This document shows positions 1-64,000 of a DNA stretch of 64,000 bases, piece after piece. Below the pieces are notes generated by a model. The model was not told where the DNA came from and did no database searches. It worked only from the letters and a program-made list of their open reading frames with translations. This DNA comes from Phycisphaerae bacterium (GTDB lineage: Bacteria; Planctomycetota; Phycisphaerae; UBA1845): NCBI GenBank assembly GCA_013360585.1, contig JABWBH010000042.1, positions 1 to 64,000 on the forward strand. The letters are read 5' to 3'. A program made the translations under genes and the position numbers. The stretch's first letter is position 1. Every line of letters starts with the position of its first letter.

Positions 1-425
1 AGGCGGAAGACCCGGACGTGAAAGCGTGCCCCGACCTGCGCACGCACGTCCGGGTGACCCCGGAGGGCCGTACGGAACTGGCGCGCCTGCGGATGAACCC
101 CGCGACGATTGCCCAACCCGCGACGGCGGGCGACGCGAAGCCGGAAGCGGCGGGGAAGGGCGCGGCGAGCAACGGCGCGGAAGCCGGGGCGAAGGGGAAC
201 CCCGAGAATCTGCACGATGCCGCGTTTCTGTCACCACGCGCACTGGCGGATGCGTTCGGAATTCCCAACAAGGCCGACGCGCTGAGAACACGTCTTAACC
301 GCTGGCGAAAGACGAATCATAACGGCTGGGTTGAAAACGCCGATCGGTCGGGCACGGAACCTAAATTCACCTATCACGTTGGCGCTGTCCGTCATATCGT
401 GGAAGCCCTCAAGTCGGGTAATTGA
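1..425 (+). CDS. Hypothetical element protein, left end cut by window
   Basis: The frame is open from base 3 and ends at 423-425. A GTG at 18 is the first possible start seen, but the gene may begin upstream. The visible 135 or so residues have a low-complexity Ala/Gly/Lys middle (about residues 30-65) and a compact C-terminal part with helix-turn-helix-like spacing (FLSPRALADAFGIPNK, then RTRLNRWRKTN). I infer a DNA-binding accessory protein of the mobile element, but no family is recognised. It precedes the iteron-like repeats directly. Confidence 0.5.
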   Translation, partial: AEDPDVKACPDLRTHVRVTPEGRTELARLRMNPATIAQPATAGDAKPEAAGKGAASNGAEAGAKGNPENLHDAAFLSPRALADAFGIPNKADALRTRLNRWRKTNHNGWVENADRSGTEPKFTYHVGAVRHIVEALKSGN

Positions 426-524
426 GCGACCAGCCTGGCGACCACCCTGCGACCACCCTTCATGATTTTTATCCCACTTTCCCCGTAAGAAACGCAAATC
501 TTGCGACCAGCTTGCGACCAGCCA
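426..524 (+). repeat. Iteron-like array of five 11-base direct repeats
   Basis: Five copies of GCGACCASCYT-type units lie at 426-436, 438-448, 449-459, 503-513 and 514-524. The first three and the last two are adjacent with about 11-12 base phasing, near one helical turn. They begin immediately after the stop codon of the preceding gene. Short phased direct repeats of this kind are typical initiator or regulator binding sites. A RepA-like ATPase is encoded downstream, so an origin or control site of the element is the inferred role. Confidence 0.7.
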
Positions 525-561
525 CAACACGGCGCGTACCCTCCGCGTGAAAATATCCCGC

Positions 562-717
562 ATGAAACTTCAAGACTTGCCGTTACCGGACCTGCGGCGC
601 GCGCTCCGAGCGACGGAGTCGGTGGCGGGCGCTGATTCCGTCGAAGCGCGCATGCTGAGGCGCGAACTTTCGCGCCGCGAAACCCGAAAGCGCAAGGCGC
701 GGAGGCCGCGCCGATGA
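562..717 (+). CDS. Tiny basic protein of the element (51 aa)
   Basis: ATG at 562 opens a 51-residue frame starting MKLQDLPLPDLRRAL and ending in a very basic tail (RKRKARRPRR). Its TGA (715-717) overlaps the ATG of the next gene (714) by four bases, the same coupling used throughout this element, which is the main reason to believe it. The N-terminal half can form an amphipathic helix. Function is unknown; the size and charge suggest a DNA- or protein-binding accessory factor. The ribosome binding site upstream is weak. Confidence 0.55.
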   Translation: MKLQDLPLPDLRRALRATESVAGADSVEARMLRRELSRRETRKRKARRPRR

Positions 718-923
718 ATGACCCCCCCGAAAAACTGCTCACCACGACGGAGGTCTGCGAGCTTCTTTCGATTGGAAAACGCACCTTGTGGAAGTGGCTC
801 GCGGCGCGCAGCCTTCCGCCGCCGGATGCGCGGTTGAAGGGGAAATGGTTGCGCTGGCGCGCTTCGACAATTCAAACCTGGATTGAAGAGCAAAAGTGCC
901 ACAATAACGGCACTCACAAATAA
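714..923 (+). CDS. Excisionase/AlpA-like HTH protein (69 aa)
   Basis: The protein carries a MerR-like winged helix of the HTH_17 excisionase type: LLTTTEVCELLSIGKRTLWK, then a wing ending KGKWLRWRASTIQTWIEE. Proteins of this size and fold bind att-flanking DNA and bias tyrosine integrases toward excision, or regulate element genes. It is coupled by a 4-base overlap to the 51-aa gene before it. A strong hairpin follows its TAA. Whether it is an Xis or a transcriptional activator cannot be told from sequence. Confidence 0.8.
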   Translation: MNDPPEKLLTTTEVCELLSIGKRTLWKWLAARSLPPPDARLKGKWLRWRASTIQTWIEEQKCHNNGTHK

Positions 924-928
924 CAAAG

Positions 929-961
929 AACCCCGGCCATGCTTGGCGGCGCGCCGGGGTT
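929..961 (+). terminator. Nine-base-pair GC hairpin after the HTH gene
   Basis: AACCCCGGC (929-937) pairs perfectly with GCCGGGGTT (953-961) around a 15-base loop, starting six bases after the stop codon of the HTH gene. There is no T-tract, so it is not a classical terminator. It lies just before the ATG at 964 and could also attenuate or hide that start. Confidence 0.4.
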
Positions 962-963
962 CA

Positions 964-1128
964 ATGGAGAAAAACTTGACCTGCAAATTGTATCCGAAAG
1001 CACCTCACCCGTACAAGGCCGCGCTGGAGCGCGACCCCGATCTTTTTTGGTGCTGGGCGTGGCGCTCGACGCGCGCCGCTCAACGCGCGCTGCATGTCAA
1101 GAATCAGCACGGAGGCGCGAAAAAATGA
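964..1128 (+). CDS. Small hypothetical element protein (54 aa)
   Basis: ATG at 964 gives a 54-residue frame rich in aromatic and basic residues (DLFWCWAWRSTRAAQ). Its TGA (1126-1128) overlaps the ATG of the ATPase gene at 1125, again as ATGA, and the ATPase ribosome binding site (GGAGG, 1111-1115) lies inside its last codons. That coupling favours a real leader or partner gene. No family is recognised and the ribosome binding site for this frame is poor, so it could also be a non-coding leader. Confidence 0.4.
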   Translation: MEKNLTCKLYPKAPHPYKAALERDPDLFWCWAWRSTRAAQRALHVKNQHGGAKK

Positions 1129-2522
1129 TCCCGGATGACGCTTTTAAGTGCACCATTTGCCGCAACATTTACCTGAAAACACGGCTCGCGGCGTATGGAC
1201 CCGAACCGATTTGTAACCGTTGCCTGAAACCCGCCGCGACAAGCCATTCCGAAGGCGCAACGGAGCGACGTGCTGCGCCCCCGAAACGCGGCGCAGGCGA
1301 CGAAGCCCCGACGGTTCGGTCCGCCCCCGTGCTCGTAAGAATGGCCGACGTGAAGCCCGAGCGCGTGCGGTGGCTTTGGCCGGGTCGTATTCCGCTGGGG
1401 AAGCTCACCCTCTGGGCGGGCGATCCCAACCTGGGCAAGTCCCTGACGACGATGGACATCGCGGCGCGGCTCACGCGCGGCGCGGCTTGGCCGGACGCCC
1501 CCGGACTCATGCAGGAGCCGGGCGGGGTCATCATTCTTTCGGCGGAGGACGACGCGGCGGACACGATTCGCCCCCGACTGGACGCGGCGCTGGCGGACGT
1601 GTCGCGGGTGACCTCGCTTAGCGCGATCAAGTGCGGCGAGGCCGAGCGCGGGTTCGACATGTCCGCAGACCTGGGCTGTTTGGAAGTCGCAATTGACGCG
1701 CAACCTGGCACGCGGCTGATCATCATCGACCCGGTATCCGCATACATGGGAACGCGGCTGGATTCGCACCGCAACACGGACGTGCGCGCGATCCTCGCCC
1801 CGCTGGGCGCGCTGGCGGCGAAACACGGCGTCGCGGTCCTGGCCATCACCCACCTGAGCAAAGGCGCGGGCGGCAAGGCGATCTACCGGGCGACGGGTTC
1901 GCTCGCGTTCGCGGCGGCGGCTCGGGCGGCGTGGCTCATCGCGCAAGACCCGAACGATGCGGACCACCGGCTGTTGCTTCCCATGAAAGTGAACGTCGGG
2001 CGAGCCGCGCCGAGCTGGGGGTACTCGATCCAGCAGGACGCCGAGGGCCGACCGGCTGTGGTCTGGGACGCGAGCGGCAACACCATGACGGCCAACGACG
2101 TTCTGGCGGCGGAACTGGATCGGAAGGATTCCGAATTGGATAAGGCGGTGGGCTTCCTTCGGGAGGTGTTCGCCAACGGCCCCGTTCCGAAAACCGAGGT
2201 AGACCGCGAGGCGAAACAGGCGGGCTACTCCGCCGCGACGGTCCGCCGTGCCAAGGGCGTCCTGGGTATCGTCACCAAGAAAGACGGCATGGACGGCGGA
2301 TGGACGTGGGGGCTTCCCGAAGGTGCTCAAGACCCGAGCATACCCGTTTGCGCACCTTCGAAGGTGCTCAAGGTTTCGGAGACTTGCGCACCTTCGGCTG
2401 GCGCTATCAAAAACGGGGTTTTAGGTCCGTCAAAACGTGCGCCAGCTGAAGGTGCTCAAATGGACCCCTTAGGGATGAGCACCTTCGGCGGACAGGACGC
2501 TGTTGAGGTTGTCGAGATATGA
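1125..2522 (+). CDS. RepA-like AAA ATPase with zinc ribbon
   Basis: The 465-aa protein opens with a zinc ribbon (C9, C12, C30, C33), followed by a RecA/DnaB-like core of the AAA_25 (RepA) family: Walker A GDPNLGKS at about residues 99-106, a Walker B strand RLIIIDPVSAYMG, and a conserved AITHLSKG motif. A winged-helix-like segment (GPVPKTEVDREAKQAGYS) follows. Such proteins are hexameric replicative helicases or initiators of plasmids, phages and integrative elements. The start is fixed by GGAGG nine bases upstream. The last 70 or so residues are low-complexity and coincide with a DNA inverted-repeat array. It is coupled to its neighbours by ATGA overlaps on both sides. Confidence 0.85.
   Translation: MIPDDAFKCTICRNIYLKTRLAAYGPEPICNRCLKPAATSHSEGATERRAAPPKRGAGDEAPTVRSAPVLVRMADVKPERVRWLWPGRIPLGKLTLWAGDPNLGKSLTTMDIAARLTRGAAWPDAPGLMQEPGGVIILSAEDDAADTIRPRLDAALADVSRVTSLSAIKCGEAERGFDMSADLGCLEVAIDAQPGTRLIIIDPVSAYMGTRLDSHRNTDVRAILAPLGALAAKHGVAVLAITHLSKGAGGKAIYRATGSLAFAAAARAAWLIAQDPNDADHRLLLPMKVNVGRAAPSWGYSIQQDAEGRPAVVWDASGNTMTANDVLAAELDRKDSELDKAVGFLREVFANGPVPKTEVDREAKQAGYSAATVRRAKGVLGIVTKKDGMDGGWTWGLPEGAQDPSIPVCAPSKVLKVSETCAPSAGAIKNGVLGPSKRAPAEGAQMDPLGMSTFGGQDAVEVVEI
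2319..2490 (+). repeat. Inverted-repeat array in the 3' end of the ATPase gene
   Basis: The core CACCTTCG or its complement recurs: GAAGGTGCTCAA at 2319-2330 and 2448-2459, a perfect 16-base palindrome GCACCTTCGAAGGTGC at 2352-2367, GCACCTTCGG at 2388-2397 and GCACCTTCGGCG at 2479-2490. In addition 2388-2404 and 2439-2455 form a 17-base inverted repeat with one mismatch. The repeats are translated as CAPS and AEGAQ-like tracts, so the protein tail appears to be a by-product of a DNA-level signal. Possible initiator or partner binding site. Confidence 0.7.
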
Positions 2523-3283
2523 CCCCGACGATGCTCCTGGCGCGGCTTTCCGCCTTGGGCGTGCGACTGTCCGTCAGCGGCGAACGGCTGCGCACGGAAG
2601 CGCCCAAGGGCGTGTTGACACGCGACCTGTTGGCGCAGCTCCGGGCGCACAAGGCCGAGCTACTGGCGGCGCTGGCTTCCGGCGCTGCCGGGGATGGATT
2701 CGACGGCGGCGATATGAAGAAGGCTGAGCGTGGCCACGCGCTCGGGCAAGTCGCCGTTGTGGCCGCCGTAGGCGATGACCAACCCCCCTTTGACAAGAAT
2801 CGCGTTCTCGGGGTGGGTCACGTCGTACCCTTGTCCGCTGGACGCGACGACGCGGAACGGCTCGAAGGGTTGCTTCCGCAGGAAGCCTTGAAGCAAGTCG
2901 ATGGTCATGCCGGAATTGTATCCCCGCTGCCCGCGTCATGCCAAGCTGCCCCTGTCGATGCCGATGCGTGCCGACCCGTGCCGGACGCGCCGACGGACCG
3001 AGCGGGCTGGGGCGACGCTCTTGCGGCGATCCGGGCGGCGGGGCGGCGGAAGCTGGCCGGGCTTGGGTGGATCGTCGGGGACCGGCTGGCGGGGTTGCCG
3101 GAAGAGCTTCAGGGGCTGGTCATGCCACGCGAGGGTTGGACACCTGCATCGTGGGCCGAGCATATGCGCTACCTGGCCGGGCGGTGCGCCGAGCTTCACC
3201 CGGACCGGGCGAACCTGTACCGCCGGGCGTCGGGGATGCTGGTTGCTGAATGGCGGCGGATCGAACGGGGTGGACCGGCGTGA
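2519..3283 (+). CDS. TubC-N-like element protein, interrupted by an antisense gene
   Basis: The 254-aa frame starts at an ATGA overlap with the ATPase gene. Residues 1-50 resemble the TubC N-terminal docking fold often found at the start of element primase or accessory proteins (LLARLSALGVRLSVSGERL, then RAHKAELLAAL). Residues about 150-254 form a second helical region (GWTPASWAEHMRYLAGRCA). Between them, residues about 47-130 are low in recognisable character and lie exactly opposite an 82-aa minus-strand gene of a recognisable family. I infer an insertion that kept the frame open; whether the product is still functional is unknown. It ends in a GTGA overlap with the nuclease gene. Confidence 0.65.
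   Translation: MTPTMLLARLSALGVRLSVSGERLRTEAPKGVLTRDLLAQLRAHKAELLAALASGAAGDGFDGGDMKKAERGHALGQVAVVAAVGDDQPPFDKNRVLGVGHVVPLSAGRDDAERLEGLLPQEALKQVDGHAGIVSPLPASCQAAPVDADACRPVPDAPTDRAGWGDALAAIRAAGRRKLAGLGWIVGDRLAGLPEELQGLVMPREGWTPASWAEHMRYLAGRCAELHPDRANLYRRASGMLVAEWRRIERGGPA
2660..2908 (-). CDS. QPFEPFRV-type small conserved protein, antisense nested
   Basis: The 82-aa product begins MTIDLLQGFLRKQPFEPFRV, followed by HPENAILVKGG and a C-terminal TLSLLHIAAVES. I recognise this layout (short helix, QPFxPFRV, HPE, final beta strand with IxxVE) from a family of 70-90 aa proteins of unknown function frequent in planctomycetes. The opposite-strand translation here is nondescript, so this is probably the genuine reading frame of the segment. 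No strong ribosome binding site is visible. It is the only minus-strand gene within the element. Confidence 0.65.
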   Translation of the reverse strand: MTIDLLQGFLRKQPFEPFRVVASSGQGYDVTHPENAILVKGGLVIAYGGHNGDLPERVATLSLLHIAAVESIPGSAGSQRRQ

Positions 3284-3798
3284 AGCTGACCCCGGTAATC
3301 ATCATCGACACCCGCGAGCAATCGCCGTTCACGTTCGCCAACCTGCCGAGCGAGCCGGGCACGCTGGACACGGGGGACTACTCCGTCCGGGGGCTGGAGC
3401 GTCTTGTCGCGGTGGAGCGGAAGTCTTTGGACGACTTGCTCGCGTGCGTCGGGCGGGAGCGGGATCGGTTCAAGCGGGAGCTTCAACGGCTCCGGGCGTA
3501 TCGCTTCCGGCTGCTGATCGTCGAGGCGTCGGCGGCGGACCTGGAGCAAGGGGTGTACCCCCAAGGGGCGTACCCCTTAAACCCCCAAGGGGCACGCCCT
3601 TTGTGGCGATCTAAGCTGACACCGGCGCACGTGCTGGGGAGCCTGGCCGCGTGGACGGCGCAATACACGCTGCCGGTTTGGCTCGGCGGGACGCATGACG
3701 AATCCGGGCGGTTCGTCGAGCGGTTCCTGTATCAGGCGGCGCGGACCGTGGCGGGCGAGGCGGAAGCGGTCTTCGGGAAGCTGAAAGAAAGCGCTTGA
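3280..3798 (+). CDS. ERCC4-domain nuclease
   Basis: From the GTG at 3280 (overlapping the upstream TGA as GTGA; an in-frame ATG at 3250 is the alternative) the protein has 172 aa. It carries the ERCC4/XPF nuclease core: IIIDTREQSPF near the N-terminus and the metal-binding VERKSLDDLL motif, with GDYSV between them. Stand-alone ERCC4 nucleases occur in phages and integrative elements, where they are inferred to act on branched or recombining DNA. An unusual QGVYPQGAYPLNPQGARPL insert at about residues 90-108 comes from three palindromic DNA repeats. It is the last gene of the coupled replication block. Confidence 0.85.
   Translation: MKLTPVIIIDTREQSPFTFANLPSEPGTLDTGDYSVRGLERLVAVERKSLDDLLACVGRERDRFKRELQRLRAYRFRLLIVEASAADLEQGVYPQGAYPLNPQGARPLWRSKLTPAHVLGSLAAWTAQYTLPVWLGGTHDESGRFVERFLYQAARTVAGEAEAVFGKLKESA
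3548..3602 (+). repeat. Three near-palindromic AAGGGG...CCCTT repeats inside the nuclease gene
   Basis: AAGGGGTGTACCCCC (3548-3562), AAGGGGCGTACCCCTT (3563-3578) and AAGGGGCACGCCCTTT (3587-3602) are adjacent copies of a REP-like palindrome, separated once by AAACCCCC. They keep the reading frame. They look like a small palindromic element inserted into the gene and tolerated in a surface loop. Confidence 0.75.
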
Positions 3799-3824
3799 CA
3801 GGATACCTGTATGCGTGATATCAT
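3795..3824 (+). promoter_or_regulatory. Strong promoter with operator for the Cro/cI-like gene
   Basis: TTGACA at 3795-3800, an 18-base spacer and an extended -10 (TG at 3816-3817, then TATCAT at 3819-3824) form a near-consensus sigma-70 promoter. The expected transcription start (about 3831-3832) falls on the ATG at 3832, so the mRNA should be leaderless. The spacer holds ATAC-CT-GTAT (3803-3812) and the -10 overlaps the palindrome TGATATCA (3816-3823), both plausible operators for autorepression. Confidence 0.75.
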
Positions 3825-3831
3825 AGAATAC

Positions 3832-4065
3832 ATGAACCTAGCAGACAGTCTGAAAGCGGCGGCGAAGCGGAGCGGGTTGTCTATGCTGGCCATATCCAAA
3901 GCGACCGGCTTGAACTACCAGACGGTCCACGGATTCTTGAAGGGCGAGCGGGACATTGCGCTATCTTCGGCGGTGAAGCTGGCCGACGTGCTGGACCTGG
4001 AACTGCGCCCGAAGGCGTCGAAGGCGTCGAAGGCGGCGGGCACGTCGAAGAAAGGGGGACGGTGA
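3832..4065 (+). CDS. Cro/cI-like XRE-family repressor (77 aa)
   Basis: A single XRE helix-turn-helix spans about residues 10-60: LAISKATGLNYQTVHGFLKG is the HTH, followed by the typical SSAVKLADVLDLEL helices. The C-terminus is a short Lys/Ala/Ser tail. It has its own strong promoter with operator-like palindromes and overlaps the integrase gene, so it probably represses its own promoter and thereby controls integrase supply. An ATG at 3811 in frame lies within the promoter spacer and is rejected as start. Confidence 0.85.
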   Translation: MNLADSLKAAAKRSGLSMLAISKATGLNYQTVHGFLKGERDIALSSAVKLADVLDLELRPKASKASKAAGTSKKGGR

Positions 4066-5690
4066 TGCGACGAAGCAAGGGCACGCTCTATCGACCGGTG
4101 ACGACGCGGACCGTCGGCGGGCGGAAAGTGAAGCGCAAGGCCGCCTTCTACTGGGCGCGGTACGTCGATGCGGACGGCGGGCGTTGCTGTCATGCACTCA
4201 CCCTCCCCGACGGCGGGCGGGTGACGGATAAGGACGTGGCGCGGTCGGTGCTGGATGCGATCCTGAAGCGCGTGGAGCGCGAATCCGCCGGGCTGGTGGA
4301 CCGGACGCTGGAAGCGGCCCGGACGCCAATGCGTGTCGTGCTGGCGGACTTCATCCGGCACTTGCGGCGGAAGGGCACGGGGCGCGCGTACACTCGGCAA
4401 GCGCTGGCGTCCATCAAGTGGATGATCGACCACGCGGCGATGGAACGGCTGGCCGACTTCCGCGAGGAACGCATTGACAAGGCGCTGGGCAAGCTGGCGG
4501 ACGCCGGACGAAGCGTCAAGACAGTGAACGAGTATCGCGGGATATGCTTCGCGCTGGCGCGGTGGGCGATGACGACGGCGCGGCTCCTGGATCGGAACCC
4601 GGTTGAAGCGGTCCCCCGTCGCAAGGCTCGCGGCGAATCGGACATCGTGAAAGTGCGCCGGGCGTTGACCGTCGAGGAAGCCGGGCGGCTCCTGAACGTC
4701 GCGGGAACCCGCCGGGCGTACTACGCCGTGGCGTTGTGGTCGGGGTTGCGCTGGGGCGAGATAGCGGCACTGGAATGGCGCGATGCGGACCTGACAAGCG
4801 ACCGTCCCGCGATCCGGCTCCGGGCGGAAGCGACGAAAGCCAAGCGTGCGGACGTGCTCCCCCTTCACTCGGACCTGGCCGACGTGTTCGGTCGGCTTCG
4901 CCAAGCCGTCCCCTTCGCCAAGCCGACCGACCGTGTGTTCACGCGACCCCCGACGCTGCGGACGTTCAAATTGGACCTGGACCGCGCGGGCATCACCTGG
5001 CGGAAGGATGACCATGACGACGGAGCTTCGATCGACCGGCACGCCCTGCGGACGACGTTCGTATCGTGGCTGGAAGCGGCGGGCGTGAGCGGGACGGCGA
5101 AGCGGCTCCTTGCCCGGCACGCGGCGGTAGGCGTCACGGAACGGCATTACACGGACGCCCGGCTCCTGGACCTATGGGCGGAGATACGCAAGCTGCCCCC
5201 GATCCCGAAGGCGGGAACGGAAGCGGCGTCCGTCAAGGCGACGGGGACGCACGGCAAGGCGTCGGCTCCCCCGCGCGTGCGTGCGCAAGGGGCGAAGGGT
5301 TGGATAAAACCGGGCACGGAGCGCGTTGCACTCCCGGTTGCACTTCACAACGGCATTCAGGGGCGCGGCGCGGCATTCATCGGCACGGTTGGGAAAAGTG
5401 TCACGAGTATGACACCTTCAGAAAACACCGGGAAAAACCCGTGTTTTTCGGCTGAAAATGAACTCGGGGCGACAGGATTCGAACCTGCGTCCTCCTGGTC
5501 CCAAACCAGGCGCTCTAGCCGGACTGAGCTACGCCCCGCGCAAGCGTGCAACGTCCGTCGGCGCGGGCGGGAAGTCAAGGTCCGGACGTGGGGGGTGCGT
5601 TCCGATGTTCCGAGGCGCGGCATCCTGAATCGTCGCTTTCGATTCCGCGGCGTGCCAGGAGACAAGCGTTCGCGCAGGCTGAAGCCCTAA
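4065..5690 (+). CDS. Tyrosine integrase reading through the att/tRNA site
   Basis: The catalytic set of a phage-type tyrosine recombinase is complete: R229 (GLRWGEIAALEW), H326 and R329 (HALRTTF), H352 (RHAAVG) and nucleophile Y362 (ERHYTD). An N-terminal SAM-like core-binding domain covers about residues 80-175. The catalytic fold ends near residue 380. The open frame then runs through a low-complexity tail, enters the tRNA-Pro gene at residue 467 and stops only in chromosomal DNA at 5690. The last 75 residues are therefore templated by host DNA in the integrated state. ATG at 4065 follows a GGGGGA box; a GTG at 4062 is an alternative. Confidence 0.9.
   Translation: MRRSKGTLYRPVTTRTVGGRKVKRKAAFYWARYVDADGGRCCHALTLPDGGRVTDKDVARSVLDAILKRVERESAGLVDRTLEAARTPMRVVLADFIRHLRRKGTGRAYTRQALASIKWMIDHAAMERLADFREERIDKALGKLADAGRSVKTVNEYRGICFALARWAMTTARLLDRNPVEAVPRRKARGESDIVKVRRALTVEEAGRLLNVAGTRRAYYAVALWSGLRWGEIAALEWRDADLTSDRPAIRLRAEATKAKRADVLPLHSDLADVFGRLRQAVPFAKPTDRVFTRPPTLRTFKLDLDRAGITWRKDDHDDGASIDRHALRTTFVSWLEAAGVSGTAKRLLARHAAVGVTERHYTDARLLDLWAEIRKLPPIPKAGTEAASVKATGTHGKASAPPRVRAQGAKGWIKPGTERVALPVALHNGIQGRGAAFIGTVGKSVTSMTPSENTGKNPCFSAENELGATGFEPASSWSQTRRSSRTELRPAQACNVRRRGREVKVRTWGVRSDVPRRGILNRRFRFRGVPGDKRSRRLKP
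5464..5500. other. Inferred attachment site (tRNA-Pro 3' portion)
   Basis: The element ends at the 3' end of tRNA-Pro, so the crossover most likely lies in the T-arm or anticodon-stem part of the gene, as for other tRNA-targeting integrases. The exact core cannot be fixed because the other element end is not in the window. Confidence 0.55.
5464..5538 (-). tRNA. tRNA-Pro(UGG)
   Basis: On the minus strand a full cloverleaf is present: acceptor stem CGGGGCG/CGCCCCG with discriminator A, D-arm GCTC...GAGC, anticodon stem CCTGG/CCAGG around loop TTTGGGA (anticodon TGG), variable loop AGGAC, and T-arm GCAGG TTCGAAT CCTGT. CCA is not encoded. Its 3' end faces the mobile element and is the integration target. 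Confidence 0.95.
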
Positions 5691-5760
5691 TCATCACGAC
5701 TGGGAGACGCGCCATCGGGCAACGAGCGTACGCGCAGGCTGAAGCCTGCGGCTCAGAGAC
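5673..5760. repeat. Intergenic GGCTGAAGCC palindromes
   Basis: The 266-base gap between the tRNA and the decarboxylase gene (5539-5804) holds a degenerate GCAGGCTGAAGCC copy near 5673 and a full palindrome GCAGGCTGAAGCCTGC at 5734-5749 followed by GGCTCAG. The same unit with GGCTCAG recurs at 62431-62446. No gene is seen in this gap. Confidence 0.6.
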
Positions 5761-5804
5761 GGCATCGAGCCTGCAAGGTCTGCGTCTCGGCACGGCGACC
5801 GGGG

Positions 5805-8800
5805 TTACGTCTCGGGAGATTCGAACATCCGCCTGGCTCGAACCGGATCGGGAATCTGCCTGCCTCCCGCCGAGGCCGCGGGGGTGGCGGCTTCGGTCAA
5901 GGTCACGGGCGGTGACGATGACGGGCGGTCGCGGCGAGCGTCGGTTTCGAGATCGCGGCCGTTCAGGGCTTCCAAGGCGTCGCGGGTGAAGACGCGGAGA
6001 CCGAACTCCGGCTCGTAGCCGTGGATCTCCTTGACGTCGAGCGCCTGAAGAAAGGCGAGAATGTCGGCGGTGATGACCTGTCCGGGAACCAGGATCGGAA
6101 ACCCCGGCGGGTAAGGCGTCACAAATCCGGCGGAGACGAATTCGCGTTCGGGCATCAGGCTCCGGGGGGACGCTTGCGCCAAAGCGGTCATTCCCTCATC
6201 CACGGAGGTGTTCTTTGCGTCGGCGGTCGCGGCGCTTCTCACGTCCGCCGTCTTCGCCGCGCCCATCGCCGTCGCCGACAGCGCCGCATCGAGGCGGACG
6301 TATTCACAGGAGGCGTCATCGCAGCCGAGGAAGAACGCCTTGCGGATGTCGCCTTCCGGCGTGGGTGCGCCGTGCGGATCGCGAAAAGCGTCATGAAAAC
6401 GGCTGAAATTCGGAAGCGGCGGCAGCTCCCGCGTGAGGGACACGACGTTCCGATCGTGCAGGCGGCGCTCGACGGCGCTTTGCCGAAGGAGCTTCTCATC
6501 CAGTTCGTGGGCGATCTGCGTCAGGACTTTGACGAGATGAGCCACCGTGCCGCGCGTCATGCCGATGTGAATCATGAACAGAACGGTGTTGCGCGACGTC
6601 TTGTTGATCTGAATGTCGAAGCGGTCGATGAGCAGCTTCTTGAACGTGTCGCCGTCCATCCCCGTCCGCCCGACGTGGATCGTCACCCGCGTGGGATCCA
6701 GCACGAACTCGTCGCCCATCCAGGCCTGCTCGATGCGTGTGAACCCGGCCTGCGCGTCCCAGTAATATTCAAGTCCGCTGGGGCGGTGCGCCGCGGGGAT
6801 CAGGTCCAGCGCGCCCATCACGCGGAAATACTTCGCCAGCAGGGGGTCGCCGTGGACGCGCTCACGCAGCATCATCGCCAGTTCGAGGCTTTGCTGGACG
6901 AGTTCGTATCCTTCCAGCTCGACCTGCCGGCGACCCACGTCGAGCGAGGCGATGATCTGGTAATTCGGCGAGGTGGACGTGTGCGTCATGAACGCCTCGT
7001 GAAAGGCGTGGCGGACGCGCGACTCGAAATCCTCATCGTTGACGTGAATCATCGACCCCTGGCGCAGAGCGGTGAGCGTCTTGTGCGTCGACTGCGTCAC
7101 GTAGACACGGACGCGGGCGCGATCCGGATCGGGCACGAGGCGGTGCTCGGCGAACCACGCGTCATCCTCCCCCCGGCGGTCGGCGTCGGCTTTGAACGCG
7201 CGGTACGCGGCGATCGCGCCCGGACCGCGGAGGCGCTCCCGCAACCGGTTGGCGGCGTCCATCGCGGTGCGGCGGCGCAGCGTCGGCGAGAAGCGGGCGT
7301 AGGCCGACCACGCTTCGTCCCAGACGAAGATCATGTCGGGTTTGATCGCCAGCACCTCCTCCATCACGCGAAGCGGATCGTACGTCAGACCGTCGAAGGT
7401 AATGTTCGTCAGCAGTAACATGCGGACCTGATCGAGCTTGCCGGCGCGGCGGAGGGCGAGAAGCGTCCGCTTGATCTCGGCGAGCGTCACGCCGCCGTAC
7501 ATCGAGCACGCCGGGATCGGGTAGGCGTCCAGATAGATCGGTTTTGCCCCCGAGAGGATGACGGCGTAGTGGTGCGACTTGTGACAGTCATGCGACAGCA
7601 GAACGATGTCGCCGGGTCGGCACAGGCCCTGCATCACGATCTTGTTGGCGGTCGAGGTTCCGTTGGTGACGAAGAAGGTCTGCCGCGCACCGAACGCGCG
7701 GGCGGCGAGTTCCTGCGCCCGCTTGATCGTGCCCTGCGGTTGAAGAAGGGAATCCAGCCCGCCGGTCGTGGCGCTGGTTTCAGCCTGAAAAACGTTGTGT
7801 CCGTAGAAGCGCGCCATGTCGCTGATCCAGTGCGACTTGTCGATCGAGCTGCCCTTCGAAATCGGGAGGGCGTGGAACATGCCGGTGGGCTTGCGACTGT
7901 AGGCGCGCAGGGCGGAGAAAAAAGGCGTCTCAAAGCGCTCGTGAACGCCCTTGAGGATGCTCAGGTGCAGTTCGCGGTAGTTTTCCTGCTGGTAGAAGAC
8001 GCGCCGGAACGCGCGGCTCGGGTCACCCGCGACGTTCTCCACCGGGGCGTCCGTGACGAGAAAGAGATCCAGCTCCGGTCGCAGCGCCTGCAGGATTTCC
8101 CCCAGAAGAAGGCTTCGCTCGCTGGCTTTGAGCGCTTCGATCCGCTGCGGATCCTGCCCGAGGAGCGCATACGCACCGGTCAGGAGTTCGGGCTGGTCGG
8201 CGGAATGAAACGGGAAGCTGTAGCGGACGACGATGCTCTGGACGTTGGGGTTGACGAGGGCGGCGATCAGGGCGTCCTCGAATGTGTGCGTGACGACGGT
8301 CTCGTACATAAAGGCGTCTTCGGGGCGTCGAAGCTCGCGCAGGCGTTGTCTCAGTTCGCTCTCCTCGTGCGGTTGAATGTCGTCCACGAACAAGGTTTCG
8401 AAATACGGTCGCTGCTCCTCGCCCAGGCGTGAGAGGACGGCGTCGGTGATCGGCGCCGCGTCCAGCAGGTCCGACCAGTCCCGGAATCGCGTGGCGGAAA
8501 GATCAAGACGGCGGTAAGCGCCGCTGGAGAGAAGGCGCACGACGCCGATCGACAGCTTCGCAAAGTTCTCATAATCGCCGGCTTCGAACCGGCGACGCAA
8601 AGGCTCCAGCACCCGCGATCCCGGAAAGGCGCAGCAGGATTCGATCATCCTCAGCAACTCGAACGCCTCGGCGCACCGCGCCGTCAGTTCCGGAACTTCG
8701 AGGTCGTCGGGACCGATGCGACGCAGCCGCCGCGCCCCGTCGCGCAGGCGGTTCCAGATGTCGGTCCGCAGTCGGCGCACGTTGTAAAGTGCGGCGCGCG

Positions 8801-8846
8801 ACGGATCGAGCGCCCGACGTTCACCGCTGCCCGAAGATGGCGTCAT
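5805..8846 (-). CDS. Orn/Lys/Arg decarboxylase (probable arginine decarboxylase)
   Basis: This 1013-aa protein has the fold-type I PLP decarboxylase core of the Orn/Lys/Arg family. The Schiff-base lysine is K589 in STHKTL, the PLP aspartate lies in FVWDEAWSAY, and the glycine/serine phosphate site is TNGTSTANK. The C-terminal domain has the family's PYPPGFPILVPGQ and EIHGYE motifs. Residues 1-250 or so form an alpha-rich N-terminal region longer than in typical biodegradative enzymes, and an extra helical insert precedes the active-site lysine. Substrate (arginine, lysine or ornithine) cannot be assigned; polyamine synthesis or acid stress are the known roles. The ATG at 8846 is preferred over an open extension to 9137 that shows no homology. 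Confidence 0.88.
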   Translation of the reverse strand: MTPSSGSGERRALDPSRAALYNVRRLRTDIWNRLRDGARRLRRIGPDDLEVPELTARCAEAFELLRMIESCCAFPGSRVLEPLRRRFEAGDYENFAKLSIGVVRLLSSGAYRRLDLSATRFRDWSDLLDAAPITDAVLSRLGEEQRPYFETLFVDDIQPHEESELRQRLRELRRPEDAFMYETVVTHTFEDALIAALVNPNVQSIVVRYSFPFHSADQPELLTGAYALLGQDPQRIEALKASERSLLLGEILQALRPELDLFLVTDAPVENVAGDPSRAFRRVFYQQENYRELHLSILKGVHERFETPFFSALRAYSRKPTGMFHALPISKGSSIDKSHWISDMARFYGHNVFQAETSATTGGLDSLLQPQGTIKRAQELAARAFGARQTFFVTNGTSTANKIVMQGLCRPGDIVLLSHDCHKSHHYAVILSGAKPIYLDAYPIPACSMYGGVTLAEIKRTLLALRRAGKLDQVRMLLLTNITFDGLTYDPLRVMEEVLAIKPDMIFVWDEAWSAYARFSPTLRRRTAMDAANRLRERLRGPGAIAAYRAFKADADRRGEDDAWFAEHRLVPDPDRARVRVYVTQSTHKTLTALRQGSMIHVNDEDFESRVRHAFHEAFMTHTSTSPNYQIIASLDVGRRQVELEGYELVQQSLELAMMLRERVHGDPLLAKYFRVMGALDLIPAAHRPSGLEYYWDAQAGFTRIEQAWMGDEFVLDPTRVTIHVGRTGMDGDTFKKLLIDRFDIQINKTSRNTVLFMIHIGMTRGTVAHLVKVLTQIAHELDEKLLRQSAVERRLHDRNVVSLTRELPPLPNFSRFHDAFRDPHGAPTPEGDIRKAFFLGCDDASCEYVRLDAALSATAMGAAKTADVRSAATADAKNTSVDEGMTALAQASPRSLMPEREFVSAGFVTPYPPGFPILVPGQVITADILAFLQALDVKEIHGYEPEFGLRVFTRDALEALNGRDLETDARRDRPSSSPPVTLTEAATPAASAGGRQIPDPVRARRMFESPET

Positions 8847-9169
8847 GATTCTCGTCCCCTGGTCCGCACAGACGGCGGCGATCCGCCCCGCCCGCCTCCC
8901 GGTCTTTGCATGCTCCCCGGTCGATTGTACCGACCCGACCCCGTGGATGCCCGTCCTCGTGGACGACGGATTCCAGTTCCGGCCTCCCGTCGGGTGGCCC
9001 GCCCTAACCCCCGGACCGGACCGATGTCCGATCCAGGGACAATGTGTATTAAGAGGTTTCGGCCCCCCTAAGATACCGCGGGGGACTGGCGGTAAACTCG
9101 TGCTCGGGCTGAATTGCCGAATTCGCCGATCTGTCAACGAGGCCTGAAAGAGAGCCCGAAGACGAACGC
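8847..9169. other. Divergent intergenic region
   Basis: This 323-base region separates the divergent decarboxylase and isopropylmalate synthase genes and must hold both promoters. I see no convincing -35/-10 pair, no RNA gene and no credible coding frame; the frames open here lack family features. A CCCCCCTAAG/ATACCGCGGGGG patch (about 9064-9085) can form a weak hairpin. Confidence 0.4.
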
Positions 9170-10423
9170 ATGTTCAACGCGATCAACCGGAAGATAAAAC
9201 GCTGGATCATCCGCCAGCAGAAGCGTCAGCCGATCGTGCTGATCAGCGACACGACGCTGCGCGACGGTGTGCAGACGCCGGGGGTTCGGGTGTCTTTGCA
9301 GGGGAAGCGCCGGATCGCGGAAGCCCTGGCGCGGGCCGGCGTGCATTCGATCGAGCTGGGGTTTCCGGCGGCTTCGGCGCGCGAAACCGCGGACGTGCAG
9401 GTGCTCGCCGGAGAGATTCGCGGACCGATCCTGACGGCGTTGTCTCGAACGCTTCCCGGGGACGTCGAGCGTGCGTCCGAGGCGCTCGCCCCTTGTCCGA
9501 TCCTGAAGCGGGCGATCACGCTCTTCATCGGGACCAGCCTGATTCATCGCAGAGACAAGCTCAACTTGAGCGAGTCGCAGGTCATTCGCGCCGCGGTCCG
9601 ATCCGTCGAGCAGGCCTCGCGGTCCTTTCAGATCATCTCCGTCGGTGCGGAGGACGCCTCGCGGACCGATCCCTGCTTCCTTCATGAGTTCTACCGCGAG
9701 GTCATCGCGGCCGGTGCGACGTCGATCGGTTTCGCCGACACCGTCGGGATCCTCACGCCCGCACAGACGGCGCGCTCGGTGCGAGGCATCCTCGATCAAG
9801 TGCCCAACATCGACGACGCGCTGCTCGGCGTTCACTTTCACAACGACCTGGGGTTGGCGACGGCGAACTCCCTGGAGGCGGTCGCCGCGGGGGCGAACAT
9901 CGTGCAATGCACGATCAACGGTATCGGCGAGCGCGCCGGCAATGCTGCGCTCGAGGAGGTCGTTGTCGCTCTGTCGCTGCATGCCGGCGAATACGGTCGG
10001 ACCTCCGCGATCGATCTGTCAGCGCTCACCGCGCTGTCGCGGCTGGTCGCTCGCGCGACGGGACTGAGCGTACCGGTGAACAAACCCGTCGTCGGGCGCA
10101 ATCTCTTCCGAACCGAGGCGGGCGTTCATCAGGACGGATTGCTCAAAAACCCCGAGACGTATCTGCCCTTCCCGCCGGAGCTGGTCGGCGCAGAAGGCGT
10201 CGAACTCGTGCTCGGACCCCGCTCCGGCCGCAGCGCCGTGCGTCAACACCTTGTCGCAACGGGACTGCCCGCGGAGAATGAAGACGTTGAGCGATATCTT
10301 CAGACGCTGAAACAAGGCGTCGAGACGAACGACTCTGCGGAATTTGAGGAACTCGACGACATCCCTGACGGCTGCGGCGATGCGCGGCGTGCGCGGTGCG
10401 ACGACGCGGCATCGGCCCGATGA
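9170..10423 (+). CDS. leuA: 2-isopropylmalate synthase-like enzyme, short form
   Basis: The HMGL-like TIM barrel is clear: DTTLRDGVQTPGV near residue 27, the metal-binding HFHNDLGLATANSLEAV, and GIGERAGNAALEEVV, which is typical of 2-isopropylmalate synthase. That enzyme condenses acetyl-CoA with 2-oxoisovalerate in leucine synthesis. At 417 aa it lacks the C-terminal LeuA regulatory domain of the usual 500-aa enzyme, so leucine feedback inhibition through that domain is not expected. The Glu of the common DGEQ motif is Val here. Homocitrate or citramalate synthase activity cannot be excluded. The N-terminus has an extra basic helix. No other leu genes are adjacent. Confidence 0.75.
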   Translation: MFNAINRKIKRWIIRQQKRQPIVLISDTTLRDGVQTPGVRVSLQGKRRIAEALARAGVHSIELGFPAASARETADVQVLAGEIRGPILTALSRTLPGDVERASEALAPCPILKRAITLFIGTSLIHRRDKLNLSESQVIRAAVRSVEQASRSFQIISVGAEDASRTDPCFLHEFYREVIAAGATSIGFADTVGILTPAQTARSVRGILDQVPNIDDALLGVHFHNDLGLATANSLEAVAAGANIVQCTINGIGERAGNAALEEVVVALSLHAGEYGRTSAIDLSALTALSRLVARATGLSVPVNKPVVGRNLFRTEAGVHQDGLLKNPETYLPFPPELVGAEGVELVLGPRSGRSAVRQHLVATGLPAENEDVERYLQTLKQGVETNDSAEFEELDDIPDGCGDARRARCDDAASAR

Positions 10424-10471
10424 CAATAACAAGCCTCGAATCCGGCGGGCTGAGAAAGGAGTGCCTTTGTG

Positions 10472-11008
10472 ATGGCCGACACACGTTCCTGTCTACGCGG
10501 CGGAAACCGTCTCCGATCAGGCGCGGTCGCTGCGATGCTGGTTGGCGCGGCGGCGGTGCTTTGTGTCGCCGCAGCCGAACCGGCGCCGTCGCCCGTTCCG
10601 GCTTCGGCGCAGGAGTCTGCCGCGCCCGCAGACCCCGGGACAGCCGGCGAGGTCACGCGCGTTCTCAGAAATCAGGAAGCAGCGTGGAACAGCGGCGATG
10701 TCGAGGGTTTCATGCGCGGATACTGGAACTCACCCAACCTGACGTTCAGCTCAGGCGGGCGCGTCACTCGCGGCTGGAAGGAAACGCTGGACGGGTTCAA
10801 GACGCGCTATCCGGATCGCACCGCGATGGGGCGGCTGACCTTCGACAACCTCGAAGTCACCGCGCTCGGATCGGATGCGGCGCTGGTCTTGGGCGCCTGG
10901 CGGCTGGAGCGGGACAAACCAGTCGGCGGCGTCTTCAGCCTCGTGTTCCGCAAGATCGAGGGGTCGTGGGTGATCATCCACGATCACACGTCCGTCAAAG
11001 ACGAGTGA
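10472..11008 (+). CDS. Secreted NTF2-like (SnoaL/DUF4440-type) protein
   Basis: The 178-aa product has an N-terminal signal peptide (basic start, hydrophobic AAMLVGAAAVLCVAAAEP) and a spacer rich in Pro/Ala. A cone-shaped NTF2-like domain follows: VLRNQEAAWNSGDVEGFM, then WKETLDGFKTRYP and a final GSWVIIHDHTS strand. Proteins of this fold bind small ligands or act as isomerases; many, like this one, have no assigned substrate. AGGAG lies about 12 bases before the ATG at 10472 (GTG at 10469 is the alternative). It may be cotranscribed with the synthase upstream (48-base gap). Confidence 0.75.
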   Translation: MADTRSCLRGGNRLRSGAVAAMLVGAAAVLCVAAAEPAPSPVPASAQESAAPADPGTAGEVTRVLRNQEAAWNSGDVEGFMRGYWNSPNLTFSSGGRVTRGWKETLDGFKTRYPDRTAMGRLTFDNLEVTALGSDAALVLGAWRLERDKPVGGVFSLVFRKIEGSWVIIHDHTSVKDE

Positions 11009-11039
11009 CGCGCGGCTGGCCTCCCGGACGGGAGCGCCA

Positions 11040-12176
11040 TCAGGTCTGCGCGGCGATCTGCTTCAGAGCTTCCGCTAGAGCATCCACCTCGGCTTCAGTG
11101 TTTGAGACACCGAAGGACACCCGAAGCGTTCCTGAGGGGTACGTGCCCAGCGCCCGGTGCAGGTTCGGCGCGCAGTGCAATCCGGCGCGGACCGCGAGGT
11201 CGAACGACTCGTCAAGAATCGCGGCGGCGTCCTGAGGATCAACCCCCTCGATCGTCAACGAGAGGACGCCCACGCGGCGCTCGACATCAGCCGGACCGAG
11301 AACGCGGATCCCCCGGACTTCCTCGAGGCGCGAGACAAGCCGCCGAAGCAACGCCCGCTCATGCGCCAGGGCCGTCTCGGGGCGAACGACGTCAAGCGCG
11401 GCAGACAACCCCGCAATGCCCACTGTATTTGGCGTACCTGCCTCCATCCTCGTCGGCAGCGCTTCGGGTTGAAGCGGGCTGTCGGACTCGCCGCCCGTCC
11501 CACCTTCGCGCAGAGGTTGCAGATCGGCGCGCGGTCCCACGTAAAGGATTCCTGTGCCCGTCGGTCCGCGCAGCGCCTTGTGACCGGGGAAGGCGACAAG
11601 ATCGGCACTGATCTCACCGACCTTCAAGTCCAGCACTCCCGCGGTTTGCGCGGCGTCCAGCAACACCAGCGCGTCATGTTCATGCACCGCCCGAATCACG
11701 TCCCGCGCCGGCTGGATCACGCCGGTCACGTTGCTCGCGTGCGGCAGAGCGACGAGCCGCGTCCGTCCTGTGATCGCACAACGTACCTCATCCGGGTCCA
11801 CCACGCCGTCACCGTCGACATCGACGCACGTACTCGTGATGACGCCGCGCAGCATCAGCGCATGCACCGGGCGATGTACGCTGTTGTGATCCGCGGCGGT
11901 GTAGACGACATGATCGCCGGGGCGCACGGCTCCCTTGATCGCAAGGTTGAGCGCGTCGGTACCGTTAAGCGTGAACACCACCCGGTCCGGGTCCACGCCG
12001 CCGAGGAGTCCCGCGACTTTCCGCCGCGCCTCCCGCAACGTCCGGTGCGCCTCCACCGCGGCGCGATGCCCCGACCGACCGGGGTTTCCGCCCGCCCGCT
12101 CAAGACAGGCTTGCATCGCCGCGAGAACTTCGGGCGGTTTCGGCCAGCTCGTTGCCGCGTGGTCGAAGTACATCAC
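11040..12176 (-). CDS. Cysteine desulfurase (NifS/SufS-like)
   Basis: This 378-aa fold-type I PLP enzyme has the class V aminotransferase features: N-terminal YFDHAATSWPKP, PLP lysine K200 in FPGHKALRGPTGTG, and the catalytic cysteine C335 in RAGLHCAP. It removes sulfur from cysteine as a persulfide for Fe-S cluster, thiouridine or cofactor assembly. No Suf or Isc scaffold gene is nearby, so the acceptor is unknown. It resembles the subgroup of stand-alone cysteine desulfurase family proteins rather than IscS. It converges with the NTF2-like gene across a 31-base gap. Confidence 0.85.
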   Translation of the reverse strand: MMYFDHAATSWPKPPEVLAAMQACLERAGGNPGRSGHRAAVEAHRTLREARRKVAGLLGGVDPDRVVFTLNGTDALNLAIKGAVRPGDHVVYTAADHNSVHRPVHALMLRGVITSTCVDVDGDGVVDPDEVRCAITGRTRLVALPHASNVTGVIQPARDVIRAVHEHDALVLLDAAQTAGVLDLKVGEISADLVAFPGHKALRGPTGTGILYVGPRADLQPLREGGTGGESDSPLQPEALPTRMEAGTPNTVGIAGLSAALDVVRPETALAHERALLRRLVSRLEEVRGIRVLGPADVERRVGVLSLTIEGVDPQDAAAILDESFDLAVRAGLHCAPNLHRALGTYPSGTLRVSFGVSNTEAEVDALAEALKQIAAQT

Positions 12177-12324
12177 GTCAGGTACTCATCCCGAGCCGAC
12201 GGCGCGCCTCGCTGCGACGTCGATCACTTCCCGAAGTTATGACCGGCTCACCCTGCTTTCCAACGCAGCGCCCGCGATATATCTTTGCGGCATGACAATT
12301 CGCGCCTTCCAGGATCCTCATCAT

Positions 12325-13074
12325 ATGAACGAGCGCCGTCTGACATCGCCGAACCGTCGCCGCGGACACCTCGTCTTTGCTGCGATCGTCGCCCTCGCGA
12401 CAACCGTCGGCGGCTGTCTCGCACCGCGCGCCGCCGAGGTCAGCCCCCCGCGCGAAAAAAGCGTCAAACCCGGCATCAACGACCCCTACCTGACCGAGCC
12501 GGTCGAAACCTGGGTTGCCCGGTTCGAGGCGGAAAGCCGCGAGATCTACCGCGAACGCGAGCGCCTCACGGCGTGGATCGGTTTGAAGGAGGGGCAGCAT
12601 GTCGCCGACATCGGCGCGGGAACCGGGTTCTTCACGCTTCTTTTCAGCCGCGCGGTCGGCAGCAGCGGAAAGGTGTACGCCGTCGATCTCATGCCCGGGT
12701 TCGTTGAGCATATCCGCCTCCTCGCCGAGCATGAACGCCTCGCCAACGTCGTGCCCGTCGTCTGCAAGGAGGACTCGGTGGAGCTTGCGCCGCAGTCGAT
12801 CGACGTCGCCTTCATTTGCGACACGTATCATCATTTTGAGTATCCGCGATCAACGATGGCATCGATCCGCAGCGCCCTCCGCCCCGGCGGCCAACTCATC
12901 ATCATTGACTTCATCCGCATCCCCGGCGTCAGCCGGGACTGGATCCTTGATCACGTCCGCGCGGGGCGCGAGGAAGTCATCGCCGAGGTCAAGTCCGACG
13001 GTTTCACGCTGATCGAGACGCCGGACACGCCCTATCTCGAGGAGAACTACGTCCTGCGGTTCCGCAAACGATAA
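12325..13074 (+). CDS. Lipoprotein with class I methyltransferase domain
   Basis: The 249-aa product begins with a basic stretch, a hydrophobic helix and a lipobox ending at C31 (TTVGGC), so it should be exported and lipidated. The rest is a Rossmann-type methyltransferase: SAM-binding VADIGAGTGFFT, acidic YAVDLMP, DVAFICDTYHHF and the SIRSALRPGGQLIIIDF motif. Such exported methyltransferase-like lipoproteins are known, but their use of SAM outside the cytoplasm is unexplained. ATG at 12325 is preferred (AGGAT upstream); 12292 is an in-frame alternative. Divergent from the desulfurase gene. Confidence 0.75.
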   Translation: MNERRLTSPNRRRGHLVFAAIVALATTVGGCLAPRAAEVSPPREKSVKPGINDPYLTEPVETWVARFEAESREIYRERERLTAWIGLKEGQHVADIGAGTGFFTLLFSRAVGSSGKVYAVDLMPGFVEHIRLLAEHERLANVVPVVCKEDSVELAPQSIDVAFICDTYHHFEYPRSTMASIRSALRPGGQLIIIDFIRIPGVSRDWILDHVRAGREEVIAEVKSDGFTLIETPDTPYLEENYVLRFRKR

Positions 13075-13080
13075 CCGACG

Positions 13081-13275
13081 CTACGACGTCAGAACATCCG
13101 CCCAGAACTGCTCTGCGAACGCCCGACTGAACCGCCCTTTCCCGACCTCCACCGCCGGAATCCGGGGAAACTCCTCCGGATGGGCGAGGGCGTAAGCGAG
13201 CGTCCGCTCCGTTTCGCGAAGGAATTGAAGGCGCAGTTCGTCGTACGCGCTGAGCGGCAGACGGCGCAATCTCAT
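13081..13275 (-). CDS. Small hypothetical protein (64 aa)
   Basis: A 64-residue frame starts MRLRRLPLSAYDELRLQF and overlaps the stop of the membrane protein gene by four bases (13272-13275, ATGA). The translational coupling and the charged, helix-rich composition support a real gene. No family is recognised. It is the last gene of the pdxJ operon and converges with the methyltransferase gene, six bases away. Confidence 0.6.
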   Translation of the reverse strand: MRLRRLPLSAYDELRLQFLRETERTLAYALAHPEEFPRIPAVEVGKGRFSRAFAEQFWADVLTS

Positions 13276-14321
13276 CGACGACCTCGAGCTTTCTTCGAAA
13301 CGTCGGACGGCGCCGCTGCGCCTTCGCTTCCTTCCCGCGCCGCAAACACGCCCGGATCGAAAGCGAACCAGAATCCCAGCAGCGACCCGCCGATCGCGCC
13401 CGCCACCGCCTGCATCGGCAACGCACGCAGAAACGGCGACGAAGGCAGATTCGGCGGCAGGTCGGCTTTTCCCCCCGAAAGCATCGCGATCAGATACCCG
13501 ACCACGCAAGCCGCCGCGACCCCCACCGCCGGGTACAACGCCGTCCGCACCGGGAAACGCTTGAACGTGAAATACGTCGCCAGCCACGCCGATGCGGAAC
13601 ACACAAAGATCGCCTGTCCGTGCGAGACCGGTCGCCGCGCCAGGTCCACGCAGAACACGATCGTCAACGCCGCCGCCAGCGCGCCCGCCACCACCGCATG
13701 CGTCAAACCCGTCACACACTCCGCCCGAGACGAAGGCAACCTCTCTCGCAACGCAGTGAACCCGTCGAGCATCGTCATCAGCGCCGACGCACCGCTCGTC
13801 TCACGCTGCCCCGTCAGTCCCAGCATCCGCGCAACTCGGCCGCTTATCCACCCTGCAAGCACGAACACCGCGATCCACGCCAGCGCCTCTCCCGCGAAGC
13901 TGACCGCAAGTCCCCGGGACCCGGCGCCCGCATCCGCACGCCGCAGGAGCAGATGTTCAACCGTCCCTCCGCGCACCGACAGCGTCGACAAACCCACGGC
14001 CGCGGCGAACACCCCCGCATCTACCGCCCAACGCCCCGCCACCGCCGTCGCCGCGCCCGCCGTCAATCCCGCCAGCAGCGCCACGGGCACAAACCCCGCC
14101 AGAATCCGCCCCCCCGACGCCCAGCTCAGGCTCGCCTCAGGATCCACCGGCGCACACAGCGCGTACCCGACATGCCAGAAAAGCAACCCGGACGCAATCC
14201 AGACCGCATACAACAGAACCTTGACCGGAAACCGGTGTTCCTGCCGTTGCACCACGTCCTGTCCCGTCAGCTCCGCCACGCCCTTGCCTCGACGCGCAAA
14301 CCTCCGACCCCCGCCCGTCAA
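13272..14321 (-). CDS. Multi-pass membrane protein of unknown function
   Basis: The 349-aa product has about eight hydrophobic segments, beginning VKVLLYAVWIASGLLFW, with short charged loops and a cytoplasmic basic tail (KKARGRR). A TTG at 14321 overlaps the dapA stop by four bases and is the likely start, since the frame has no ATG before the first membrane helix. No transporter signature is visible. The tight coupling to dapA and pdxJ is positional only. Confidence 0.7.
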   Translation of the reverse strand: MTGGGRRFARRGKGVAELTGQDVVQRQEHRFPVKVLLYAVWIASGLLFWHVGYALCAPVDPEASLSWASGGRILAGFVPVALLAGLTAGAATAVAGRWAVDAGVFAAAVGLSTLSVRGGTVEHLLLRRADAGAGSRGLAVSFAGEALAWIAVFVLAGWISGRVARMLGLTGQRETSGASALMTMLDGFTALRERLPSSRAECVTGLTHAVVAGALAAALTIVFCVDLARRPVSHGQAIFVCSASAWLATYFTFKRFPVRTALYPAVGVAAACVVGYLIAMLSGGKADLPPNLPSSPFLRALPMQAVAGAIGGSLLGFWFAFDPGVFAAREGSEGAAAPSDVSKKARGRR

Positions 14322-15208
14322 CCGATCTCATGCTTCTTCAGCAGCGCCGCGATCTCGCCCTTCGCTTTCGCGTCCAGCGAACACAGCGGCAGCCGGAACT
14401 CATCCGACAGCAATCCGCACAGCGCCATCGCCGTCTTGATCGGCTGCGGGTTCGGACCGAAACGACCGATCCCGTCCGCCAGATCCGCAAGCTTCCGGTG
14501 ACATGCCAGCGCCCGACCTCCCTCGCCGCGCAATGCCGCATCCACCAGCTCCTTCATCCACGCCGGAACCAGATTGCTGATCACGCTGATCACGCCGCGC
14601 GCCCCCAGCGCCATCAGAGGCCAGGTGATCGAGTCGTCCCCGCTGAGCACAATGATGTCGCACTGCGCCTGCAACTCATCCACCCCCGCCACCGACCCCG
14701 TCGCATGTTTCAACGCCACGACGTTCGAGTACCGGTTCCGCAACCGCACCACCGTCTCGTTCGCCAGCGACTGTCCCGTCCGCAGCGGCACGTTGTACAA
14801 CACAATCGGAAGCTCGACCGCCTCCGCCACCGCCGCAAAATGCCGGTACAACCCTTCCTGCGTCGGACGGTTGTAATACGGAACCACGCTGAGGATGCCC
14901 GACGCCCCGGCCGCCGCCGCCTTCTTCGTCAGCTTCACTGCCTTGTCCGTGCAGTTGGACCCGGCCCCCGCCAGCACCGGTCGCCGACCGCGCGACGCGC
15001 CGATCACCACGTCGATCACTCGGTCATGCTCCTCCTCGCTGAGCGTCGGAGACTCTCCCGTCGTCCCGCAGGGAACCAGCCAGTCCGTTCCGCCCTCGAT
15101 CTGACGCTCCACGAGACGCGCCAGGCACGCCTCGTCCACCCGACCGTCCCGGAACGGCGTCACCAGCGCCGTCATCGACCCCTGCATCGGCGGTCCCCCG
15201 CGCATCAT
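14318..15208 (-). CDS. dapA: 4-hydroxy-tetrahydrodipicolinate synthase
   Basis: The 296-aa protein is a full-length Dap[15 protein letters not shown] substrate loop, [12 protein letters not shown], catalytic Y138 (LYNVPLRT) and Schiff-base lysine K167 (VVALKHATG). It condenses pyruvate with aspartate semialdehyde, the first committed step to diaminopimelate and lysine, needed for peptidoglycan. Start and stop both overlap the neighbouring genes by four bases. The start is one of two tandem ATGs (15208, 15205); the first gives the overlap with pdxJ. Confidence 0.95.
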
Positions 15209-15945
15209 TCGACTCCCTCCGCCCCTCTCGGGGGCGAAATCAACCGCTTCATCTCCCGCACCGCCTCCCGAAAACCGACGAACACGCTCCGCGCCACGAT
15301 CGAATGCCCGATGTTGAACTCCGACAGCCCCGCAACCGCCGCCAGCGGACGCACGTTCCGGTACGTCAGCCCGTGTCCGGCGTGAACCTCCAACCGCATC
15401 GATCGCGCAACTTCGACCGCACGTCGAATCTCATCCAGCGCCCGCCCGTGTTCTCGCGCGTTCGGCGCGTGCGCATACCGCCCCGTCCACAACTCTACCG
15501 CTTGAAACCCGGCGTCGGCCGACGCTCGGATCTGATCATCCAGCGGCTCAATGAACGCGCTGAGGATCATCCCGCGGGACGTCAACCGCGAGACAACCTC
15601 CTTCACGCGCCCGTGAAAGCGTACGACATCCAGCCCGCCTTCCGTCGTCAACTCTTCGCGCCGCTCAGGCACGAGCGTGCATTGATCCGGAGCAAGCTCC
15701 TCCGCGAATACGACGATCTCCTCCGCGATCGCCATCTCCAGGTTGAGCTTCACGCCTACCGTCTGACGCAGAACGCGCGCGTCCCGATCCTGAATATGAC
15801 GACGATCCTCGCGCAGGTGGAAGGTGATCCCGTCGGCGCCGCCCAACTCCGCCTCGACCGCCGCCCACACCGGGTCCGGCTCATCCGTGCGACGCGCCTG
15901 CCGCACCGTCGCGACGTGGTCGATATTGACGCCCAGCTTCGGCAT
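15205..15945 (-). CDS. pdxJ: Pyridoxine 5'-phosphate synthase
   Basis: The 246-aa protein matches PdxJ closely: N-terminal [27 protein letters not shown], the EMAIAEEIV helix, [15 protein letters not shown] and the C-terminal [11 protein letters not shown] and [12 protein letters not shown]. It joins 1-deoxyxylulose 5-phosphate and 3-amino-2-oxopropyl phosphate, giving the vitamin B6 ring. It is the first gene of a four-gene overlapping operon. DapA itself uses no PLP, so the link with B6 synthesis is genomic rather than catalytic. Confidence 0.95.
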
Positions 15946-15991
15946 GACGCCGATTATACGGGCAGCGCTCCGGCGGGGAAACGCGCCGTCG

Positions 15992-18340
15992 TCACAGGTT
16001 CCCCGCCGGACCTGCGGACGACCGAGGCGGCGACGCCGCGCCGGAATGCGACGAATCCGTCATCAGAAACGGGCGCGGCGCAGCGCTCTTCCGCCCCCGC
16101 ACCGCCGCGACGGTCACGAACATCAGCGACGACGCGACCAGCACCGGAATCATCGCCGGGCGGATATTGTTGTTCCGCCACGTGTATTGCTGAAACACGT
16201 AGTGTCCGTTCGGGTACGACCCCTCGTACACCTGACGGTAGCCGCGCGATATCGGCGGATCCGCGATCAGCGTGATCGCCGCGCCGATCGCCGTCGCCGT
16301 CCCCGCCAGCAGGAAAGGCCGCATCGTCTCGCGCCAGAACCCAACCCGCCGCCGCACCGTCGTCTTGCTCAGCGCGAACAACGACCCCATCGCGCACCCG
16401 ATCAGCGCAATGATCGGCGCCTGCGGCGTAGTCATCGTGCGTCCCATCACCGCCAGCGCCACCACGCTGACCACCACCCCGATCAGCAGCGTGAATGCCA
16501 CGATGCTCCAGAACGCCCGTGCAAACCCGGATCGAAGCCCAGGCTGAAGCGGCAATTCCCCCCCCGCTTCTCTCGCAGACTCCGCCCCGCCCGGCTGCAC
16601 CCCCTCCCCCAGCGGCGCGTCAGCCCGCTGCGGCGGCGCCGGGCTGACCGGCGGTGCCGTCGGGCCCGCGACGTTCCAACTCCGCGGATACTGCATCCTG
16701 AAGAACACCGCGCCATCGCGGAAATGCTTCTCGATCCGGTTGCTCACACCTTTTCCAGCGTCGCCCGCACCGACCGGCTTTGGTGGCGCGGGTCCGACGC
16801 CGCCCGCCGGCTGAAGCCACCACCCCGACGCCTGAAGCACCAGGGTGATCGCCATCGCGATCGCCGCTGAGCTGAACATCGCCGCAGGCTCTCCGTCGAG
16901 TATCCCCGCGAGCGGAACCGCCGCCGCGAACGCCCCCAGCGCCTTGCGGAACGCATCGCCCACGTTTAACGCCCCGCACGACCCGAAATGAATCGCCTTC
17001 GACCAGTCCGCGAATATCACCAGGATCAGCAGGCTCAGCAGCATCGCCCCCCCGTCCCCGTCCACCCGGGAGTCCGACAGCGCCGGCGCCGCTCCGAAAA
17101 GCAGCGGCAACCCGGCGCACACCAGCATCACCACGCGCTTCGCCCACGTCGGATACGCACTCGCCCCCAGCCACCCCAGCACCTTCCGGCCCAGCAGAAT
17201 CCCCCCCGACCCCGCCAGCGTCATCAGACCTGCCGATGCCGCCAGCTCCTCCGTCCGGAACTCGCTCACCGCCGCCGTCGCCAGACCGGAGAGGAAGCTC
17301 ATCCCGACCGCCATCAATCCCGTCAGCAGCATGCGCTGCGTCCGGTCGCGCCTCGGAATCGGCGTCGCCGGCGCATCCGGCCCGATGATCGGAGGAGGAG
17401 GAGCAGGCGGAGGAGACGCCCACCCCGCTCCCCGCTCCGCAGGTCTGGGGTTCGGCGACGGGCGCGGCGAGTCGAACCGCTCCGCATATCCCGCCCGCGC
17501 CGCCACGGTCAGGCTCAACTCCGGATTGAACCCCGCCAGACTGCGCTGAACGTCCTCGACGCCCAACACGTCCTGCATCATCTCGTCTACCGTCGCATAA
17601 CGATCCTTCGGATCCTTCGCCAGCGCCTTGCGGATGACGTTCGCAAACGGCGCCGGCAGGCGGTCCACCTCCGGCTGCTGGGTGAGGTGCTTCATCAGCA
17701 CCTCCCCCATGCTGGCCCCCTCGAAGGGCACCCGACCCAGCAGCATCTCGTAAAGAATCACGCCGAGGGCATAAACGTCGATGCTACGCGTGTACGAACC
17801 GCTCCCCACCTCCGGCGCCATGTAATGCACCGTCCCCACGCTCGCCGTCTGAACGCTGTGCCGCGACACCGAGATGAACTTCGACAGCCCGTAATCCCCG
17901 ATCTTCACGTACCCGTCGTCGTAGAAGATGTTCCCCGGTTTCAGATCCCGGTGGACGATGCCGCGCTCGTGCAGGTATGAAAGCCCCGACGCAATCCCCT
18001 TGAGGAAGAACACCGCCTTTGCCACGCCCAGCCCGTGCGGCTCCGCCGTCAGAAGATCTCGCAGCGACGCCCCCGAAATGTACTCCATGATGATGAAGTA
18101 CTCCCCGGCTTCGTTCTTGCGCACATCGAAGATCGACACCAGGTGCGGACTCTTCAGGTTGATGCAATGCGCCACGCCCCGCAGCTCCACGTCCGGATTG
18201 TCGCGCAGGTGCTTGATCGCCACCTCGCGCCCGCCGTCGCTCAGCGCGTAGTACACCTCTCCGAATCCCCCCCGCCCCACGGCGCGCTGGATCGTGTACT
18301 GATCCAGAACGCGGTCCCCATGTTTGAACGTAAAAGCCAT
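15992..18340 (-). CDS. Ser/Thr protein kinase 1, polytopic membrane C-terminus
   Basis: The 782-aa protein starts with a Hanks-type kinase domain (about 10-265): glycine loop [10 protein letters not shown] (22-31), VAIK lysine K43, HRDLKPGN (130-137), metal-binding D149 in a DYG motif instead of DFG, and MAPE (174-177). A Pro-rich linker follows (about 290-340). From about 345 there are many membrane helices with a soluble loop in between (about 555-620). That topology suggests a cytoplasmic kinase on a membrane sensor or scaffold of unknown kind. AGGAAT precedes the ATG. It is the last of three tandem kinase genes. Confidence 0.9.
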
Positions 18341-18648
18341 CGTAATTCCTGGCTGTCAGCTCTTGACGGTGGCAGGCGATGCCCGCCGCCTCCTCCGCAA
18401 TTTCACGGCGACGATCAAACGACGGGCTGGACCCGCCTTGCGGCACTCTCTGCTTGCCTCAAAAACCCTCCCTGCCGCCTCCCCGAACCGCGGACCTCCG
18501 ACCCGCACCACCACGGACCGCGGACCTCCGGTCCGCACCACCACGGACCGCGGACCTCCGGTCCGCACCTCGCGACGCATTCTCCCCGCGCCCCACATTC
18601 TTCCTTCTTCCTTCATTCATTCGTTATTCGCACTTCGCAATTCGCGAT
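18341..18648. repeat. Intergenic region with 30-base tandem repeat
   Basis: Between kinases 1 and 2, CGGACCTCCG recurs with exact 30-base period at 18491, 18521 and 18551 (tandem tract 18487-18570), each unit carrying the palindrome GCGGACCTCCGGTCCGC or a close variant. At 18621-18650 lies a 30-base sequence (TCGTTATTCGC...GCGATTC) nearly identical to 20439-20468 behind kinase 3. No coding frame with family features is seen. Confidence 0.75.
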
Positions 18649-20286
18649 TCAATCCCCCATCGCCGACTCCACCACCCTCCTGACCCCACGCTCAATGATC
18701 GCATCCAGTTCGGGCGATACCGGTCTCGGTTCCTTCCCCGAACTCGGCACGTCGCTCAACACGCCCTCCAGCCCGCGCAACTCGCCCGCCAGCACCCGCA
18801 TCTCACGCTGCGTCACCCAGCAGCCCCAGCTTCCGTCCATCTCCAGCGAGCAGTTCAGCCGCAGTCCGCCCTCCGCCTCGAATCCCGCGATCGTCAGCCG
18901 CGTCTTGCACTTGCGGATGTCGTCCGTCCACTCCCCGCTCTTACTCCCGCGTTTGAACCGCCAGATCATCGGCTCCCGCTCCCCGACCTTGTACCCCAGC
19001 AGGCTCAGATACCGCGTCATCAGCTCATCCAGGTTCCCCCGCCGCGCCGTCACGAACGAGTGCTGAAGCGGCAGCGACAGGCGTTCACCCCTCGGCGAAG
19101 GCCGGCGGTACAACCACGCCCCGACCGCCAACGCCTGAAGCGCCAACGCTCCGCACACCACCAGGATCGCCACATCGCCCCCACCGATCCGGCCGTCGAT
19201 CGCCTCGACCACCACGCTCACCGGGGCGAACGCCAGCAGCAGCGCCCCCAGCGCCAGCAGCTTCACCGCCCAACTCCGACGCCTCACCAGCGCCGCCCGC
19301 GCCGCCTCATCCGATGCCCCGGACTCGCACGCCTCCGCGGCAAGGCTCGGTGCAAAAGGCGTCAGCAGTGACTCAACCCCGAGTCCGCGCCCCCCGCTTG
19401 ATCCGCCCGTCGGAACCGCGACGCCGGCACCCGCCGCGAACCGCCCGGCGGCGCGCGTCAGGCTCATCGGCTCGAACCCCGCCACCGACCGCTCGAAATC
19501 CGGCTCGCTGAACACCTCCGCCATCATCTCCTGCACCGTCGCGTAACGATCCTTCGGATCCTTCGCCAGTGCTTTGCGGATCACACGCGGGAACGGCGCG
19601 GGAAGCTCGTCCACCTCCGGCTGCGCCGTCAGATGCTTGATGACGACTTCGCCCATGCTCGAGCCGTCGAAGGGAACCTTCCCCAGCAGCATCTCATACA
19701 GAATCACCCCGAGCGCGTAGATATCCACGCCGCGCGAGTAACTCCCGCTGCCCACCTCCGGCGCCATGTAATGCACCGTCCCGACGCTCGTCGTCTGCGC
19801 ACTGTGCCGCGAAACCGTGATGAACTTCGACAGACCGTAGTCGCCGATCTTCACCCGCCCTTCGTCACAGAGAATGTTCCCCGGCTTCAGATCGCGATGC
19901 ACAATCCCCCGGTCGTGCAGATACGCCAGACCCTGCCCGATCTCGCGCAGGAAATACAGCGCCTTCTGCACCCCCAGCCCCTTCGGCGACTCGATCAGCA
20001 GCTCCCGCAGGCTCGGTCCGGCAACATATTCCATCACAATGAAATGCTCGCCGTCCGCGTTCTGCTTCACGTCAAAAATGCTCACCAGGTGCGGGCTTTT
20101 GAGGTTCAGACATTGCGCGACGCCGCGAAGCTCCACCGCGTGATTGTCCCGCAGGTGCTTCAGCGCCACTTCCTTCCCGCCGTCGCTCAGCGCGTAATAC
20201 ACCTCGCCGAATCCGCCGCGCCCGACGCCGCGCTGGATCGTGTACCCCTCCAGCGGTCGATCGCCATGTTGGAATGTGAAAGCCAT
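18649..20286 (-). CDS. Ser/Thr protein kinase 2, two membrane helices and soluble tail
   Basis: The 545-aa protein has a kinase domain nearly colinear with kinase 1: glycine loop, K43, HRDLKPGN at about 130-137, DYG at 149-151 and MAPE. The C-terminal part differs. Two hydrophobic segments (about 330-385, LLALGALLLAFAPVSVVV and the following helix) precede a 150-aa soluble domain with conserved-looking Trp and Cys residues (MIWRFKRGSKSGEW, DGSWGCWVTQ). I do not recognise that domain. ATG 20286 is chosen because it gives the same MAFTF start as its paralogs; TTG 20289 is upstream. Confidence 0.88.
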   Translation of the reverse strand: MAFTFQHGDRPLEGYTIQRGVGRGGFGEVYYALSDGGKEVALKHLRDNHAVELRGVAQCLNLKSPHLVSIFDVKQNADGEHFIVMEYVAGPSLRELLIESPKGLGVQKALYFLREIGQGLAYLHDRGIVHRDLKPGNILCDEGRVKIGDYGLSKFITVSRHSAQTTSVGTVHYMAPEVGSGSYSRGVDIYALGVILYEMLLGKVPFDGSSMGEVVIKHLTAQPEVDELPAPFPRVIRKALAKDPKDRYATVQEMMAEVFSEPDFERSVAGFEPMSLTRAAGRFAAGAGVAVPTGGSSGGRGLGVESLLTPFAPSLAAEACESGASDEAARAALVRRRSWAVKLLALGALLLAFAPVSVVVEAIDGRIGGGDVAILVVCGALALQALAVGAWLYRRPSPRGERLSLPLQHSFVTARRGNLDELMTRYLSLLGYKVGEREPMIWRFKRGSKSGEWTDDIRKCKTRLTIAGFEAEGGLRLNCSLEMDGSWGCWVTQREMRVLAGELRGLEGVLSDVPSSGKEPRPVSPELDAIIERGVRRVVESAMGD

Positions 20287-20289
20287 CAA

Positions 20290-20471
20290 AGTTCCCGGTT
20301 GTTAGTTCTTCGCTGTTAACCGTAGGGCGGGCTTAGCCCGCCATCTCCTTCGCCATCCCACGGCCGCAATCAAACGGCGGGCTTAGCCCGCCCTGCGATC
20401 CTGATTTCAGCTCTCATCATTCTGCATTCTGACTCTCATCGTTATTCGCGCTTCGCAATTCGCGATTCCCC
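20290..20471. repeat. Intergenic palindromes behind kinase 3
   Basis: Two identical perfect palindrome-like units GGCGGGCTTAGCCCGCC lie at 20326-20342 and 20376-20392, 50 bases apart. The region ends with the 30-base sequence (20439-20468) shared, with one mismatch, with 18621-18650. The shared pieces suggest that each kinase gene was duplicated together with its flanking DNA, or that both gaps received the same repeat element. Confidence 0.7.
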
Positions 20472-21869
20472 TCACGCCGCCGCCCGCCGCACCCTCCCGG
20501 GCACATCCTCGTCCGCATAGATGTGCAGCGTGTTGGCGATCCGGTCGTGCAACGCCCGCTTGCGATCGTCGAACGCAGCCATGACGTACCCGATCCCCAG
20601 CGTGAACGTGCTCAGAAAGCTCGCCAGCGTCCGCCGCAGCGCATCCCCGGAATCCAGCATCGTCCCGTCGGCGTTGATCACCCGGATTCCGCACGCCCGC
20701 TTGCCCACCGTCTGTCCGCGCCACGAACCCAGCAGCCACACCTCGTACACCACCGACAGAATCACCCCCCCCAGCACCGGCAGCATCATCTGGGCCAGCG
20801 CCGTCGGCAGCAGCAGCACGATGCTGTCGATGATCACCGCTCCCGTCCGGATCCAGAACCCCGCGTACCGCACGCGCCCCGTCGAAACCTCCGGCGCCAG
20901 CGGTTTTCCGCTCGCCGCAATGTAAGGCGCCGCAGCCGGCGGCGGCGTCCTCGGCGGCGGAGGCGGTCCGAACGCCCCGCCGCCCGCCCCGACCGGACCG
21001 GGACGCGGATCCGAAATGCCCCGCGCCGCCGCGCCGGACAGACTCAGCTCCGGGTTAAACACCGACAGACTGCTCCTCGCCGCCTCCGCTCCCAGAACGT
21101 CCGTCATCAGGTCGTCCACCGTCGCGTAGCGGTGCTGCGGATCTTTCTCCAGCGCCTTGCCGATGACGCGCGCAAAAGGCTCGGGCAGACCGTCCACGTT
21201 CGGCGCCTGCGTCAGGTGCTTCATCAGCACCTCGCCCATGCTCGCCCCCTCAAACGGCACGCGACCCGTGAGCATCTCGAAAAGCATCACCCCCACCGCG
21301 TACACGTCGATCGCCCGCGAGTAATTCCCGCTCCCCACCTCCGGCGCCATGTAATGCACCGTCCCCACGCTCGACGTGTGCGCGCTATGCCGCGACACCG
21401 ACATGAACTTCGACAGACCGTAGTCGCCGATCTTCACGTACCCGTCGTCGTAGAAAATGTTGCCGGGCTTCAAGTCCCGGTGAACGATCCCCCGGTCATG
21501 CAGATACGACAACCCCTCGCACATCCCCTTGAGAAAAAAGAGCGCCTTGGCGGATCCCAGCCCGCCAGGCTCCGCCGTCAGCAGGTCGCGCAGCGACGGC
21601 CCCGACACGTACTCCATGACGATGAAAGGCTCGCCAGCCGCGCTCTTGCGCACATCGTAGATCGAGATCAGGTGCGGGTTCTTCAGGTTCATGCAGGCCT
21701 CGACCCCGCGCAGCTCCACCTCCGGATTGTCCCGCAGGTATTTGAGCGCGACGTCTTTCCCGCCGTCGCTGACCGCGTAGTACACCTCCCCGAACCCGCC
21801 GCGCCCCACCGCGCGCTGGATCGTGTACCCCTCGACCGGCCGATCACCATGTTTGAACGTAAACGCCAT
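20472..21869 (-). CDS. Ser/Thr protein kinase 3 with RDD membrane domain
   Basis: The 465-aa protein has the same kinase domain as its two paralogs (MAFTF start, K43, [15 protein letters not shown]), then a Pro-rich linker with PPPPPRTPPPAAAP. An RDD domain follows from about residue 335 (VRYAGFWIRTGAVIIDSIV, then GQTVGKRACGIRV and DRKRALHDRIANT). RDD domains have membrane helices with conserved Arg/Asp residues and unclear function. The start at 21869 is fixed by paralogy; an upstream extension of the frame has no family character. Confidence 0.9.
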   Translation of the reverse strand: MAFTFKHGDRPVEGYTIQRAVGRGGFGEVYYAVSDGGKDVALKYLRDNPEVELRGVEACMNLKNPHLISIYDVRKSAAGEPFIVMEYVSGPSLRDLLTAEPGGLGSAKALFFLKGMCEGLSYLHDRGIVHRDLKPGNIFYDDGYVKIGDYGLSKFMSVSRHSAHTSSVGTVHYMAPEVGSGNYSRAIDVYAVGVMLFEMLTGRVPFEGASMGEVLMKHLTQAPNVDGLPEPFARVIGKALEKDPQHRYATVDDLMTDVLGAEAARSSLSVFNPELSLSGAAARGISDPRPGPVGAGGGAFGPPPPPRTPPPAAAPYIAASGKPLAPEVSTGRVRYAGFWIRTGAVIIDSIVLLLPTALAQMMLPVLGGVILSVVYEVWLLGSWRGQTVGKRACGIRVINADGTMLDSGDALRRTLASFLSTFTLGIGYVMAAFDDRKRALHDRIANTLHIYADEDVPGRVRRAAA

Positions 21870-21908
21870 CAATGCCCTGCTTGAAATCCGCTTTGACCCC
21901 CTCCGCAG

Positions 21909-21926
21909 AGCGGGCTCCGCCCGCCG
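21909..21926. repeat. GCGGGCTCCGCCCGC palindrome
   Basis: A 15-base unit (21910-21924) of the GGGCGGGCTNNGCCCGCC family lies in the 125-base gap between the FHA gene and kinase 3. The same family occurs at 20326, 20376, 30327, 30365, 30421 and 30492. Confidence 0.6.
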
Positions 21927-21994
21927 CACTCCTCCCCCGCCGCTTCTCGGATCGCCCACGCCTTTCCAAATCCGACATCCGCGATCCGAAATCC

Positions 21995-23590
21995 CTACGC
22001 CATCCTCGCCTGCCACGGCTGAAGCACAAAACTCACGCCCGCAATCTGCGCCGGCACGCCGACCTCCACCCACTGCCCGTTCGACGCCTCCAGCCCGTTC
22101 GGCTGCGCCCACAGCCGTCCCCCTCGGTTCATCAACACGATCGCCCGCTCGGCATGACGACAACGAACATGCGAGGTGGACCCGTTTCCGATCGTCGCGT
22201 GATCCTTGAAGAGCAGCACCGTGCGCACGTCCTGAGGCATCTTCGTCGTGTCACTCAGCGTCAGAACCGCCGTCAGGCTCTTGCGGCTGGGCAGCTTGAA
22301 CTCGAATTTCGCCCGTCGCCCGAGCATCACCCGGTCGCCGTCCCGCAGAAGCTGCTGGCGGTACATCCGCCCGCCGATATCGACGTCCCTCGTTCCGAAA
22401 AGGAAATAATCCTCGTCGACCCGCGCGATCTCCGCGTGCCGCTCCGCCAGGTCTCCGAAAAGCGTCACGTCCGCCGGATGCTCCGTCGCCACCCGTCCGA
22501 TGCTGCACCGATCCGAAAAGATCAGAAGGGTGCTTCCGCCACCGTCCACCAGCATCAGAAGTTGCCGCGGACCCGACGGCGAGCGCGTCACCGCCCCCGC
22601 CGCCAGCATCACCGTCTCGTCCAGCGCCGCGCGTCCCTCGTATCCGACCGGCACGAGCCGCGCAGCGCCCGCCGGCGCAGGCTCCCATGTCGCCCACTGC
22701 CCCAGCGGTCCGACCCGCAGCTCCAGGTCGATGTCCTCCGCCTCACGCAGACGCTTCGCCATCGCGTCCACCCACTTCGGCGCGGGCGTCATCTGCGCCA
22801 GCGCCGCCACGCTCTTCCGCGCCTCCCCGAACGCATGACCCCGAAGGTGATCCGCCGCCCGGCGCGCCTCCCGAAGAAACGCCTCAAGCTCCAGCCGCCG
22901 CGGATCCTGACGCGCAAGATCCCTTAACGCCTTCAACTCCTCCGCCGCCCGCGCGAGCCGCCCTTCCTGGATCGCCCGGGTCGTACGATCGAGGCCTTCG
23001 TTCACCACCGCCGCTTCCAGCGACACGACCGCGGTATTGTGCGCATCAAGACGACGCGCAGCCTCAACCCGCTCCGCCGCCGCTGACACCTGGCCTTCCT
23101 TCAGGCGCTGCCGCCCCTGCTCGATCATCGTCGCCGCTTCCGCCGCACGCCGCTCGATCGTCTGACCGATCACCGCCGCCTCCGCATCTGCGACCGCCCC
23201 GTGCTCGAGAATCTGACGACCTGCGACCAGCGAGCCCGCCTCGACGCGACGCCGCGCCTCGGTCAGCACGTGTTCGCGCGTCGCAAGATTCCGCTGGACG
23301 GCGTTGGCCACCGTCTCAATGTTCCGACGAAGTTCCGCAAGCTCATCCGTCCGGACTCCCGCAAGCAGCGCCCGGTCCACGTCCGCCAACGCCTCCGCAA
23401 AGCGATCCCCGCGGAAATGTCCCCGCGCCCGCTCCGCCAGCGGCTCCACCAGTTGCTCAAGCACCGCTTTCCCGCGCGGATGAATCCGAAGATCCGCCGC
23501 GCTCGCCAGGCGGTAAGCCTCGTCGAGACGACCGGCTCTTAACGCCTGCTCCGCCGCACGTAGACGCATGAATACCAAGCGACTCAACAT
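21995..23590 (-). CDS. FHA-domain protein with helical-repeat N-terminus
   Basis: The 531-aa protein starts with about 290 residues of amphipathic helices in TPR-like pairs (AEQALRAGRLDEAYRLA at the N-terminus). An FHA domain follows at about 345-425: FSDRCSIGRV, then LAERHAEIAR in the position of the phosphothreonine-binding SxxH, and RDVDIGG. A second, more degenerate FHA-like segment covers about 430-525 (LLFKDHATIGNGSTSHV). FHA domains read phosphothreonine, so a partner or substrate of the three downstream kinases is the obvious inference. AGAGGTGAT just before the ATG supports this start. Confidence 0.8.
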   Translation of the reverse strand: MLSRLVFMRLRAAEQALRAGRLDEAYRLASAADLRIHPRGKAVLEQLVEPLAERARGHFRGDRFAEALADVDRALLAGVRTDELAELRRNIETVANAVQRNLATREHVLTEARRRVEAGSLVAGRQILEHGAVADAEAAVIGQTIERRAAEAATMIEQGRQRLKEGQVSAAAERVEAARRLDAHNTAVVSLEAAVVNEGLDRTTRAIQEGRLARAAEELKALRDLARQDPRRLELEAFLREARRAADHLRGHAFGEARKSVAALAQMTPAPKWVDAMAKRLREAEDIDLELRVGPLGQWATWEPAPAGAARLVPVGYEGRAALDETVMLAAGAVTRSPSGPRQLLMLVDGGGSTLLIFSDRCSIGRVATEHPADVTLFGDLAERHAEIARVDEDYFLFGTRDVDIGGRMYRQQLLRDGDRVMLGRRAKFEFKLPSRKSLTAVLTLSDTTKMPQDVRTVLLFKDHATIGNGSTSHVRCRHAERAIVLMNRGGRLWAQPNGLEASNGQWVEVGVPAQIAGVSFVLQPWQARMA

Positions 23591-23833
23591 ATCACCTCTC
23601 GTGGCGTTCTGATCCGGCTGGCGTCGCCGACCGTCTCCACCCTCAGGGATTTCGCCGCCGCACGCTCATTATTCCACGCGGTGAGGCGACTGATCACAGG
23701 GCAATACACGTCGCTTCGTTCCGGACGTCCTGAGCCCGCCTCTCAGCCCCGCAACTTCTTGCCGGACCCGTCCGGATTTCGATCTTGCGTTCCCCGGTGA
23801 ACGTCCGATCATTTCATACAGGGAACTTGGTTC

Positions 23834-24583
23834 ATGATTAATATAATGATGGTAAAATTCCAGCGTGTATTTATTTCGTTCGCCTTTAACCTGCGCCTGG
23901 CTCAGCACCAGGGACGACGAGCGATACTACACTTCTTCTTGCTCTTCACCGCTGCCCTGCTTGCGGGTTGTCGAGGAAACCCCTTCAGCGCCTCGGTCGA
24001 TTTGATCACCACCCGCTGGGCCACCGAAGACCTGCGGGAGTGGCGACCGAAGCTGATCGGCGAACCCGTCGCCCGCGCCGACGAACTCCTCGGTCCGCGC
24101 AACGACACCCTCACCCCCAACGACGCCGGCGACACCCTCGTCATCTACCCCTCCCCGCGCAACCGCAAAGGCGAGTCTTTCTTCGTCCTCCACCTCGACG
24201 AAGGCGAACGCATCCGCGGCGTCGGAATCTGGAAGCGCAACCGCGACGGCCTCCCCGACATCTGGCGCGCGAAACGCCTGCTGACCGCTTGCTTCTCGCT
24301 CCCGCCGGAGGCCTGCGCCGAAACGGCTCGCCTCGGCGCGCCGCTGCGCGACGTCGACAGCGCCGCTACCGGTTATCGCGCCGTGATCTGGGATGACACG
24401 GGATTCGTTCCGGGATCGATGCCCAAGCTGATCATCCTCTGCTTTGCGGCGGACGGATTATGCTCCGAAGTCCGGACGGTGGGACTGCTCGCCGGAGATT
24501 CTGACCTCGAGCGGAAAGTGACGTGGCCCGACCCTCAGGGTAGCCCCCCTCCGCCGATCTCTTCTGAAGAGGGCGGGCAGTAA
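23834..24583 (+). CDS. Hypothetical lipoprotein
   Basis: The 249-aa product has a hydrophobic segment ending in a lipobox (LFTAALLAGC, Cys at about residue 46) after an unusually long, partly basic N-terminal stretch. The true start may be one of the internal ATGs (23846-23849). The mature part contains a region shaped like a SmpA/OmlA repeat (ADELLGPRNDTLTPNDAGDT), but no firm family match. GGGAA lies about nine bases before 23834. Its 3' end overlaps the convergent glycosyltransferase gene by 49 bases. Confidence 0.65.
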   Translation: MINIMMVKFQRVFISFAFNLRLAQHQGRRAILHFFLLFTAALLAGCRGNPFSASVDLITTRWATEDLREWRPKLIGEPVARADELLGPRNDTLTPNDAGDTLVIYPSPRNRKGESFFVLHLDEGERIRGVGIWKRNRDGLPDIWRAKRLLTACFSLPPEACAETARLGAPLRDVDSAATGYRAVIWDDTGFVPGSMPKLIILCFAADGLCSEVRTVGLLAGDSDLERKVTWPDPQGSPPPPISSEEGGQ

Positions 24584-26346
24584 CGCAAATGCACTCGCGC
24601 GCCTCGCCCTTCCAGCCGGATGACGCGGCTGCCGGGCGACAGTTCGACCTCGTCCCCGATCGTCTCACCGTCGATCGTGACGCGCACCGCCGGATCGCTT
24701 CGCTCCACAAGGTAGCACCCCGCCACGCGCACCGGGAACCGTGTCACAAACTCAACCGCATCCGGTGAGTGCTCCGCGCCAAAATCCCACCCCGGCAGAT
24801 AGACCCACGCATAAGGCTCCGCCAGCGCCACGTAATTCGCCGCGATCCACGCCCAGTCTTCGTCGCCGATCGCCGCGCTTCTCGAATCCTTCAGAATCAT
24901 CGTCGGCGCCGTCGACTCGAACACCTCGCGTACCGGCGCCCCGAGCTTCCCTTCGCGATAGCGCATGAGCACGCCTTGCACCAGGGACGGGTAGAAGTAG
25001 GCATGTTTCCGGAACACCGCCTGACAGCGGCCGTCGAACACCGTGGCGTCACGATCCACCAGAACGCACACCGCGTCCAAGGCATGCATCGCGCCCGCAA
25101 GCTGCTCCCGCTGCCGTGAAATCGTCGCCGCCACGCGCTGCACCGGCGCCACCGCCGCCCCCGCCGCGAACACGCCGATCAGTCCGATCCCCGCCCCCCA
25201 TCCCCCGTTTTCCGTCGCGCGTCGCCCCGCCCACTCCACCAGCGACGCAACCCCCGCCCCCGCCAGTACACAGAAAAAAGGCAGGGCGACAAGCACGGAT
25301 TGAAGATACGCCGCCGGCATCAGCGCGATCGCCGCCGCCGAAACCCCCGCGCCGATCACCGCGCCCCGCAGCGCCTGCGAACGCCCAGCGCCGTTCCCGC
25401 GCCGCCTGAACGCCGCCCATGTCCCCACGCCCGCCGCCGCAAGCAGCGGATACGGAAATGTCGCGTGGATCAGCGACCACGGATTGAAACGCTGCGGGTA
25501 CGCTACGTTTTCCATCACGGTCATGCGCCACGCCGCCCCGGCGTCGCCGCGCAGCGCCTCGCCCACCAGCCAGACCCCCACCGGCGTGCAGAACGCCGCC
25601 GCAAACCAAGCCACGCCGCCACGCGAAACCCCTGATCGTCTCTCGCTCGCTCTGAACCCGACGCTCACCGCAGCCAGAATCGCCGCCAGCGGTATCAACG
25701 CCTTCGTCGTCGCCGTCGCCCCGATCCCCAGGATCAGTCCCGCCGCCACCCACCGCCACGCCGAACCACACCGCCCTTGCCTCGAATTCGTTCCCGAAGG
25801 GCCTTCATCGCCGGACGATGACGCGCCCCGCATCGCGGACAAGATCAACCACGCACTGAAAGTAATGCACGTCAGCAGAATCCCGTCCGGGCGGATCTCC
25901 ACCGCCTTCAGCAGGTAGACCTCGCTGCACGCCAGCCACGCCGCCGCCGCCGCACCCGCGCCGCGCCCCGCACACGCCCGTCCCAGGAGGTATACGCCGG
26001 CCACCCCGGGAAGCGCCAGCGCCGCACATAACCAGCGCCCGGAAAGGAGCACGCCCGAATACTCTCCCTGCCGGGAAATCAGAAAGGAAAGCAACTGATG
26101 AAGCAGCGGAGGGTGATTGTCCCAGAAATCCCGGTAAGGCGCGAGCCCCTGCGTCAGGCACCACGCAAAGTGCAGGTGCTGAAGCTCATCATCATCCACC
26201 GCTCGCGAACCCGTCAGCAGAAAAAAAAGGATGACGCCGACCGCTGCGGCCACCGCCGCCACGCACGCCAGAACCAGGTCCAGGCGCTGCTGCGGATTCG
26301 CCTCGATTACCGGTTCTCGCAGCGTCGTCAACGATGATCCCTGCAC
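24535..26346 (-). CDS. GT39-like membrane glycosyltransferase
   Basis: The 603-aa protein has the layout of PMT/ArnT-like GT-C transferases: first membrane helix (ACVAAVAAAVGVILFF), a large first loop with the acidic DDDELQHLHFAWCL motif and DFWDNHPPLLHQ, then about ten further hydrophobic segments and a C-terminal soluble domain of about 150 aa. These enzymes move sugars from polyprenyl phosphates to acceptors on the outer face of the inner membrane. Donor and acceptor cannot be assigned. The gene is separated from the ferritin-like gene by 150 bases holding palindromic repeats. Confidence 0.75.
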   Translation of the reverse strand: MQGSSLTTLREPVIEANPQQRLDLVLACVAAVAAAVGVILFFLLTGSRAVDDDELQHLHFAWCLTQGLAPYRDFWDNHPPLLHQLLSFLISRQGEYSGVLLSGRWLCAALALPGVAGVYLLGRACAGRGAGAAAAAWLACSEVYLLKAVEIRPDGILLTCITFSAWLILSAMRGASSSGDEGPSGTNSRQGRCGSAWRWVAAGLILGIGATATTKALIPLAAILAAVSVGFRASERRSGVSRGGVAWFAAAFCTPVGVWLVGEALRGDAGAAWRMTVMENVAYPQRFNPWSLIHATFPYPLLAAAGVGTWAAFRRRGNGAGRSQALRGAVIGAGVSAAAIALMPAAYLQSVLVALPFFCVLAGAGVASLVEWAGRRATENGGWGAGIGLIGVFAAGAAVAPVQRVAATISRQREQLAGAMHALDAVCVLVDRDATVFDGRCQAVFRKHAYFYPSLVQGVLMRYREGKLGAPVREVFESTAPTMILKDSRSAAIGDEDWAWIAANYVALAEPYAWVYLPGWDFGAEHSPDAVEFVTRFPVRVAGCYLVERSDPAVRVTIDGETIGDEVELSPGSRVIRLEGRGARVHLRYCPPSSEEIGGGGLP

Positions 26347-26373
26347 GGCCTCGCGGACTACGGACCTTGGACC

Positions 26374-26465
26374 GCGGACCTCCGGTCCGCTTCACGTAAA
26401 CGCCCGCCCGGACCTCCGGTCCGCCATGCACAAGCGTACACCCGGACCCCGGACCTCCGGTCCGC
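26374..26465. repeat. Three CGGACCTCCGGTCCGC palindromes
   Basis: Copies at 26374-26390, 26408-26424 and 26449-26465 fill the gap upstream of the glycosyltransferase gene. They are the same unit as in the 30-base tandem array at 18487-18570. A decayed copy lies near 30523-30538. Confidence 0.75.
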
Positions 26466-26496
26466 ACCTCACCAACTCTGTCTCGAACCGGTGGGC

Positions 26497-26961
26497 CTAC
26501 TTCGCAGCCGAAACAGACCCAGCGGCGGGTGGCGCGCCCGACGTCATGAACGAAGTCAGCTCGCGCACATGCTCCCGATGCCGCGCCAGTATCCGCGATG
26601 ACGCTGCCGCCGCCTCCGGCCACGCGCCCAGTCTCGGCAGGGCTTGCTCATACTCCTCGACGATCCGCTGTTCGTTGCGAATCACCCGCGGCAGCACATG
26701 CCGAAGCTCCTGATAATGAAGTTCCGCGGCTCGCGGATCCGGACGACCCGGGGCGACGCCGCCGCGCAACCCGACGATCGCATCCACCAGCCAACGCTGG
26801 TGCTCGTCAATCTCCCGCACCATCCGGCGCACCGCCAGATCCTCCCGAGCCGTCGCACGCGACACGAACACCGTAGACGCCAGAAGGTGCGAAATAAGAC
26901 TGCCTCGCTCCAGCGACAGCAGGTCATTCAGAATCTCAATGACCTCGCGGCGATCCGTCAC
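26497..26961 (-). CDS. Ferritin-like helical protein
   Basis: The 154-aa protein is almost all helix and shows the pattern of a four-helix ferritin-like bundle: ILNDLLSLERGSLISHLL in helix A, REIDEHQRWLVDAI in helix B, LHYQELRHVLPRVIRNEQ in helix C and SRILARHREHVREL in helix D. Glu and His residues sit at spacings suited to metal binding, but the classic ExxH pairs are not all evident. Its start overlaps the nuoN stop (26958-26961, ATGA), so it is expressed with complex I. Role unknown; iron or oxidative-stress handling is an inference. Confidence 0.55.
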   Translation of the reverse strand: MTDRREVIEILNDLLSLERGSLISHLLASTVFVSRATAREDLAVRRMVREIDEHQRWLVDAIVGLRGGVAPGRPDPRAAELHYQELRHVLPRVIRNEQRIVEEYEQALPRLGAWPEAAAASSRILARHREHVRELTSFMTSGAPPAAGSVSAAK

Positions 26962-28601
26962 GGCGCGCGCTCCGCCAGCGCAGGTGCATCCGCGTCCCCG
27001 GTCGAGACGCGCACCGTCGGGCGCGGCTCAAACAACCCCGACGCATAACGCTCCGACGCCCGCTTCACCGGATCCACGAAGACGAAAAGGACGCATAACG
27101 CCACTGCGCAGAAGTTCACCAGCGCCGCACCGCCCACCGGGATCGACAACGCCGGTCTCCCGTCATCCCGCAGCGTCATCTGCACGACAACCCGCATGTA
27201 ATAATAAAGCGAAAACAAGGTGTTCAGCGCCGCCGCCGTGATCAACACCCACGACAGCAGCGTCCCCTGGCGACCCAGCGCCACCAGCACCCACCACTTC
27301 CCGATGAACCCCGCAAACGGCGGCAGCCCCACCAGCGACACCAGGCACACGATCATCGGAACCGCCAGCAGCGGCGCCCGACGGATCAACCCCGTGAACG
27401 CCGACATCTCCTCACTGCCGGCACGCCACCCCACCATCGCCACCACGCCGAACGCCCCGAGATTCATGAACATGTAGATCACAATGTACGTCAGCAGCGC
27501 GCTCATCCCCGCCGTCGCATCCGGCGCTGACGGACTCAGGAACACCGCCCCCGCCATCAGCATGTACCCCGCGTGCGCGATCGACGAATACGCCAGCATG
27601 CGCTTCACGTTCGACTGACGGTACGCCGCGAAATTCGCCCAGGTACACGTCACGATCGACATCAGCCCCACGCCCCACGCCAGAGGCGCCACCGACGACC
27701 AATACGGCAGAAACCCCGCATCCGCCTTCGTGATCGGAAGGTTCACCGTAAATCCGTGCACGACGCGCGCCAGCAGCAGCAACCCCGCCGCCTTGCTCGC
27801 CACCGACAACCACGTCGTCACCTCCGTCTTCGCCCCCTCGAACGCGTCCGGACACCAGAAGTGCAGCGGAACCGCGGAAATCTTGAACCCGATTCCCACC
27901 AGCAACCCGATCAGCCCCAGCCCCAGGGCTAACCGGTTCGCGCCGGAGGTCTCCGCGTACCACGCCCGCGCCACGTCCCCGATCTCCAGCGACCCGCCGG
28001 TCAATCCGTAAAGCAGGCTCACGCCGTAAATCAGCGTCGCCGCGCTGATCGCCCCGAACACCATGTATTTCAGCGACGCTTCCGCGCCCTTCGCATCCCG
28101 CTTGTTGAACCCGACGATCGCGTAGCTCGGCAGCGACGCCGTCTCGATCGCAATGACCATCATCAGCAGGTTCGTCGTGCTCACCATCAGCGCCATGCCC
28201 AGCGCGCTGCCCAGCAGCAGGATGAAAAACTCCGGCGCGTCGCGCTCCGTCGAGGCGCTGCCCATCCACCACAGCGCCGTCACCCCCCCCAGAAACACGA
28301 TCAGCACCAGCTTGAAAAACGTCCCGAGGTGGTCCGCGATCAGCATCCCGGACCCCGCCTCCGGCGTGAGCACCCCCTGCCCTTCCGGCGCGACGACCCC
28401 GAAATTGCGCAACACCAGCACCAGCGCCGCGAGCACGCCCAGCGTCGCCACGGTCCCGATCGTCCGCGCCCCGCGCCCCAGCAGCATCGGTGCCGTCACG
28501 ATCGCCAGCATTGTCGCCACCAGCGCAATCTCCGGCGAGAACAACCGCAGTTGTCCGCCGATGTCGATCCCGGCCCAGATGTCGCTCGCTGCTGCTATCA
28601 T
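26958..28601 (-). CDS. nuoN: NADH-quinone oxidoreductase subunit N
   Basis: This 547-aa antiporter-like subunit of complex I has about 14 membrane helices. The conserved features are FFILLLGSALGMALMVS followed by IAIETASLPSYAIVGF and the Lys-containing KGAEASLKYMVFGAISAA, typical of NuoN. It forms one of the proton channels in the membrane arm. It is the last nuo gene of the operon, 51 bases after nuoM, and overlaps the ferritin-like gene. Confidence 0.95.
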   Translation of the reverse strand: MIAAASDIWAGIDIGGQLRLFSPEIALVATMLAIVTAPMLLGRGARTIGTVATLGVLAALVLVLRNFGVVAPEGQGVLTPEAGSGMLIADHLGTFFKLVLIVFLGGVTALWWMGSASTERDAPEFFILLLGSALGMALMVSTTNLLMMVIAIETASLPSYAIVGFNKRDAKGAEASLKYMVFGAISAATLIYGVSLLYGLTGGSLEIGDVARAWYAETSGANRLALGLGLIGLLVGIGFKISAVPLHFWCPDAFEGAKTEVTTWLSVASKAAGLLLLARVVHGFTVNLPITKADAGFLPYWSSVAPLAWGVGLMSIVTCTWANFAAYRQSNVKRMLAYSSIAHAGYMLMAGAVFLSPSAPDATAGMSALLTYIVIYMFMNLGAFGVVAMVGWRAGSEEMSAFTGLIRRAPLLAVPMIVCLVSLVGLPPFAGFIGKWWVLVALGRQGTLLSWVLITAAALNTLFSLYYYMRVVVQMTLRDDGRPALSIPVGGAALVNFCAVALCVLFVFVDPVKRASERYASGLFEPRPTVRVSTGDADAPALAERAP

Positions 28602-28652
28602 TCGCCCGCCACCCCGGTAACCCCGTCAACCGGCCTCGTGACCGGTTGCCTC

Positions 28653-30311
28653 TCAACCCGTCCCCATCATCGCCAGAATATGATTCAACGTCCCGTTGCA
28701 GTAATTGAACACCGTCTGACTCGGAAACACGCCCATCACGATGCACAACACCGCGAACGGCGCGAGGATCCCCATCTCCCGCGCCGTCGCTTCCGGCATG
28801 TCGTGATCCGGATCCTCGTGCGGGTGACCCAGATACACGCGCTTGATCGTCCACAGAATGTACCCCGCCGTCAGGATCACCCCCGCCGCCGCCAGCACCG
28901 CCATCGGATACGCCCAGTCCCAGCGCGCCCCCGCCCGGAACGTCCCGATCAGCACCCACGCCTCCCCGATGAATCCGCAAAGACCCGGCAGCCCCAGCGA
29001 CGCGAAAAACCCGATCGTCGCCATCGTCCCGTACTTCGGCATCGTCAGCCACAACCCGCCGAAACGATTCAGGTCGCGGTGATGCGCCCGGTCATACACG
29101 ACGCCGACGAGGAAGAAGCACATCGGCGAGCTGATCCCGTGCGCCAGCATCTGGAACATCGCCCCTTGAAAACCCTCGGCCGACATGATCGCCACGCCCA
29201 GCAGCACGTACCCCATGTGCGACACCGAGCTGTACGCCACCAGCTTCTTGAAGTCCGTCTGCGCCATCGCGCATAACGCCCCGTACAAGATGCTGATCAC
29301 CCCCACCGTCGCCAGCGTGAACGCCCACGCCTCTCCGCCCGACGGGAAGATCGGGTAACACAACCGCAGGAACCCGTATCCGCCCATCTTCAGCAGCACG
29401 CCCGCCAGAATCATCGAAATCGGCGTCGGAGCCTCCACGTGCGCGTCCGGCAGCCACGTATGAAACGGGAAGCTCGGCAGCTTGATCGCAAACCCGATGA
29501 ACAGAAAGATGAACATGATCGGGGCGAACTTGATCCCCAGGAACGTCGTCCCCGCCGAGGCGAAGTGCTGGACGATCGCGTCGTTCGTCGCCATCTCGAT
29601 CAGATCGAACGTGCCCCCCGTCAGGAACTTCCCGAGCACGTAACCGCTGGCGATGCCCGCGCTCTGCGACCCGGACCGCAGCGTCTCCTGCGTCATCGCC
29701 GCACTGATCGCCGCCGCGCTCTGGAAGTACATCGCCACCAGCGCCACCAGCATCAGCACCGACCCGGCCAGCGTAAACAGGAAGAACTTGATCGCCGCGT
29801 ACTCCTTCCGCGGACCGCCCCACACCCCGATGAGGAAATACATCGGCAGGAGCATCACCTCCCAGAACACGTAGAACAGGAAGAAGTCCAGCGCCGCGAA
29901 CACCCCCAGCATGCCCGTCTCCAGCAGCAGGAAGAGAATGAAATATGTGCGAATCCCCTTGTTGACCTTCCAGTGCTCGAAGTTCCAGCTCGCCCAGCAC
30001 GCCAGAAAGCTCACCAGCGTCGTCAGGATCACCAGCGGAAATGACAGACCGTCCACCCCGACGAAGTACTCGATCGTGAAGCTCTCCGCCGTGATCCACG
30101 TCGCCCGCTCGACAAAGTGCATCGTGCCGTAGCGCGTGCCGAACGTCGCCTCAGGGTTCTCAACGCCGCCCAGAAACGTCGGCAGCAGGAACAATGACAG
30201 CACGAACGTCGCCAGCGTCGTCGCCAGCGCGATCCGCTTCACCTGCCCCTTCGGCGCGAACAAGCACAGCGCCGCCCCGATCGCCGGAAGAAAAATCGTC
30301 CAACTCAACAT
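28653..30311 (-). CDS. nuoM: NADH-quinone oxidoreductase subunit M
   Basis: This 552-aa antiporter-like subunit has the NuoM features: VDGLSFPLVILTTLVSFLAC near the N-terminus, FYVFWEVMLLPMYFLIGVWG with the key Glu, and LPSFPFHTWLPDAHVEAPT. Hydrophobic segments cover the rest. The loop TQETLRSGSQSAGIASGYVLG is somewhat longer than usual. It works with NuoL and NuoN in proton translocation. The 274-base gap to nuoL is filled with palindromic repeats, so the operon is loosely packed there. Confidence 0.95.
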   Translation of the reverse strand: MLSWTIFLPAIGAALCLFAPKGQVKRIALATTLATFVLSLFLLPTFLGGVENPEATFGTRYGTMHFVERATWITAESFTIEYFVGVDGLSFPLVILTTLVSFLACWASWNFEHWKVNKGIRTYFILFLLLETGMLGVFAALDFFLFYVFWEVMLLPMYFLIGVWGGPRKEYAAIKFFLFTLAGSVLMLVALVAMYFQSAAAISAAMTQETLRSGSQSAGIASGYVLGKFLTGGTFDLIEMATNDAIVQHFASAGTTFLGIKFAPIMFIFLFIGFAIKLPSFPFHTWLPDAHVEAPTPISMILAGVLLKMGGYGFLRLCYPIFPSGGEAWAFTLATVGVISILYGALCAMAQTDFKKLVAYSSVSHMGYVLLGVAIMSAEGFQGAMFQMLAHGISSPMCFFLVGVVYDRAHHRDLNRFGGLWLTMPKYGTMATIGFFASLGLPGLCGFIGEAWVLIGTFRAGARWDWAYPMAVLAAAGVILTAGYILWTIKRVYLGHPHEDPDHDMPEATAREMGILAPFAVLCIVMGVFPSQTVFNYCNGTLNHILAMMGTG

Positions 30312-30326
30312 ATCGTCGCATCCGTT

Positions 30327-30540
30327 GGGCGGGCTACGCCCGCCTCAGCACACCCGACCCATCCCGGCGGACAAAGCCCGCCCTACCACACCTCAATCCC
30401 CTGAGAATCCCACCCGCAGAGCGGGCTGCGCCCGCCGCTGCCCGCGCCCCGTCTTCTCGGGTTACACCCACCTCATCACCCGACCCATCCCGGCGGGCAG
30501 AGCCCGCCCTGCCACAACCGGACCGCGAACCTCCGGTCCC
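30327..30540. repeat. Cluster of dispersed palindromes between nuoL and nuoM
   Basis: The gap holds GGGCGGGCTACGCCCGCC (30327-30344), a CGGCGG...GCCCGCC copy (30365-30382), GCGGGCTGCGCCCGC (30421-30435) and GGCGGGCAGAGCCCGCC (30492-30508). A decayed GGACCTCCGGTCC copy lies near 30523-30538. The two GGCGG units are each preceded by the same CCCGACCCATCCC and followed by CCTNCCACA, so a longer unit of about 45 bases is duplicated. Confidence 0.75.
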
Positions 30541-30585
30541 CAACCAAGCTCACGGACGGCGGACCCTCCTGCTCTGCGCGAACCG

Positions 30586-33063
30586 TCATCCGCCGTTCAC
30601 ACGCATCACCACGATCAGCGCCGCGATCGCCGCCGTCGCCAGACCCACGCTCCACAACACATACTTGCGGATCCCGCCCGTCTGCGGTTTGCGCAGCACC
30701 TCCGCCAGATCATTCGCCGTCTCGCTGATCCCGTTCACGAACCCGTCCACGCCCTGCGCATCCAGCACGCGCCCCGAGAACGCCGCAATCCGCTCCGTCA
30801 CTCCGCTCAGCAGGTTGTACACCAGGTCGATCACCCACGTGTCGATGAACGCACACACCGCCGCCACCGCCCGGCATCCGCGCACCCACAGGAAGTCGTA
30901 CAACTCGTCGAAGTAGTATTTCCGCTCCAGCAGCGTGTGCAGCAGATTGAAAGGCGGAATCGCCTTGATCCGCGACGCCACGTCCAGCCCGTTGCGATAG
31001 ATCGCCCACGAAACCGCGAAGCCGATCAGGAACGCGAAACCCACCAGTCCGACCAGCTTCTTGTGCGGGTCGCGCTCCGGGGTGTGATCCAGCGACAGCA
31101 GCGCCGCCGCGGGCTCATGCGCCTCGCCGTCCACCGCGACGACCAGCGGAGCGTCCGCCGCGGCCTCGGCGGCGTGCGACAGCATCGGGCGGAACAGAAA
31201 GTAACTCGAAACCAACGTTCCCACCGCCAGCACCACCAGCGGCGTCGTCATCATCTTCGATTCATGCGCATGCTCGTGGACGTGATGATCGCGCGGGTGG
31301 CCCATGAACGTCAGCCACCACGCCCGGAACATGTAGAACGGCGTCACGTAGGCCGTAAGGATGGCGAACCAGAACATCCACTTCGGCAGCGCCTGAATCC
31401 CGGACGCCACGCCGTCTTTCTCGCTTGCGTGATGTTCGCCCCCTTCGGCCCCGTGAGCATCCTTCTCGCTCCCGGCAGCCTTTTGCGCCGGTGTTCCTGC
31501 CGCGGAATGCTGAACCTCCTCTGAACTTCCGCTCGAAAATGCCGCAAGCCGAACCCCGCGCCCGCCGGCGGCGCTTTCAGCACTTCGCGTCCCGCCGTCG
31601 GCATGCTTTTCCTTATTCGCGGGTCGCGCTTCGCCGTTCGCGCCCGCCTCCGCGTGACCCTCTGACGGCGCGCCGAACCGCCCCCAGTTGTACGCCCGGT
31701 CATACGCGACGGCGAGAATCTCGTCCTTGCTGAAGAACCCGCCGAGTCCGAACTTCCAGTGCCCGAGGTGTACTCCCGGAATCCCGAAGCCCGCGATCGC
31801 CAGCACACCGACGAAGAACGTCCAGCACGTCACCGGCATCTTCGTCCGCAGACCACCCATCCGCCGCATGTCCTGCACGTGGTGGCAGCCTTCGATCACC
31901 TGCCCGCTGCCGAGGAAAAGCATCGCCTTGAAGAACGCATGCGTGATCAGGTGGAACAGCGCCGCCGTCCACGCCCCGACGCCCATCCCGAAAATCATGT
32001 AACCAAGCTGTGACAGCGTCGAATACGCCAGACACTTCTTGATGTCCGTCTGCACGATCGCGATCAGCGCCATGAACGTCAGTGTGATGCACCCGATCAC
32101 CGCGATGAACATCTGCGCATCCGGCGTCAGCAGGCGGAACACCCGCGCCACCAGGTACACCCCCGCCGCCACCATCGTCGCCGCGTGGATCAGCGCCGAC
32201 ACCGGCGTCGGACCCGCCATCGCGTCCGGCAGCCACACGTGCAGCGGGAACTGCGCGCTCTTGCCCATCGCCCCGCAGAACAGGCCCACGCCCATCAGCG
32301 TCGCCAGCGTCATCCCCGAAAACGTCCACCCGAAGATCGGGACCGTCACCTGCGGCGCGAAAAGCCCCGTGCTCGTGGCGAGCTGCGTCTTGAACGCCGC
32401 CGCCGCGCCCTCCAGGTCCAGCGTCCCCAGAAACGTGAAGACGATCCCCAGCCCGATGATGAACCCGAAGTCGCCCACGCGGTTGGTGATGAACGCCTTC
32501 ATCGCCGCCGGCGGTGCGTAGTCCGTCTCAAAGTAGAACCCGATGAGCAGGTAGCTGCACAGCCCCACCAGCTCCCAGAAGATGAACAGGAACAGCAGGC
32601 TCGGAGAGATGACCAGCCCCAGCATCGAGAACGCAAAAAGCGCCAGGTACGCGAAGAACCGCCAGTACTTGCTCTGATGATGCACGCAGTCCGCGTGCCC
32701 CGACATGTACCCGATGCTGAAAAAGAAGATCCAGAACGCGATGAAACACACCATGAAGTGCATCGCGACCGTCAGCGAGTCGAGCTTCACTCCGAACGTG
32801 ACGTCGAAACGCCCGAGCTGCGCCCACAACACCTGCGAGTGCTGCGCCGCCGCGGTCAGTTCCGCCCGCTGCTCCGGCGAGGTAAAGAACCACGTGACGA
32901 ACACGACCGCCGACAGCGCCAGCGGAACCCCCATCCCGCCGATCAGCCCCACCCATCCGGCGCGCGGCTTGCCGATCTTCGGCCCCCACAGAACGAGGAT
33001 CCAGAACGTAAGAAAGGGCGTAATCAGCGACGCCGCGAGAAGTTTTGCGAGAACAGGTTCCAT
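30586..33063 (-). CDS. nuoL: NADH-quinone oxidoreductase subunit L, with large insert
   Basis: This 825-aa complex I antiporter subunit has DSLTVAMHFMVCFIAFW, FIFWELVGLCSYLLIGFYFE and the hallmark FPLHVWLPDAMAGPTPVSAL. The long C-terminal lateral helix region follows (from about residue 640). It is longer than the usual 600-700 aa because of a hydrophilic His/Glu/Lys/Ala insert at about residues 460-555 (including KEKHADGGTRSAESAAGG and EGGEHHASEKDG). The core of the protein looks intact, so the insert is probably a tolerated loop expansion. Cotranscribed with the other nuo genes. Confidence 0.95.
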   Translation of the reverse strand: MEPVLAKLLAASLITPFLTFWILVLWGPKIGKPRAGWVGLIGGMGVPLALSAVVFVTWFFTSPEQRAELTAAAQHSQVLWAQLGRFDVTFGVKLDSLTVAMHFMVCFIAFWIFFFSIGYMSGHADCVHHQSKYWRFFAYLALFAFSMLGLVISPSLLFLFIFWELVGLCSYLLIGFYFETDYAPPAAMKAFITNRVGDFGFIIGLGIVFTFLGTLDLEGAAAAFKTQLATSTGLFAPQVTVPIFGWTFSGMTLATLMGVGLFCGAMGKSAQFPLHVWLPDAMAGPTPVSALIHAATMVAAGVYLVARVFRLLTPDAQMFIAVIGCITLTFMALIAIVQTDIKKCLAYSTLSQLGYMIFGMGVGAWTAALFHLITHAFFKAMLFLGSGQVIEGCHHVQDMRRMGGLRTKMPVTCWTFFVGVLAIAGFGIPGVHLGHWKFGLGGFFSKDEILAVAYDRAYNWGRFGAPSEGHAEAGANGEARPANKEKHADGGTRSAESAAGGRGVRLAAFSSGSSEEVQHSAAGTPAQKAAGSEKDAHGAEGGEHHASEKDGVASGIQALPKWMFWFAILTAYVTPFYMFRAWWLTFMGHPRDHHVHEHAHESKMMTTPLVVLAVGTLVSSYFLFRPMLSHAAEAAADAPLVVAVDGEAHEPAAALLSLDHTPERDPHKKLVGLVGFAFLIGFAVSWAIYRNGLDVASRIKAIPPFNLLHTLLERKYYFDELYDFLWVRGCRAVAAVCAFIDTWVIDLVYNLLSGVTERIAAFSGRVLDAQGVDGFVNGISETANDLAEVLRKPQTGGIRKYVLWSVGLATAAIAALIVVMRVNGG

Positions 33064-33204
33064 AGATTGCTGTTAACTGTCCGCGATGAGCCGTTCGCGG
33101 TTATGTCCGCCTCTTGACCGTCGGACGGCAAGCGTGCGTCCTCCGGCTTTCGAGTGTTCAACTTTCGACGTTTCGACTTTCGACTTCCTGGTGTTTCGGC
33201 GCTG
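33064..33204. other. nuoK-nuoL spacer, low-complexity
   Basis: The 141-base spacer contains imperfect repeats of TTTCGACTTTCGAC (33165-33186) and no gene. The repeated TTCGAC/TTTCGAC tract resembles the TTCGC-rich sequences behind kinases 2 and 3 in style but not in exact sequence. Confidence 0.4.
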
Positions 33205-33528
33205 TCAACCCCGCAGCACATCCCCCTGGTCCACGTCCACCGTCACCAGGTTCTTGTAAAAGTTCATGCAGATCGCCACCGCCAGCGCCGCCTCCGCCGC
33301 CGCCAGCACGATCACGAACAACGCCGCGATCTGCCCGTCCATCAGGCCCGCCCGATACCGGTCGAACGCCACCAGGTTCACGTTCGCGCTGTTCAGCACC
33401 AGCTCCACGCCGATCAGAATCCCGATCGCGTTCCGCTTCGTCGCCATCGTGAACACGCCCGCGCAGAACAGCACGGCGGAGACGATGAGGTAATGAGTTA
33501 ATCCGATCGTCAGCACGGTCGCATGCAC
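33205..33528 (-). CDS. nuoK: NADH-quinone oxidoreductase subunit K
   Basis: This 107-aa protein with three membrane helices matches NuoK: GLTHYLIVSAVLFCAGVFTM, the conserved Glu in GIELVLNSANVNLVAF-like sequence (IGVELVLNSANVNLVAF) and FVIVLAAAEAALAVAI. CGGAG lies four bases before the ATG. It sits between nuoJ and nuoL in the standard order. Confidence 0.95.
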   Translation of the reverse strand: MHATVLTIGLTHYLIVSAVLFCAGVFTMATKRNAIGILIGVELVLNSANVNLVAFDRYRAGLMDGQIAALFVIVLAAAEAALAVAICMNFYKNLVTVDVDQGDVLRG

Positions 33529-33619
33529 TCCGAAATGCAGAGGCTGATGTTGGAAAGCAAAGGCTCAGACCGGACCTGCCGGGTCGCCCTTCATCAGACC
33601 TCTGCCCCCCCCTCCGCTG

Positions 33620-34246
33620 TTACTGCTTCTCCTGCCGCGCCAGGTGCGCCGCCCCCACCATCACGATCATCAACAACACGCCCGCGATCTCGAAAGGCAC
33701 GAGGTAGTGCGTCAGCATCCGCCGGCCGATCGCCTCCACCGTCACGCCGGGCGTCGTCGAAAGCGGCGCCCCGAAGTCCGCCTCCAGCAGGATCGACGAC
33801 AGGCACACCAGAAGCCCGACGCAGATCAGCCCCGCCACCGCCAGGTTCAGACGGCTCGGCGTGAACCGCACCCACGGCGACTGACTCGTCAGCATCACGC
33901 CGAAAATCAACAGAATCAGCACGCCGCCGACGTACACGATCAACTGAATCGCCGCAATGAACGTCGCCGCCAGAAGAAAATACAGAACCGAGATCGCCCC
34001 CAGCGCGAAGAACAACCACGTCGCCATCCGCACCACGCTCCGCGAGACGCACACCCCGATGGCCGAGAGCACCGCCGTCCCCGCGAAGACGTAGAACATC
34101 ACCGCCTCGAACCAGCCCCCGGGAACGGCGTACACCACGCCCGTCCCCACGCCCGACGCGGCCTCCTCGTGCGCCAGCGCGGGCAGCGCCGTAACGCACA
34201 GCCACAGAATCCCCACTTGCAGCGACATGATGCTCGTTCTCAGCAT
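33620..34246 (-). CDS. nuoJ: NADH-quinone oxidoreductase subunit J
   Basis: The 208-aa protein is a NuoJ with an added signal-peptide-like N-terminus (LWLCVTALPALAHEE). The NuoJ core has five helices: AVMFYVFAGTAVLSAIGVCV, TWLFFALGAISVLYFLLAA and the conserved IQLIVYVGGVLILLIFGVML. It begins at the ATG 34246 or 34228; the much longer open frame upstream lies over nuoH on the other reading and is rejected. nuoI, which normally precedes nuoJ, is missing. Confidence 0.93.
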   Translation of the reverse strand: MLRTSIMSLQVGILWLCVTALPALAHEEAASGVGTGVVYAVPGGWFEAVMFYVFAGTAVLSAIGVCVSRSVVRMATWLFFALGAISVLYFLLAATFIAAIQLIVYVGGVLILLIFGVMLTSQSPWVRFTPSRLNLAVAGLICVGLLVCLSSILLEADFGAPLSTTPGVTVEAIGRRMLTHYLVPFEIAGVLLMIVMVGAAHLARQEKQ

Positions 34247-34281
34247 TCGTTCTTCGCCGATCACCCTTCGCAAGTAACGTC

Positions 34282-36054
34282 CTACGACGCCGGCAACGGG
34301 TCCACGACCAGGTTCCCCACCAGCCGCCGACGGTGATAAAAACCGTACCCCGCAATCGCCACGAACCCGAACATGAACATCGCGCCGATCCCCCCCAGCG
34401 CCCAGTTCATCACCCGTGACAACCCCGCCCATCCGCCGCCGAACCACGCCGTATCCGCCCAGACCCACAGCACGTTCCCGATCAACAGCAGCATCGTCAG
34501 CGGCAGCATCACCTGCACGCACGCATACAACACCTGATCGATCCGGATGCGCGGCAGCGTCCAACGCAGCCAGAGCTGAACATAAAGGAGAAAGATCACC
34601 TTGGCGAAGAACCACAGCGGACCGCTCACCAGCAGCCCCTCGACCGCCCGGCCCAGCGCCCCCTCGCCGACCCCCGCCACCCAGTGCGGCGGAATAAACG
34701 AGTTCCACCCCCCCAGGTACAGAATCACCGCAAGACCCGACACCACGAACATCGCCGCGTACTCGGCGAAGAAGAACAGGCTCCAGCGGAACCCCGAATA
34801 CTCCGTGTGAAACCCCGCGACCAGCTCGCTTTCCGATTCCGGAAGGTCGAACGGCGCCCGCTTGCAGCTCGCCAGCGACGCGATGTAGTAGCAGGCGAAC
34901 CCCGCGAAAAGAAACGGATTCCTGAACGCCAGCCAGTTGAACCACCCGCCGTCCTGCGCTGAGACGATGTGGTTCAGGTTCAGTGTTCCCGCCGCAATCA
35001 CCGGAAGGATCAGCGCAAGTCCCATCGGGATCTCATACGCCACCATCTGGCACGCCTCGCGCATCGCGCCGTACACGCTCCACTTGTTGTTCGACGCCCA
35101 ACCCGCCAGGATCACCCCCACCACCTCGATGCCCATCATCGCGAGGATGAACACCAGCGCCACGTCCATCTCGCGGAACACGTACGTCGCCCCGAACGGC
35201 AGCGCCACGAACGCCAGCACCACCGGCACGAACGCCAGATACGCCGCCAGCTTGAACAACGGCTTGTCCGCACCGTCGGGGATCAGGTCTTCCTTGAAGA
35301 TGAGCTTCACGCCGTCGGCGACCGTCTGCGCCCAGCCGTGCCAGCGACCCACCCGCATCGGACCCAGGCGTGACTGAATACGCCCGGCGATTTTCCGCTC
35401 CCACCAGATCATGTACGCGGGAACCACGTTGATGACCCCGAAGATCACCCCGAGGTTCACCAGATCCCGCACCAGCGGGAACTGGAACAACCAGACCGCC
35501 CCGTGAACCAGTCTCGGCAGATTCGGCAAGGCCGCCGCGATCTCCGAAAGCAGAAGTTCTCCGCCGAAATACGTGAACCGCGTCCGGTCGTTAGCGGCAT
35601 GCCCGATCAGGGACTGCACCCACTCAAAGAATAAGGCGCCGAAAAAAACGCCCAACGTCGTCCCCGCGATCGCCCCAAGGAGGATCGGGAACGCGGCCCG
35701 CATCAGGAACGATTCCACCCCCCGCCACGCCTTGATGACGATCGCCAGAACGACGAGCGCCGCCGCCGTCGCTAACGGGCCGATCCCGAGCAGAAACGTC
35801 GCCGCCGGATGACCCTTCAGCGCCGATTCCGCGACCCCCAGCCCGAATACGCCGCCTCCCCCCAGCAGGGCGCCCACGACCACCGCATTGCGAGCGAACA
35901 CGCTCCCGCTGGGCCGATACCGCGTCGTCCACGGAACGCTGAACTGACTCAAGGCTCGACTCCGATACTCCACGACCTGACGGCGGTCCGAATCCCCCGA
36001 GACGCGCCTCGCAGATCCAGGTTCCCTGAGGAACTCCCGATCCGCCGCACCCAC
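34282..36054 (-). CDS. nuoH: NADH-quinone oxidoreductase subunit H, N-terminally extended
   Basis: The C-terminal 400 residues are a typical NuoH: MIWWERKIAGRIQSRLGP, then WHGWAQTVADGVKLIFKEDL, the quinone-site RAPFDLPESESELVAGFHTEY and AEYAAMFVVSGLAV. About 190 residues precede this core and contain three extra hydrophobic segments (VVVGALLGGGGVFGLGV, then two more), so the protein has 590 aa against the usual 330-420. GTG at 36054 follows GAGG and is used here; a GTG at 35973 would shorten it by 27 residues. It is the first gene of the visible nuo operon. Confidence 0.9.
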   Translation of the reverse strand: MGAADREFLREPGSARRVSGDSDRRQVVEYRSRALSQFSVPWTTRYRPSGSVFARNAVVVGALLGGGGVFGLGVAESALKGHPAATFLLGIGPLATAAALVVLAIVIKAWRGVESFLMRAAFPILLGAIAGTTLGVFFGALFFEWVQSLIGHAANDRTRFTYFGGELLLSEIAAALPNLPRLVHGAVWLFQFPLVRDLVNLGVIFGVINVVPAYMIWWERKIAGRIQSRLGPMRVGRWHGWAQTVADGVKLIFKEDLIPDGADKPLFKLAAYLAFVPVVLAFVALPFGATYVFREMDVALVFILAMMGIEVVGVILAGWASNNKWSVYGAMREACQMVAYEIPMGLALILPVIAAGTLNLNHIVSAQDGGWFNWLAFRNPFLFAGFACYYIASLASCKRAPFDLPESESELVAGFHTEYSGFRWSLFFFAEYAAMFVVSGLAVILYLGGWNSFIPPHWVAGVGEGALGRAVEGLLVSGPLWFFAKVIFLLYVQLWLRWTLPRIRIDQVLYACVQVMLPLTMLLLIGNVLWVWADTAWFGGGWAGLSRVMNWALGGIGAMFMFGFVAIAGYGFYHRRRLVGNLVVDPLPAS

Positions 36055-36981
36055 GCCTCGCAGGGTACCCCCCGCTCGCCGCCCCGTCCTCCGCGCCTGA
36101 AGGACCGGCTTTTCCCGCTTCTACCTCGTCCCCCGCGTCGCAGGGCGGGCAATGCTCGACTCCGCTTCAGCCTCGTATCACAACGCAGAGCCGACTCGCC
36201 CCGCTCCTGACGGCTCCCGCAAACCGACCTCTCACGCCCGTCCGCGCCGACGGGAGGCGGGATTATATCAACCCGGGAACATCGTGCGAGAGGGCACAAA
36301 GTCCACCTGCCGGATCGCAGAACCAGATTGCCTCTGAATCGATCATCCGGGGGTTTCTCCGAGGCGACCAACCCGATCCCCGCCGAACCGACGGACCAGA
36401 TTCCCTCAGGGTCACCGAGCCTGGTTCGTGTGGCGAGTTGTTAAGTTCCTTGCATTTAATGTAATGAGGAGCGCGGACCGGAGGGACGCGCGACCCTTTT
36501 TCAACAGGCTGGTAGCTGCACCCGTCGGTCGGGGCGTTGTCCCGTGAACCCGCAGCGCCGACTTCGTGATCACCACGATCCGTCGAGTGTGCCGGGAAGC
36601 GGTTCCGGTTGGGCCGCTCAACCCCGCGGCATTGCAAAACACCCGACCGGATTGCGTCGGCCGCTATCAATTGACCTCAGCGGACCGCGTGAATCTGGGA
36701 GCAACGGATGAGCCGCGGTTCGCCGTCCCACGGTCGCAGGGCAGACCGGTGCGAACGTCGGGTGTTCGAACCGCGACCGACGGAAACCGCTCGGTCAGGG
36801 CGACGCCGATCATGCATCCTTACGACGAGACTCGGTCATGCGCGCGGTGTAGCGTCCGACGCAGACGCACGTCGCATTCCCCCTCCGATGCTTTCGCCCT
36901 GCGACGCCCGAAACCTGTCTTCAGTCCCCCCGCGCGTGCTCCCACGGCCTCGACGGCGATCTCACATGCTCCAGGTCAGAC
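36055..36981. other. Gene-free region upstream of nuoH
   Basis: About 930 bases between divergent nuoH and the secreted-protein gene show no credible coding frame; the open frames lack ribosome binding sites and family features. An AT-richer patch (36440-36465, TTGCATTTAATGTAATGAGG) precedes GCGGACCGGAGGGACGCGCG (36469-36488). Hairpins can be drawn, but no known RNA family (tmRNA, SRP, RNase P, 6S) is recognised. Promoters for nuoH must lie here. Confidence 0.5.
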
Positions 36982-37009
36982 TTCACCCGCCAGGTCATTT
37001 TGTTATAAT
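36982..37009 (+). promoter_or_regulatory. Promoter of the secreted-protein gene
   Basis: TTCACC (36982-36987), a 16-base spacer and a perfect TATAAT (37004-37009) precede the gene at 37070 by about 55 bases. The leader ends in a very strong GGAGGAGGAGG ribosome binding site (37055-37065). Confidence 0.65.
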
Positions 37010-37069
37010 TGGGTTTTTCCCACGCGGGATGAGAGAGATCACACAAAGTTCCTTGGAGGAGGAGGAAAC

Positions 37070-37960
37070 ATGTTCAAGCGAGGTCTGGTTGTTCTGGTGT
37101 TGCTCGGAGCGGCGACGGTCCGGGCAGACGAATTCACGTGGGTCAACGTCAACGTGTTTCCGGACGATCTGGAGACGTCGGAGGACGCCTGGACGGCGGC
37201 GCGGGCCGAGGATGACGACTTCATTTCGTACCGCTGTGCCGCGGAGGACTTCGTGCTGACGTCGCGCACGCGGATCACCCAGATCGGGTTTTACAGCGTG
37301 GACTTCGAGGCGGAGATTCTCGGGGGAGACTGGTACATCTACGAGGTCGGCGGAGACGGCGCGCCGGGAGCGTTGATCGCCGGCGGACACACGCTGCCCC
37401 TGGCGCATGAGGACAGCGGGATCGTCAATTCGAACTTCGGGGTGGTGTACCGCAACACGATGGACATCGACGTCACGCTGGAACCGGGGCGGTATTTCGC
37501 CGCGCTGCGCAGCCTGATCACGCTGTCCAACGGCGGGGGCAAGCACAGCCTGCTGACGACGCGCTGGGCGAACCACGAGTCGCGGGCGTACTGGAACTTT
37601 GACGTCTTCCGCGACGGGACGGTTGGCGGAGAGTGGGTGACGATGGATGTGTTCAACCTTCAGCCGGACAATGAGTGGGCGTTCTACCTGTCGGGGGAGA
37701 CGGTGGAGGCGCCGTGCGACGGCGGGGAGAAGCTCAAGGCGCGCTGCCGGGAGCGGGCATGCGGGAACTACGTTAAGGGCATTCTGAAGAACGCGATCCC
37801 GAACACGAACGCGATTTTCCGCCTCGACGGCGGAGACGTGCAGACGCGGACGACGAACGCCAACGGCAAGGCCGTGGCGAAGTGGTGCCCGGCGGGTTCC
37901 GGGTCGCATGAAGTCACGGTGGACGGGTGTGATCTGTCGGCCGGTGCGTCCTGCCCGTAA
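37070..37960 (+). CDS. Secreted protein of unknown function
   Basis: The 296-aa product has a clear signal peptide (MFKRGLVVLVLLGAATVRAD) and a beta-rich mature part with PGRYFAALRSL and NEWAFYLSGE strands, like carbohydrate-binding or lectin-type beta sandwiches. A C-terminal module of about 70 residues has four cysteines in CRERACGNYVKG...AKWCPAGSGSHEVTVDGC order and an Ig-like strand pattern. I do not recognise a catalytic site. The near-perfect ribosome binding site and TATAAT promoter suggest high expression. Confidence 0.75.
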   Translation: MFKRGLVVLVLLGAATVRADEFTWVNVNVFPDDLETSEDAWTAARAEDDDFISYRCAAEDFVLTSRTRITQIGFYSVDFEAEILGGDWYIYEVGGDGAPGALIAGGHTLPLAHEDSGIVNSNFGVVYRNTMDIDVTLEPGRYFAALRSLITLSNGGGKHSLLTTRWANHESRAYWNFDVFRDGTVGGEWVTMDVFNLQPDNEWAFYLSGETVEAPCDGGEKLKARCRERACGNYVKGILKNAIPNTNAIFRLDGGDVQTRTTNANGKAVAKWCPAGSGSHEVTVDGCDLSAGASCP

Positions 37961-37992
37961 CCGAGAAGAATCGGATCATATGAGGTGGAATC

Positions 37993-38027
37993 GGGAGCGG
38001 GTCGAGCGTAGGATTCGACCCGCTCCC
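37993..38027 (+). terminator. Strong hairpin after the secreted-protein gene
   Basis: GGGAGCGGGTCGA (37993-38005) pairs perfectly with TCGACCCGCTCCC (38015-38027) around a nine-base loop, 33 bases after the stop codon. It lacks a T-tract, but its strength and place suggest a terminator or mRNA 3' end protecting the abundant transcript. Confidence 0.65.
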
Positions 38028-38071
38028 GCGTTGCATCGGGTCCGGCGGCGACCCTCAGGAGAAACGTCGGC

Positions 38072-38863
38072 GTGAAAATTCTGTGTGTGATCAAGCAGGT
38101 TCCGGACTCGAACGCCGCGGTGCGGGTCCGGGCGGACGGGAAAGACCTCGATCCGGCGGGGCTGAAGCTGGTGGTGGACCCCTTTGACGAGTTCGGGGTC
38201 GAGCTGGCGGTACAACTTCGGGAGAAGGGCAAGCCGGTCTCGGAGATCGTGGCGATCACCGTGGGGGGCGACAAGGCGGCGGAGGCGTTGCGCACGGCGA
38301 TGGCGATCGGGGCGGATCGGGCGGTGCATCTGTGCGATCCGAAGTTCGACTCCGCCAACGAGCTTTTCTTTGCGTATCTGGTTGCGGCGGCAGTGAAGAA
38401 GCTGGGCGAGTCGTTCGAATTGATCGTCTGCGGGAAGCAGAACATCGACCTCGACGCCGGGGCGGTGGGTCCGGCGCTGGCGGAGTTTCTGGATCTGCCG
38501 CATGTGGGCGCCGTGCAGGGGCTGGAGTTCGACGAGGCGGGCAAGCGGTTCACGGCGCGACGGCGGATCGAGGGCGCGGAGGAAGTCGTCGAGGGGGCGC
38601 TTCCGGTGCTGCTGACGATCGAGAAGGGGCTGGTGGAGGCGCGGTATCCGTCGCTGCCGAACCTGATGAAGGCGAAGAAGAAGGAACTGAAGGTGCTGAC
38701 GTCGGCGGACCTGCCCGGCGAGACGGCGGCTGAGGCGGGGACCGTGGTGGAGGCCCTGACGCCGCCGCCCCCGCGGGCGGATTGCCGGTTCATTGAGGGC
38801 GAGCCTGCGGAGATGGCGCGCGAGCTGGTTCGGCTGCTGCGCGAGGATGCAAAGGTCATCTGA
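38072..38863 (+). CDS. etfB: Electron transfer flavoprotein beta subunit
   Basis: The 263-aa protein is a standard EtfB: KILCVIKQVPDSNAAV at the N-terminus, LVVDPFDEFGVELAV, ITVGGDKAAEALRTAMAIGADRA, then IVCGKQNIDLDAGAVGPALAE and LPNLMKAKKKELK. With EtfA it binds FAD and AMP and carries electrons from acyl-CoA and related dehydrogenases toward the quinone pool. GTG at 38072 follows AGGAGA. It lies 71 bases before etfA. Confidence 0.95.
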   Translation: MKILCVIKQVPDSNAAVRVRADGKDLDPAGLKLVVDPFDEFGVELAVQLREKGKPVSEIVAITVGGDKAAEALRTAMAIGADRAVHLCDPKFDSANELFFAYLVAAAVKKLGESFELIVCGKQNIDLDAGAVGPALAEFLDLPHVGAVQGLEFDEAGKRFTARRRIEGAEEVVEGALPVLLTIEKGLVEARYPSLPNLMKAKKKELKVLTSADLPGETAAEAGTVVEALTPPPPRADCRFIEGEPAEMARELVRLLREDAKVI

Positions 38864-38934
38864 GTCGGGATAGGGACACGACGTCGGGGCAACGCGTGAT
38901 GCAAATCGCGGTTTTTACTGTCTGACGGATCGTC

Positions 38935-39924
38935 ATGAGCAAGAACATTCTGGTCGTGGTTGAGCAGCGTGAGGGGAAGGTGCTGCCCGCGTCGTATCAG
39001 CTTTTCACGCCGGCGCGGGCGCTGGCGTCGACGACCGGGGGACAGGTCGTCGCCTGCGTCGTGGGGGAAGGGGTGTCCGGTCTGGCGGACGCGATCGGGG
39101 CGCACGGGGCGGCGACGGTGTACGTGGTGGAGCACGCGGAGCTGAAGCACTACCGGGCGAGCGCGTACACGTCAGCGGTGACGTCGGCGATCGAGGCGGC
39201 GTCGGCGGGGGTCGTGCTTTTTCCGACGACTTTCATGGGTCGGGACTGGGCCGCGCGGACGGCCGCGCGGAAGCGCGGGGCGCTGGCGATCGACTGCACC
39301 GAGGTGTCGGCGCGCGGGGGGAACATCCTGGCATCGAAATCGATGTACGCGGGGAAACTCCAAGCAACCTTTGCTTTGTCGGGATCGCGACTTCGCGTGC
39401 TGACGATCCGGTCGAACGTGTACCCGGCGCCTGCGGCGGGAGGGAGCAGCGCGGCTGTCCAGAAGCTGGCGTATACGCCGTCGGATGCGGATCGACGGTT
39501 GACGGTAAAGGCGGTGACCGCGACGAGCTCGGGGATCAAGGACGTCACGGAGGCGGACGTGGTGGTCTCCGGGGGACGATCGCTGAAGAGCGAGGAGAAT
39601 TTTCAGAAGGTCATCTTCCCCCTCGCGCAGGCGTTGGAGGGAGCGGTCGGGGCGTCGCGCGCCGCGTGCGACGCGGGCTATCAGCCGCATTCGCGGCAGG
39701 TGGGACTGACCGGGAAAGTCGTGACGCCGAAGCTTTATTTCGCCTGCGGGATCGACGGTGCGATCCAGCACCTGGCGGGCATGCGCGGCAGCAAGGTGAT
39801 CGTGGCGATCAATACGAAGAAGGAAGCGCCGATCTTCAAGGTGGCGACGTACGGCTGCGTCGCGGATTTGTTCACGCTGGTTCCGCTGGTGACGGAGGAG
39901 GTCCGAAAGCTGCGGGCACATTAG
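38935..39924 (+). CDS. etfA: Electron transfer flavoprotein alpha subunit
   Basis: The 329-aa protein has the EtfA N-terminal domain and the C-terminal FAD-binding domain: VVSGGRSLKSEENF, GASRAACDAGYQPHSRQVG and LTGKVVTPKLYFACGIDGAIQHLAGM, ending VAINTKKEAPIFKVATYG. It completes the ETF heterodimer with EtfB. No dehydrogenase or ETF-quinone oxidoreductase gene is adjacent, so its electron partners are elsewhere. An AGGAGGAT for the next gene starts at its stop. Confidence 0.95.
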   Translation: MSKNILVVVEQREGKVLPASYQLFTPARALASTTGGQVVACVVGEGVSGLADAIGAHGAATVYVVEHAELKHYRASAYTSAVTSAIEAASAGVVLFPTTFMGRDWAARTAARKRGALAIDCTEVSARGGNILASKSMYAGKLQATFALSGSRLRVLTIRSNVYPAPAAGGSSAAVQKLAYTPSDADRRLTVKAVTATSSGIKDVTEADVVVSGGRSLKSEENFQKVIFPLAQALEGAVGASRAACDAGYQPHSRQVGLTGKVVTPKLYFACGIDGAIQHLAGMRGSKVIVAINTKKEAPIFKVATYGCVADLFTLVPLVTEEVRKLRAH

Positions 39925-39935
39925 GAGGATCGGAC

Positions 39936-41147
39936 GTGCATCGCCTTTCCGCACGGGGTTCCTTGCGCGGTTGCCGTCATCGAGCGGCGCTGATTGCGGC
40001 GCTGGCTTCAAGCGCCGCCTGGGCCGCTGATGTCGAGCCTCCGGGGGTTTACGAGGTGGTGATCGACGCGGCGCTGGCCCGACTGCCGGTCGAATTCCGC
40101 TCCGTCTACCTGCCGCATCGGGAGGCGCTGCTGGCGCATGCGACGGGGCAGGGCAGCGGGCGCTTCGCCGGGTCGCCGGTTCTGACGCGTGCGGACAGTC
40201 ACTACCTGATGCTTGACGCGGCGGCGGAGTCGGCGGATTTCCCTCGGGAGCGAGGCAAAGCGAGCAAACTGCTTTCGGATCGAGGAAAGCGGGAAGGCGG
40301 AGCGCTGCCGTGGGTGCTGGGGGAACAATGCGACGCGCTGGTGGAAGCGATCCGCGCGCGAAACGAGCCTGAAATCGCCCGACTCAGCGGCGTTGTCCTG
40401 CATCTCGCGGTGGACGCGGGACTTCCTTTCAACACCACGGCGCATCGTCGCGGACCGACGGCGGCCCAGCTCACCCTGCCCGAGAACCAGCCCGAGGACG
40501 AGGGGATGCTGGACACGGATGCTCGGACGCGGGCGCAAGACGGTCTGATCCGTCGACATCGCGGCGTGCTCGGCGCGTTTCTTGAGGAGAGCGGGACGGA
40601 ATGCGCGGCGATCGAAGACGTGGTTGAGGCGTCGTTTGCTTCGATGATGGCGGCATCGGCGGCGCTGGACGCGCTGGTTGAGGCGGATCGGGAGTTGCTG
40701 TCGCGGTGGGACATCCGGGACGGCGTGTCGTACTGCGCGGTGCGCGAGACGTTTCTGGCGGAGCTGGATCATGACGCGCTGCCGATCGTGCGTGCCCGTC
40801 TGGACGAGTCGGCGTGTTTCTGCGCCGGGTTGCTGGTGTACGCGGCGTCGAGGGGGATGGAGCGGCCGAACGTCGTCGCCGGATCGTCGCCGACCGCGCC
40901 GCGTCCCGAGGCGCTCGCCGGGTCCAGACCGCAGGGTCGTCCGGAACCGGGCGCCAAACCCGCCGCGACGGTCGAAACGAAGCCCGCCGTGTCGTTCATC
41001 GGCAGTAAGAACTCAACGAAGTTCCACGTTCCCGGTTGCCGCTGGGCGACGAACATCAAGCCGGACAACCGGGTGATCTTCGGCAGCGCCGCGGAGGCTC
41101 GCGCGGCCGGGCGTGAGCCTTGCTCGACGTGCGATCCGAAGGATTGA
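39936..41147 (+). CDS. Secreted phospholipase C-like protein with Ada-type zinc domain
   Basis: The 403-aa product (GTG at 39936, five bases after AGGAGGAT) has a signal peptide (RAALIAALASSAAWAAD). An alpha-helical domain of about 250 residues resembles zinc-dependent phospholipase C/P1 nuclease proteins (DSHYLMLDAA, HLAVDAGLPFNTTAHRRGP with His/Asp ligand candidates). After a Pro/Ala-rich linker comes a C-terminal module of about 50 residues (FIGSKNSTKFHVPGCRWA, NRVIFGSAAEA, PCSTC) like the metal-binding Ada fold. The fold calls are inference; the combination is unusual and substrate is unknown. Confidence 0.65.
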   Translation: MHRLSARGSLRGCRHRAALIAALASSAAWAADVEPPGVYEVVIDAALARLPVEFRSVYLPHREALLAHATGQGSGRFAGSPVLTRADSHYLMLDAAAESADFPRERGKASKLLSDRGKREGGALPWVLGEQCDALVEAIRARNEPEIARLSGVVLHLAVDAGLPFNTTAHRRGPTAAQLTLPENQPEDEGMLDTDARTRAQDGLIRRHRGVLGAFLEESGTECAAIEDVVEASFASMMAASAALDALVEADRELLSRWDIRDGVSYCAVRETFLAELDHDALPIVRARLDESACFCAGLLVYAASRGMERPNVVAGSSPTAPRPEALAGSRPQGRPEPGAKPAATVETKPAVSFIGSKNSTKFHVPGCRWATNIKPDNRVIFGSAAEARAAGREPCSTCDPKD

Positions 41148-41156
41148 GGGACCGGG

Positions 41157-41750
41157 ATGGACGCTTTTCTTGACGCGCTGGCGGCGAAGACTCCGACGCC
41201 CGGAGGAGGCGCGGCGGCGGCGGTGACGGGCGCGATCGCCTGCGCCCTGGGCGAGATGGTCGCGGCGTATTCAATCCGGAAGGACGCGGACGCGACGACG
41301 CGGTCCGAGATCGAGCATGTCCGCAGTGGGCTGGCGAACTGCCGCGCGATGCTGCGGCGGCTGACGGATGAGGACGCGGCTGCGTATCAGGCGCTGACGG
41401 AGGCGCGGTCGCGGATGCGGGACGGCGCCGGAGATCGCGTGGCGCTGGAGGCGGCGGCGCTGGCGGCGGCGAGCGTTCCGCTGGAGATCGCCGCGGCGGT
41501 CTCGACGGCGCTGGCGCTGCTGCACGAGCTAGCGCCGCGGTCGAACAAGCATCTCCTCAGCGATCTGGGCGCGGCGGGGGTGCTGGCGTTCGCCGCGGCG
41601 CGGGCGGCGGAGACCTTCGTCAAGGTTAATCTTCCCTCGCTACCGGCGGGCAGCACGAGCCGAAGCGGGCTGGCCAGCGAACTGGAGCACGTCATGACGC
41701 ACGCCCGGACGCTGGCGGCGGCGATCGAAGCGTTTCCCGCCGTCGGTTGA
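41157..41750 (+). CDS. Cyclodeaminase/cyclohydrolase family protein
   Basis: The 197-aa protein is of the FTCD C-terminal type: the hallmark TPTPGGGAAAAVTGAIACALGEMVA near the N-terminus is a loop and helix of the formiminotetrahydrofolate cyclodeaminase fold. The DEDAAAYQALTEA and NKHLLSDLGAAGVLAFAAARAA helices follow. Family members convert formimino- or methenyl-tetrahydrofolate, providing one-carbon units or histidine breakdown. No histidine-utilisation gene is adjacent, so methenyl-THF cyclohydrolase activity is as likely. Confidence 0.85.
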   Translation: MDAFLDALAAKTPTPGGGAAAAVTGAIACALGEMVAAYSIRKDADATTRSEIEHVRSGLANCRAMLRRLTDEDAAAYQALTEARSRMRDGAGDRVALEAAALAAASVPLEIAAAVSTALALLHELAPRSNKHLLSDLGAAGVLAFAAARAAETFVKVNLPSLPAGSTSRSGLASELEHVMTHARTLAAAIEAFPAVG

Positions 41751-41806
41751 ACGCGCAGCGGCAGGCCGGTCATGCGAGATCCGGCGGTCAGCCGATCAAC
41801 CATCTG

Positions 41807-42091
41807 ATGCCGCAGGAACCGGATTACATTCTTGACGTATCCCGACTTCGCGCGTCCGCCAGCGACGATGCCGAAGCTGCGAATCTTGCGCGGAAGGCGT
41901 CGGGAGCGACGGACGACCCGGCCGGACGCCCCTGGATCGGGGTGCGGTTTGACTGTTGCGGGGTCTACCAGCGCGTCTACCGAAATCCTGAGGGGACGGC
42001 GTACGTCGGGCGGTGTCCGCGCTGCGGGCGCGAGGCGCGGGCCCGCGTCGGGCCGTCCGGAGTGTCGGCGCGGTTTTTCGTCGCGGATTGA
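41807..42091 (+). CDS. Small conserved protein with two Cys pairs
   Basis: From ATG 41807 the protein has 94 aa: an N-terminal DYILDVSRLRASASDD stretch, then RPWIGVRFDCCGVYQRVYRN and TAYVGRCPRCGREARARVG, ending SARFFVAD. The CC and CxxC pairs suggest a small zinc-ribbon fold. I know similar short proteins from planctomycetes without assigned function. A TTG at 41747 overlapping the cyclodeaminase stop would add 20 residues of no apparent character. Confidence 0.6.
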   Translation: MPQEPDYILDVSRLRASASDDAEAANLARKASGATDDPAGRPWIGVRFDCCGVYQRVYRNPEGTAYVGRCPRCGREARARVGPSGVSARFFVAD

Positions 42092-42187
42092 GGGACGCAC
42101 GCGCCGCGCAGTTGCCGTCCAACGTCTTCTCATCTACGATCGTGCGCTCGCGCCGGGCGGGCGCGACGGTTCTTTTTCGGGTTCGCC

Positions 42188-43438
42188 GTGCATCCAGAAC
42201 TTTTCACGATTCCGGGCTTTCAATACAACGTCAAAAGCTACGGCTTCTGCGTCATGCTGGGCTTCCTGACCGCGGCGTGGTTCGCGATGCGCCGGGCGGT
42301 GCGGGTCAAGGCCGATCCGGACCTGGTGCTGAACATCTCGTTCGTCGGGCTGGTGGCGGGGCTGCTCGGGTCGCGGGCGTTCTACGTCATTCATTACTGG
42401 GAGTCGCAATTCGCCGGATCGGCGAACAAGATCGCGGCGATCCTCGACATCAGCCAGGGCGGGTTTGAGTTTCTCGGTTCAGTGATCGGGGCGGTTCCCG
42501 CGGTGACGGCGTATCTGTGGTGGAAGAAGGAGTCGATCCGCGTTTATCTGGACATCCTCGCGCCGGGTCTGATGTGGGGGCTGGCGTTCGGCCGGGTCGG
42601 GTGCTTCCTGAACGGTTGCTGCTTCGGCGGACCTTGCGATGAGGCGTGGGCCGTGCGGTTCCCTTACGGGAGTCCGGCGTTCGTGCATCAGTGGAACCAG
42701 CGGCAGGTGACGGTTCCTGCGGAGTTGGTCCTGACCGCGAAGGACCAGCCGCTGGCGACGCTGGTTCCGGCGGCGGCGTTGCGGGTTCCGCTGGAGAAGC
42801 TGCAAAGCGCCGTCGCTGCGGCGACCGCGATCGAGCAGGAGGTGCGGGCGATCGACACTCAGCTTCGTCTTGCGGAGCATGACAAGCTGGGGGAGGAGGA
42901 CGTCCGCAAGCTCAAGCAGCGTCGGGATCAACTGATAGCGCAGGCGAAGAAGATCCGTCCGCCCGAGGAGGCGGTGGTTCTTCGTCGGGCGCAGATGCTG
43001 CCTTCGCGGGAGCACCCTGAGCGGTTCTCCGTGGCGGAGGGATTCCCCGCGGACGCGGCGCGGACCTCGCTGACGGAACTGACGGACCTGGCGGCGGGGC
43101 TTCGATCTGTCCCGGTGCATCCGGTTCAGCTTTATGCGGCGATCAACGCGATGATCCTGTCGGGGGTCTTGTCCGCGATTTTTTACCTGCGGCGGCGTCA
43201 CGGGACGGTGTTCGGGTGGATGCTGGTCATGTATCCCGTCGCCCGCGTGATGGAGGAGATCATCCGGGCGGACAACCCGCGCGACACCGCCGGGCTGACG
43301 ATCTCTCAGTTCACGGGGCTGCTGATCCTCGCCGTCGGGGCGGGATACCTTGTCGTCGTGTACCGGTTCCTGCCGCGGCTCTCACCTTATGCGCGCGCGT
43401 TTGTACCCCCGAAACCGGAGGAGAGCGGCGCCGCCTGA
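42188..43438 (+). CDS. lgt: Prolipoprotein diacylglyceryl transferase with insert
   Basis: The 416-aa protein has the Lgt core: SYGFCVMLGFLTAAWF in helix 1, GSRAFYVIHYWE, the signature GRVGCFLNGCCFGGP (145-159) with its essential Arg, and HPVQLYAAINAMIL near the C-terminus. Lgt moves diacylglycerol from phosphatidylglycerol to the lipobox cysteine of prolipoproteins. Residues about 175-305 are an extra charged, coiled-coil-like insert (EHDKLGEEDVRKLKQRRDQL) on the periplasmic side. Many lipoprotein genes in this window are its likely substrates. GTG start. Confidence 0.92.
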   Translation: MHPELFTIPGFQYNVKSYGFCVMLGFLTAAWFAMRRAVRVKADPDLVLNISFVGLVAGLLGSRAFYVIHYWESQFAGSANKIAAILDISQGGFEFLGSVIGAVPAVTAYLWWKKESIRVYLDILAPGLMWGLAFGRVGCFLNGCCFGGPCDEAWAVRFPYGSPAFVHQWNQRQVTVPAELVLTAKDQPLATLVPAAALRVPLEKLQSAVAAATAIEQEVRAIDTQLRLAEHDKLGEEDVRKLKQRRDQLIAQAKKIRPPEEAVVLRRAQMLPSREHPERFSVAEGFPADAARTSLTELTDLAAGLRSVPVHPVQLYAAINAMILSGVLSAIFYLRRRHGTVFGWMLVMYPVARVMEEIIRADNPRDTAGLTISQFTGLLILAVGAGYLVVVYRFLPRLSPYARAFVPPKPEESGAA

Positions 43439-43448
43439 GTTCAGGGGT

Positions 43449-43468
43449 GAACGCAGCGCGTTCTTTTT
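43449..43468 (+). terminator. Rho-independent terminator of lgt
   Basis: GAACGC/GCGTTC with a three-base loop (43449-43463) is followed by TTTTT. A second hairpin (CGCCGG...CCGGCG, about 43471-43489) with A/T-rich flanks follows and may serve the convergent minus-strand gene. Confidence 0.75.
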
Positions 43469-43488
43469 GAACGCCGGGGCAGCCGGCG

Positions 43489-45054
43489 TCAAAAGGAACC
43501 TGTGTCCGCGCGGCTGCGGATGAGGGCGTCAATCCGTCGGGCCAGCGCCTCGATCCGGCTGCGGGGGTGGAGTGCAAAGAAGTACTCCCGGTTCAAGCGA
43601 ATCTCCCGCGTGCGGGCGGATTCGGCATTCGACGCTTCCGCTGCCCGCACCGCGGCGACGACATCTGGGCGCAACGCGAGAAGAGCCTCGCCCGCTCCAC
43701 GAATGCGTTCGAAGGCCGCCCGTCGGGCACGGGCGTCGCGCGGGCGGTCGAAGCGGAGACGGACGGCTTCGGCGACGGCGGCGGCGCGCGCCTGAAGCAG
43801 GGGTGACGTTTGAGCATCCGGGTGGATATGCCGCTGGGGGTTGAAGCGAAGCTCGCGGAGGGTCGGAACGGGCGGATTCAGGTCGGGCGGGGCGCCAGGT
43901 GGATCGGGGATCGGCAGTCTGAGCGTTGCGGAGACGCAGAGGTAGGCGGGCGGCGCGACGCCGAAGAATCGCTGGATGATCGGATCGGTGATCCGGTCGT
44001 ATTTCGCCCCGCCGATGCCGTGAATGAAGACATCGGCGAGAAACACCCGGGCCCACATCGTCAAGGTCAGGGCTCGCGGCCGGATCGCCCACCCGGTTTC
44101 AGCGAAGACCCGCTGGAGCATGTCGCAAGGAGGCGACAGCGCCGCGACAGGTATGTCAAAGAGGATGTCCTCTTCTGCGATGAGTTCGATGCGGGACTCC
44201 CGTCCCCGGGCGAAGCACCGTCGGCGAGGCACATCCGGTCGCGTCAACCAGAAGGGAACTTCGATCCGATCGCCGCGGCGCGTGAGGTCCGGGATCGGCC
44301 GGTTGCCGCCGCGCACGCCCTGGGTACGTCGGTATTCAGCAAGTGCGGCGTTATGCATTTCCGCGAACTCGTTGTGCCGGAGCAACACCTCGCCGACGAA
44401 GTCGTGCCAGGGAAGGTCGCGGACGCGCAGGTCGCGGAGCTCCAGCCCGAGTGCTCGCTCAACGTTGCGCCTTCCTGCCGACATCACGTCCACCCAGTCC
44501 GCGTCGGCGCCGTGCTTTGTCGCACCGGACATGAAGAGGGGCATCAAGGATGACGGCCAGGCCTCGCCCAGCAGATCGCGCGTCCGGTCGACGACCCGCG
44601 TCAGCGCATCCGACGTAACGCGCCCGAGGTGTTCGTAGGGGATGCCGGCGCGGACGGGCAGCACCGGAAGGTCAACGAGGCCGACGGAGGGGCCGCTGAC
44701 GACGGGAACGCGCAGGTTCGGCGAACGAGGCACGTCGTTGTCAACCACCAGATTCAACACGGATCCACCGCAGGCGCCGGCAAAAGATGCGGCGGCGATA
44801 TTCTTTGCAAATACGCCGGCATGCATGAACTCGGGCTGGTGTCCGACAACGATCAGCGGCGTTCGATCCTTGTAGCCCAGCGCCGCGCGCGTGCGCCGCC
44901 GACGATCGGCAAAGGTCGCAAGGCGCTTTCCTGACGGTGGGCCAGCGAAGGCTGCGGCGTTCGCGGCGGACACCTCCTGCCAGCGCGCCGGAGGCGGTTC
45001 AAGGAGAAGGTCGCCGTCGCCGACGGGCGTCGTCAGGCGGGCGAAGTCGATCAT
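43489..45054 (-). CDS. Conserved hypothetical, possible BshC relative
   Basis: This 521-aa soluble protein has LIVVGHQPEFMHAGVFAKNI near residue 70 and VLNLVVDNDVPRSPNLRVPVV. The layout recalls BshC-type cysteine ligases (VVTGQQ...LFGGP near the N-terminus and a long C-terminal coiled segment), but the resemblance is distant and I would not assign bacillithiol synthesis. HGIGGAKYDRITDPII is a well-conserved-looking core motif. ATG 45054 overlaps the upstream glycosyltransferase stop as ATGA and is preferred over the frame's first ATG at 45081. The two genes form an operon. Confidence 0.55.
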   Translation of the reverse strand: MIDFARLTTPVGDGDLLLEPPPARWQEVSAANAAAFAGPPSGKRLATFADRRRRTRAALGYKDRTPLIVVGHQPEFMHAGVFAKNIAAASFAGACGGSVLNLVVDNDVPRSPNLRVPVVSGPSVGLVDLPVLPVRAGIPYEHLGRVTSDALTRVVDRTRDLLGEAWPSSLMPLFMSGATKHGADADWVDVMSAGRRNVERALGLELRDLRVRDLPWHDFVGEVLLRHNEFAEMHNAALAEYRRTQGVRGGNRPIPDLTRRGDRIEVPFWLTRPDVPRRRCFARGRESRIELIAEEDILFDIPVAALSPPCDMLQRVFAETGWAIRPRALTLTMWARVFLADVFIHGIGGAKYDRITDPIIQRFFGVAPPAYLCVSATLRLPIPDPPGAPPDLNPPVPTLRELRFNPQRHIHPDAQTSPLLQARAAAVAEAVRLRFDRPRDARARRAAFERIRGAGEALLALRPDVVAAVRAAEASNAESARTREIRLNREYFFALHPRSRIEALARRIDALIRSRADTGSF

Positions 45055-45833
45055 GAGGAAACATCCCTTCCGTCGCAGCACGAGCAGGGTTCGGCGGGCG
45101 TGCGGATCGGCGTCGCCGAGAGCAAAGCACGCCCGGTTTCAGCCCGGTAGACCTCAAGATAATGCTTCAGACGCGCGACCGGATCATCCAGCAACCCGCC
45201 GAAGTGACGGTTGGGGTCAAGATAGCGAAGCTGAACCGGTATCTCCCGGACTCGAAGTCCGAGGCGTGCAGCCTGCACCCAGAGCTGGATCGGCATCGCG
45301 TAACCCGGGACGGTGATGTCGAACCGGGAAAGCACCGCCACGCGGTAGGCCTTGAACCCGCAGAAGGTGTCCGTCAGGGACAGTCCCAGCTCCCGGTTGA
45401 GCAGGGCCGTGATGCTTCGGTTGATGCGGCGGCGCTCGGGCGGCGCGGTCTGTCGGGCCTGCGGCGTGTCATGCCCGTCCGCGTAGCGCGTTCCGCTGAT
45501 GATGTCGGCGTCGCCCAGGGCGGCCGCCTCAAGAAACTCCGGGATATGATCCGCCTCGTGCTGACCGTCGGCATCCAACGTAATCAGCCAGTCATACCCG
45601 CGCCGTGCGGCAAAGCGGAATGCGGTCGCGAGGCTCGCTCCGTAGCCGCGATTCTCGGGGTGGGTAATCACGTGGGCGCCGTCGAGGGCACGCAGGAGTG
45701 CGGGGGTGTCATCCGTCGATCCGTCGTCGACGACCAGGATGTCGCGGACCTGCCGCCGGACGGCGTCCAGGACGGTGCCGACGTTGGATTGCTCGTTGTA
45801 GACCGGTACGGCGACCAGCGGCTTGCAAGGCAC
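45051..45833 (-). CDS. Family 2 glycosyltransferase, polyprenyl-phosphate type
   Basis: The 260-aa protein is a GT-A fold transferase: VAVPVYNEQSNVG, ILVVDDGSTDDT and the nucleotide-metal site ITLDADGQHEADHI. The following IISGTRYADGHD and DTFCGFKAYR resemble dolichyl/polyprenyl-phosphate hexose synthases. No membrane helix follows the catalytic domain, so it is cytoplasmic or peripheral. It may make the lipid-linked sugar used by GT39-like enzymes such as that at 24535-26346, but no direct link is seen. First gene of an operon with the 521-aa protein. Confidence 0.85.
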   Translation of the reverse strand: MPCKPLVAVPVYNEQSNVGTVLDAVRRQVRDILVVDDGSTDDTPALLRALDGAHVITHPENRGYGASLATAFRFAARRGYDWLITLDADGQHEADHIPEFLEAAALGDADIISGTRYADGHDTPQARQTAPPERRRINRSITALLNRELGLSLTDTFCGFKAYRVAVLSRFDITVPGYAMPIQLWVQAARLGLRVREIPVQLRYLDPNRHFGGLLDDPVARLKHYLEVYRAETGRALLSATPIRTPAEPCSCCDGRDVSS

Positions 45834-45995
45834 GGCATTTCCCCTTTATCTGGTATCTGGTTTATCTGGAGGGACACCGGGGCGGAAACCGCCGGCCCTC
45901 CTGAGTCAAACCCGGGAGGTTTTTTCGTCCGATATCCAGTACGAACGGACCTCCCGGTCGTCTTGGATGTCCGAACCAGCGGAAAGGTAAGCGAC
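45834..45995 (+). promoter_or_regulatory. Leader with hairpins before the TPR gene
   Basis: The divergent gap has GGAGGG...GGCGGAAACCGCC...CCCTCC (about 45869-45902) and CCTCC...GGAGG followed by six T residues (about 45897-45926). The latter resembles an attenuator upstream of the TPR gene start at 45996. No riboswitch family is recognised. Confidence 0.35.
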
Positions 45996-47018
45996 ATGAC
46001 ACAAAGGCCGCGAATTCACTGTTTCCGGCTGGCTCTGGCGATTCTAGGACTGACCTGCGTCTCTTGCCAACCCGTGAACCGCCTTGCGGCGGAGAACCTG
46101 GTCGAGTCGGGCGATCGGCACCTTGCCCGAAATGATCTCGACGCCGCGATCCGCGAGTTTCAGCGAGCCTCCGCCTGGGATCCGAAGCTCTCGACGCCTT
46201 TTTCGCGGCTGGGGGCGGTCTACCGAAAGCTGGGCGATTACGACCGTGCGATTGAGCAGTTCGTTGAGGCGGTGAAGCGCAACCCCTTCTCTTTTCAAGA
46301 TGCACTTGATCTTGCGCACCTTTATTTCAGAACTCAACGGTTAGCCGAAGCCGCGAAAGCGTATTTGCACGCGGTTGAGTTGCGCCCGGGTAATGCGGAG
46401 GCGCGGGTCAACCTCGGGGTCTGTTATCAGGAACTGGGGGATTACGCACAAGCGGAGGCGGCGTTCCGCGAGGCCGTCGAACTTCAGCCGGACGCGCCCT
46501 TTGCCCTGGTGAATCTCGGTGTCGCGTGCGCGGCGCAGGGGAAATATTACGAGGCGATCCGGGCGTACAAGGATGCGTTGGAGCGAGACGCCAACCAGCC
46601 GCGGGTTCTCGTCAACCTGGCGAACGCCTATCTGAAGCAGGATCGGTTGCTGCTGGCGCGGGAGTCGCTTGAGCAGGCGGTTCGGATTGATCCTGAATAT
46701 GCCGAAGCGCTGGAGGCGTTGGGGTATTGTCACTTTCTGCGGAAGGAATATGACTTGGCGCTTGAGGCGTATCAGAAAGCGTTGATTCAGGATCCGAAAC
46801 GTCCGCGGTGTCATGCCGGGTTGGGCTCGATCTTCATGCTGAGGTATTTGAGTGATTCTACGAATGTAGACGGGAAGGAGCGGGCGATCGAGCACTGGCA
46901 CCGGTCGCTGGAGCTAGATTCGAATCAACCCCGGATCCGACACCTGATCGCGAAATATCAGGGACATGGGGCGGCGAAGGATGAGACCGGGGTGCTATCG
47001 GGGGTGTTAGAACCGTAA
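45996..47018 (+). CDS. TPR lipoprotein
   Basis: The 340-aa product has a signal sequence with a Cys-containing end (AILGLTCVSC) and then eight or so tetratricopeptide repeats: LDAAIREFQRASAWDPKL, then YDRAIEQFVEAVKRNPFS, AKAYLHAVELRPGNAEAR, and so on at 34-residue period. TPR lipoproteins such as PilF/PilW-like or BamD-like proteins scaffold envelope complexes; no pilus or Bam genes lie nearby. GGAAAGGTAA precedes the ATG at 45996. The frame's upstream extension overlaps the divergent gene and is rejected. Confidence 0.85.
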   Translation: MTQRPRIHCFRLALAILGLTCVSCQPVNRLAAENLVESGDRHLARNDLDAAIREFQRASAWDPKLSTPFSRLGAVYRKLGDYDRAIEQFVEAVKRNPFSFQDALDLAHLYFRTQRLAEAAKAYLHAVELRPGNAEARVNLGVCYQELGDYAQAEAAFREAVELQPDAPFALVNLGVACAAQGKYYEAIRAYKDALERDANQPRVLVNLANAYLKQDRLLLARESLEQAVRIDPEYAEALEALGYCHFLRKEYDLALEAYQKALIQDPKRPRCHAGLGSIFMLRYLSDSTNVDGKERAIEHWHRSLELDSNQPRIRHLIAKYQGHGAAKDETGVLSGVLEP

Positions 47019-47120
47019 CCGGATCTGGGGTTGTGAAAAAGTCCGCGTGAACTCGGTCGCGGGATGGCGCGAACTCCCGGCGGAGCTGCGCGTCTAATGA
47101 GGGTCGGGTTGCCTGGTCTG

Positions 47121-47155
47121 ACCGGTGCGGTCAACCGGTGCGGTCAATTGACCGG
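47121..47155. promoter_or_regulatory. CCGGTGCGGTCAA direct repeats with palindrome
   Basis: Two perfect 13-base direct repeats CCGGTGCGGTCAA (47122-47134, 47135-47147) end in the palindrome GGTCAATTGACC (47142-47153). The 241-base gap between the TPR gene and the 110-aa gene has no coding frame. An operator or mRNA hairpin is the likely role. Confidence 0.5.
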
Positions 47156-47259
47156 TCGAACCTGGAAAGGATAATCAGGGCAATATCGCCAGCCGAGGAA
47201 AGACGCGGATGTTCCGCGTAGGTGAGGGGCGGCTGGCGCGGGTATGAGGAGAAACCACC

Positions 47260-47592
47260 GTGGCAGCAAAGGGCGGCTCAAGCGGGGGCAATAAGAACAC
47301 CGTGATGGGGGCGGTTCTCGGAGTACTGGTGCTGGCGATCGCCGGCGTCTGGTGGATGAACAGCGGCGGAGACGAAGAAGAACCGGTGCAGGACACGCCG
47401 GTCGTGGAGACGGCTGCACCGGAACCGGAGGCGCCTAAGGCGGCCGGTCGCGCACCGGAGCGTGATGTGCAGCGCGAGCGTGCAGCGGAGGAGCCTGCCC
47501 CGACGCGACAGGAAGATGGCGAAGAACGCGCTCCGACGCGAGGACGCAACCAGCCTGCGCCAGAGAAGCTGAATACGGCGCCGCCGGCGTAA
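47260..47592 (+). CDS. Small single-span membrane protein, acidic/Pro-rich
   Basis: The 110-aa product has a Gly/Ser/Lys N-terminus, one membrane helix (VMGAVLGVLVLAIAGVWWM) and a disordered tail rich in Glu, Pro, Ala and Arg. It is probably a type II anchored periplasmic tail. GTG at 47260 has AGGAG about 11 bases upstream. No function can be proposed. It is followed by a textbook terminator, so it is probably a single-gene unit. Confidence 0.6.
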   Translation: MAAKGGSSGGNKNTVMGAVLGVLVLAIAGVWWMNSGGDEEEPVQDTPVVETAAPEPEAPKAAGRAPERDVQRERAAEEPAPTRQEDGEERAPTRGRNQPAPEKLNTAPPA

Positions 47593-47664
47593 CGACGGGG
47601 CGACGATCATCGCGAAGGACGGACAACTACCGACGAAGGAACCCTTCGTCGTCGAAGAATCTTC

Positions 47665-47702
47665 AGGGACGGCGTGCTCTGTCGGGCTCGCCGTCCCTTT
47701 TT
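47665..47702 (+). terminator. Rho-independent terminator
   Basis: AGGGACGGCG (47665-47674) pairs perfectly with CGCCGTCCCT (47689-47698) around a 14-base loop and is followed by a run of T (47698-47702). Confidence 0.9.
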
Positions 47703-47750
47703 GTCGCGCAGAGATTATGCGCGTAGTTGCGGTGCGCGTCCGCCGGTACG

Positions 47751-48500
47751 ATGGCAGACATGAGCGCGGTCGTCCAGGTCAACGACGTTCACAAGCGGTT
47801 TAAAACCGGGGAAGCGGCGGTGACTGCGCTGGACGGCGTGAGCTTGATCGTGAACCGAGGCGAATTCGTAGCGGTGATGGGTTCGAGCGGATCGGGAAAA
47901 AGCACACTGCTGCATCTGATGGGCGGACTGGACCGGCCGACGTCCGGAGAGATTCTGATCGACGGTGCCGATCTGGCGCATATGCCTGATCGTGAGCGGA
48001 CGCTTTTCCGTCGCCGTCGGATCGGGATGGTGTTTCAGTCGTACAACCTGCTGCCGACGTTGACGGCGCTGGAGAACGTGACGATCCCGCGGATGCTGGA
48101 GGGCATCAACGGACAGGATTGCGCGGATCGGGCGCGGTCGCTGCTGGACCGGGTGGGGTTGTCCGGACGGCTGACGCACCGGCCGCAGGCGATGTCGGGC
48201 GGTGAGCAGCAGCGGGTGGCGGTGGCGCGGGCGCTGATGATGAACCCGGCGATCCTGCTGGCGGATGAGCCGACAGGGAACCTGGACTCGAAGCACGGCG
48301 AGCAGATCTGGCGGTTGCTGGCGTCGCTGGCGAGGCAAGACGGAGCGACGGTGGTCGCGGTGACGCATGAGGCGCGAGGAGCGGCGTTCGCCGATCGGGT
48401 CGTCGTGTTGCGGGACGGTCGCGTGGCGGGCGAGTTTTCGCCGGGCGGAGAGGAGCATGCGTCGCTGGTGGCAGCTCGGTACGCGGAACTGGTCGGTTGA
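47751..48500 (+). CDS. ABC transporter ATPase, LolD/MacB type
   Basis: The 249-aa ATPase has Walker A GSSGSGKST (44-52), Q-loop FQSYNLLPTLTA, signature MSGGEQQR (148-155) and Walker B ILLADEPTGNLD. The sequence is typical of the LolD/MacB/FtsE family that pairs with FtsX-like permeases as mechanotransmitters rather than classical pumps. The permease gene overlaps its 3' end by 44 bases. Substrate, such as lipoprotein release, peptides or cell-division control, is unknown. ATG 47751 is preferred; 47760 is possible. Confidence 0.9.
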   Translation: MADMSAVVQVNDVHKRFKTGEAAVTALDGVSLIVNRGEFVAVMGSSGSGKSTLLHLMGGLDRPTSGEILIDGADLAHMPDRERTLFRRRRIGMVFQSYNLLPTLTALENVTIPRMLEGINGQDCADRARSLLDRVGLSGRLTHRPQAMSGGEQQRVAVARALMMNPAILLADEPTGNLDSKHGEQIWRLLASLARQDGATVVAVTHEARGAAFADRVVVLRDGRVAGEFSPGGEEHASLVAARYAELVG

Positions 48501-51396
48501 CCGGGGTCCGGCGGTCGCCACGGTGGTGGTGATGGCGCTGGGCGTGGCGATCGTTCTGGCGATCACGTCGTTCTACGAATCCGCGCTGACGATGATCCGC
48601 CGGGAGGTGGTGACGCGCTGGCTGGGGGAGTCGCACCTGAGCATTGCCCCGCCCGGCGCGCACTGGGGACAGCTCGAAGCCGCGTTCGCTGAGAAAGTAG
48701 CGCGGATTGACGGGGTCCGGGAGGTAACGGCGAAACTGATCCGCCGGGTGGTCGTGCTTCCGAAGGGGCAGGAGGAGGCCGGTCCGGATCACCGGGTCCA
48801 CTGGATCGAGATCATCGGGATCGATCCGGCGACGATCGCGCCGTTCTGGACGCCGTCGGGATTGACGGGCCGGATCCCGGGAGCGGAGGAGCGCGGGGCG
48901 CTGGTGATGGAGAAGCCCCTCGCGGATGAACTGGGGTTTTCGCTCAGGGATACGGTCGAGCTTGCGCCTTATGACACGGCGCCGCCCACGCCTTTTACGA
49001 TCACGGGGCTGATCGAGAGTCGGCGCGTCGCGGAATTCCAGCATCCGATCGTCTACGTTCACATCGCCGATCTTCAGGCCCTGAAGCGCCAGCCGGGACA
49101 GGCGACGGTGATCGAAGTGCGCATCGACGATCCGTCGCAGGAGGGGCTGAGGCGGTGCGAGGCGGCGCTGCGCGACCTGATCCGGCGCGAGATTCAGCCT
49201 TATGAGGTTCACTCCGCAGCGACGCGCCTGGCGCAGTTGGACGAGGCGGAGCGGATCACGCGACTGATCGTCGTGCTGGCGGCATCGGTGACGCTGCTTG
49301 CGGCGTTTTTCATCATGCTGACGACGACGAGTGCGGCGATTTACAAGCAGAGCCGCCTGCTGGGCGTGATGCGCTGCGTCGGGTTCACTCGCGCACAGAT
49401 CGCGGGGCTGGTGGCGGTGCAGACGACGCCGCCGACGGTGCTGGGGGCGCTGCTAGGGGTGCCGCTGGGGTGGGGGCTGGTGCGTCTCGGACTGCTGCTG
49501 GCGGTGGAAGTCAAGTTCGAGGGCAATGAGGCGACGGCGTGGGAGGTGCCGCTGTCCGGGTGGGGCGTGCGGATTGCGATGACGGCGGCCGGAATTGTCT
49601 GGGCGCTGAGCCAGGCGATCCTGATGATGCAGGTATGTTCGGTTTCGCCGATGCGTGCGGCGACCCCTGAGGCGCGTCCGGCGTCGCGGCGGCTGTTGTG
49701 GGCGACGTTCGGTGCAGGAGCGTTGCTGATTGCGGTTCACGAGTACCTCACGCACGGAGGAATGAACCCGGCGCACTGGACGCGCGGTCCCGGGATTTTC
49801 GCGGGGATGCTGACGCTGGTGATCGGGTTCGTCCTGACGGCGCCGGCGGTGGTGTCGTTGCTCGGGTCGGGGTTCGCGGCGATCGGGGGCGGGCTGCTGC
49901 TGCTGCGTCCTGCGCTGGCGCGGGACCAGGTGGGGAAGTCGCCGTGGCTTTCGGCGTGCGTGTGCTGGGTTTTGATGGCGGGGTTGTCGCTGATCGTGTT
50001 CACGGCGGTGCGGTCGCAGGGCATCCTCGTGTTCTGGGATTTTCCGAGCCGCCTGCCGGAGGCGTTTGTCTGGACGTACGATCACGTGCCGTATTCGGCG
50101 GTGGAGGCGGCGTCACGCCTGCCCGGAGTCGGGAAGATGACGGTGACGACGGATGTGGACTGCACCATCGAGCCGGTGCGGGCGGACGGTTCCCGGCAGA
50201 ACCCGCTGCTGACGGCGATCTTCGACAAGCTGACTCGCCCCGTCTACGTCGCGGGCGACGTGGACACGTTTCTCGATCTGGCGAAGCTGGGTTTTGCGGA
50301 AAGCGACACGGAGGAAATCCGATCTCTGATGCACGCGGGCGGGCACGTGCTCGTGCCTCCGCAGACCGCCCGGTCGAAGGGCATCCGCAAGGGCGACCGA
50401 GTGCGGGTGACGATCAACGACATTTCACACGAATTTGTAGTGGCGGACGTGGTGCAGTCGCCGGCGCTGGATCTGGCGGTCAATTTTTTCGGTGCGGAGA
50501 ATTACATGCAGTTCGCCGCGTCGAGCGCGGTGCTGGGGACGCGTGAGGATCTGGTCAAGCACTTCGGGGTGGACCGCGTGGCGATGATGATGTGCAACTT
50601 CCGGCTCGAACCCTCGGACGTTCCCGAACTTTTCCGGGCGGACGATCCGCCGTCAGAATCTTCACCGCGAGGAGTCGCGCGTCTTGCGCTGGAGTGGCTG
50701 CCGCGGCTGCCGGAAATCCGCGAGGAGTGGTCGGGGTTCGAGGATGAGGTTCTCGGGTGGGCGTCCTCCGCCGAGGGGATGCCTCCCGCGGACGCGGTTC
50801 CGGCGCTGGAGCGTTTCCGCCGGGCGTTCGGGTATATCTGCCGAAGGTGGGAGAATACGCTTCCGGAAGAGCGATGGAAGGCGTTCCGCGAGCGGCTGGT
50901 GCTGATGAACATCGCGTACACGCTGGAGCGTCCGGACGCGATCGTGGGGTCGATTTCGCGGATGCGTGAGATGCTGGAGCACGACTTGCGGCGGGGCGTG
51001 ACGCTGATCACGTGGGCGCCGACGTTCGCGCTGGCGGTGGCGTCGCTGGGGATCGCGAACCTGATGATGGTGCGGGTGCGGATGCGAGCGAAGGCGATCG
51101 CGATGCTGCGGGCGGTGGGGATGACCCGGTCGCAGACGCTGCGGCTCGTGTTCAGCGAGGCGGTGACGCTGGGGCTGCTGGGGTCGGTGACGGGGGTGGG
51201 GCTGGGGTTCGCGCTGGCGCGTTTTGCGAACGCGATTTCGCTGTCGGTGGCCGGCGTCGAGGTGCCGTGGATCATTCCGTGGGGAACGATCGTCAAGGCG
51301 GTGCTGGTGACGCTGTCGGTGTGCGTGTGCGCGGCGATCCAGCCTGCCCGGACGGCGGCGAAGGACAACGTTCTGGAGGCGCTTCAGGTCGAGTGA
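48457..51396 (+). CDS. FtsX-like permease, large two-domain form
   Basis: The 979-aa protein starts RRWWQLGTRNWSVDRGPA, has a first membrane helix (VVVMALGVAIVLAITSF), a large periplasmic MacB-PCD-like domain, and an FtsX domain with three helices (about 270-420). Four hydrophobic segments follow, then a second long periplasmic stretch and a final FtsX domain (ASLGIANLMMVRVRMRAKAIAML, then SVTGVGLGFALARFANAIS). That is the double-FtsX layout of LolC/E-like or lipid-exporting permeases. The start at 48457 lies within the ATPase gene; the frame extends upstream without homology. Confidence 0.85.
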   Translation: MRRWWQLGTRNWSVDRGPAVATVVVMALGVAIVLAITSFYESALTMIRREVVTRWLGESHLSIAPPGAHWGQLEAAFAEKVARIDGVREVTAKLIRRVVVLPKGQEEAGPDHRVHWIEIIGIDPATIAPFWTPSGLTGRIPGAEERGALVMEKPLADELGFSLRDTVELAPYDTAPPTPFTITGLIESRRVAEFQHPIVYVHIADLQALKRQPGQATVIEVRIDDPSQEGLRRCEAALRDLIRREIQPYEVHSAATRLAQLDEAERITRLIVVLAASVTLLAAFFIMLTTTSAAIYKQSRLLGVMRCVGFTRAQIAGLVAVQTTPPTVLGALLGVPLGWGLVRLGLLLAVEVKFEGNEATAWEVPLSGWGVRIAMTAAGIVWALSQAILMMQVCSVSPMRAATPEARPASRRLLWATFGAGALLIAVHEYLTHGGMNPAHWTRGPGIFAGMLTLVIGFVLTAPAVVSLLGSGFAAIGGGLLLLRPALARDQVGKSPWLSACVCWVLMAGLSLIVFTAVRSQGILVFWDFPSRLPEAFVWTYDHVPYSAVEAASRLPGVGKMTVTTDVDCTIEPVRADGSRQNPLLTAIFDKLTRPVYVAGDVDTFLDLAKLGFAESDTEEIRSLMHAGGHVLVPPQTARSKGIRKGDRVRVTINDISHEFVVADVVQSPALDLAVNFFGAENYMQFAASSAVLGTREDLVKHFGVDRVAMMMCNFRLEPSDVPELFRADDPPSESSPRGVARLALEWLPRLPEIREEWSGFEDEVLGWASSAEGMPPADAVPALERFRRAFGYICRRWENTLPEERWKAFRERLVLMNIAYTLERPDAIVGSISRMREMLEHDLRRGVTLITWAPTFALAVASLGIANLMMVRVRMRAKAIAMLRAVGMTRSQTLRLVFSEAVTLGLLGSVTGVGLGFALARFANAISLSVAGVEVPWIIPWGTIVKAVLVTLSVCVCAAIQPARTAAKDNVLEALQVE

Positions 51397-51468
51397 GCCT
51401 CCGTCGGCGCGCTGCGCGCGAAGCTTGAGGGTCACGGAATCCGTGCAGACGCGGGGCGAAGGCGTAAC

Positions 51469-52284
51469 GTGAACGAAGCGATCGTACTCCTGGGCGTGGG
51501 TCTGGTCGCCGGGGTGGCGGGAGGTTTGTTCGGGATCGGCGGAAGCATCGTCATGATCCCGGCGATGACGTGGCTGCTCGGACCGGATCAGCACCTTTAC
51601 CAGGCCGCGGCGATGATCGTGAATTTCTTCCTCGTCCTGCCTGCGGTGCGGCATCATGTGCGCGCTGGCGCGATCGACCGGGGCGTCATCTCGCGGCTGA
51701 TCCCTCCGGCGCTGGGAGCGATGATCGTCGGGGTGCTGCTGAGCGAACTGTCGTATTTCAAAGGCGAAGGTGAGGCGGTGTTGCGCCTGCTTTTCGGGGC
51801 GTTCGTGCTGGCGTGCGCGGGCGTCGAGGCGGCGCGGCTTGCGCGACCTGGCGGTTCCGGAAGCGGGGGCGAGTCGGCGGCGGCGCTGACGTGGCCTCGC
51901 GCCGTTTTTGTGGCGGTGCCGACGGGCGTCATCGGGGGGATGCTGGGGGTCGGAGGCGGCGTGGTGGCGGTGCCGATGCAGCGGCGGTTTCTCGGGATGA
52001 AACTGACGACAGCGATCGCGAACTCGTCGGCGACGATCGCGGCGACGAGCATCGTCGGCGCGGTGGTCAAGAACTGGGCGGTGCTCACGGACGGCGCGAC
52101 GCACGCAAGGTCGCCTTTTCTTCTGGCGGCGCTGCTGATCCCGACGGCGATGGCGGGCAGTTTTTTCGGGGCTTCGCTCGTACATCGGCTGCCGAGGCGA
52201 AAGCTGGCGATCGGATTTGTGATGCTCCTGATGTACGTGGCGGGACGGATGATCCACGGCGCGGCGAGCGTGCTTCTGACGTGA
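51469..52284 (+). CDS. TauE/SafE family anion exporter
   Basis: The 271-aa protein has about eight membrane helices and the family's repeated GxGxxxG motifs: VGLVAGVAGGLFGIGGSIVMIPAM at the start of the first half, and PTGVIGGMLGVGGGVVAVPM at the start of the second. TauE/SafE (DUF81) proteins export sulfite, sulfoacetate or related organosulfur anions; the substrate here is unknown. GTG start at 51469. It is separated from the permease gene by 72 bases, with no obvious functional link. Confidence 0.85.
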   Translation: MNEAIVLLGVGLVAGVAGGLFGIGGSIVMIPAMTWLLGPDQHLYQAAAMIVNFFLVLPAVRHHVRAGAIDRGVISRLIPPALGAMIVGVLLSELSYFKGEGEAVLRLLFGAFVLACAGVEAARLARPGGSGSGGESAAALTWPRAVFVAVPTGVIGGMLGVGGGVVAVPMQRRFLGMKLTTAIANSSATIAATSIVGAVVKNWAVLTDGATHARSPFLLAALLIPTAMAGSFFGASLVHRLPRRKLAIGFVMLLMYVAGRMIHGAASVLLT

Positions 52285-52406
52285 TCCGCCGGGCGGTCCC
52301 GGGTTCCGACGGGCGCGGTTTGATGCTGGCGAGGCGCGTTCCTTCAAGGTCGGGCGGGGCATCGCCGATGATCTGATGACGCCGCGCCGCGCGGCGGGAG
52401 TTGCAC

Positions 52407-53402
52407 ATGTCGTCGGACCCGCTCGTCAGCGTGATCGTTCCCGCCTACCGCGCGTCGCGGACGCTCGCCCGCTGCATCGACTCGGTGCTGGCGCAGACGT
52501 TCACGGGGTGGGAGCTGATTCTTGTCGAACAATCCGGCGCGGGAACGCCGGAGCGCGCCGCCGCGGTCGAGATTGTCCAGATGACGCAACGCCGGATGCG
52601 GAACCCTGAGCGACTTCGGCTGATCGAGCAGGAGAACACTGGCGCGTCGGGAGGACGGAACCGCGGCATCGAGGAGTCGCGCGGAGCGTTCGTCGCGTTT
52701 CTGGACGCGGATGACGAATACCTTTCCAGGAAACTGGAGCGTCAGTTGGCGCTGTTCCGGTTGCGGCCGGAGCTGGGGCTGGTTTTCGGCGACTACGCCT
52801 TTGTCGATCTTGAAGGGCGGCGGCACGAGAGCGTATTCGACGAGCTTGCGCCTGAAGCGCGGCGGGTTCCGTCGCAGGAGATCGCCCCGGGACTGCGCGT
52901 GTGCGGTCCGGACCTTTTCCGCCATCTCGCACGGCAGTATTTCATCGCGACGATCGTCGGGATGGTTCGGCGTGAGGTGCTGGCGGACGACCTTCGTTTC
53001 TCGACGGCGCATCGTTACGCTGAGGAGTGGCTTTTCTATCTCGAAATCGCGCGCCGGACGCGGGCGGGCTACGTAGACGAGCCGCTGTGCCTGCATCATC
53101 ACGTCACCGGCAGCGCGTCGCGCACGTCGAGGTCGGATAATCTTACAAACCTCGCAAGTCTTCTGGAGGAGATGTTGCAGCGGTTTGCGGACGCGGATCG
53201 GGAAACGCGCGCCGAAATCCGTCGCCGTCTGGCCGGAGTCCGTAGCGACCTGGGGATGTTCGCGTACGCTCGGGGCGAGCACCGGGTCGCGGCGCTGGAG
53301 TGGGCACGGAGCCTGCACCGGCGCGCGGACGTGCGCGTCCTGGCGCGCTGCATTCAGGCCGCGCTGCTGAGTCTGCGCCCGCGGGTTCCGACCGCGTCCT
53401 GA
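52407..53402 (+). CDS. Family 2 glycosyltransferase
   Basis: The 331-aa protein has the GT2 opening VSVIVPAYRASRTLARCIDSVLAQTF, the LIEQENTGASGGRNRGIEES motif and the metal-binding AFLDADDEYL. The C-terminal part has a helical region without membrane spans. Inferred role is adding a sugar to a surface polysaccharide or glycan. ATG 52407 follows GGGAG; a TTG at 52401 is in frame. It converges with the epimerase gene, 26 bases away, so both may serve one sugar pathway. Confidence 0.85.
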   Translation: MSSDPLVSVIVPAYRASRTLARCIDSVLAQTFTGWELILVEQSGAGTPERAAAVEIVQMTQRRMRNPERLRLIEQENTGASGGRNRGIEESRGAFVAFLDADDEYLSRKLERQLALFRLRPELGLVFGDYAFVDLEGRRHESVFDELAPEARRVPSQEIAPGLRVCGPDLFRHLARQYFIATIVGMVRREVLADDLRFSTAHRYAEEWLFYLEIARRTRAGYVDEPLCLHHHVTGSASRTSRSDNLTNLASLLEEMLQRFADADRETRAEIRRRLAGVRSDLGMFAYARGEHRVAALEWARSLHRRADVRVLARCIQAALLSLRPRVPTAS

Positions 53403-53428
53403 CGCAGCGATCCGCGCCTTCCCGAGCG

Positions 53429-54391
53429 TCAGCGTCGCTCACCCTGAAACGATCGGTACCAGGCGACGTAGTCGGCGATGCCGTCCTCGAACCTGACGCG
53501 CGGTTCGTACCCGAGTTCGGCCTGGGCGCGGGATACGTCCGCGTAAGTGACGTCGACGTCACCGGGAGGCTGGGGGTGACGCTCGATCCGGGCCGGTTTT
53601 CCGAGAGCTTCGGCGATCACGTCGATCATGCGGCGCAGTTCGATCGGGCGGGATTCTCCCAGGTTATAAATGTGAAACCCCGAGCAGCGGTCGATCGCGC
53701 GGGTCAGGCCGTCGAGAATGTCGTCGATGTGGGTGAAATCGCGGCGCATCGACCCGTCGCCGAACATCGGGACGACCTCCCCCCGGTCGATCAGCGACGT
53801 GAACTTGGCGATCGCCAGATCCGGCCGGCAGCGCGGACCGAACACGGTGAAAAATCGAAGGCACGTGACGGGCAGTTGATACAGGTGGTGAAACGTATGA
53901 CAGATCAGTTCACCGGCCTTTTTCGTCGCGGCGTAAGGGGAGATCGGATGATCGACGGGGTCGGACTCGCTGAAGGGGACTTTGCGGTTGTTGCCGTAAA
54001 CGCTCGAGCTGGAGGCGAAGATGAAGCGCCGGCAGCCGGACCGCCGCGCACAGTCGAGAAGGACGACAGTCCCGGTGACGTTCACGTCGGCATAAAGAAG
54101 GGGATCCTGGATCGAGGGGCGGACGCCGGCGCGGGCCGCCAGATGCACGACGGTGTCGAAGCGGTGGTCCTCAAAGAGCGTCTGCATTGCTCGCGCGTCG
54201 CGGATGTCGGCTTCGACCAGGGTGACCCGGGGAGACTGGAGCGAGCCGGAAAGGTTAAGGCGCTTTCGGGCGGGGTCGTAAAACGAGTCGAAGTTGTCCA
54301 CGATGACGACGCGGCGCCCCTCGCGCACACATCGATCGACAAGGTTTGATCCGATGAAGCCCGCGCCACCGGTGACCAGCATCGTTGACAT
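53429..54391 (-). CDS. NAD-dependent sugar-nucleotide epimerase
   Basis: The 320-aa extended short-chain dehydrogenase has the NAD motif GGAGFIGSN (8-16), HLAARAGVRPSI, FASSSSVYG with its catalytic Ser, and Y153/K157 in SPYAATKKAGE. The RPDLAIAKFTSLIDRGEVV and FGDGSMRRDFTHIDDI stretches match UDP-glucuronate 4-epimerase-like enzymes. It converts one UDP-sugar (most likely UDP-glucuronate to UDP-galacturonate) for polysaccharide synthesis. ATG 54391 begins the Rossmann fold; longer frames upstream have no homology. Confidence 0.88.
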   Translation of the reverse strand: MSTMLVTGGAGFIGSNLVDRCVREGRRVVIVDNFDSFYDPARKRLNLSGSLQSPRVTLVEADIRDARAMQTLFEDHRFDTVVHLAARAGVRPSIQDPLLYADVNVTGTVVLLDCARRSGCRRFIFASSSSVYGNNRKVPFSESDPVDHPISPYAATKKAGELICHTFHHLYQLPVTCLRFFTVFGPRCRPDLAIAKFTSLIDRGEVVPMFGDGSMRRDFTHIDDILDGLTRAIDRCSGFHIYNLGESRPIELRRMIDVIAEALGKPARIERHPQPPGDVDVTYADVSRAQAELGYEPRVRFEDGIADYVAWYRSFQGERR

Positions 54392-54583
54392 GCCCGATCC
54401 TGCCTCCGAGGGGCATCGCGCGGGCGGGATCCGTCCGTCGGTCCCGACGCGCGTGCTCGTTGTGCGGTTATACCACTCCGCCGCCCGAGTGACACCCGCG
54501 CGATGCAATCCGGAACCCGCCTGCTACAATTAGCGCAAAGGGCGCATGCGACGCGCGCCCGTTTCACCCGTTATTCAAGGTTG

Positions 54584-55456
54584 ATGACATCGAAGCCGGT
54601 CATAACGCAGGAAGTCGCGGGTCTGCCCGCGCGAGCGGACGACGCGCATAAGGGTGACGTCGGTCGCGTGCTCATTATCGGCGGCTGCGGCGGACCGGTC
54701 AGCATGTCCGGTGCCCCCGCGCTGGCGGCGCGGGGGGCGTTCCGTTGCGGGGCGGGACTGGTGCGGGTGGTTGCTCCGGAAAGGGTAAAGCCGGTCGTGA
54801 TGACGCTGGTTCCGATGGCGACGGCACAGACGCTGCCGGCGGGATCAGGGGATTGTGTAAAAGAATTGAGGACGATCTGCGATCGTTTTGAGGCCGACGT
54901 CGTCGCGTTGGGGCCGGGGCTGGGCGACTCTCTGTCCGCGTCCACGGTGGTCGAGTTCGTTCAGAGTTGTCGCGTTCCGGTTGTGCTGGATGCGGACGGA
55001 TTGAACCGGCTTGCGGAACACGGACGTAGGAAGCTCCAAGACGCGGGTCGGATCGTCATGACGCCGCACCCCGGGGAGGCGCGACGACTGCTCGGGACAG
55101 GTCCGATCGGGTCGGATTCGCCTGCCCGGCAGAAGGCGGCTGCGGATCTTCACGACGCATTCGGAGCGGTGATCGTTCTGAAGGGTCGGCACACGGTGGT
55201 CACGGACGGCGAACGCATGTACATCAACCAGACCGGCAATTCGGGGCTGGCGACGGCGGGAACCGGAGATGTCCTGACGGGGATGATCGCGGCGCTGATC
55301 GGTCAGCGGATGCCTGTGCTGGAGGCAGCGATTCTGGCGGTGCATGTTCACGGTCTGGCGGGGGATTTCGCGGCGCAGGATCTCGGGGTGGTGTCGATGA
55401 CGGCGGAGGACGTCATTGCGTACCTGCCGGATGCGTTCGCGGAACTCGAGGAGTAA
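54584..55456 (+). CDS. nnrD: ADP/ATP-dependent NAD(P)H-hydrate dehydratase
   Basis: The 290-aa protein is the ribokinase-like C-terminal half of YjeF/Nnr: GDVGRVLIIGGCGGPVSMSG, LDADGLN (135-141), TPHPGEARRLLG (160-171) and the GTGDVLTGMIAAL motif with catalytic D229. It repairs damaged, hydrated NADH and NADPH, using ADP or ATP. The NAD(P)HX epimerase half (NnrE) is absent, so that activity must be encoded elsewhere. ATG 54584 lies just after an AAGG; it diverges from the epimerase gene. Confidence 0.9.
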   Translation: MTSKPVITQEVAGLPARADDAHKGDVGRVLIIGGCGGPVSMSGAPALAARGAFRCGAGLVRVVAPERVKPVVMTLVPMATAQTLPAGSGDCVKELRTICDRFEADVVALGPGLGDSLSASTVVEFVQSCRVPVVLDADGLNRLAEHGRRKLQDAGRIVMTPHPGEARRLLGTGPIGSDSPARQKAAADLHDAFGAVIVLKGRHTVVTDGERMYINQTGNSGLATAGTGDVLTGMIAALIGQRMPVLEAAILAVHVHGLAGDFAAQDLGVVSMTAEDVIAYLPDAFAELEE

Positions 55457-55596
55457 GGCGGGGCGCAGGCTGCAAGCTGCGGGCGCCGGGCTGCAAGCGA
55501 GAGGTGCTGTGTGAGTCGGGTGCGTCGCGGCGTTACCAAGCCCCGGTTCCGACGGAGAGGGTGTTTCTCGGGATGCGTAGGTCAAGGAGCGGTTTC

Positions 55597-55626
55597 TTGA
55601 CACGGGGCGCTGACGAAGTGTAGGGT
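55597..55626 (+). promoter_or_regulatory. Candidate promoter for the secreted-protein gene
   Basis: TTGACA (55597-55602) with an 18-base spacer and a weak TAGGGT -10 (55621-55626) lies 125 bases before the ATG at 55751. The rest of the 294-base gap (55457-55750) holds GC-rich GGCTGCAAGC repeats and no gene. Confidence 0.4.
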
Positions 55627-55750
55627 CTGGGGCTACGTTTTGTCGGCGAGCCGAGGGAGGCTTGGATTACCCTCGGCGCGTCATGCCGGGCACGGTTTCG
55701 CGTGGGCGGACAGAGCGTCGAGGTGTTCGGGGTGGTGTTGGAGGATGTGA

Positions 55751-56860
55751 ATGCGCGGTTGCAGAGCGCCGTGGATTGCAGGGGTCGTGCTGTGGGGGGT
55801 GGCCCCGTCCGCGGTGGTGCTGGCGCAGGGCGTCGGCGAACCGGCGGTTCCGGATCGGCTTAAGACGCTGCGCGAGCAGGTGAAGGCGATGCACGCCCTC
55901 GACGCGCTGCAATCCACCGATCCGCAGACGATCCGGGAGCTGATTCTGGCGGAGTTGGCGTGGTCGGCGGCCTTTCTTGGCGAGTATAAACCGGAGGATT
56001 CCGGTTACATGACGCTGGTCAGCCAGGGTTACAAGGCGTTTCTGGGACGGATCCGGGCCGAGTATCAGGATGAGTCGAACAAAGACGCCTTCCGCAACGC
56101 GCTGACAGCGCAGCTCGTCGCGCTGGCGACGGAGCGTCTTCCTGCGGCGGACCTGACGCTGCTTGAAGGGATGAATCTGACCGGGGCGCTGGGGATTTCA
56201 CCGAAGCTGGAGACGCTTCCCGCGTTAAAGGCGGGCTTGCAGTCGAAGCTGGCGAGCGTGCGGTTTGAATGCGCGGTGTTGTTGCGCGCCTTGCAGGCGG
56301 AGATCGTGGCCGCGAATCAGCTTCCGGAGGTGGTCACGGCGCTGCGCGCCGCCGCGATTGCGGAGCAGAATGAACCGACACGGGCGCGCCTGCTTCACGC
56401 CTTGGCAGCGCCGGGGCAGATTGCGGCGGTTTTCGACGCCCTGATGACGGTGCTGGATGCACGGCTTGAAGCGTTACGTAAAGAATCCGCGGCCGTCGGG
56501 ACGGATTACATCGTCGCTTTGAATTACCTTCAAAGCGAGGCGGAGCGTCTTAACCCTCAGCAAGGCGAGGCGATCGTCCGGCGGCTGGCGGTGCTGCTGC
56601 GTTTCGCGGCGGCGCAGTACGCGGCGCCCGGGGAGCGGTCGTTCGAGGAGGAGTACAATCTTGAGCAGACGCTTTCGCAGACCGAGGCGCTCCTGACGCG
56701 TCTGACGCAGCAGAACGGGCAGGTGCGCAAGGCGATCGACGAGAAAGCGGCGGACGTGCGTCAGAAAGTGCTTGAGGCGGGGATCGCCTGGTACGGCTCG
56801 TCGGACCGGCAGGGTGTGCTGAGCGGCGACCCGTGGCGCGTCGAGGCGGGCGCGCCGTGA
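55751..56860 (+). CDS. Secreted hypothetical helical protein
   Basis: The 369-aa product has a signal peptide (AGVVLWGVAPSAVVLAQG) and a mature part that is almost entirely alpha-helical, with many Leu-rich amphipathic helices (LRALQAEIVAANQLPEVV, and so on). I recognise no enzyme motif; a helical-repeat scaffold is possible. GGAGG (55740-55744) lies six bases before the ATG and fixes the start. It ends 190 bases before the peptide-transporter operon. Confidence 0.65.
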   Translation: MRGCRAPWIAGVVLWGVAPSAVVLAQGVGEPAVPDRLKTLREQVKAMHALDALQSTDPQTIRELILAELAWSAAFLGEYKPEDSGYMTLVSQGYKAFLGRIRAEYQDESNKDAFRNALTAQLVALATERLPAADLTLLEGMNLTGALGISPKLETLPALKAGLQSKLASVRFECAVLLRALQAEIVAANQLPEVVTALRAAAIAEQNEPTRARLLHALAAPGQIAAVFDALMTVLDARLEALRKESAAVGTDYIVALNYLQSEAERLNPQQGEAIVRRLAVLLRFAAAQYAAPGERSFEEEYNLEQTLSQTEALLTRLTQQNGQVRKAIDEKAADVRQKVLEAGIAWYGSSDRQGVLSGDPWRVEAGAP

Positions 56861-57050
56861 CGCGTGCGATCGGACCGAACCGGATTTCCTGACGACCGCG
56901 GGCGGTGCAGTTTACCTGGATCGTACCGCCAGGGTGGACACGCGGATTGAGGAACTCTCCCCGAGCGGTCGAGTTCGCCGAGCTTGACGCGTTGCGCGGG
57001 CTGAAGCCACGCGGCTCGGTCAAGCTCATTTGCGATTTCGGTTAGCGCCG

Positions 57051-58985
57051 ATGCTTCGTGCCGTCATCGTTTTGCTGATCGCGCTGCTGGCGGGCGTTTA
57101 CATAGCCGGAAAGTGGATTTCACCGCGTCCGCGCCCCGATCTTCGTTACGTCAATTCCTCGGATGTTCACACGCTGGATCCGGCGCGCATGAGCTGGACG
57201 CAGGATCTGCGGCTGGCGCTGAACCTCTGGGAGACGCTTTACGCCTGCGATCCGCGCACGCTCAAACCGGTCAGCGCCGCCGCGGAGTTTCCGCCGGAGA
57301 TTTCCGCCGACGGATTGACGTGGACGTTCCGACTGCGGGAAGACGGTCGGTGGTCGGACGGCGCGCCGGTGACGGCGGCGGACTTCGTGCGCGGGTGGCG
57401 GCGCCTGATCGAGCCGGGGACCGCGGCGGATTACGCCTTCTTCGTCACGGATTACGTGGAGGGCGCGGCGCAGTACGCCTCCTGGCGCAGCGAGGCGGTC
57501 GGCGTGCTGACGGTGCTGTCGCGGCTGGCCGAGGGCTGGTCGATCAACGAGGAGCAGGCGTCGGTCCTGGCGACGGCGGAGTGCGCGGAGATCGTGCGCC
57601 GCGCGTACGCCGAGGCGATGGGGAACGTCGCCGAACCGGAGGCGCTTTCCGGCGCGCGGATCGCGCGCGCGGTCCTGGCGTGGGGCGAACTGCATCGCCG
57701 CGTGTTCGAGGCGCACGCCGCCGAGCTGGACGCTCGGTTTGCACGGGTCGGCCTGGAGGCCGTGGACGATCAGACGTTGATCGTGCGTTTTCGCAGGCCG
57801 TGTCCGTTCTTCGCGGATCTGGCGGCGTTTCCGGTTCTCGCACCAATGCACCCGAGCGTGGAGGAGCACCGGGAACGTTGGCGCGGCGCCCCGCTGACGC
57901 GCGAGGGGCTGGTTGTGTACGACTCACGCTGGACGCGCCCCGTGAAGACGTCCGACGGCGCGGCGCGCCCCGTCACTAACGGACCTTACCGCCTGATCGA
58001 GTGGCGCTTCAAGCGATCCGTCCGGTTGGAGGTGAATCCGCATCATCGCGACGCCTCGCAGATCGCCTGTCGCAGCGTTGAGGCGGCCGTGTTCGCGGAT
58101 GCGAATTCGGCGCTGCTGGCGTACGAAGCCGGCGAGGTGGACTTCATCCCGACGGTCGAAGTCAGTTACGATCACGCGATCTTCCGTCTTGCGGAGAGCG
58201 GCGATCGGCCGGATTTCCAACCGACCCCCCTGGCCGCGACGTCCTTCTTCAACTTCAACTGCGCCGACGCCGAGGTGGATGGGCGTGCGAATCCTTTTGT
58301 CGATGCGCGCGTGCGCCGCGCGTTCAGCCTGGCGCTGGACCGGGAGGCGATCGCGCGGCACGTTCTCCAGCGCGGCGATCGACCCGCGAGAACGTTCATT
58401 CCCCCGGGAACCCTGCCGGGATACGACACTCCGGAAGGTATCCCTTTTGATCCCGAGGGGGGGCGGCGGTTGCTGGAGGAGGCGGGGTATCCGCAGGGGC
58501 GCGGTCTGCCGGTGATCGACGTATTGTTCAACACGAGCGGCGCGCATCCTGTCGTCAGTCAGGCGATCGCCCGACAGTGGGAGACTCACCTGGGGGCGCG
58601 CGTCGAGCTTCGGGGGAAGGAGAGCAAGGCGTTCGCCGAGGACAAGGCGCGGCGACGCTTCATGATCTCCCAGGCCAACTGGTACGCGGATTACAACGAC
58701 CCGACGACGTTTCTGGACGTTCTGGCGACGGGAAACGGGAACAACGACAGCGGATACGCTTCAGCCGAGTTTGACGCGCTGCTGGCACAGGCGGGGACAG
58801 CCGACGATCCGGAGGCGCGGATGCGGCTGCTGAAGGAAGCGGAGGCGACGGCGGTCGTGCGCGATGCGGCGATCCTTCCCGTATTTCATTACACGAGCGT
58901 GATCGCGGTGCGTGAGGGCGTCGAAGGACTGCATCCGAACTCCCGATTGTGGTTTCCCTTTTCGGGCGTGACGGTGAGACGATGA
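57051..58985 (+). CDS. Peptide ABC transporter substrate-binding protein
   Basis: This 644-aa SBP_bac_5 (OppA-like) protein has an N-terminal signal or membrane helix (AVIVLLIALLAGVYIAG), the typical VHTLDPARMSWTQDLRLALNLWE opening, LTWTFRLREDGRWSDGAPVTAADF, and DARVRRAFSLALDREAIARH. An extra helical stretch (about residues 140-225, including RLAEGWSINEEQASVL) makes it longer than the usual 540 aa. It should bind oligopeptides outside the membrane. ATG 57051 is used; a TTG at 57030 is in frame. First gene of a three-gene operon with ATGA overlaps. Confidence 0.9.
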   Translation: MLRAVIVLLIALLAGVYIAGKWISPRPRPDLRYVNSSDVHTLDPARMSWTQDLRLALNLWETLYACDPRTLKPVSAAAEFPPEISADGLTWTFRLREDGRWSDGAPVTAADFVRGWRRLIEPGTAADYAFFVTDYVEGAAQYASWRSEAVGVLTVLSRLAEGWSINEEQASVLATAECAEIVRRAYAEAMGNVAEPEALSGARIARAVLAWGELHRRVFEAHAAELDARFARVGLEAVDDQTLIVRFRRPCPFFADLAAFPVLAPMHPSVEEHRERWRGAPLTREGLVVYDSRWTRPVKTSDGAARPVTNGPYRLIEWRFKRSVRLEVNPHHRDASQIACRSVEAAVFADANSALLAYEAGEVDFIPTVEVSYDHAIFRLAESGDRPDFQPTPLAATSFFNFNCADAEVDGRANPFVDARVRRAFSLALDREAIARHVLQRGDRPARTFIPPGTLPGYDTPEGIPFDPEGGRRLLEEAGYPQGRGLPVIDVLFNTSGAHPVVSQAIARQWETHLGARVELRGKESKAFAEDKARRRFMISQANWYADYNDPTTFLDVLATGNGNNDSGYASAEFDALLAQAGTADDPEARMRLLKEAEATAVVRDAAILPVFHYTSVIAVREGVEGLHPNSRLWFPFSGVTVRR

Positions 58986-59905
58986 TCCGCTACGTCATGC
59001 GGCGCGTGGGGCTGGGGGTGCTGACGCTGGCGTGCGTTTACGCGGTCACGTTTCTGATGACCGTGAGTGTTCCGGGGAACCCTTTACAGTCGTCGGAGCG
59101 ACGGCTTGCGCCCGAGGTCGAGGCTGCGTTGCGGGCGCGCTACGACGTGGACCACAACGGGCGGTACTTTCTCCAGCTTTTTTCCGGGCTGATGCGTCTC
59201 GACTTCGGACCCACGTTTCAATACCCGGACTGGAGCTGCAACGAGATTCTGGCGCAGGCGCTGCCGGTGTCGGTGTTGCTGGGTTTGTCGGCGATGTTGA
59301 CGGCGGTGCTGATCGGGGTTCCGCTGGGGGCGTGGTCGGCGGTGCGGCGAGGGGTGGCGGGAGCGGCGGCGACGACCCTGGCGCTGCTGGGGACATGCGT
59401 GCCGACGTTCATCACTGGGGCGTGCCTGCTGCTTTGCTTCGGAGTCTGGTTAAAGATTGCGCCGGTCGGAGGCTGGGGGACGATCTCGGCGCTGCCGCTT
59501 CCGACGATCACGTTGGCGCTGCCCTTCGCGGCGTACATCGCGCGCCTGACCCGCGTGGGGATGGAGGAGGCACTGCGGCAGGACTTCATCCGCACGGCGC
59601 TCGCCCGCGGAATCCCGGAACGGCGCGTGCTCTGGGGTCATGCGTTTCCGGTGGCGTTCCTGCCGGTGCTGTCCTACCTCGGTCCGGCCACGGCGCAGGC
59701 GCTGACCGGGTCGTTCGTCGTCGAGAAAGTCTTCAGCGTGCCGGGGATGGGTCAGCATTTCGTCAACGCGGCGCTGAACCGTGACGCGGGCCTCCTGATC
59801 GCCTGCGTCACCGTGTACGCCGCGCTGGTGATCGCGTTCAATCTCGCGGTGGACCTGGTTCATGCGTGGATCGACCCGCGCGTCCGCGGCGAGGCAGCGA
59901 CATGA
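58982..59905 (+). CDS. Peptide ABC transporter permease, OppB type
   Basis: The 307-aa permease has a first membrane helix (GLGVLTLACVYAVTFLM), then the extracytoplasmic loop and a BPD_transp_1 domain of five helices. The EAA-like loop is MEEALRQDFIRTALARGIPERRVLWGHA, the contact site for the ATPase. C-terminal SFVVEKVFSVPGMGQHFVNA is typical of OppB. It pairs with the OppC-like gene downstream. The start overlaps the OppA-like stop (ATGA). Confidence 0.92.
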   Translation: MIRYVMRRVGLGVLTLACVYAVTFLMTVSVPGNPLQSSERRLAPEVEAALRARYDVDHNGRYFLQLFSGLMRLDFGPTFQYPDWSCNEILAQALPVSVLLGLSAMLTAVLIGVPLGAWSAVRRGVAGAAATTLALLGTCVPTFITGACLLLCFGVWLKIAPVGGWGTISALPLPTITLALPFAAYIARLTRVGMEEALRQDFIRTALARGIPERRVLWGHAFPVAFLPVLSYLGPATAQALTGSFVVEKVFSVPGMGQHFVNAALNRDAGLLIACVTVYAALVIAFNLAVDLVHAWIDPRVRGEAAT

Positions 59906-60921
59906 CGGAGTCCCTTAAGGATGCGATGGTGCTACGTGGTCGCCGCCCGTCGAGACTTCCCGGTTCCGGGCGCGCTGCGATCGCCGTGCTCGCGCTGATG
60001 ACGCTGGCGGCGGCGGCGCTGTGGCCGTGGTCGGCGGCGTGGTACGACGTGCAGGAGATCGACTCGGCGGTGCGGCGTGCCCCGTCGTGGAAGCCCGCGG
60101 GCAACGAGGAAGCCTTCCTTGCAAGATTGAGTCGGGAACCGGTTGCGTTCCGGGCGTCGTGGATAACGCAGACGCTCGCAGGCGCCCGCAGTCTTCTGGG
60201 ACATGACGATCTGGGGAGAAGCCTGCTTTTCCGGCTGGCGCTGGGGATGCTGGTCAGCCTGGTCATCGCCGCCGGGGCGACGGCGACGGCGACCGTGATC
60301 GGGACAGCGTGGGGCGCCGCGGCCGGGCTTTGCGGCGGGCGGGTCGATCAAATCCTCATGCGGATCGTCGACGTCCTTTACGGGCTGCCCTACATTCTGC
60401 TGGTGATCCTGATGAAGGTGGCTCTGACCCGTCCGCTGACCGCGCTGCTCGGCGGGCGCACCCGTTACGCCGATCTGGTGATCCTTTTTCTGGCGATCGG
60501 TTCGGTGGCGTGGCTGACGATGGCCCGGGTGGTGCGAGGGCAGGTTCTGTCTTTGAAGCACGAGGGGTTCGTTCAGGCGGCGCGGGCGATGGGCGCTGGT
60601 CCGTGGTGGATTCTCAGGAAACACCTGCTGCCGCCGCTGGCGGGTCCGGTCATTGTCTACGCCACGCTCACCGTCCCGCAGGCGGTGCTCCAGGAGGCGT
60701 TCCTGAGCTTTCTGGGGATCGGGGTCCAGCCTCCGCTTCCTTCGCTGGGGAGGCTGGCGGCGGACGGGGTGTCGGCGATCAGCCCGTTTTCCGGATACTG
60801 GTGGCTGCTGGCTTTTCCTTGTGCGACGCTGGTCGCCCTTCTTCTGGCGCTGAGCGGACTAGGGGACGGACTTCGCCGCCGATTTGATCCGGCGAACCGC
60901 CACCCGTCGCTACTGGGGTGA
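59902..60921 (+). CDS. Peptide ABC transporter permease, OppC type
   Basis: The 339-aa protein has the OppC layout: N-terminal helix, the LLGHDDLGRSLLFRLALGML motif, BPD_transp_1 domain and the coupling loop HEGFVQAARAMGAGPWWILRKHLL. C-terminal FLSFLGIGVQPPLPSLG is diagnostic for the OppC subfamily. ATG 59902 overlaps the stop before it. No OppD/OppF ATPase genes follow within the window, so the ATPases must be encoded elsewhere. Confidence 0.92.
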   Translation: MTESLKDAMVLRGRRPSRLPGSGRAAIAVLALMTLAAAALWPWSAAWYDVQEIDSAVRRAPSWKPAGNEEAFLARLSREPVAFRASWITQTLAGARSLLGHDDLGRSLLFRLALGMLVSLVIAAGATATATVIGTAWGAAAGLCGGRVDQILMRIVDVLYGLPYILLVILMKVALTRPLTALLGGRTRYADLVILFLAIGSVAWLTMARVVRGQVLSLKHEGFVQAARAMGAGPWWILRKHLLPPLAGPVIVYATLTVPQAVLQEAFLSFLGIGVQPPLPSLGRLAADGVSAISPFSGYWWLLAFPCATLVALLLALSGLGDGLRRRFDPANRHPSLLG

Positions 60922-61072
60922 TGACGAGGATCGGGTTCGGAGCCTGCGTCTTGACCCGACCGACGGTTTTTCATCCAATAAGCCCCGGTTTCATACATGC
61001 GAGCGGAGCGACTCCCGGAATCACGCGGGGTCGGGACGAGCGATCGGCGGACGGCGGGGCAGGAGAAATCGG

Positions 61073-62323
61073 TTGAACATCTGCAAGAGCATTTGCGTCC
61101 TCGGGTTGGGACTGGGGCTGATCGGGTGTGCGTCGGCACGGCGACCGAGCGAGCCGATGTCGGCGGCGTCGCTGGCGTCGGCGGGATACCTCAAGTATTG
61201 GGAGGTGGACCTGCCGTTTGAAAAAGGCGAAACCGTCCGCGAGGCGACGCTCGTCGATGAGAACCTCTACGTCACCTCCTCCCGAGGGTACTTCTACGCG
61301 GTCCAGGCCGAAGAAGGCCTGTTGCGCTGGATGAAGGACATCACCCGACCGGAGTACACGATCTACCGGCCTTCGCATCTGAATTCCGCCTCGGGACCGG
61401 GACCGCTGTGCGTCGTAACCACGACAAAGACGGTGCTTCTGGATCGTTACACCGGCGACGTGCTGCGGCAGTTCGTTCCGGAGTTTGCACCCGGAAGCGG
61501 GGCGGTCGGCGATGACACCCGATTGTATTACGGCGGGGCGGACGGGCTGGTGCATTGTCTCTCCTGGAATCACCCCTTCGGGGCGCGGCCGATGAACCGG
61601 TGGGAGGTCGAGGCGGGCGGACCGGTTCGTGCGGCGCCCGTGCTCTTCGGCGACCGGATCATCGTCGCGTCGCAGGGCGGGCTGATCATGAGTCTGGTTG
61701 CGTTCGACAAGAGGTTCAACTGGCGGGCGCGGACCGAGGACGCGATCATCGCGGACCCGTGGGTGGACGCCGGCGGCGTGTACGTGGCCAGCCTCGATCG
61801 TTCTCTTTACAAGTTTGACGCCTTCACCGGGGCGCAGAAGTGGCGGTTCCGGTTCCCGCGGCCTTTGACCACGCCGCCGGTCGTGACGCGCAGCACGGTG
61901 TATCAGTACGCACCGACGGTGGGGCTGACCGCGATCGACGCGGACCTCGGCGACGAACGATGGGTTCGCGCGGACGCGGTGGCGTTCGTGGCGATGCGCC
62001 CCGGCGAGGTCGTCCTGCTCACGGAGCGGGGGACGCTCGAAGCGGTGGACGGCGATACCGGACAGACGATCCGCGACCTCGGAGCGACGGGCATCGGGAC
62101 GACCGTCCCGAACGTGCGCGATGACCGGATCATTGCCCTGACCGCGGACGGAAAGGTCTTCTGCGCCCGGCCGGATACGACGCCGTATCTGCGCCGCCAG
62201 CAGGTGCTCGCCGCGCAGGACCGGCTGGAAAGCGCGCCGAACACGGCGCAGGACGCCCCGCCTCCTCCTCCCGCGCCGCAGGCGTCGTCGCGCGATCCGT
62301 TCCGCAGTGAGCGGGACAAGTAG
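61073..62323 (+). CDS. Lipoprotein with PQQ-type beta-propeller
   Basis: The 416-aa product starts at TTG 61073 (AGGAG eight bases upstream) with signal peptide and lipobox (VLGLGLGLIGCAS). The mature part is built of repeated beta strands of PQQ/BamB type: REATLVDENLYVTSSRGYFYAV, KTVLLDRYTGDVLRQF, VAFDKRFNWRARTEDA, VASLDRSLYKFDAFTG, and so on, about seven blades. Such propellers scaffold outer-membrane or periplasmic complexes, but BamB identity is not established. The C-terminal Pro/Ala tail is disordered. Confidence 0.8.
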   Translation: MNICKSICVLGLGLGLIGCASARRPSEPMSAASLASAGYLKYWEVDLPFEKGETVREATLVDENLYVTSSRGYFYAVQAEEGLLRWMKDITRPEYTIYRPSHLNSASGPGPLCVVTTTKTVLLDRYTGDVLRQFVPEFAPGSGAVGDDTRLYYGGADGLVHCLSWNHPFGARPMNRWEVEAGGPVRAAPVLFGDRIIVASQGGLIMSLVAFDKRFNWRARTEDAIIADPWVDAGGVYVASLDRSLYKFDAFTGAQKWRFRFPRPLTTPPVVTRSTVYQYAPTVGLTAIDADLGDERWVRADAVAFVAMRPGEVVLLTERGTLEAVDGDTGQTIRDLGATGIGTTVPNVRDDRIIALTADGKVFCARPDTTPYLRRQQVLAAQDRLESAPNTAQDAPPPPPAPQASSRDPFRSERDK

Positions 62324-62520
62324 GAGGGGGTTGGTTTATTGCGGTTGCCGGTTTCGCTCCCGGTAGGTTTGGCGTTTCCAGTTCACTTGTCATTCTCGAT
62401 TCCGCGGCAAGAGACGAGACGGGCGATCACGCGGGCTGAAGCCCGCGGCTCAGGAGGCGCTCTATCAGGGGGCGCTCTACATAGTAAGGATTGGAAGCCG
62501 GGAGCTTCGAGCGGACCGCT
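62324..62520. repeat. Intergenic GCGGGCTGAAGCCCGC palindrome and duplicated GGGGCGCTCTA
   Basis: The gap before purH has GCGGGCTGAAGCCCGC followed by GGCTCAGG (62431-62454), the same unit as at 5734-5757. Two GGCGCTCTA copies (62456-62464, 62471-62479) follow. No gene is seen. Confidence 0.6.
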
Positions 62521-64000
62521 ATGAACATCCGCCGCGCGCTCATCAGCGTCTACGACAAGACCGGCATCGTCGAGTTCGCCCGCGCGCTGCACGACGAGTT
62601 CGGCGTCGAGATTCTTTCCACCGGCGGGACCGCGAAACTGCTTTCGGGAAGCGGCGTCCCGGTGACGCTCGTCGAGGACGTCACCGGGTTCCCGGAGATG
62701 CTCGACGGACGGGTGAAGACGCTGCACCCGAAAATTTTCGCCGGAATCCTCGCCGACCGCGACAATCCCGAGCACCTGCGCCAGCTCGAGGCGATCGGCG
62801 TCAAGCCGATCGACCTGGTGGTGGTCAACCTCTACCCCTTCGAGACGGTCGTGGCCGATCCGAACTGCACGTTCGAGCAGGCCGTCGAGATGATCGACAT
62901 CGGCGGTGTGTCGCTGCTGCGCGCGGCGGCGAAGAATCATAAACATGTGCTGGTTCCTGGCGGCGAGGAGGATTTGAGATCGCTGCTCCTCTGGATGCGC
63001 GGAGATGAGCTGAGTGATGACGGTTGGGGGAGGGTCCGGCGCGATTATGCTCGCAATGCTTATTTACGAACCTGTGAATACGACGCCGCGATCACGACGT
63101 GGCTTGGCGCTGTTGATACCCCGGACGGAAAGCCGACGTTTCGATTTCTGCGCTTGCTGGACTGGGGCCCGCTCCGTTACGGAGAAAACTCGCACCAGGG
63201 GGCGGAATTGCTTCAGGATTCGCAACGCCGGCGCCCGATGGACCTGACCGTCGCCGACTGTTTTCTGAATGACGAGGTTGAGTTTTCGTACAATAACTAC
63301 CTCGACGCCGACGCCGCGTTGCGGTTGAGTGCGGAGCTGACGCGGACCGGCAGCCGACCGGCCTGTGTGTTCGTCAAACATAACAATCCTTGCGGCGCCG
63401 GCGTTGGAGGGGACAAGATTGAGGTTTACCGCCGCGCGTATCTGGGCGACCCCAACGCCGCGATGGGCGGCATCCTCGCCGTCAACTTTGAGGTCGATGC
63501 CGAGTTCGCCGCCGCCGTGATGGAAACTTTCGATCGGTTCGGCAGACCTCTCAAGGACGCCGGGGCGTCGAATGCACCGGGCGGGTTTTTCCTGGAAGTC
63601 TGGGTCGCGTCAGGCTTCACGAACGACGCGACCCAGGTGATTCGCACGCGCAAGCCGTGGGGAGAAAAGGTGCGGCTCCTCTCCGTGGGGGACATGACCG
63701 CCCCGCCAGACCCCGACGTCCTGGAGTACCGCTCGATCACCGGCGGAATGCTGGTGCAGACGCCGGACCTGGTGGGCTTGAATGAGGAGCAGTGGAAAGT
63801 CGTGACGAAGCGGGCGCCCACGGAATCTGAGATGGCGGACCTGAGGTTGGCCTGGCTGATCTCGAAACACACCAAGTCCAACGCGATCAGCCTCGTGCGC
63901 GGCGGGCAACTCATCGGCAACGGGGCGGGGCAGATGTCGCGGGTGATGTCCTGCCGCATTGCGGTGTGGTTGGCGCGGGAAAACGGGCATCTGGTAGAAG
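62521..64000 (+). CDS. purH: Bifunctional purine biosynthesis protein PurH, cut by window end
   Basis: The frame starts at ATG 62521 and is still open after 493 residues at the window edge. The first 140 or so residues are the MGS-like IMP cyclohydrolase domain (RALISVYDKTGIVEFARAL, EILSTGGTAKLL, DGRVKTLHPKI). The AICAR formyltransferase domain follows, with LRYGENSHQ (218-226), FVKHNNPCGAG (catalytic K286/H287) and KHTKSNAI (449-456). The enzyme does the last two steps of IMP synthesis. Ser replaces the usual Pro in YGENPHQ, and RVMS replaces RVDS (474-477). Confidence 0.95.
   Translation, partial: MNIRRALISVYDKTGIVEFARALHDEFGVEILSTGGTAKLLSGSGVPVTLVEDVTGFPEMLDGRVKTLHPKIFAGILADRDNPEHLRQLEAIGVKPIDLVVVNLYPFETVVADPNCTFEQAVEMIDIGGVSLLRAAAKNHKHVLVPGGEEDLRSLLLWMRGDELSDDGWGRVRRDYARNAYLRTCEYDAAITTWLGAVDTPDGKPTFRFLRLLDWGPLRYGENSHQGAELLQDSQRRRPMDLTVADCFLNDEVEFSYNNYLDADAALRLSAELTRTGSRPACVFVKHNNPCGAGVGGDKIEVYRRAYLGDPNAAMGGILAVNFEVDAEFAAAVMETFDRFGRPLKDAGASNAPGGFFLEVWVASGFTNDATQVIRTRKPWGEKVRLLSVGDMTAPPDPDVLEYRSITGGMLVQTPDLVGLNEEQWKVVTKRAPTESEMADLRLAWLISKHTKSNAISLVRGGQLIGNGAGQMSRVMSCRIAVWLARENGHLVE

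Follow-up and report, generated by a model that had tools for sequence, protein, structure and literature searches.

A planctomycete integrative element whose attachment site probably lies within its own integrase gene

Phage Mx8 (and Mx9) carries attP within the int gene, the 3' end of which is replaced on integration, and a switch in the behaviour of the integrase has been reported (PMC6070905). In archaea, the suicidal SSV-type integrases also have the attachment site in the integrase gene, which is split by integration, and a review has called suicidal recombinases exclusively archaeal (PMC8371274). The authors of Islander regarded the overlap of int with attP as an exception, known for Mx8 and SSV (PMC4383910). 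In the literature that was searched, mostly without subscription journals, no paper was found on the planctomycete integrase family described here. The locus under study lies in a 64,000-nucleotide stretch of planctomycete DNA (the window), and our reading, to which we give a probability of about 0.86, is that it represents the right-hand part of an integrative element. The element would have its attP entirely within the integrase gene, and integration would cut this gene.

The integrase of the window is a tyrosine recombinase of the phage integrase type (PF00589), since it matches this profile over residues 201-365 (E 1.5e-9) and retains the complete R-K-H-R-H-Y catalytic set (R229, K258, H326, R329, H352 and Y362) in an alignment with 22 relatives. 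In the integrated state, its ORF comprises 541 codons from ATG with no internal stop, and a complete tRNA-Pro(TGG) gene, placed by ARAGORN, is situated entirely within it (Table 1), while the stop falls 152 nt past the tRNA in host DNA. An earlier note on this DNA had described a frame open through the tRNA to this stop, as the ORF and the tRNA placement bear out, and a 75-residue tail (467-541) templated by the tRNA antisense and host sequence, the residue range of which is confirmed. The host-supplied stop coincides with a short repeat, GCGCAGGCTGAAGCC (window 5668-5750), whose full form, GCGCAGGCTGAAGCCTGCG, is located at 5732-5750 and whose core is also present in planctomycete loci L093 and L104. 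The genes upstream of the integrase, namely those for the HTH_17, AAA_25, TubC_N-like, ERCC4 and HTH_3 proteins, fit an integrative element or satellite.

Table 1. Features of the right end of the element in the window (window coordinates).
Feature	Positions	Strand	Remarks
HTH_17 excisionase-like protein	714..923	+	Candidate directionality factor
AAA_25 / primase-helicase-like protein	939..2522	+	Element gene
Protein with TubC_N-like N-terminus	2519..3283	+	Element gene
ERCC4-type nuclease	3250..3798	+	Element gene
HTH_3 regulator	3811..4065	+	Immediately upstream of integrase
Tyrosine integrase ORF, integrated-state reading	4065..5690	+	Catalytic part about residues 1-378
Integrase tail, putative P arm of attP	5199..5463	+	Residues 379-466; few synonymous changes, DNA constrained
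Putative arm-type direct repeat GTTGCACTCCCGGTTGCACT	5325..5344	+	Two units, 12-bp spacing; read V-A-L-P-V-A-L
Inverted repeat GTGTCA-CGAGTA-TGACAC	5398..5415		In P arm; possible accessory-protein site
tRNA-Pro(TGG), attachment gene	5464..5538	-	att core in 3' part; antisense to integrase frame
Host DNA	5539..5690	+	Gives last 50 residues and stop of integrated integrase

Since the window begins at the first base of contig C80, it shows no more of the element than its right end, and the left end was absent from the assembly when tRNA fragment patterns and a profile of the C-terminal domain described below were used. The free-form C-terminus of the tRNA-Pro integrase is therefore a prediction from relatives. 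Both integrase-bearing contigs of the window's genome (G000), C80 at its start and C5 at its end, break approximately 4 kb upstream of the integrase. These breaks are probably due to sequence common to the two elements, which would explain the missing left end. An arm-site match on contig C41 is a separate fragment carrying neither tRNA nor domain.

Relatives of the integrase were searched for in public assemblies, many of them metagenomic, covering 51 genomes at the family level and 114 at the order level, and were found at tRNA-Pro, Gln, His, Val, Ala, Ser, Thr, Leu, Lys, Met, Asn and Arg as well as at tmRNA (Rfam RF00023). The window's genome itself carries a 78% identical integrase at tRNA-Gln, the frame of which also runs through the whole tRNA, and Phycisphaerales bacterium SJ659 has one of 68% identity, which marks the host as a planctomycete of the Phycisphaerales type. 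A less related integrase beside tRNA-Gly in the window's genome ends on a stop of its own about 360 nt short of the tRNA, and entry into the tRNA is therefore a property of this integrase family rather than of all tRNA-linked integrases. A complete tRNA lies downstream of 32 related integrases, and the frames of 29 of them continue into it in antisense, so the window is not a lone case; the three exceptions are truncated integrase fragments. Along a tail of 80-100 codons, no intact relative meets a stop ahead of the tRNA. Inside the tRNA, 17 of the 29 entering frames stop, and the remaining 12 run through it. The constant feature is a gene without a stop of its own before the tRNA, the host-templated tail being variable, and a function of that tail in its own right was rejected because the tail is not conserved. 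In addition, fossil integrase 3' ends with P arms are present in the window's genome (C16:102.6k, C10:26.7k, C24:59.6k and C32:1.6k; loci L011, L012, L014 and L029), adjoining tRNA-His, tRNA-Val(TAC), tRNA-Val(GAC) and tRNA-Lys; with these four further genes, the tRNA genes that the element family has exploited within a single host therefore number at least six. Searches of viral contigs and plasmids found no relatives of the integrase, a search of phages returned distant integrases only, at a loose threshold, and the C-terminal peptide alone had no match in plasmids or phages.

Where relatives lie on long contigs, the far end of the element could be recognized by a displaced tRNA fragment, and the excised form was rebuilt by joining the right end, the core and the left interior as recombination would. 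Both ends were available for 13 elements, namely 12 relatives and the tRNA-Gln element of the window's genome, each a tRNA-targeting integrative element with the target gene at one end and its fragment at the other (tRNA-His, Asn twice, Ser twice, Leu twice, Gln, Thr, Arg, Lys, and tmRNA twice). On joining the ends, the integrase frame is open across the core in all 13, with core lengths of 24-71 bp in relatives and three different phases relative to the tRNA, and it continues for 183-271 nt past the core into a conserved motif (183-258 nt in the seven elements of the order). The free forms end, for example, in ...DPELAAIVAAWPALPAAIRAGVLALVRTAGASA in G080 and ...DPELAALVRAWPRLPEALRAGIMAMIRSTADGG in G021. 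The left end of the tRNA-Gln element is on contig C53, where the tRNA-Gln fragment is read in the frame matching that of the right end and leads into the domain, inside which the contig breaks off. The correct phase in 13 of 13 would arise by chance with a probability of about 6e-7, counting phase alone, and five of the elements were found from the domain side and hence not chosen for their frame, which is kept in all five.

A further case is the contig IMGVR_UViG_3300035133_000029 (L163, L197), which has 9200 bp with a 99-bp exact terminal repeat and is best read as a circle of about 9.1 kb. Over its junction, a single continuous ORF comprises the catalytic domain, the 5' half of tRNA-His in sense, and the C-terminal domain; if the terminal repeat were an att duplication instead, the joined product would be identical. 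The contig carries a primase/helicase-like gene, and the orientation of its tRNA-His core is opposite to that in the window. It is in the 13 elements and this contig, rather than in the tRNA-Pro element, that attP within int was read. The suggestion in the earlier note that the C-terminus changes on excision therefore holds in part: the C-terminus does differ between the states in the rebuilt circles and the circular contig, but the gained tail to which importance had been attached is unconserved and ends within the tRNA in half of the relatives, and what matters is that a conserved C-terminal domain, encoded at the other end of the element, is lost.

In L148 and L156, the integrase, the tRNA fragment and the domain share one ORF, and these serve only as supporting evidence because their N-terminal halves are frameshifted; in L156 (2572-3801, reverse-complement coordinates), a Cas9-like ORF starts shortly after the integrase-tRNA-domain junction. 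The attP-like chromosomal junctions L175 and L185 count against frame continuity, since the frames of integrase and domain are offset by one base; different elements may have come to lie in tandem there, or a frameshift may be involved. The offset is in the same direction in both (L175 1213-1408, minus strand; L185 1246-1585). In the tRNA-derived part of L175, the integrase stop is closely preceded by a GGGAAAC heptamer in the -1 phase.

The C-terminal domain of roughly 30-40 residues, a short and probably helical stretch, has the motif xxAWPxLPxAIRAGIxAMVRA and is encoded at the end of the element opposite to the catalytic part. It is present in 84 of 114 genomes of the order and, at a stricter cut-off, in 45 of 392 genomes sampled across the phylum, and no Pfam family covers it. 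Differences in the motif are distributed over codon positions 1, 2 and 3 as 0.30, 0.20 and 0.53, and the domain is therefore real coding sequence under selection as protein. A few copies belong to unrelated proteins, for kinase-like planctomycete proteins also end in the motif at L145 (1184-2458, reverse-complement coordinates) and at L146 (1040-2653, plus strand), the latter confirmed as a kinase by Pfam; the motif may therefore be a portable interaction or stability tag.

The whole attP, with 12-bp-spaced arm repeats, core and arm repeats again, appears from its sequence to lie inside the integrase ORF. The repeat GTTGCACTCCCGGTTGCACT of the window recurs beyond the core in relatives as well as in the tRNA-Gln element, where, as in the tRNA-His element of G010, a genome of the same genus, the far-side copy is read in another frame as C-T-P-G-C-T. 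A bipartite direct repeat in both arms, often two 8-bp units 12 bp apart, was detected in 12 of 13 elements tested, the circular one included, and G360 had no convincing repeat. On the integrase side, these repeats precede the core by 64-175 nt, and on the domain side they follow it by 14-74 nt; they score 14-25 vs. shuffled maxima of 9-13, and their sequence is specific to each element group. Versions related to the inverted repeat GTGTCA-N6-TGACAC also occur beside tRNA-Gln and tRNA-His. Between the tRNA-Pro and tRNA-Gln integrases, the P-arm tail has a pS of 0.158 vs. 0.455 in the catalytic part, i.e., synonymous differences are about three times rarer. The dN/dS of the tail is 0.55-0.86 vs. 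0.16-0.34 in the catalytic part. With few synonymous changes and a raised dN/dS, the P-arm tail is therefore kept mainly as DNA, a constraint such as would be expected of putative arm-type integrase sites, and the weak selection at the protein level may mean that this part of the ORF is tolerated rather than a functional protein segment.

In the relatives and the tRNA-Gln element, frame continuity, arm repeats, the split of the gene and coding conservation of the domain can thus be read from genomic sequence, and the tRNA-Pro element is presumably built in the same way. In the free circle, one ORF would encode the catalytic domain, the P-arm tail with the arm-type repeats, a tRNA-core peptide, the second arm and the C-terminal domain. 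Recombination with the tRNA gene would cut this ORF inside the tRNA core, whereby the catalytic part would stay beside the restored tRNA and take its stop from the tRNA or the host (here at 5690), and the C-terminal domain would remain behind the displaced tRNA fragment, at the opposite end of the element. We infer that the two products differ in activity: the full-length Int-P would act in integration, while the truncated Int-L with its chance tail might be weaker, less stable, or dependent on the HTH_17 protein for excision. By analogy with phage Mx8, the domain most likely favours integration or stabilizes the enzyme, and integration would lower integrase action until excision.

The alternative which survives best, possible but in our view the less convincing account, takes the overlap of attP with the 3' end of int as a matter of economy, so that the change of tail would have no regulatory meaning and the domain would be dispensable or a generic tag. 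An integrase in which the domain was idle would need neither the frame kept across the core in three phases nor the conservation of the domain as protein, and both are found; still, the integrated tails are unconserved and often short, the constraint on the P arm is mainly on DNA, and the occurrence of the same domain on kinases means that it may be such a tag.

The remaining accounts concern how the frame arises and is used. That the domain is a small gene translated alone at the left end of the integrated element, its linkage to the integrase frame being secondary, seems improbable: an in-frame ATG, GTG or TTG is available between T-loop and motif in 31 of 43 copies, and a split protein complementing in trans is conceivable, yet 12 of the 43 have no such start, and a separate gene would need no integrase phase across the core, although all 13 elements keep it. 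Still less probable is a chance open frame in G+C-rich DNA, with the extension of the ORF as an annotation artefact and a protein that ends earlier. The antisense T-loop is indeed free of stops in the frames encountered, and in half of the relatives the frame closes within the tRNA. However, no intact relative stops earlier, and an antisense tRNA T-loop lies within 450 nt upstream of 43 of the 51 domain ORFs of the order (two control patterns gave 1 and 6 matches), in the same open frame in 41; between T-loop and motif, 42 of these 43 have an open domain frame, vs. 13 and 8 of 43 for the other two frames, and by these counts the chance extension was rejected. The least probable account holds that integrase transcription across the tRNA alters tRNA-Pro expression and is the selected feature. 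Both in the window and in most relatives of the order, the integrase does run antisense to the restored tRNA, but a sense orientation of the tRNA fragment occurs in other Planctomycetota, among them the circular G505. Outside the order and in IMG/VR, the T-loop is in frame in antisense in 17 of 32 and in sense in 6 of 32, and antisense overlap is therefore not the constant feature.

Returning to the integrase gene cut within its own attP, it is an evenly poised question whether the elements form a large undescribed class in Planctomycetota, in which the integrase would report the integration state, the domain would be encoded as part of it only by the free circle, and a reversible DNA-encoded switch would operate at a dozen tRNA types and tmRNA. 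Such a built-in record of integration state has in bacteria previously been described only for a few phages; here, the enzyme and a conserved domain would be united in one protein only in the free circle, in an arrangement common across a bacterial phylum, and the elements would offer many natural pairs for testing the control of integration direction. Moreover, annotated integrase C-termini at tRNA genes would often be chance host sequence, with the true C-terminus at the other end of the element.

Compared with the described systems, the planctomycete integrases share with lambda-like integrases and the tRNA integrases of the Islander set a tRNA or tmRNA target, a displaced 3' tRNA fragment and arm-type repeats flanking the core, whereas int in those systems normally ends before the core and the planctomycete int continues through it. 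With the SSV-type integrases, they have in common an att site inside the integrase gene and a split by integration. They are not of the SSV type, in which the N-terminal part is parted from the catalytic part and the enzyme is inactivated, while in the planctomycete family the att site lies about 100 residues past the catalytic tyrosine, and integration leaves the catalytic domain intact, removing only the C-terminal domain. The nearest likeness is to Mx8, with which attP inside int is common: Mx8 Int (GenBank AF396866) has a T-loop-antisense-like peptide, STGLEPVLLGSF, followed by about 100 more residues, and thus the same architecture. By sequence, the planctomycete integrases do not belong to the Mx8 integrase family, as Int similarity is weak (28% over a 260-residue segment, E 0.003) and the Mx8 C-terminus does not match the planctomycete domain profiles; the planctomycete family is, in addition, phylum-wide, targets 12 tRNA types and tmRNA, and has a conserved domain as well as arm repeats that flank the core within the ORF. 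On these comparisons, it appears to represent the Mx8 arrangement, widespread in Planctomycetota and provided with an unrelated conserved C-terminal domain.
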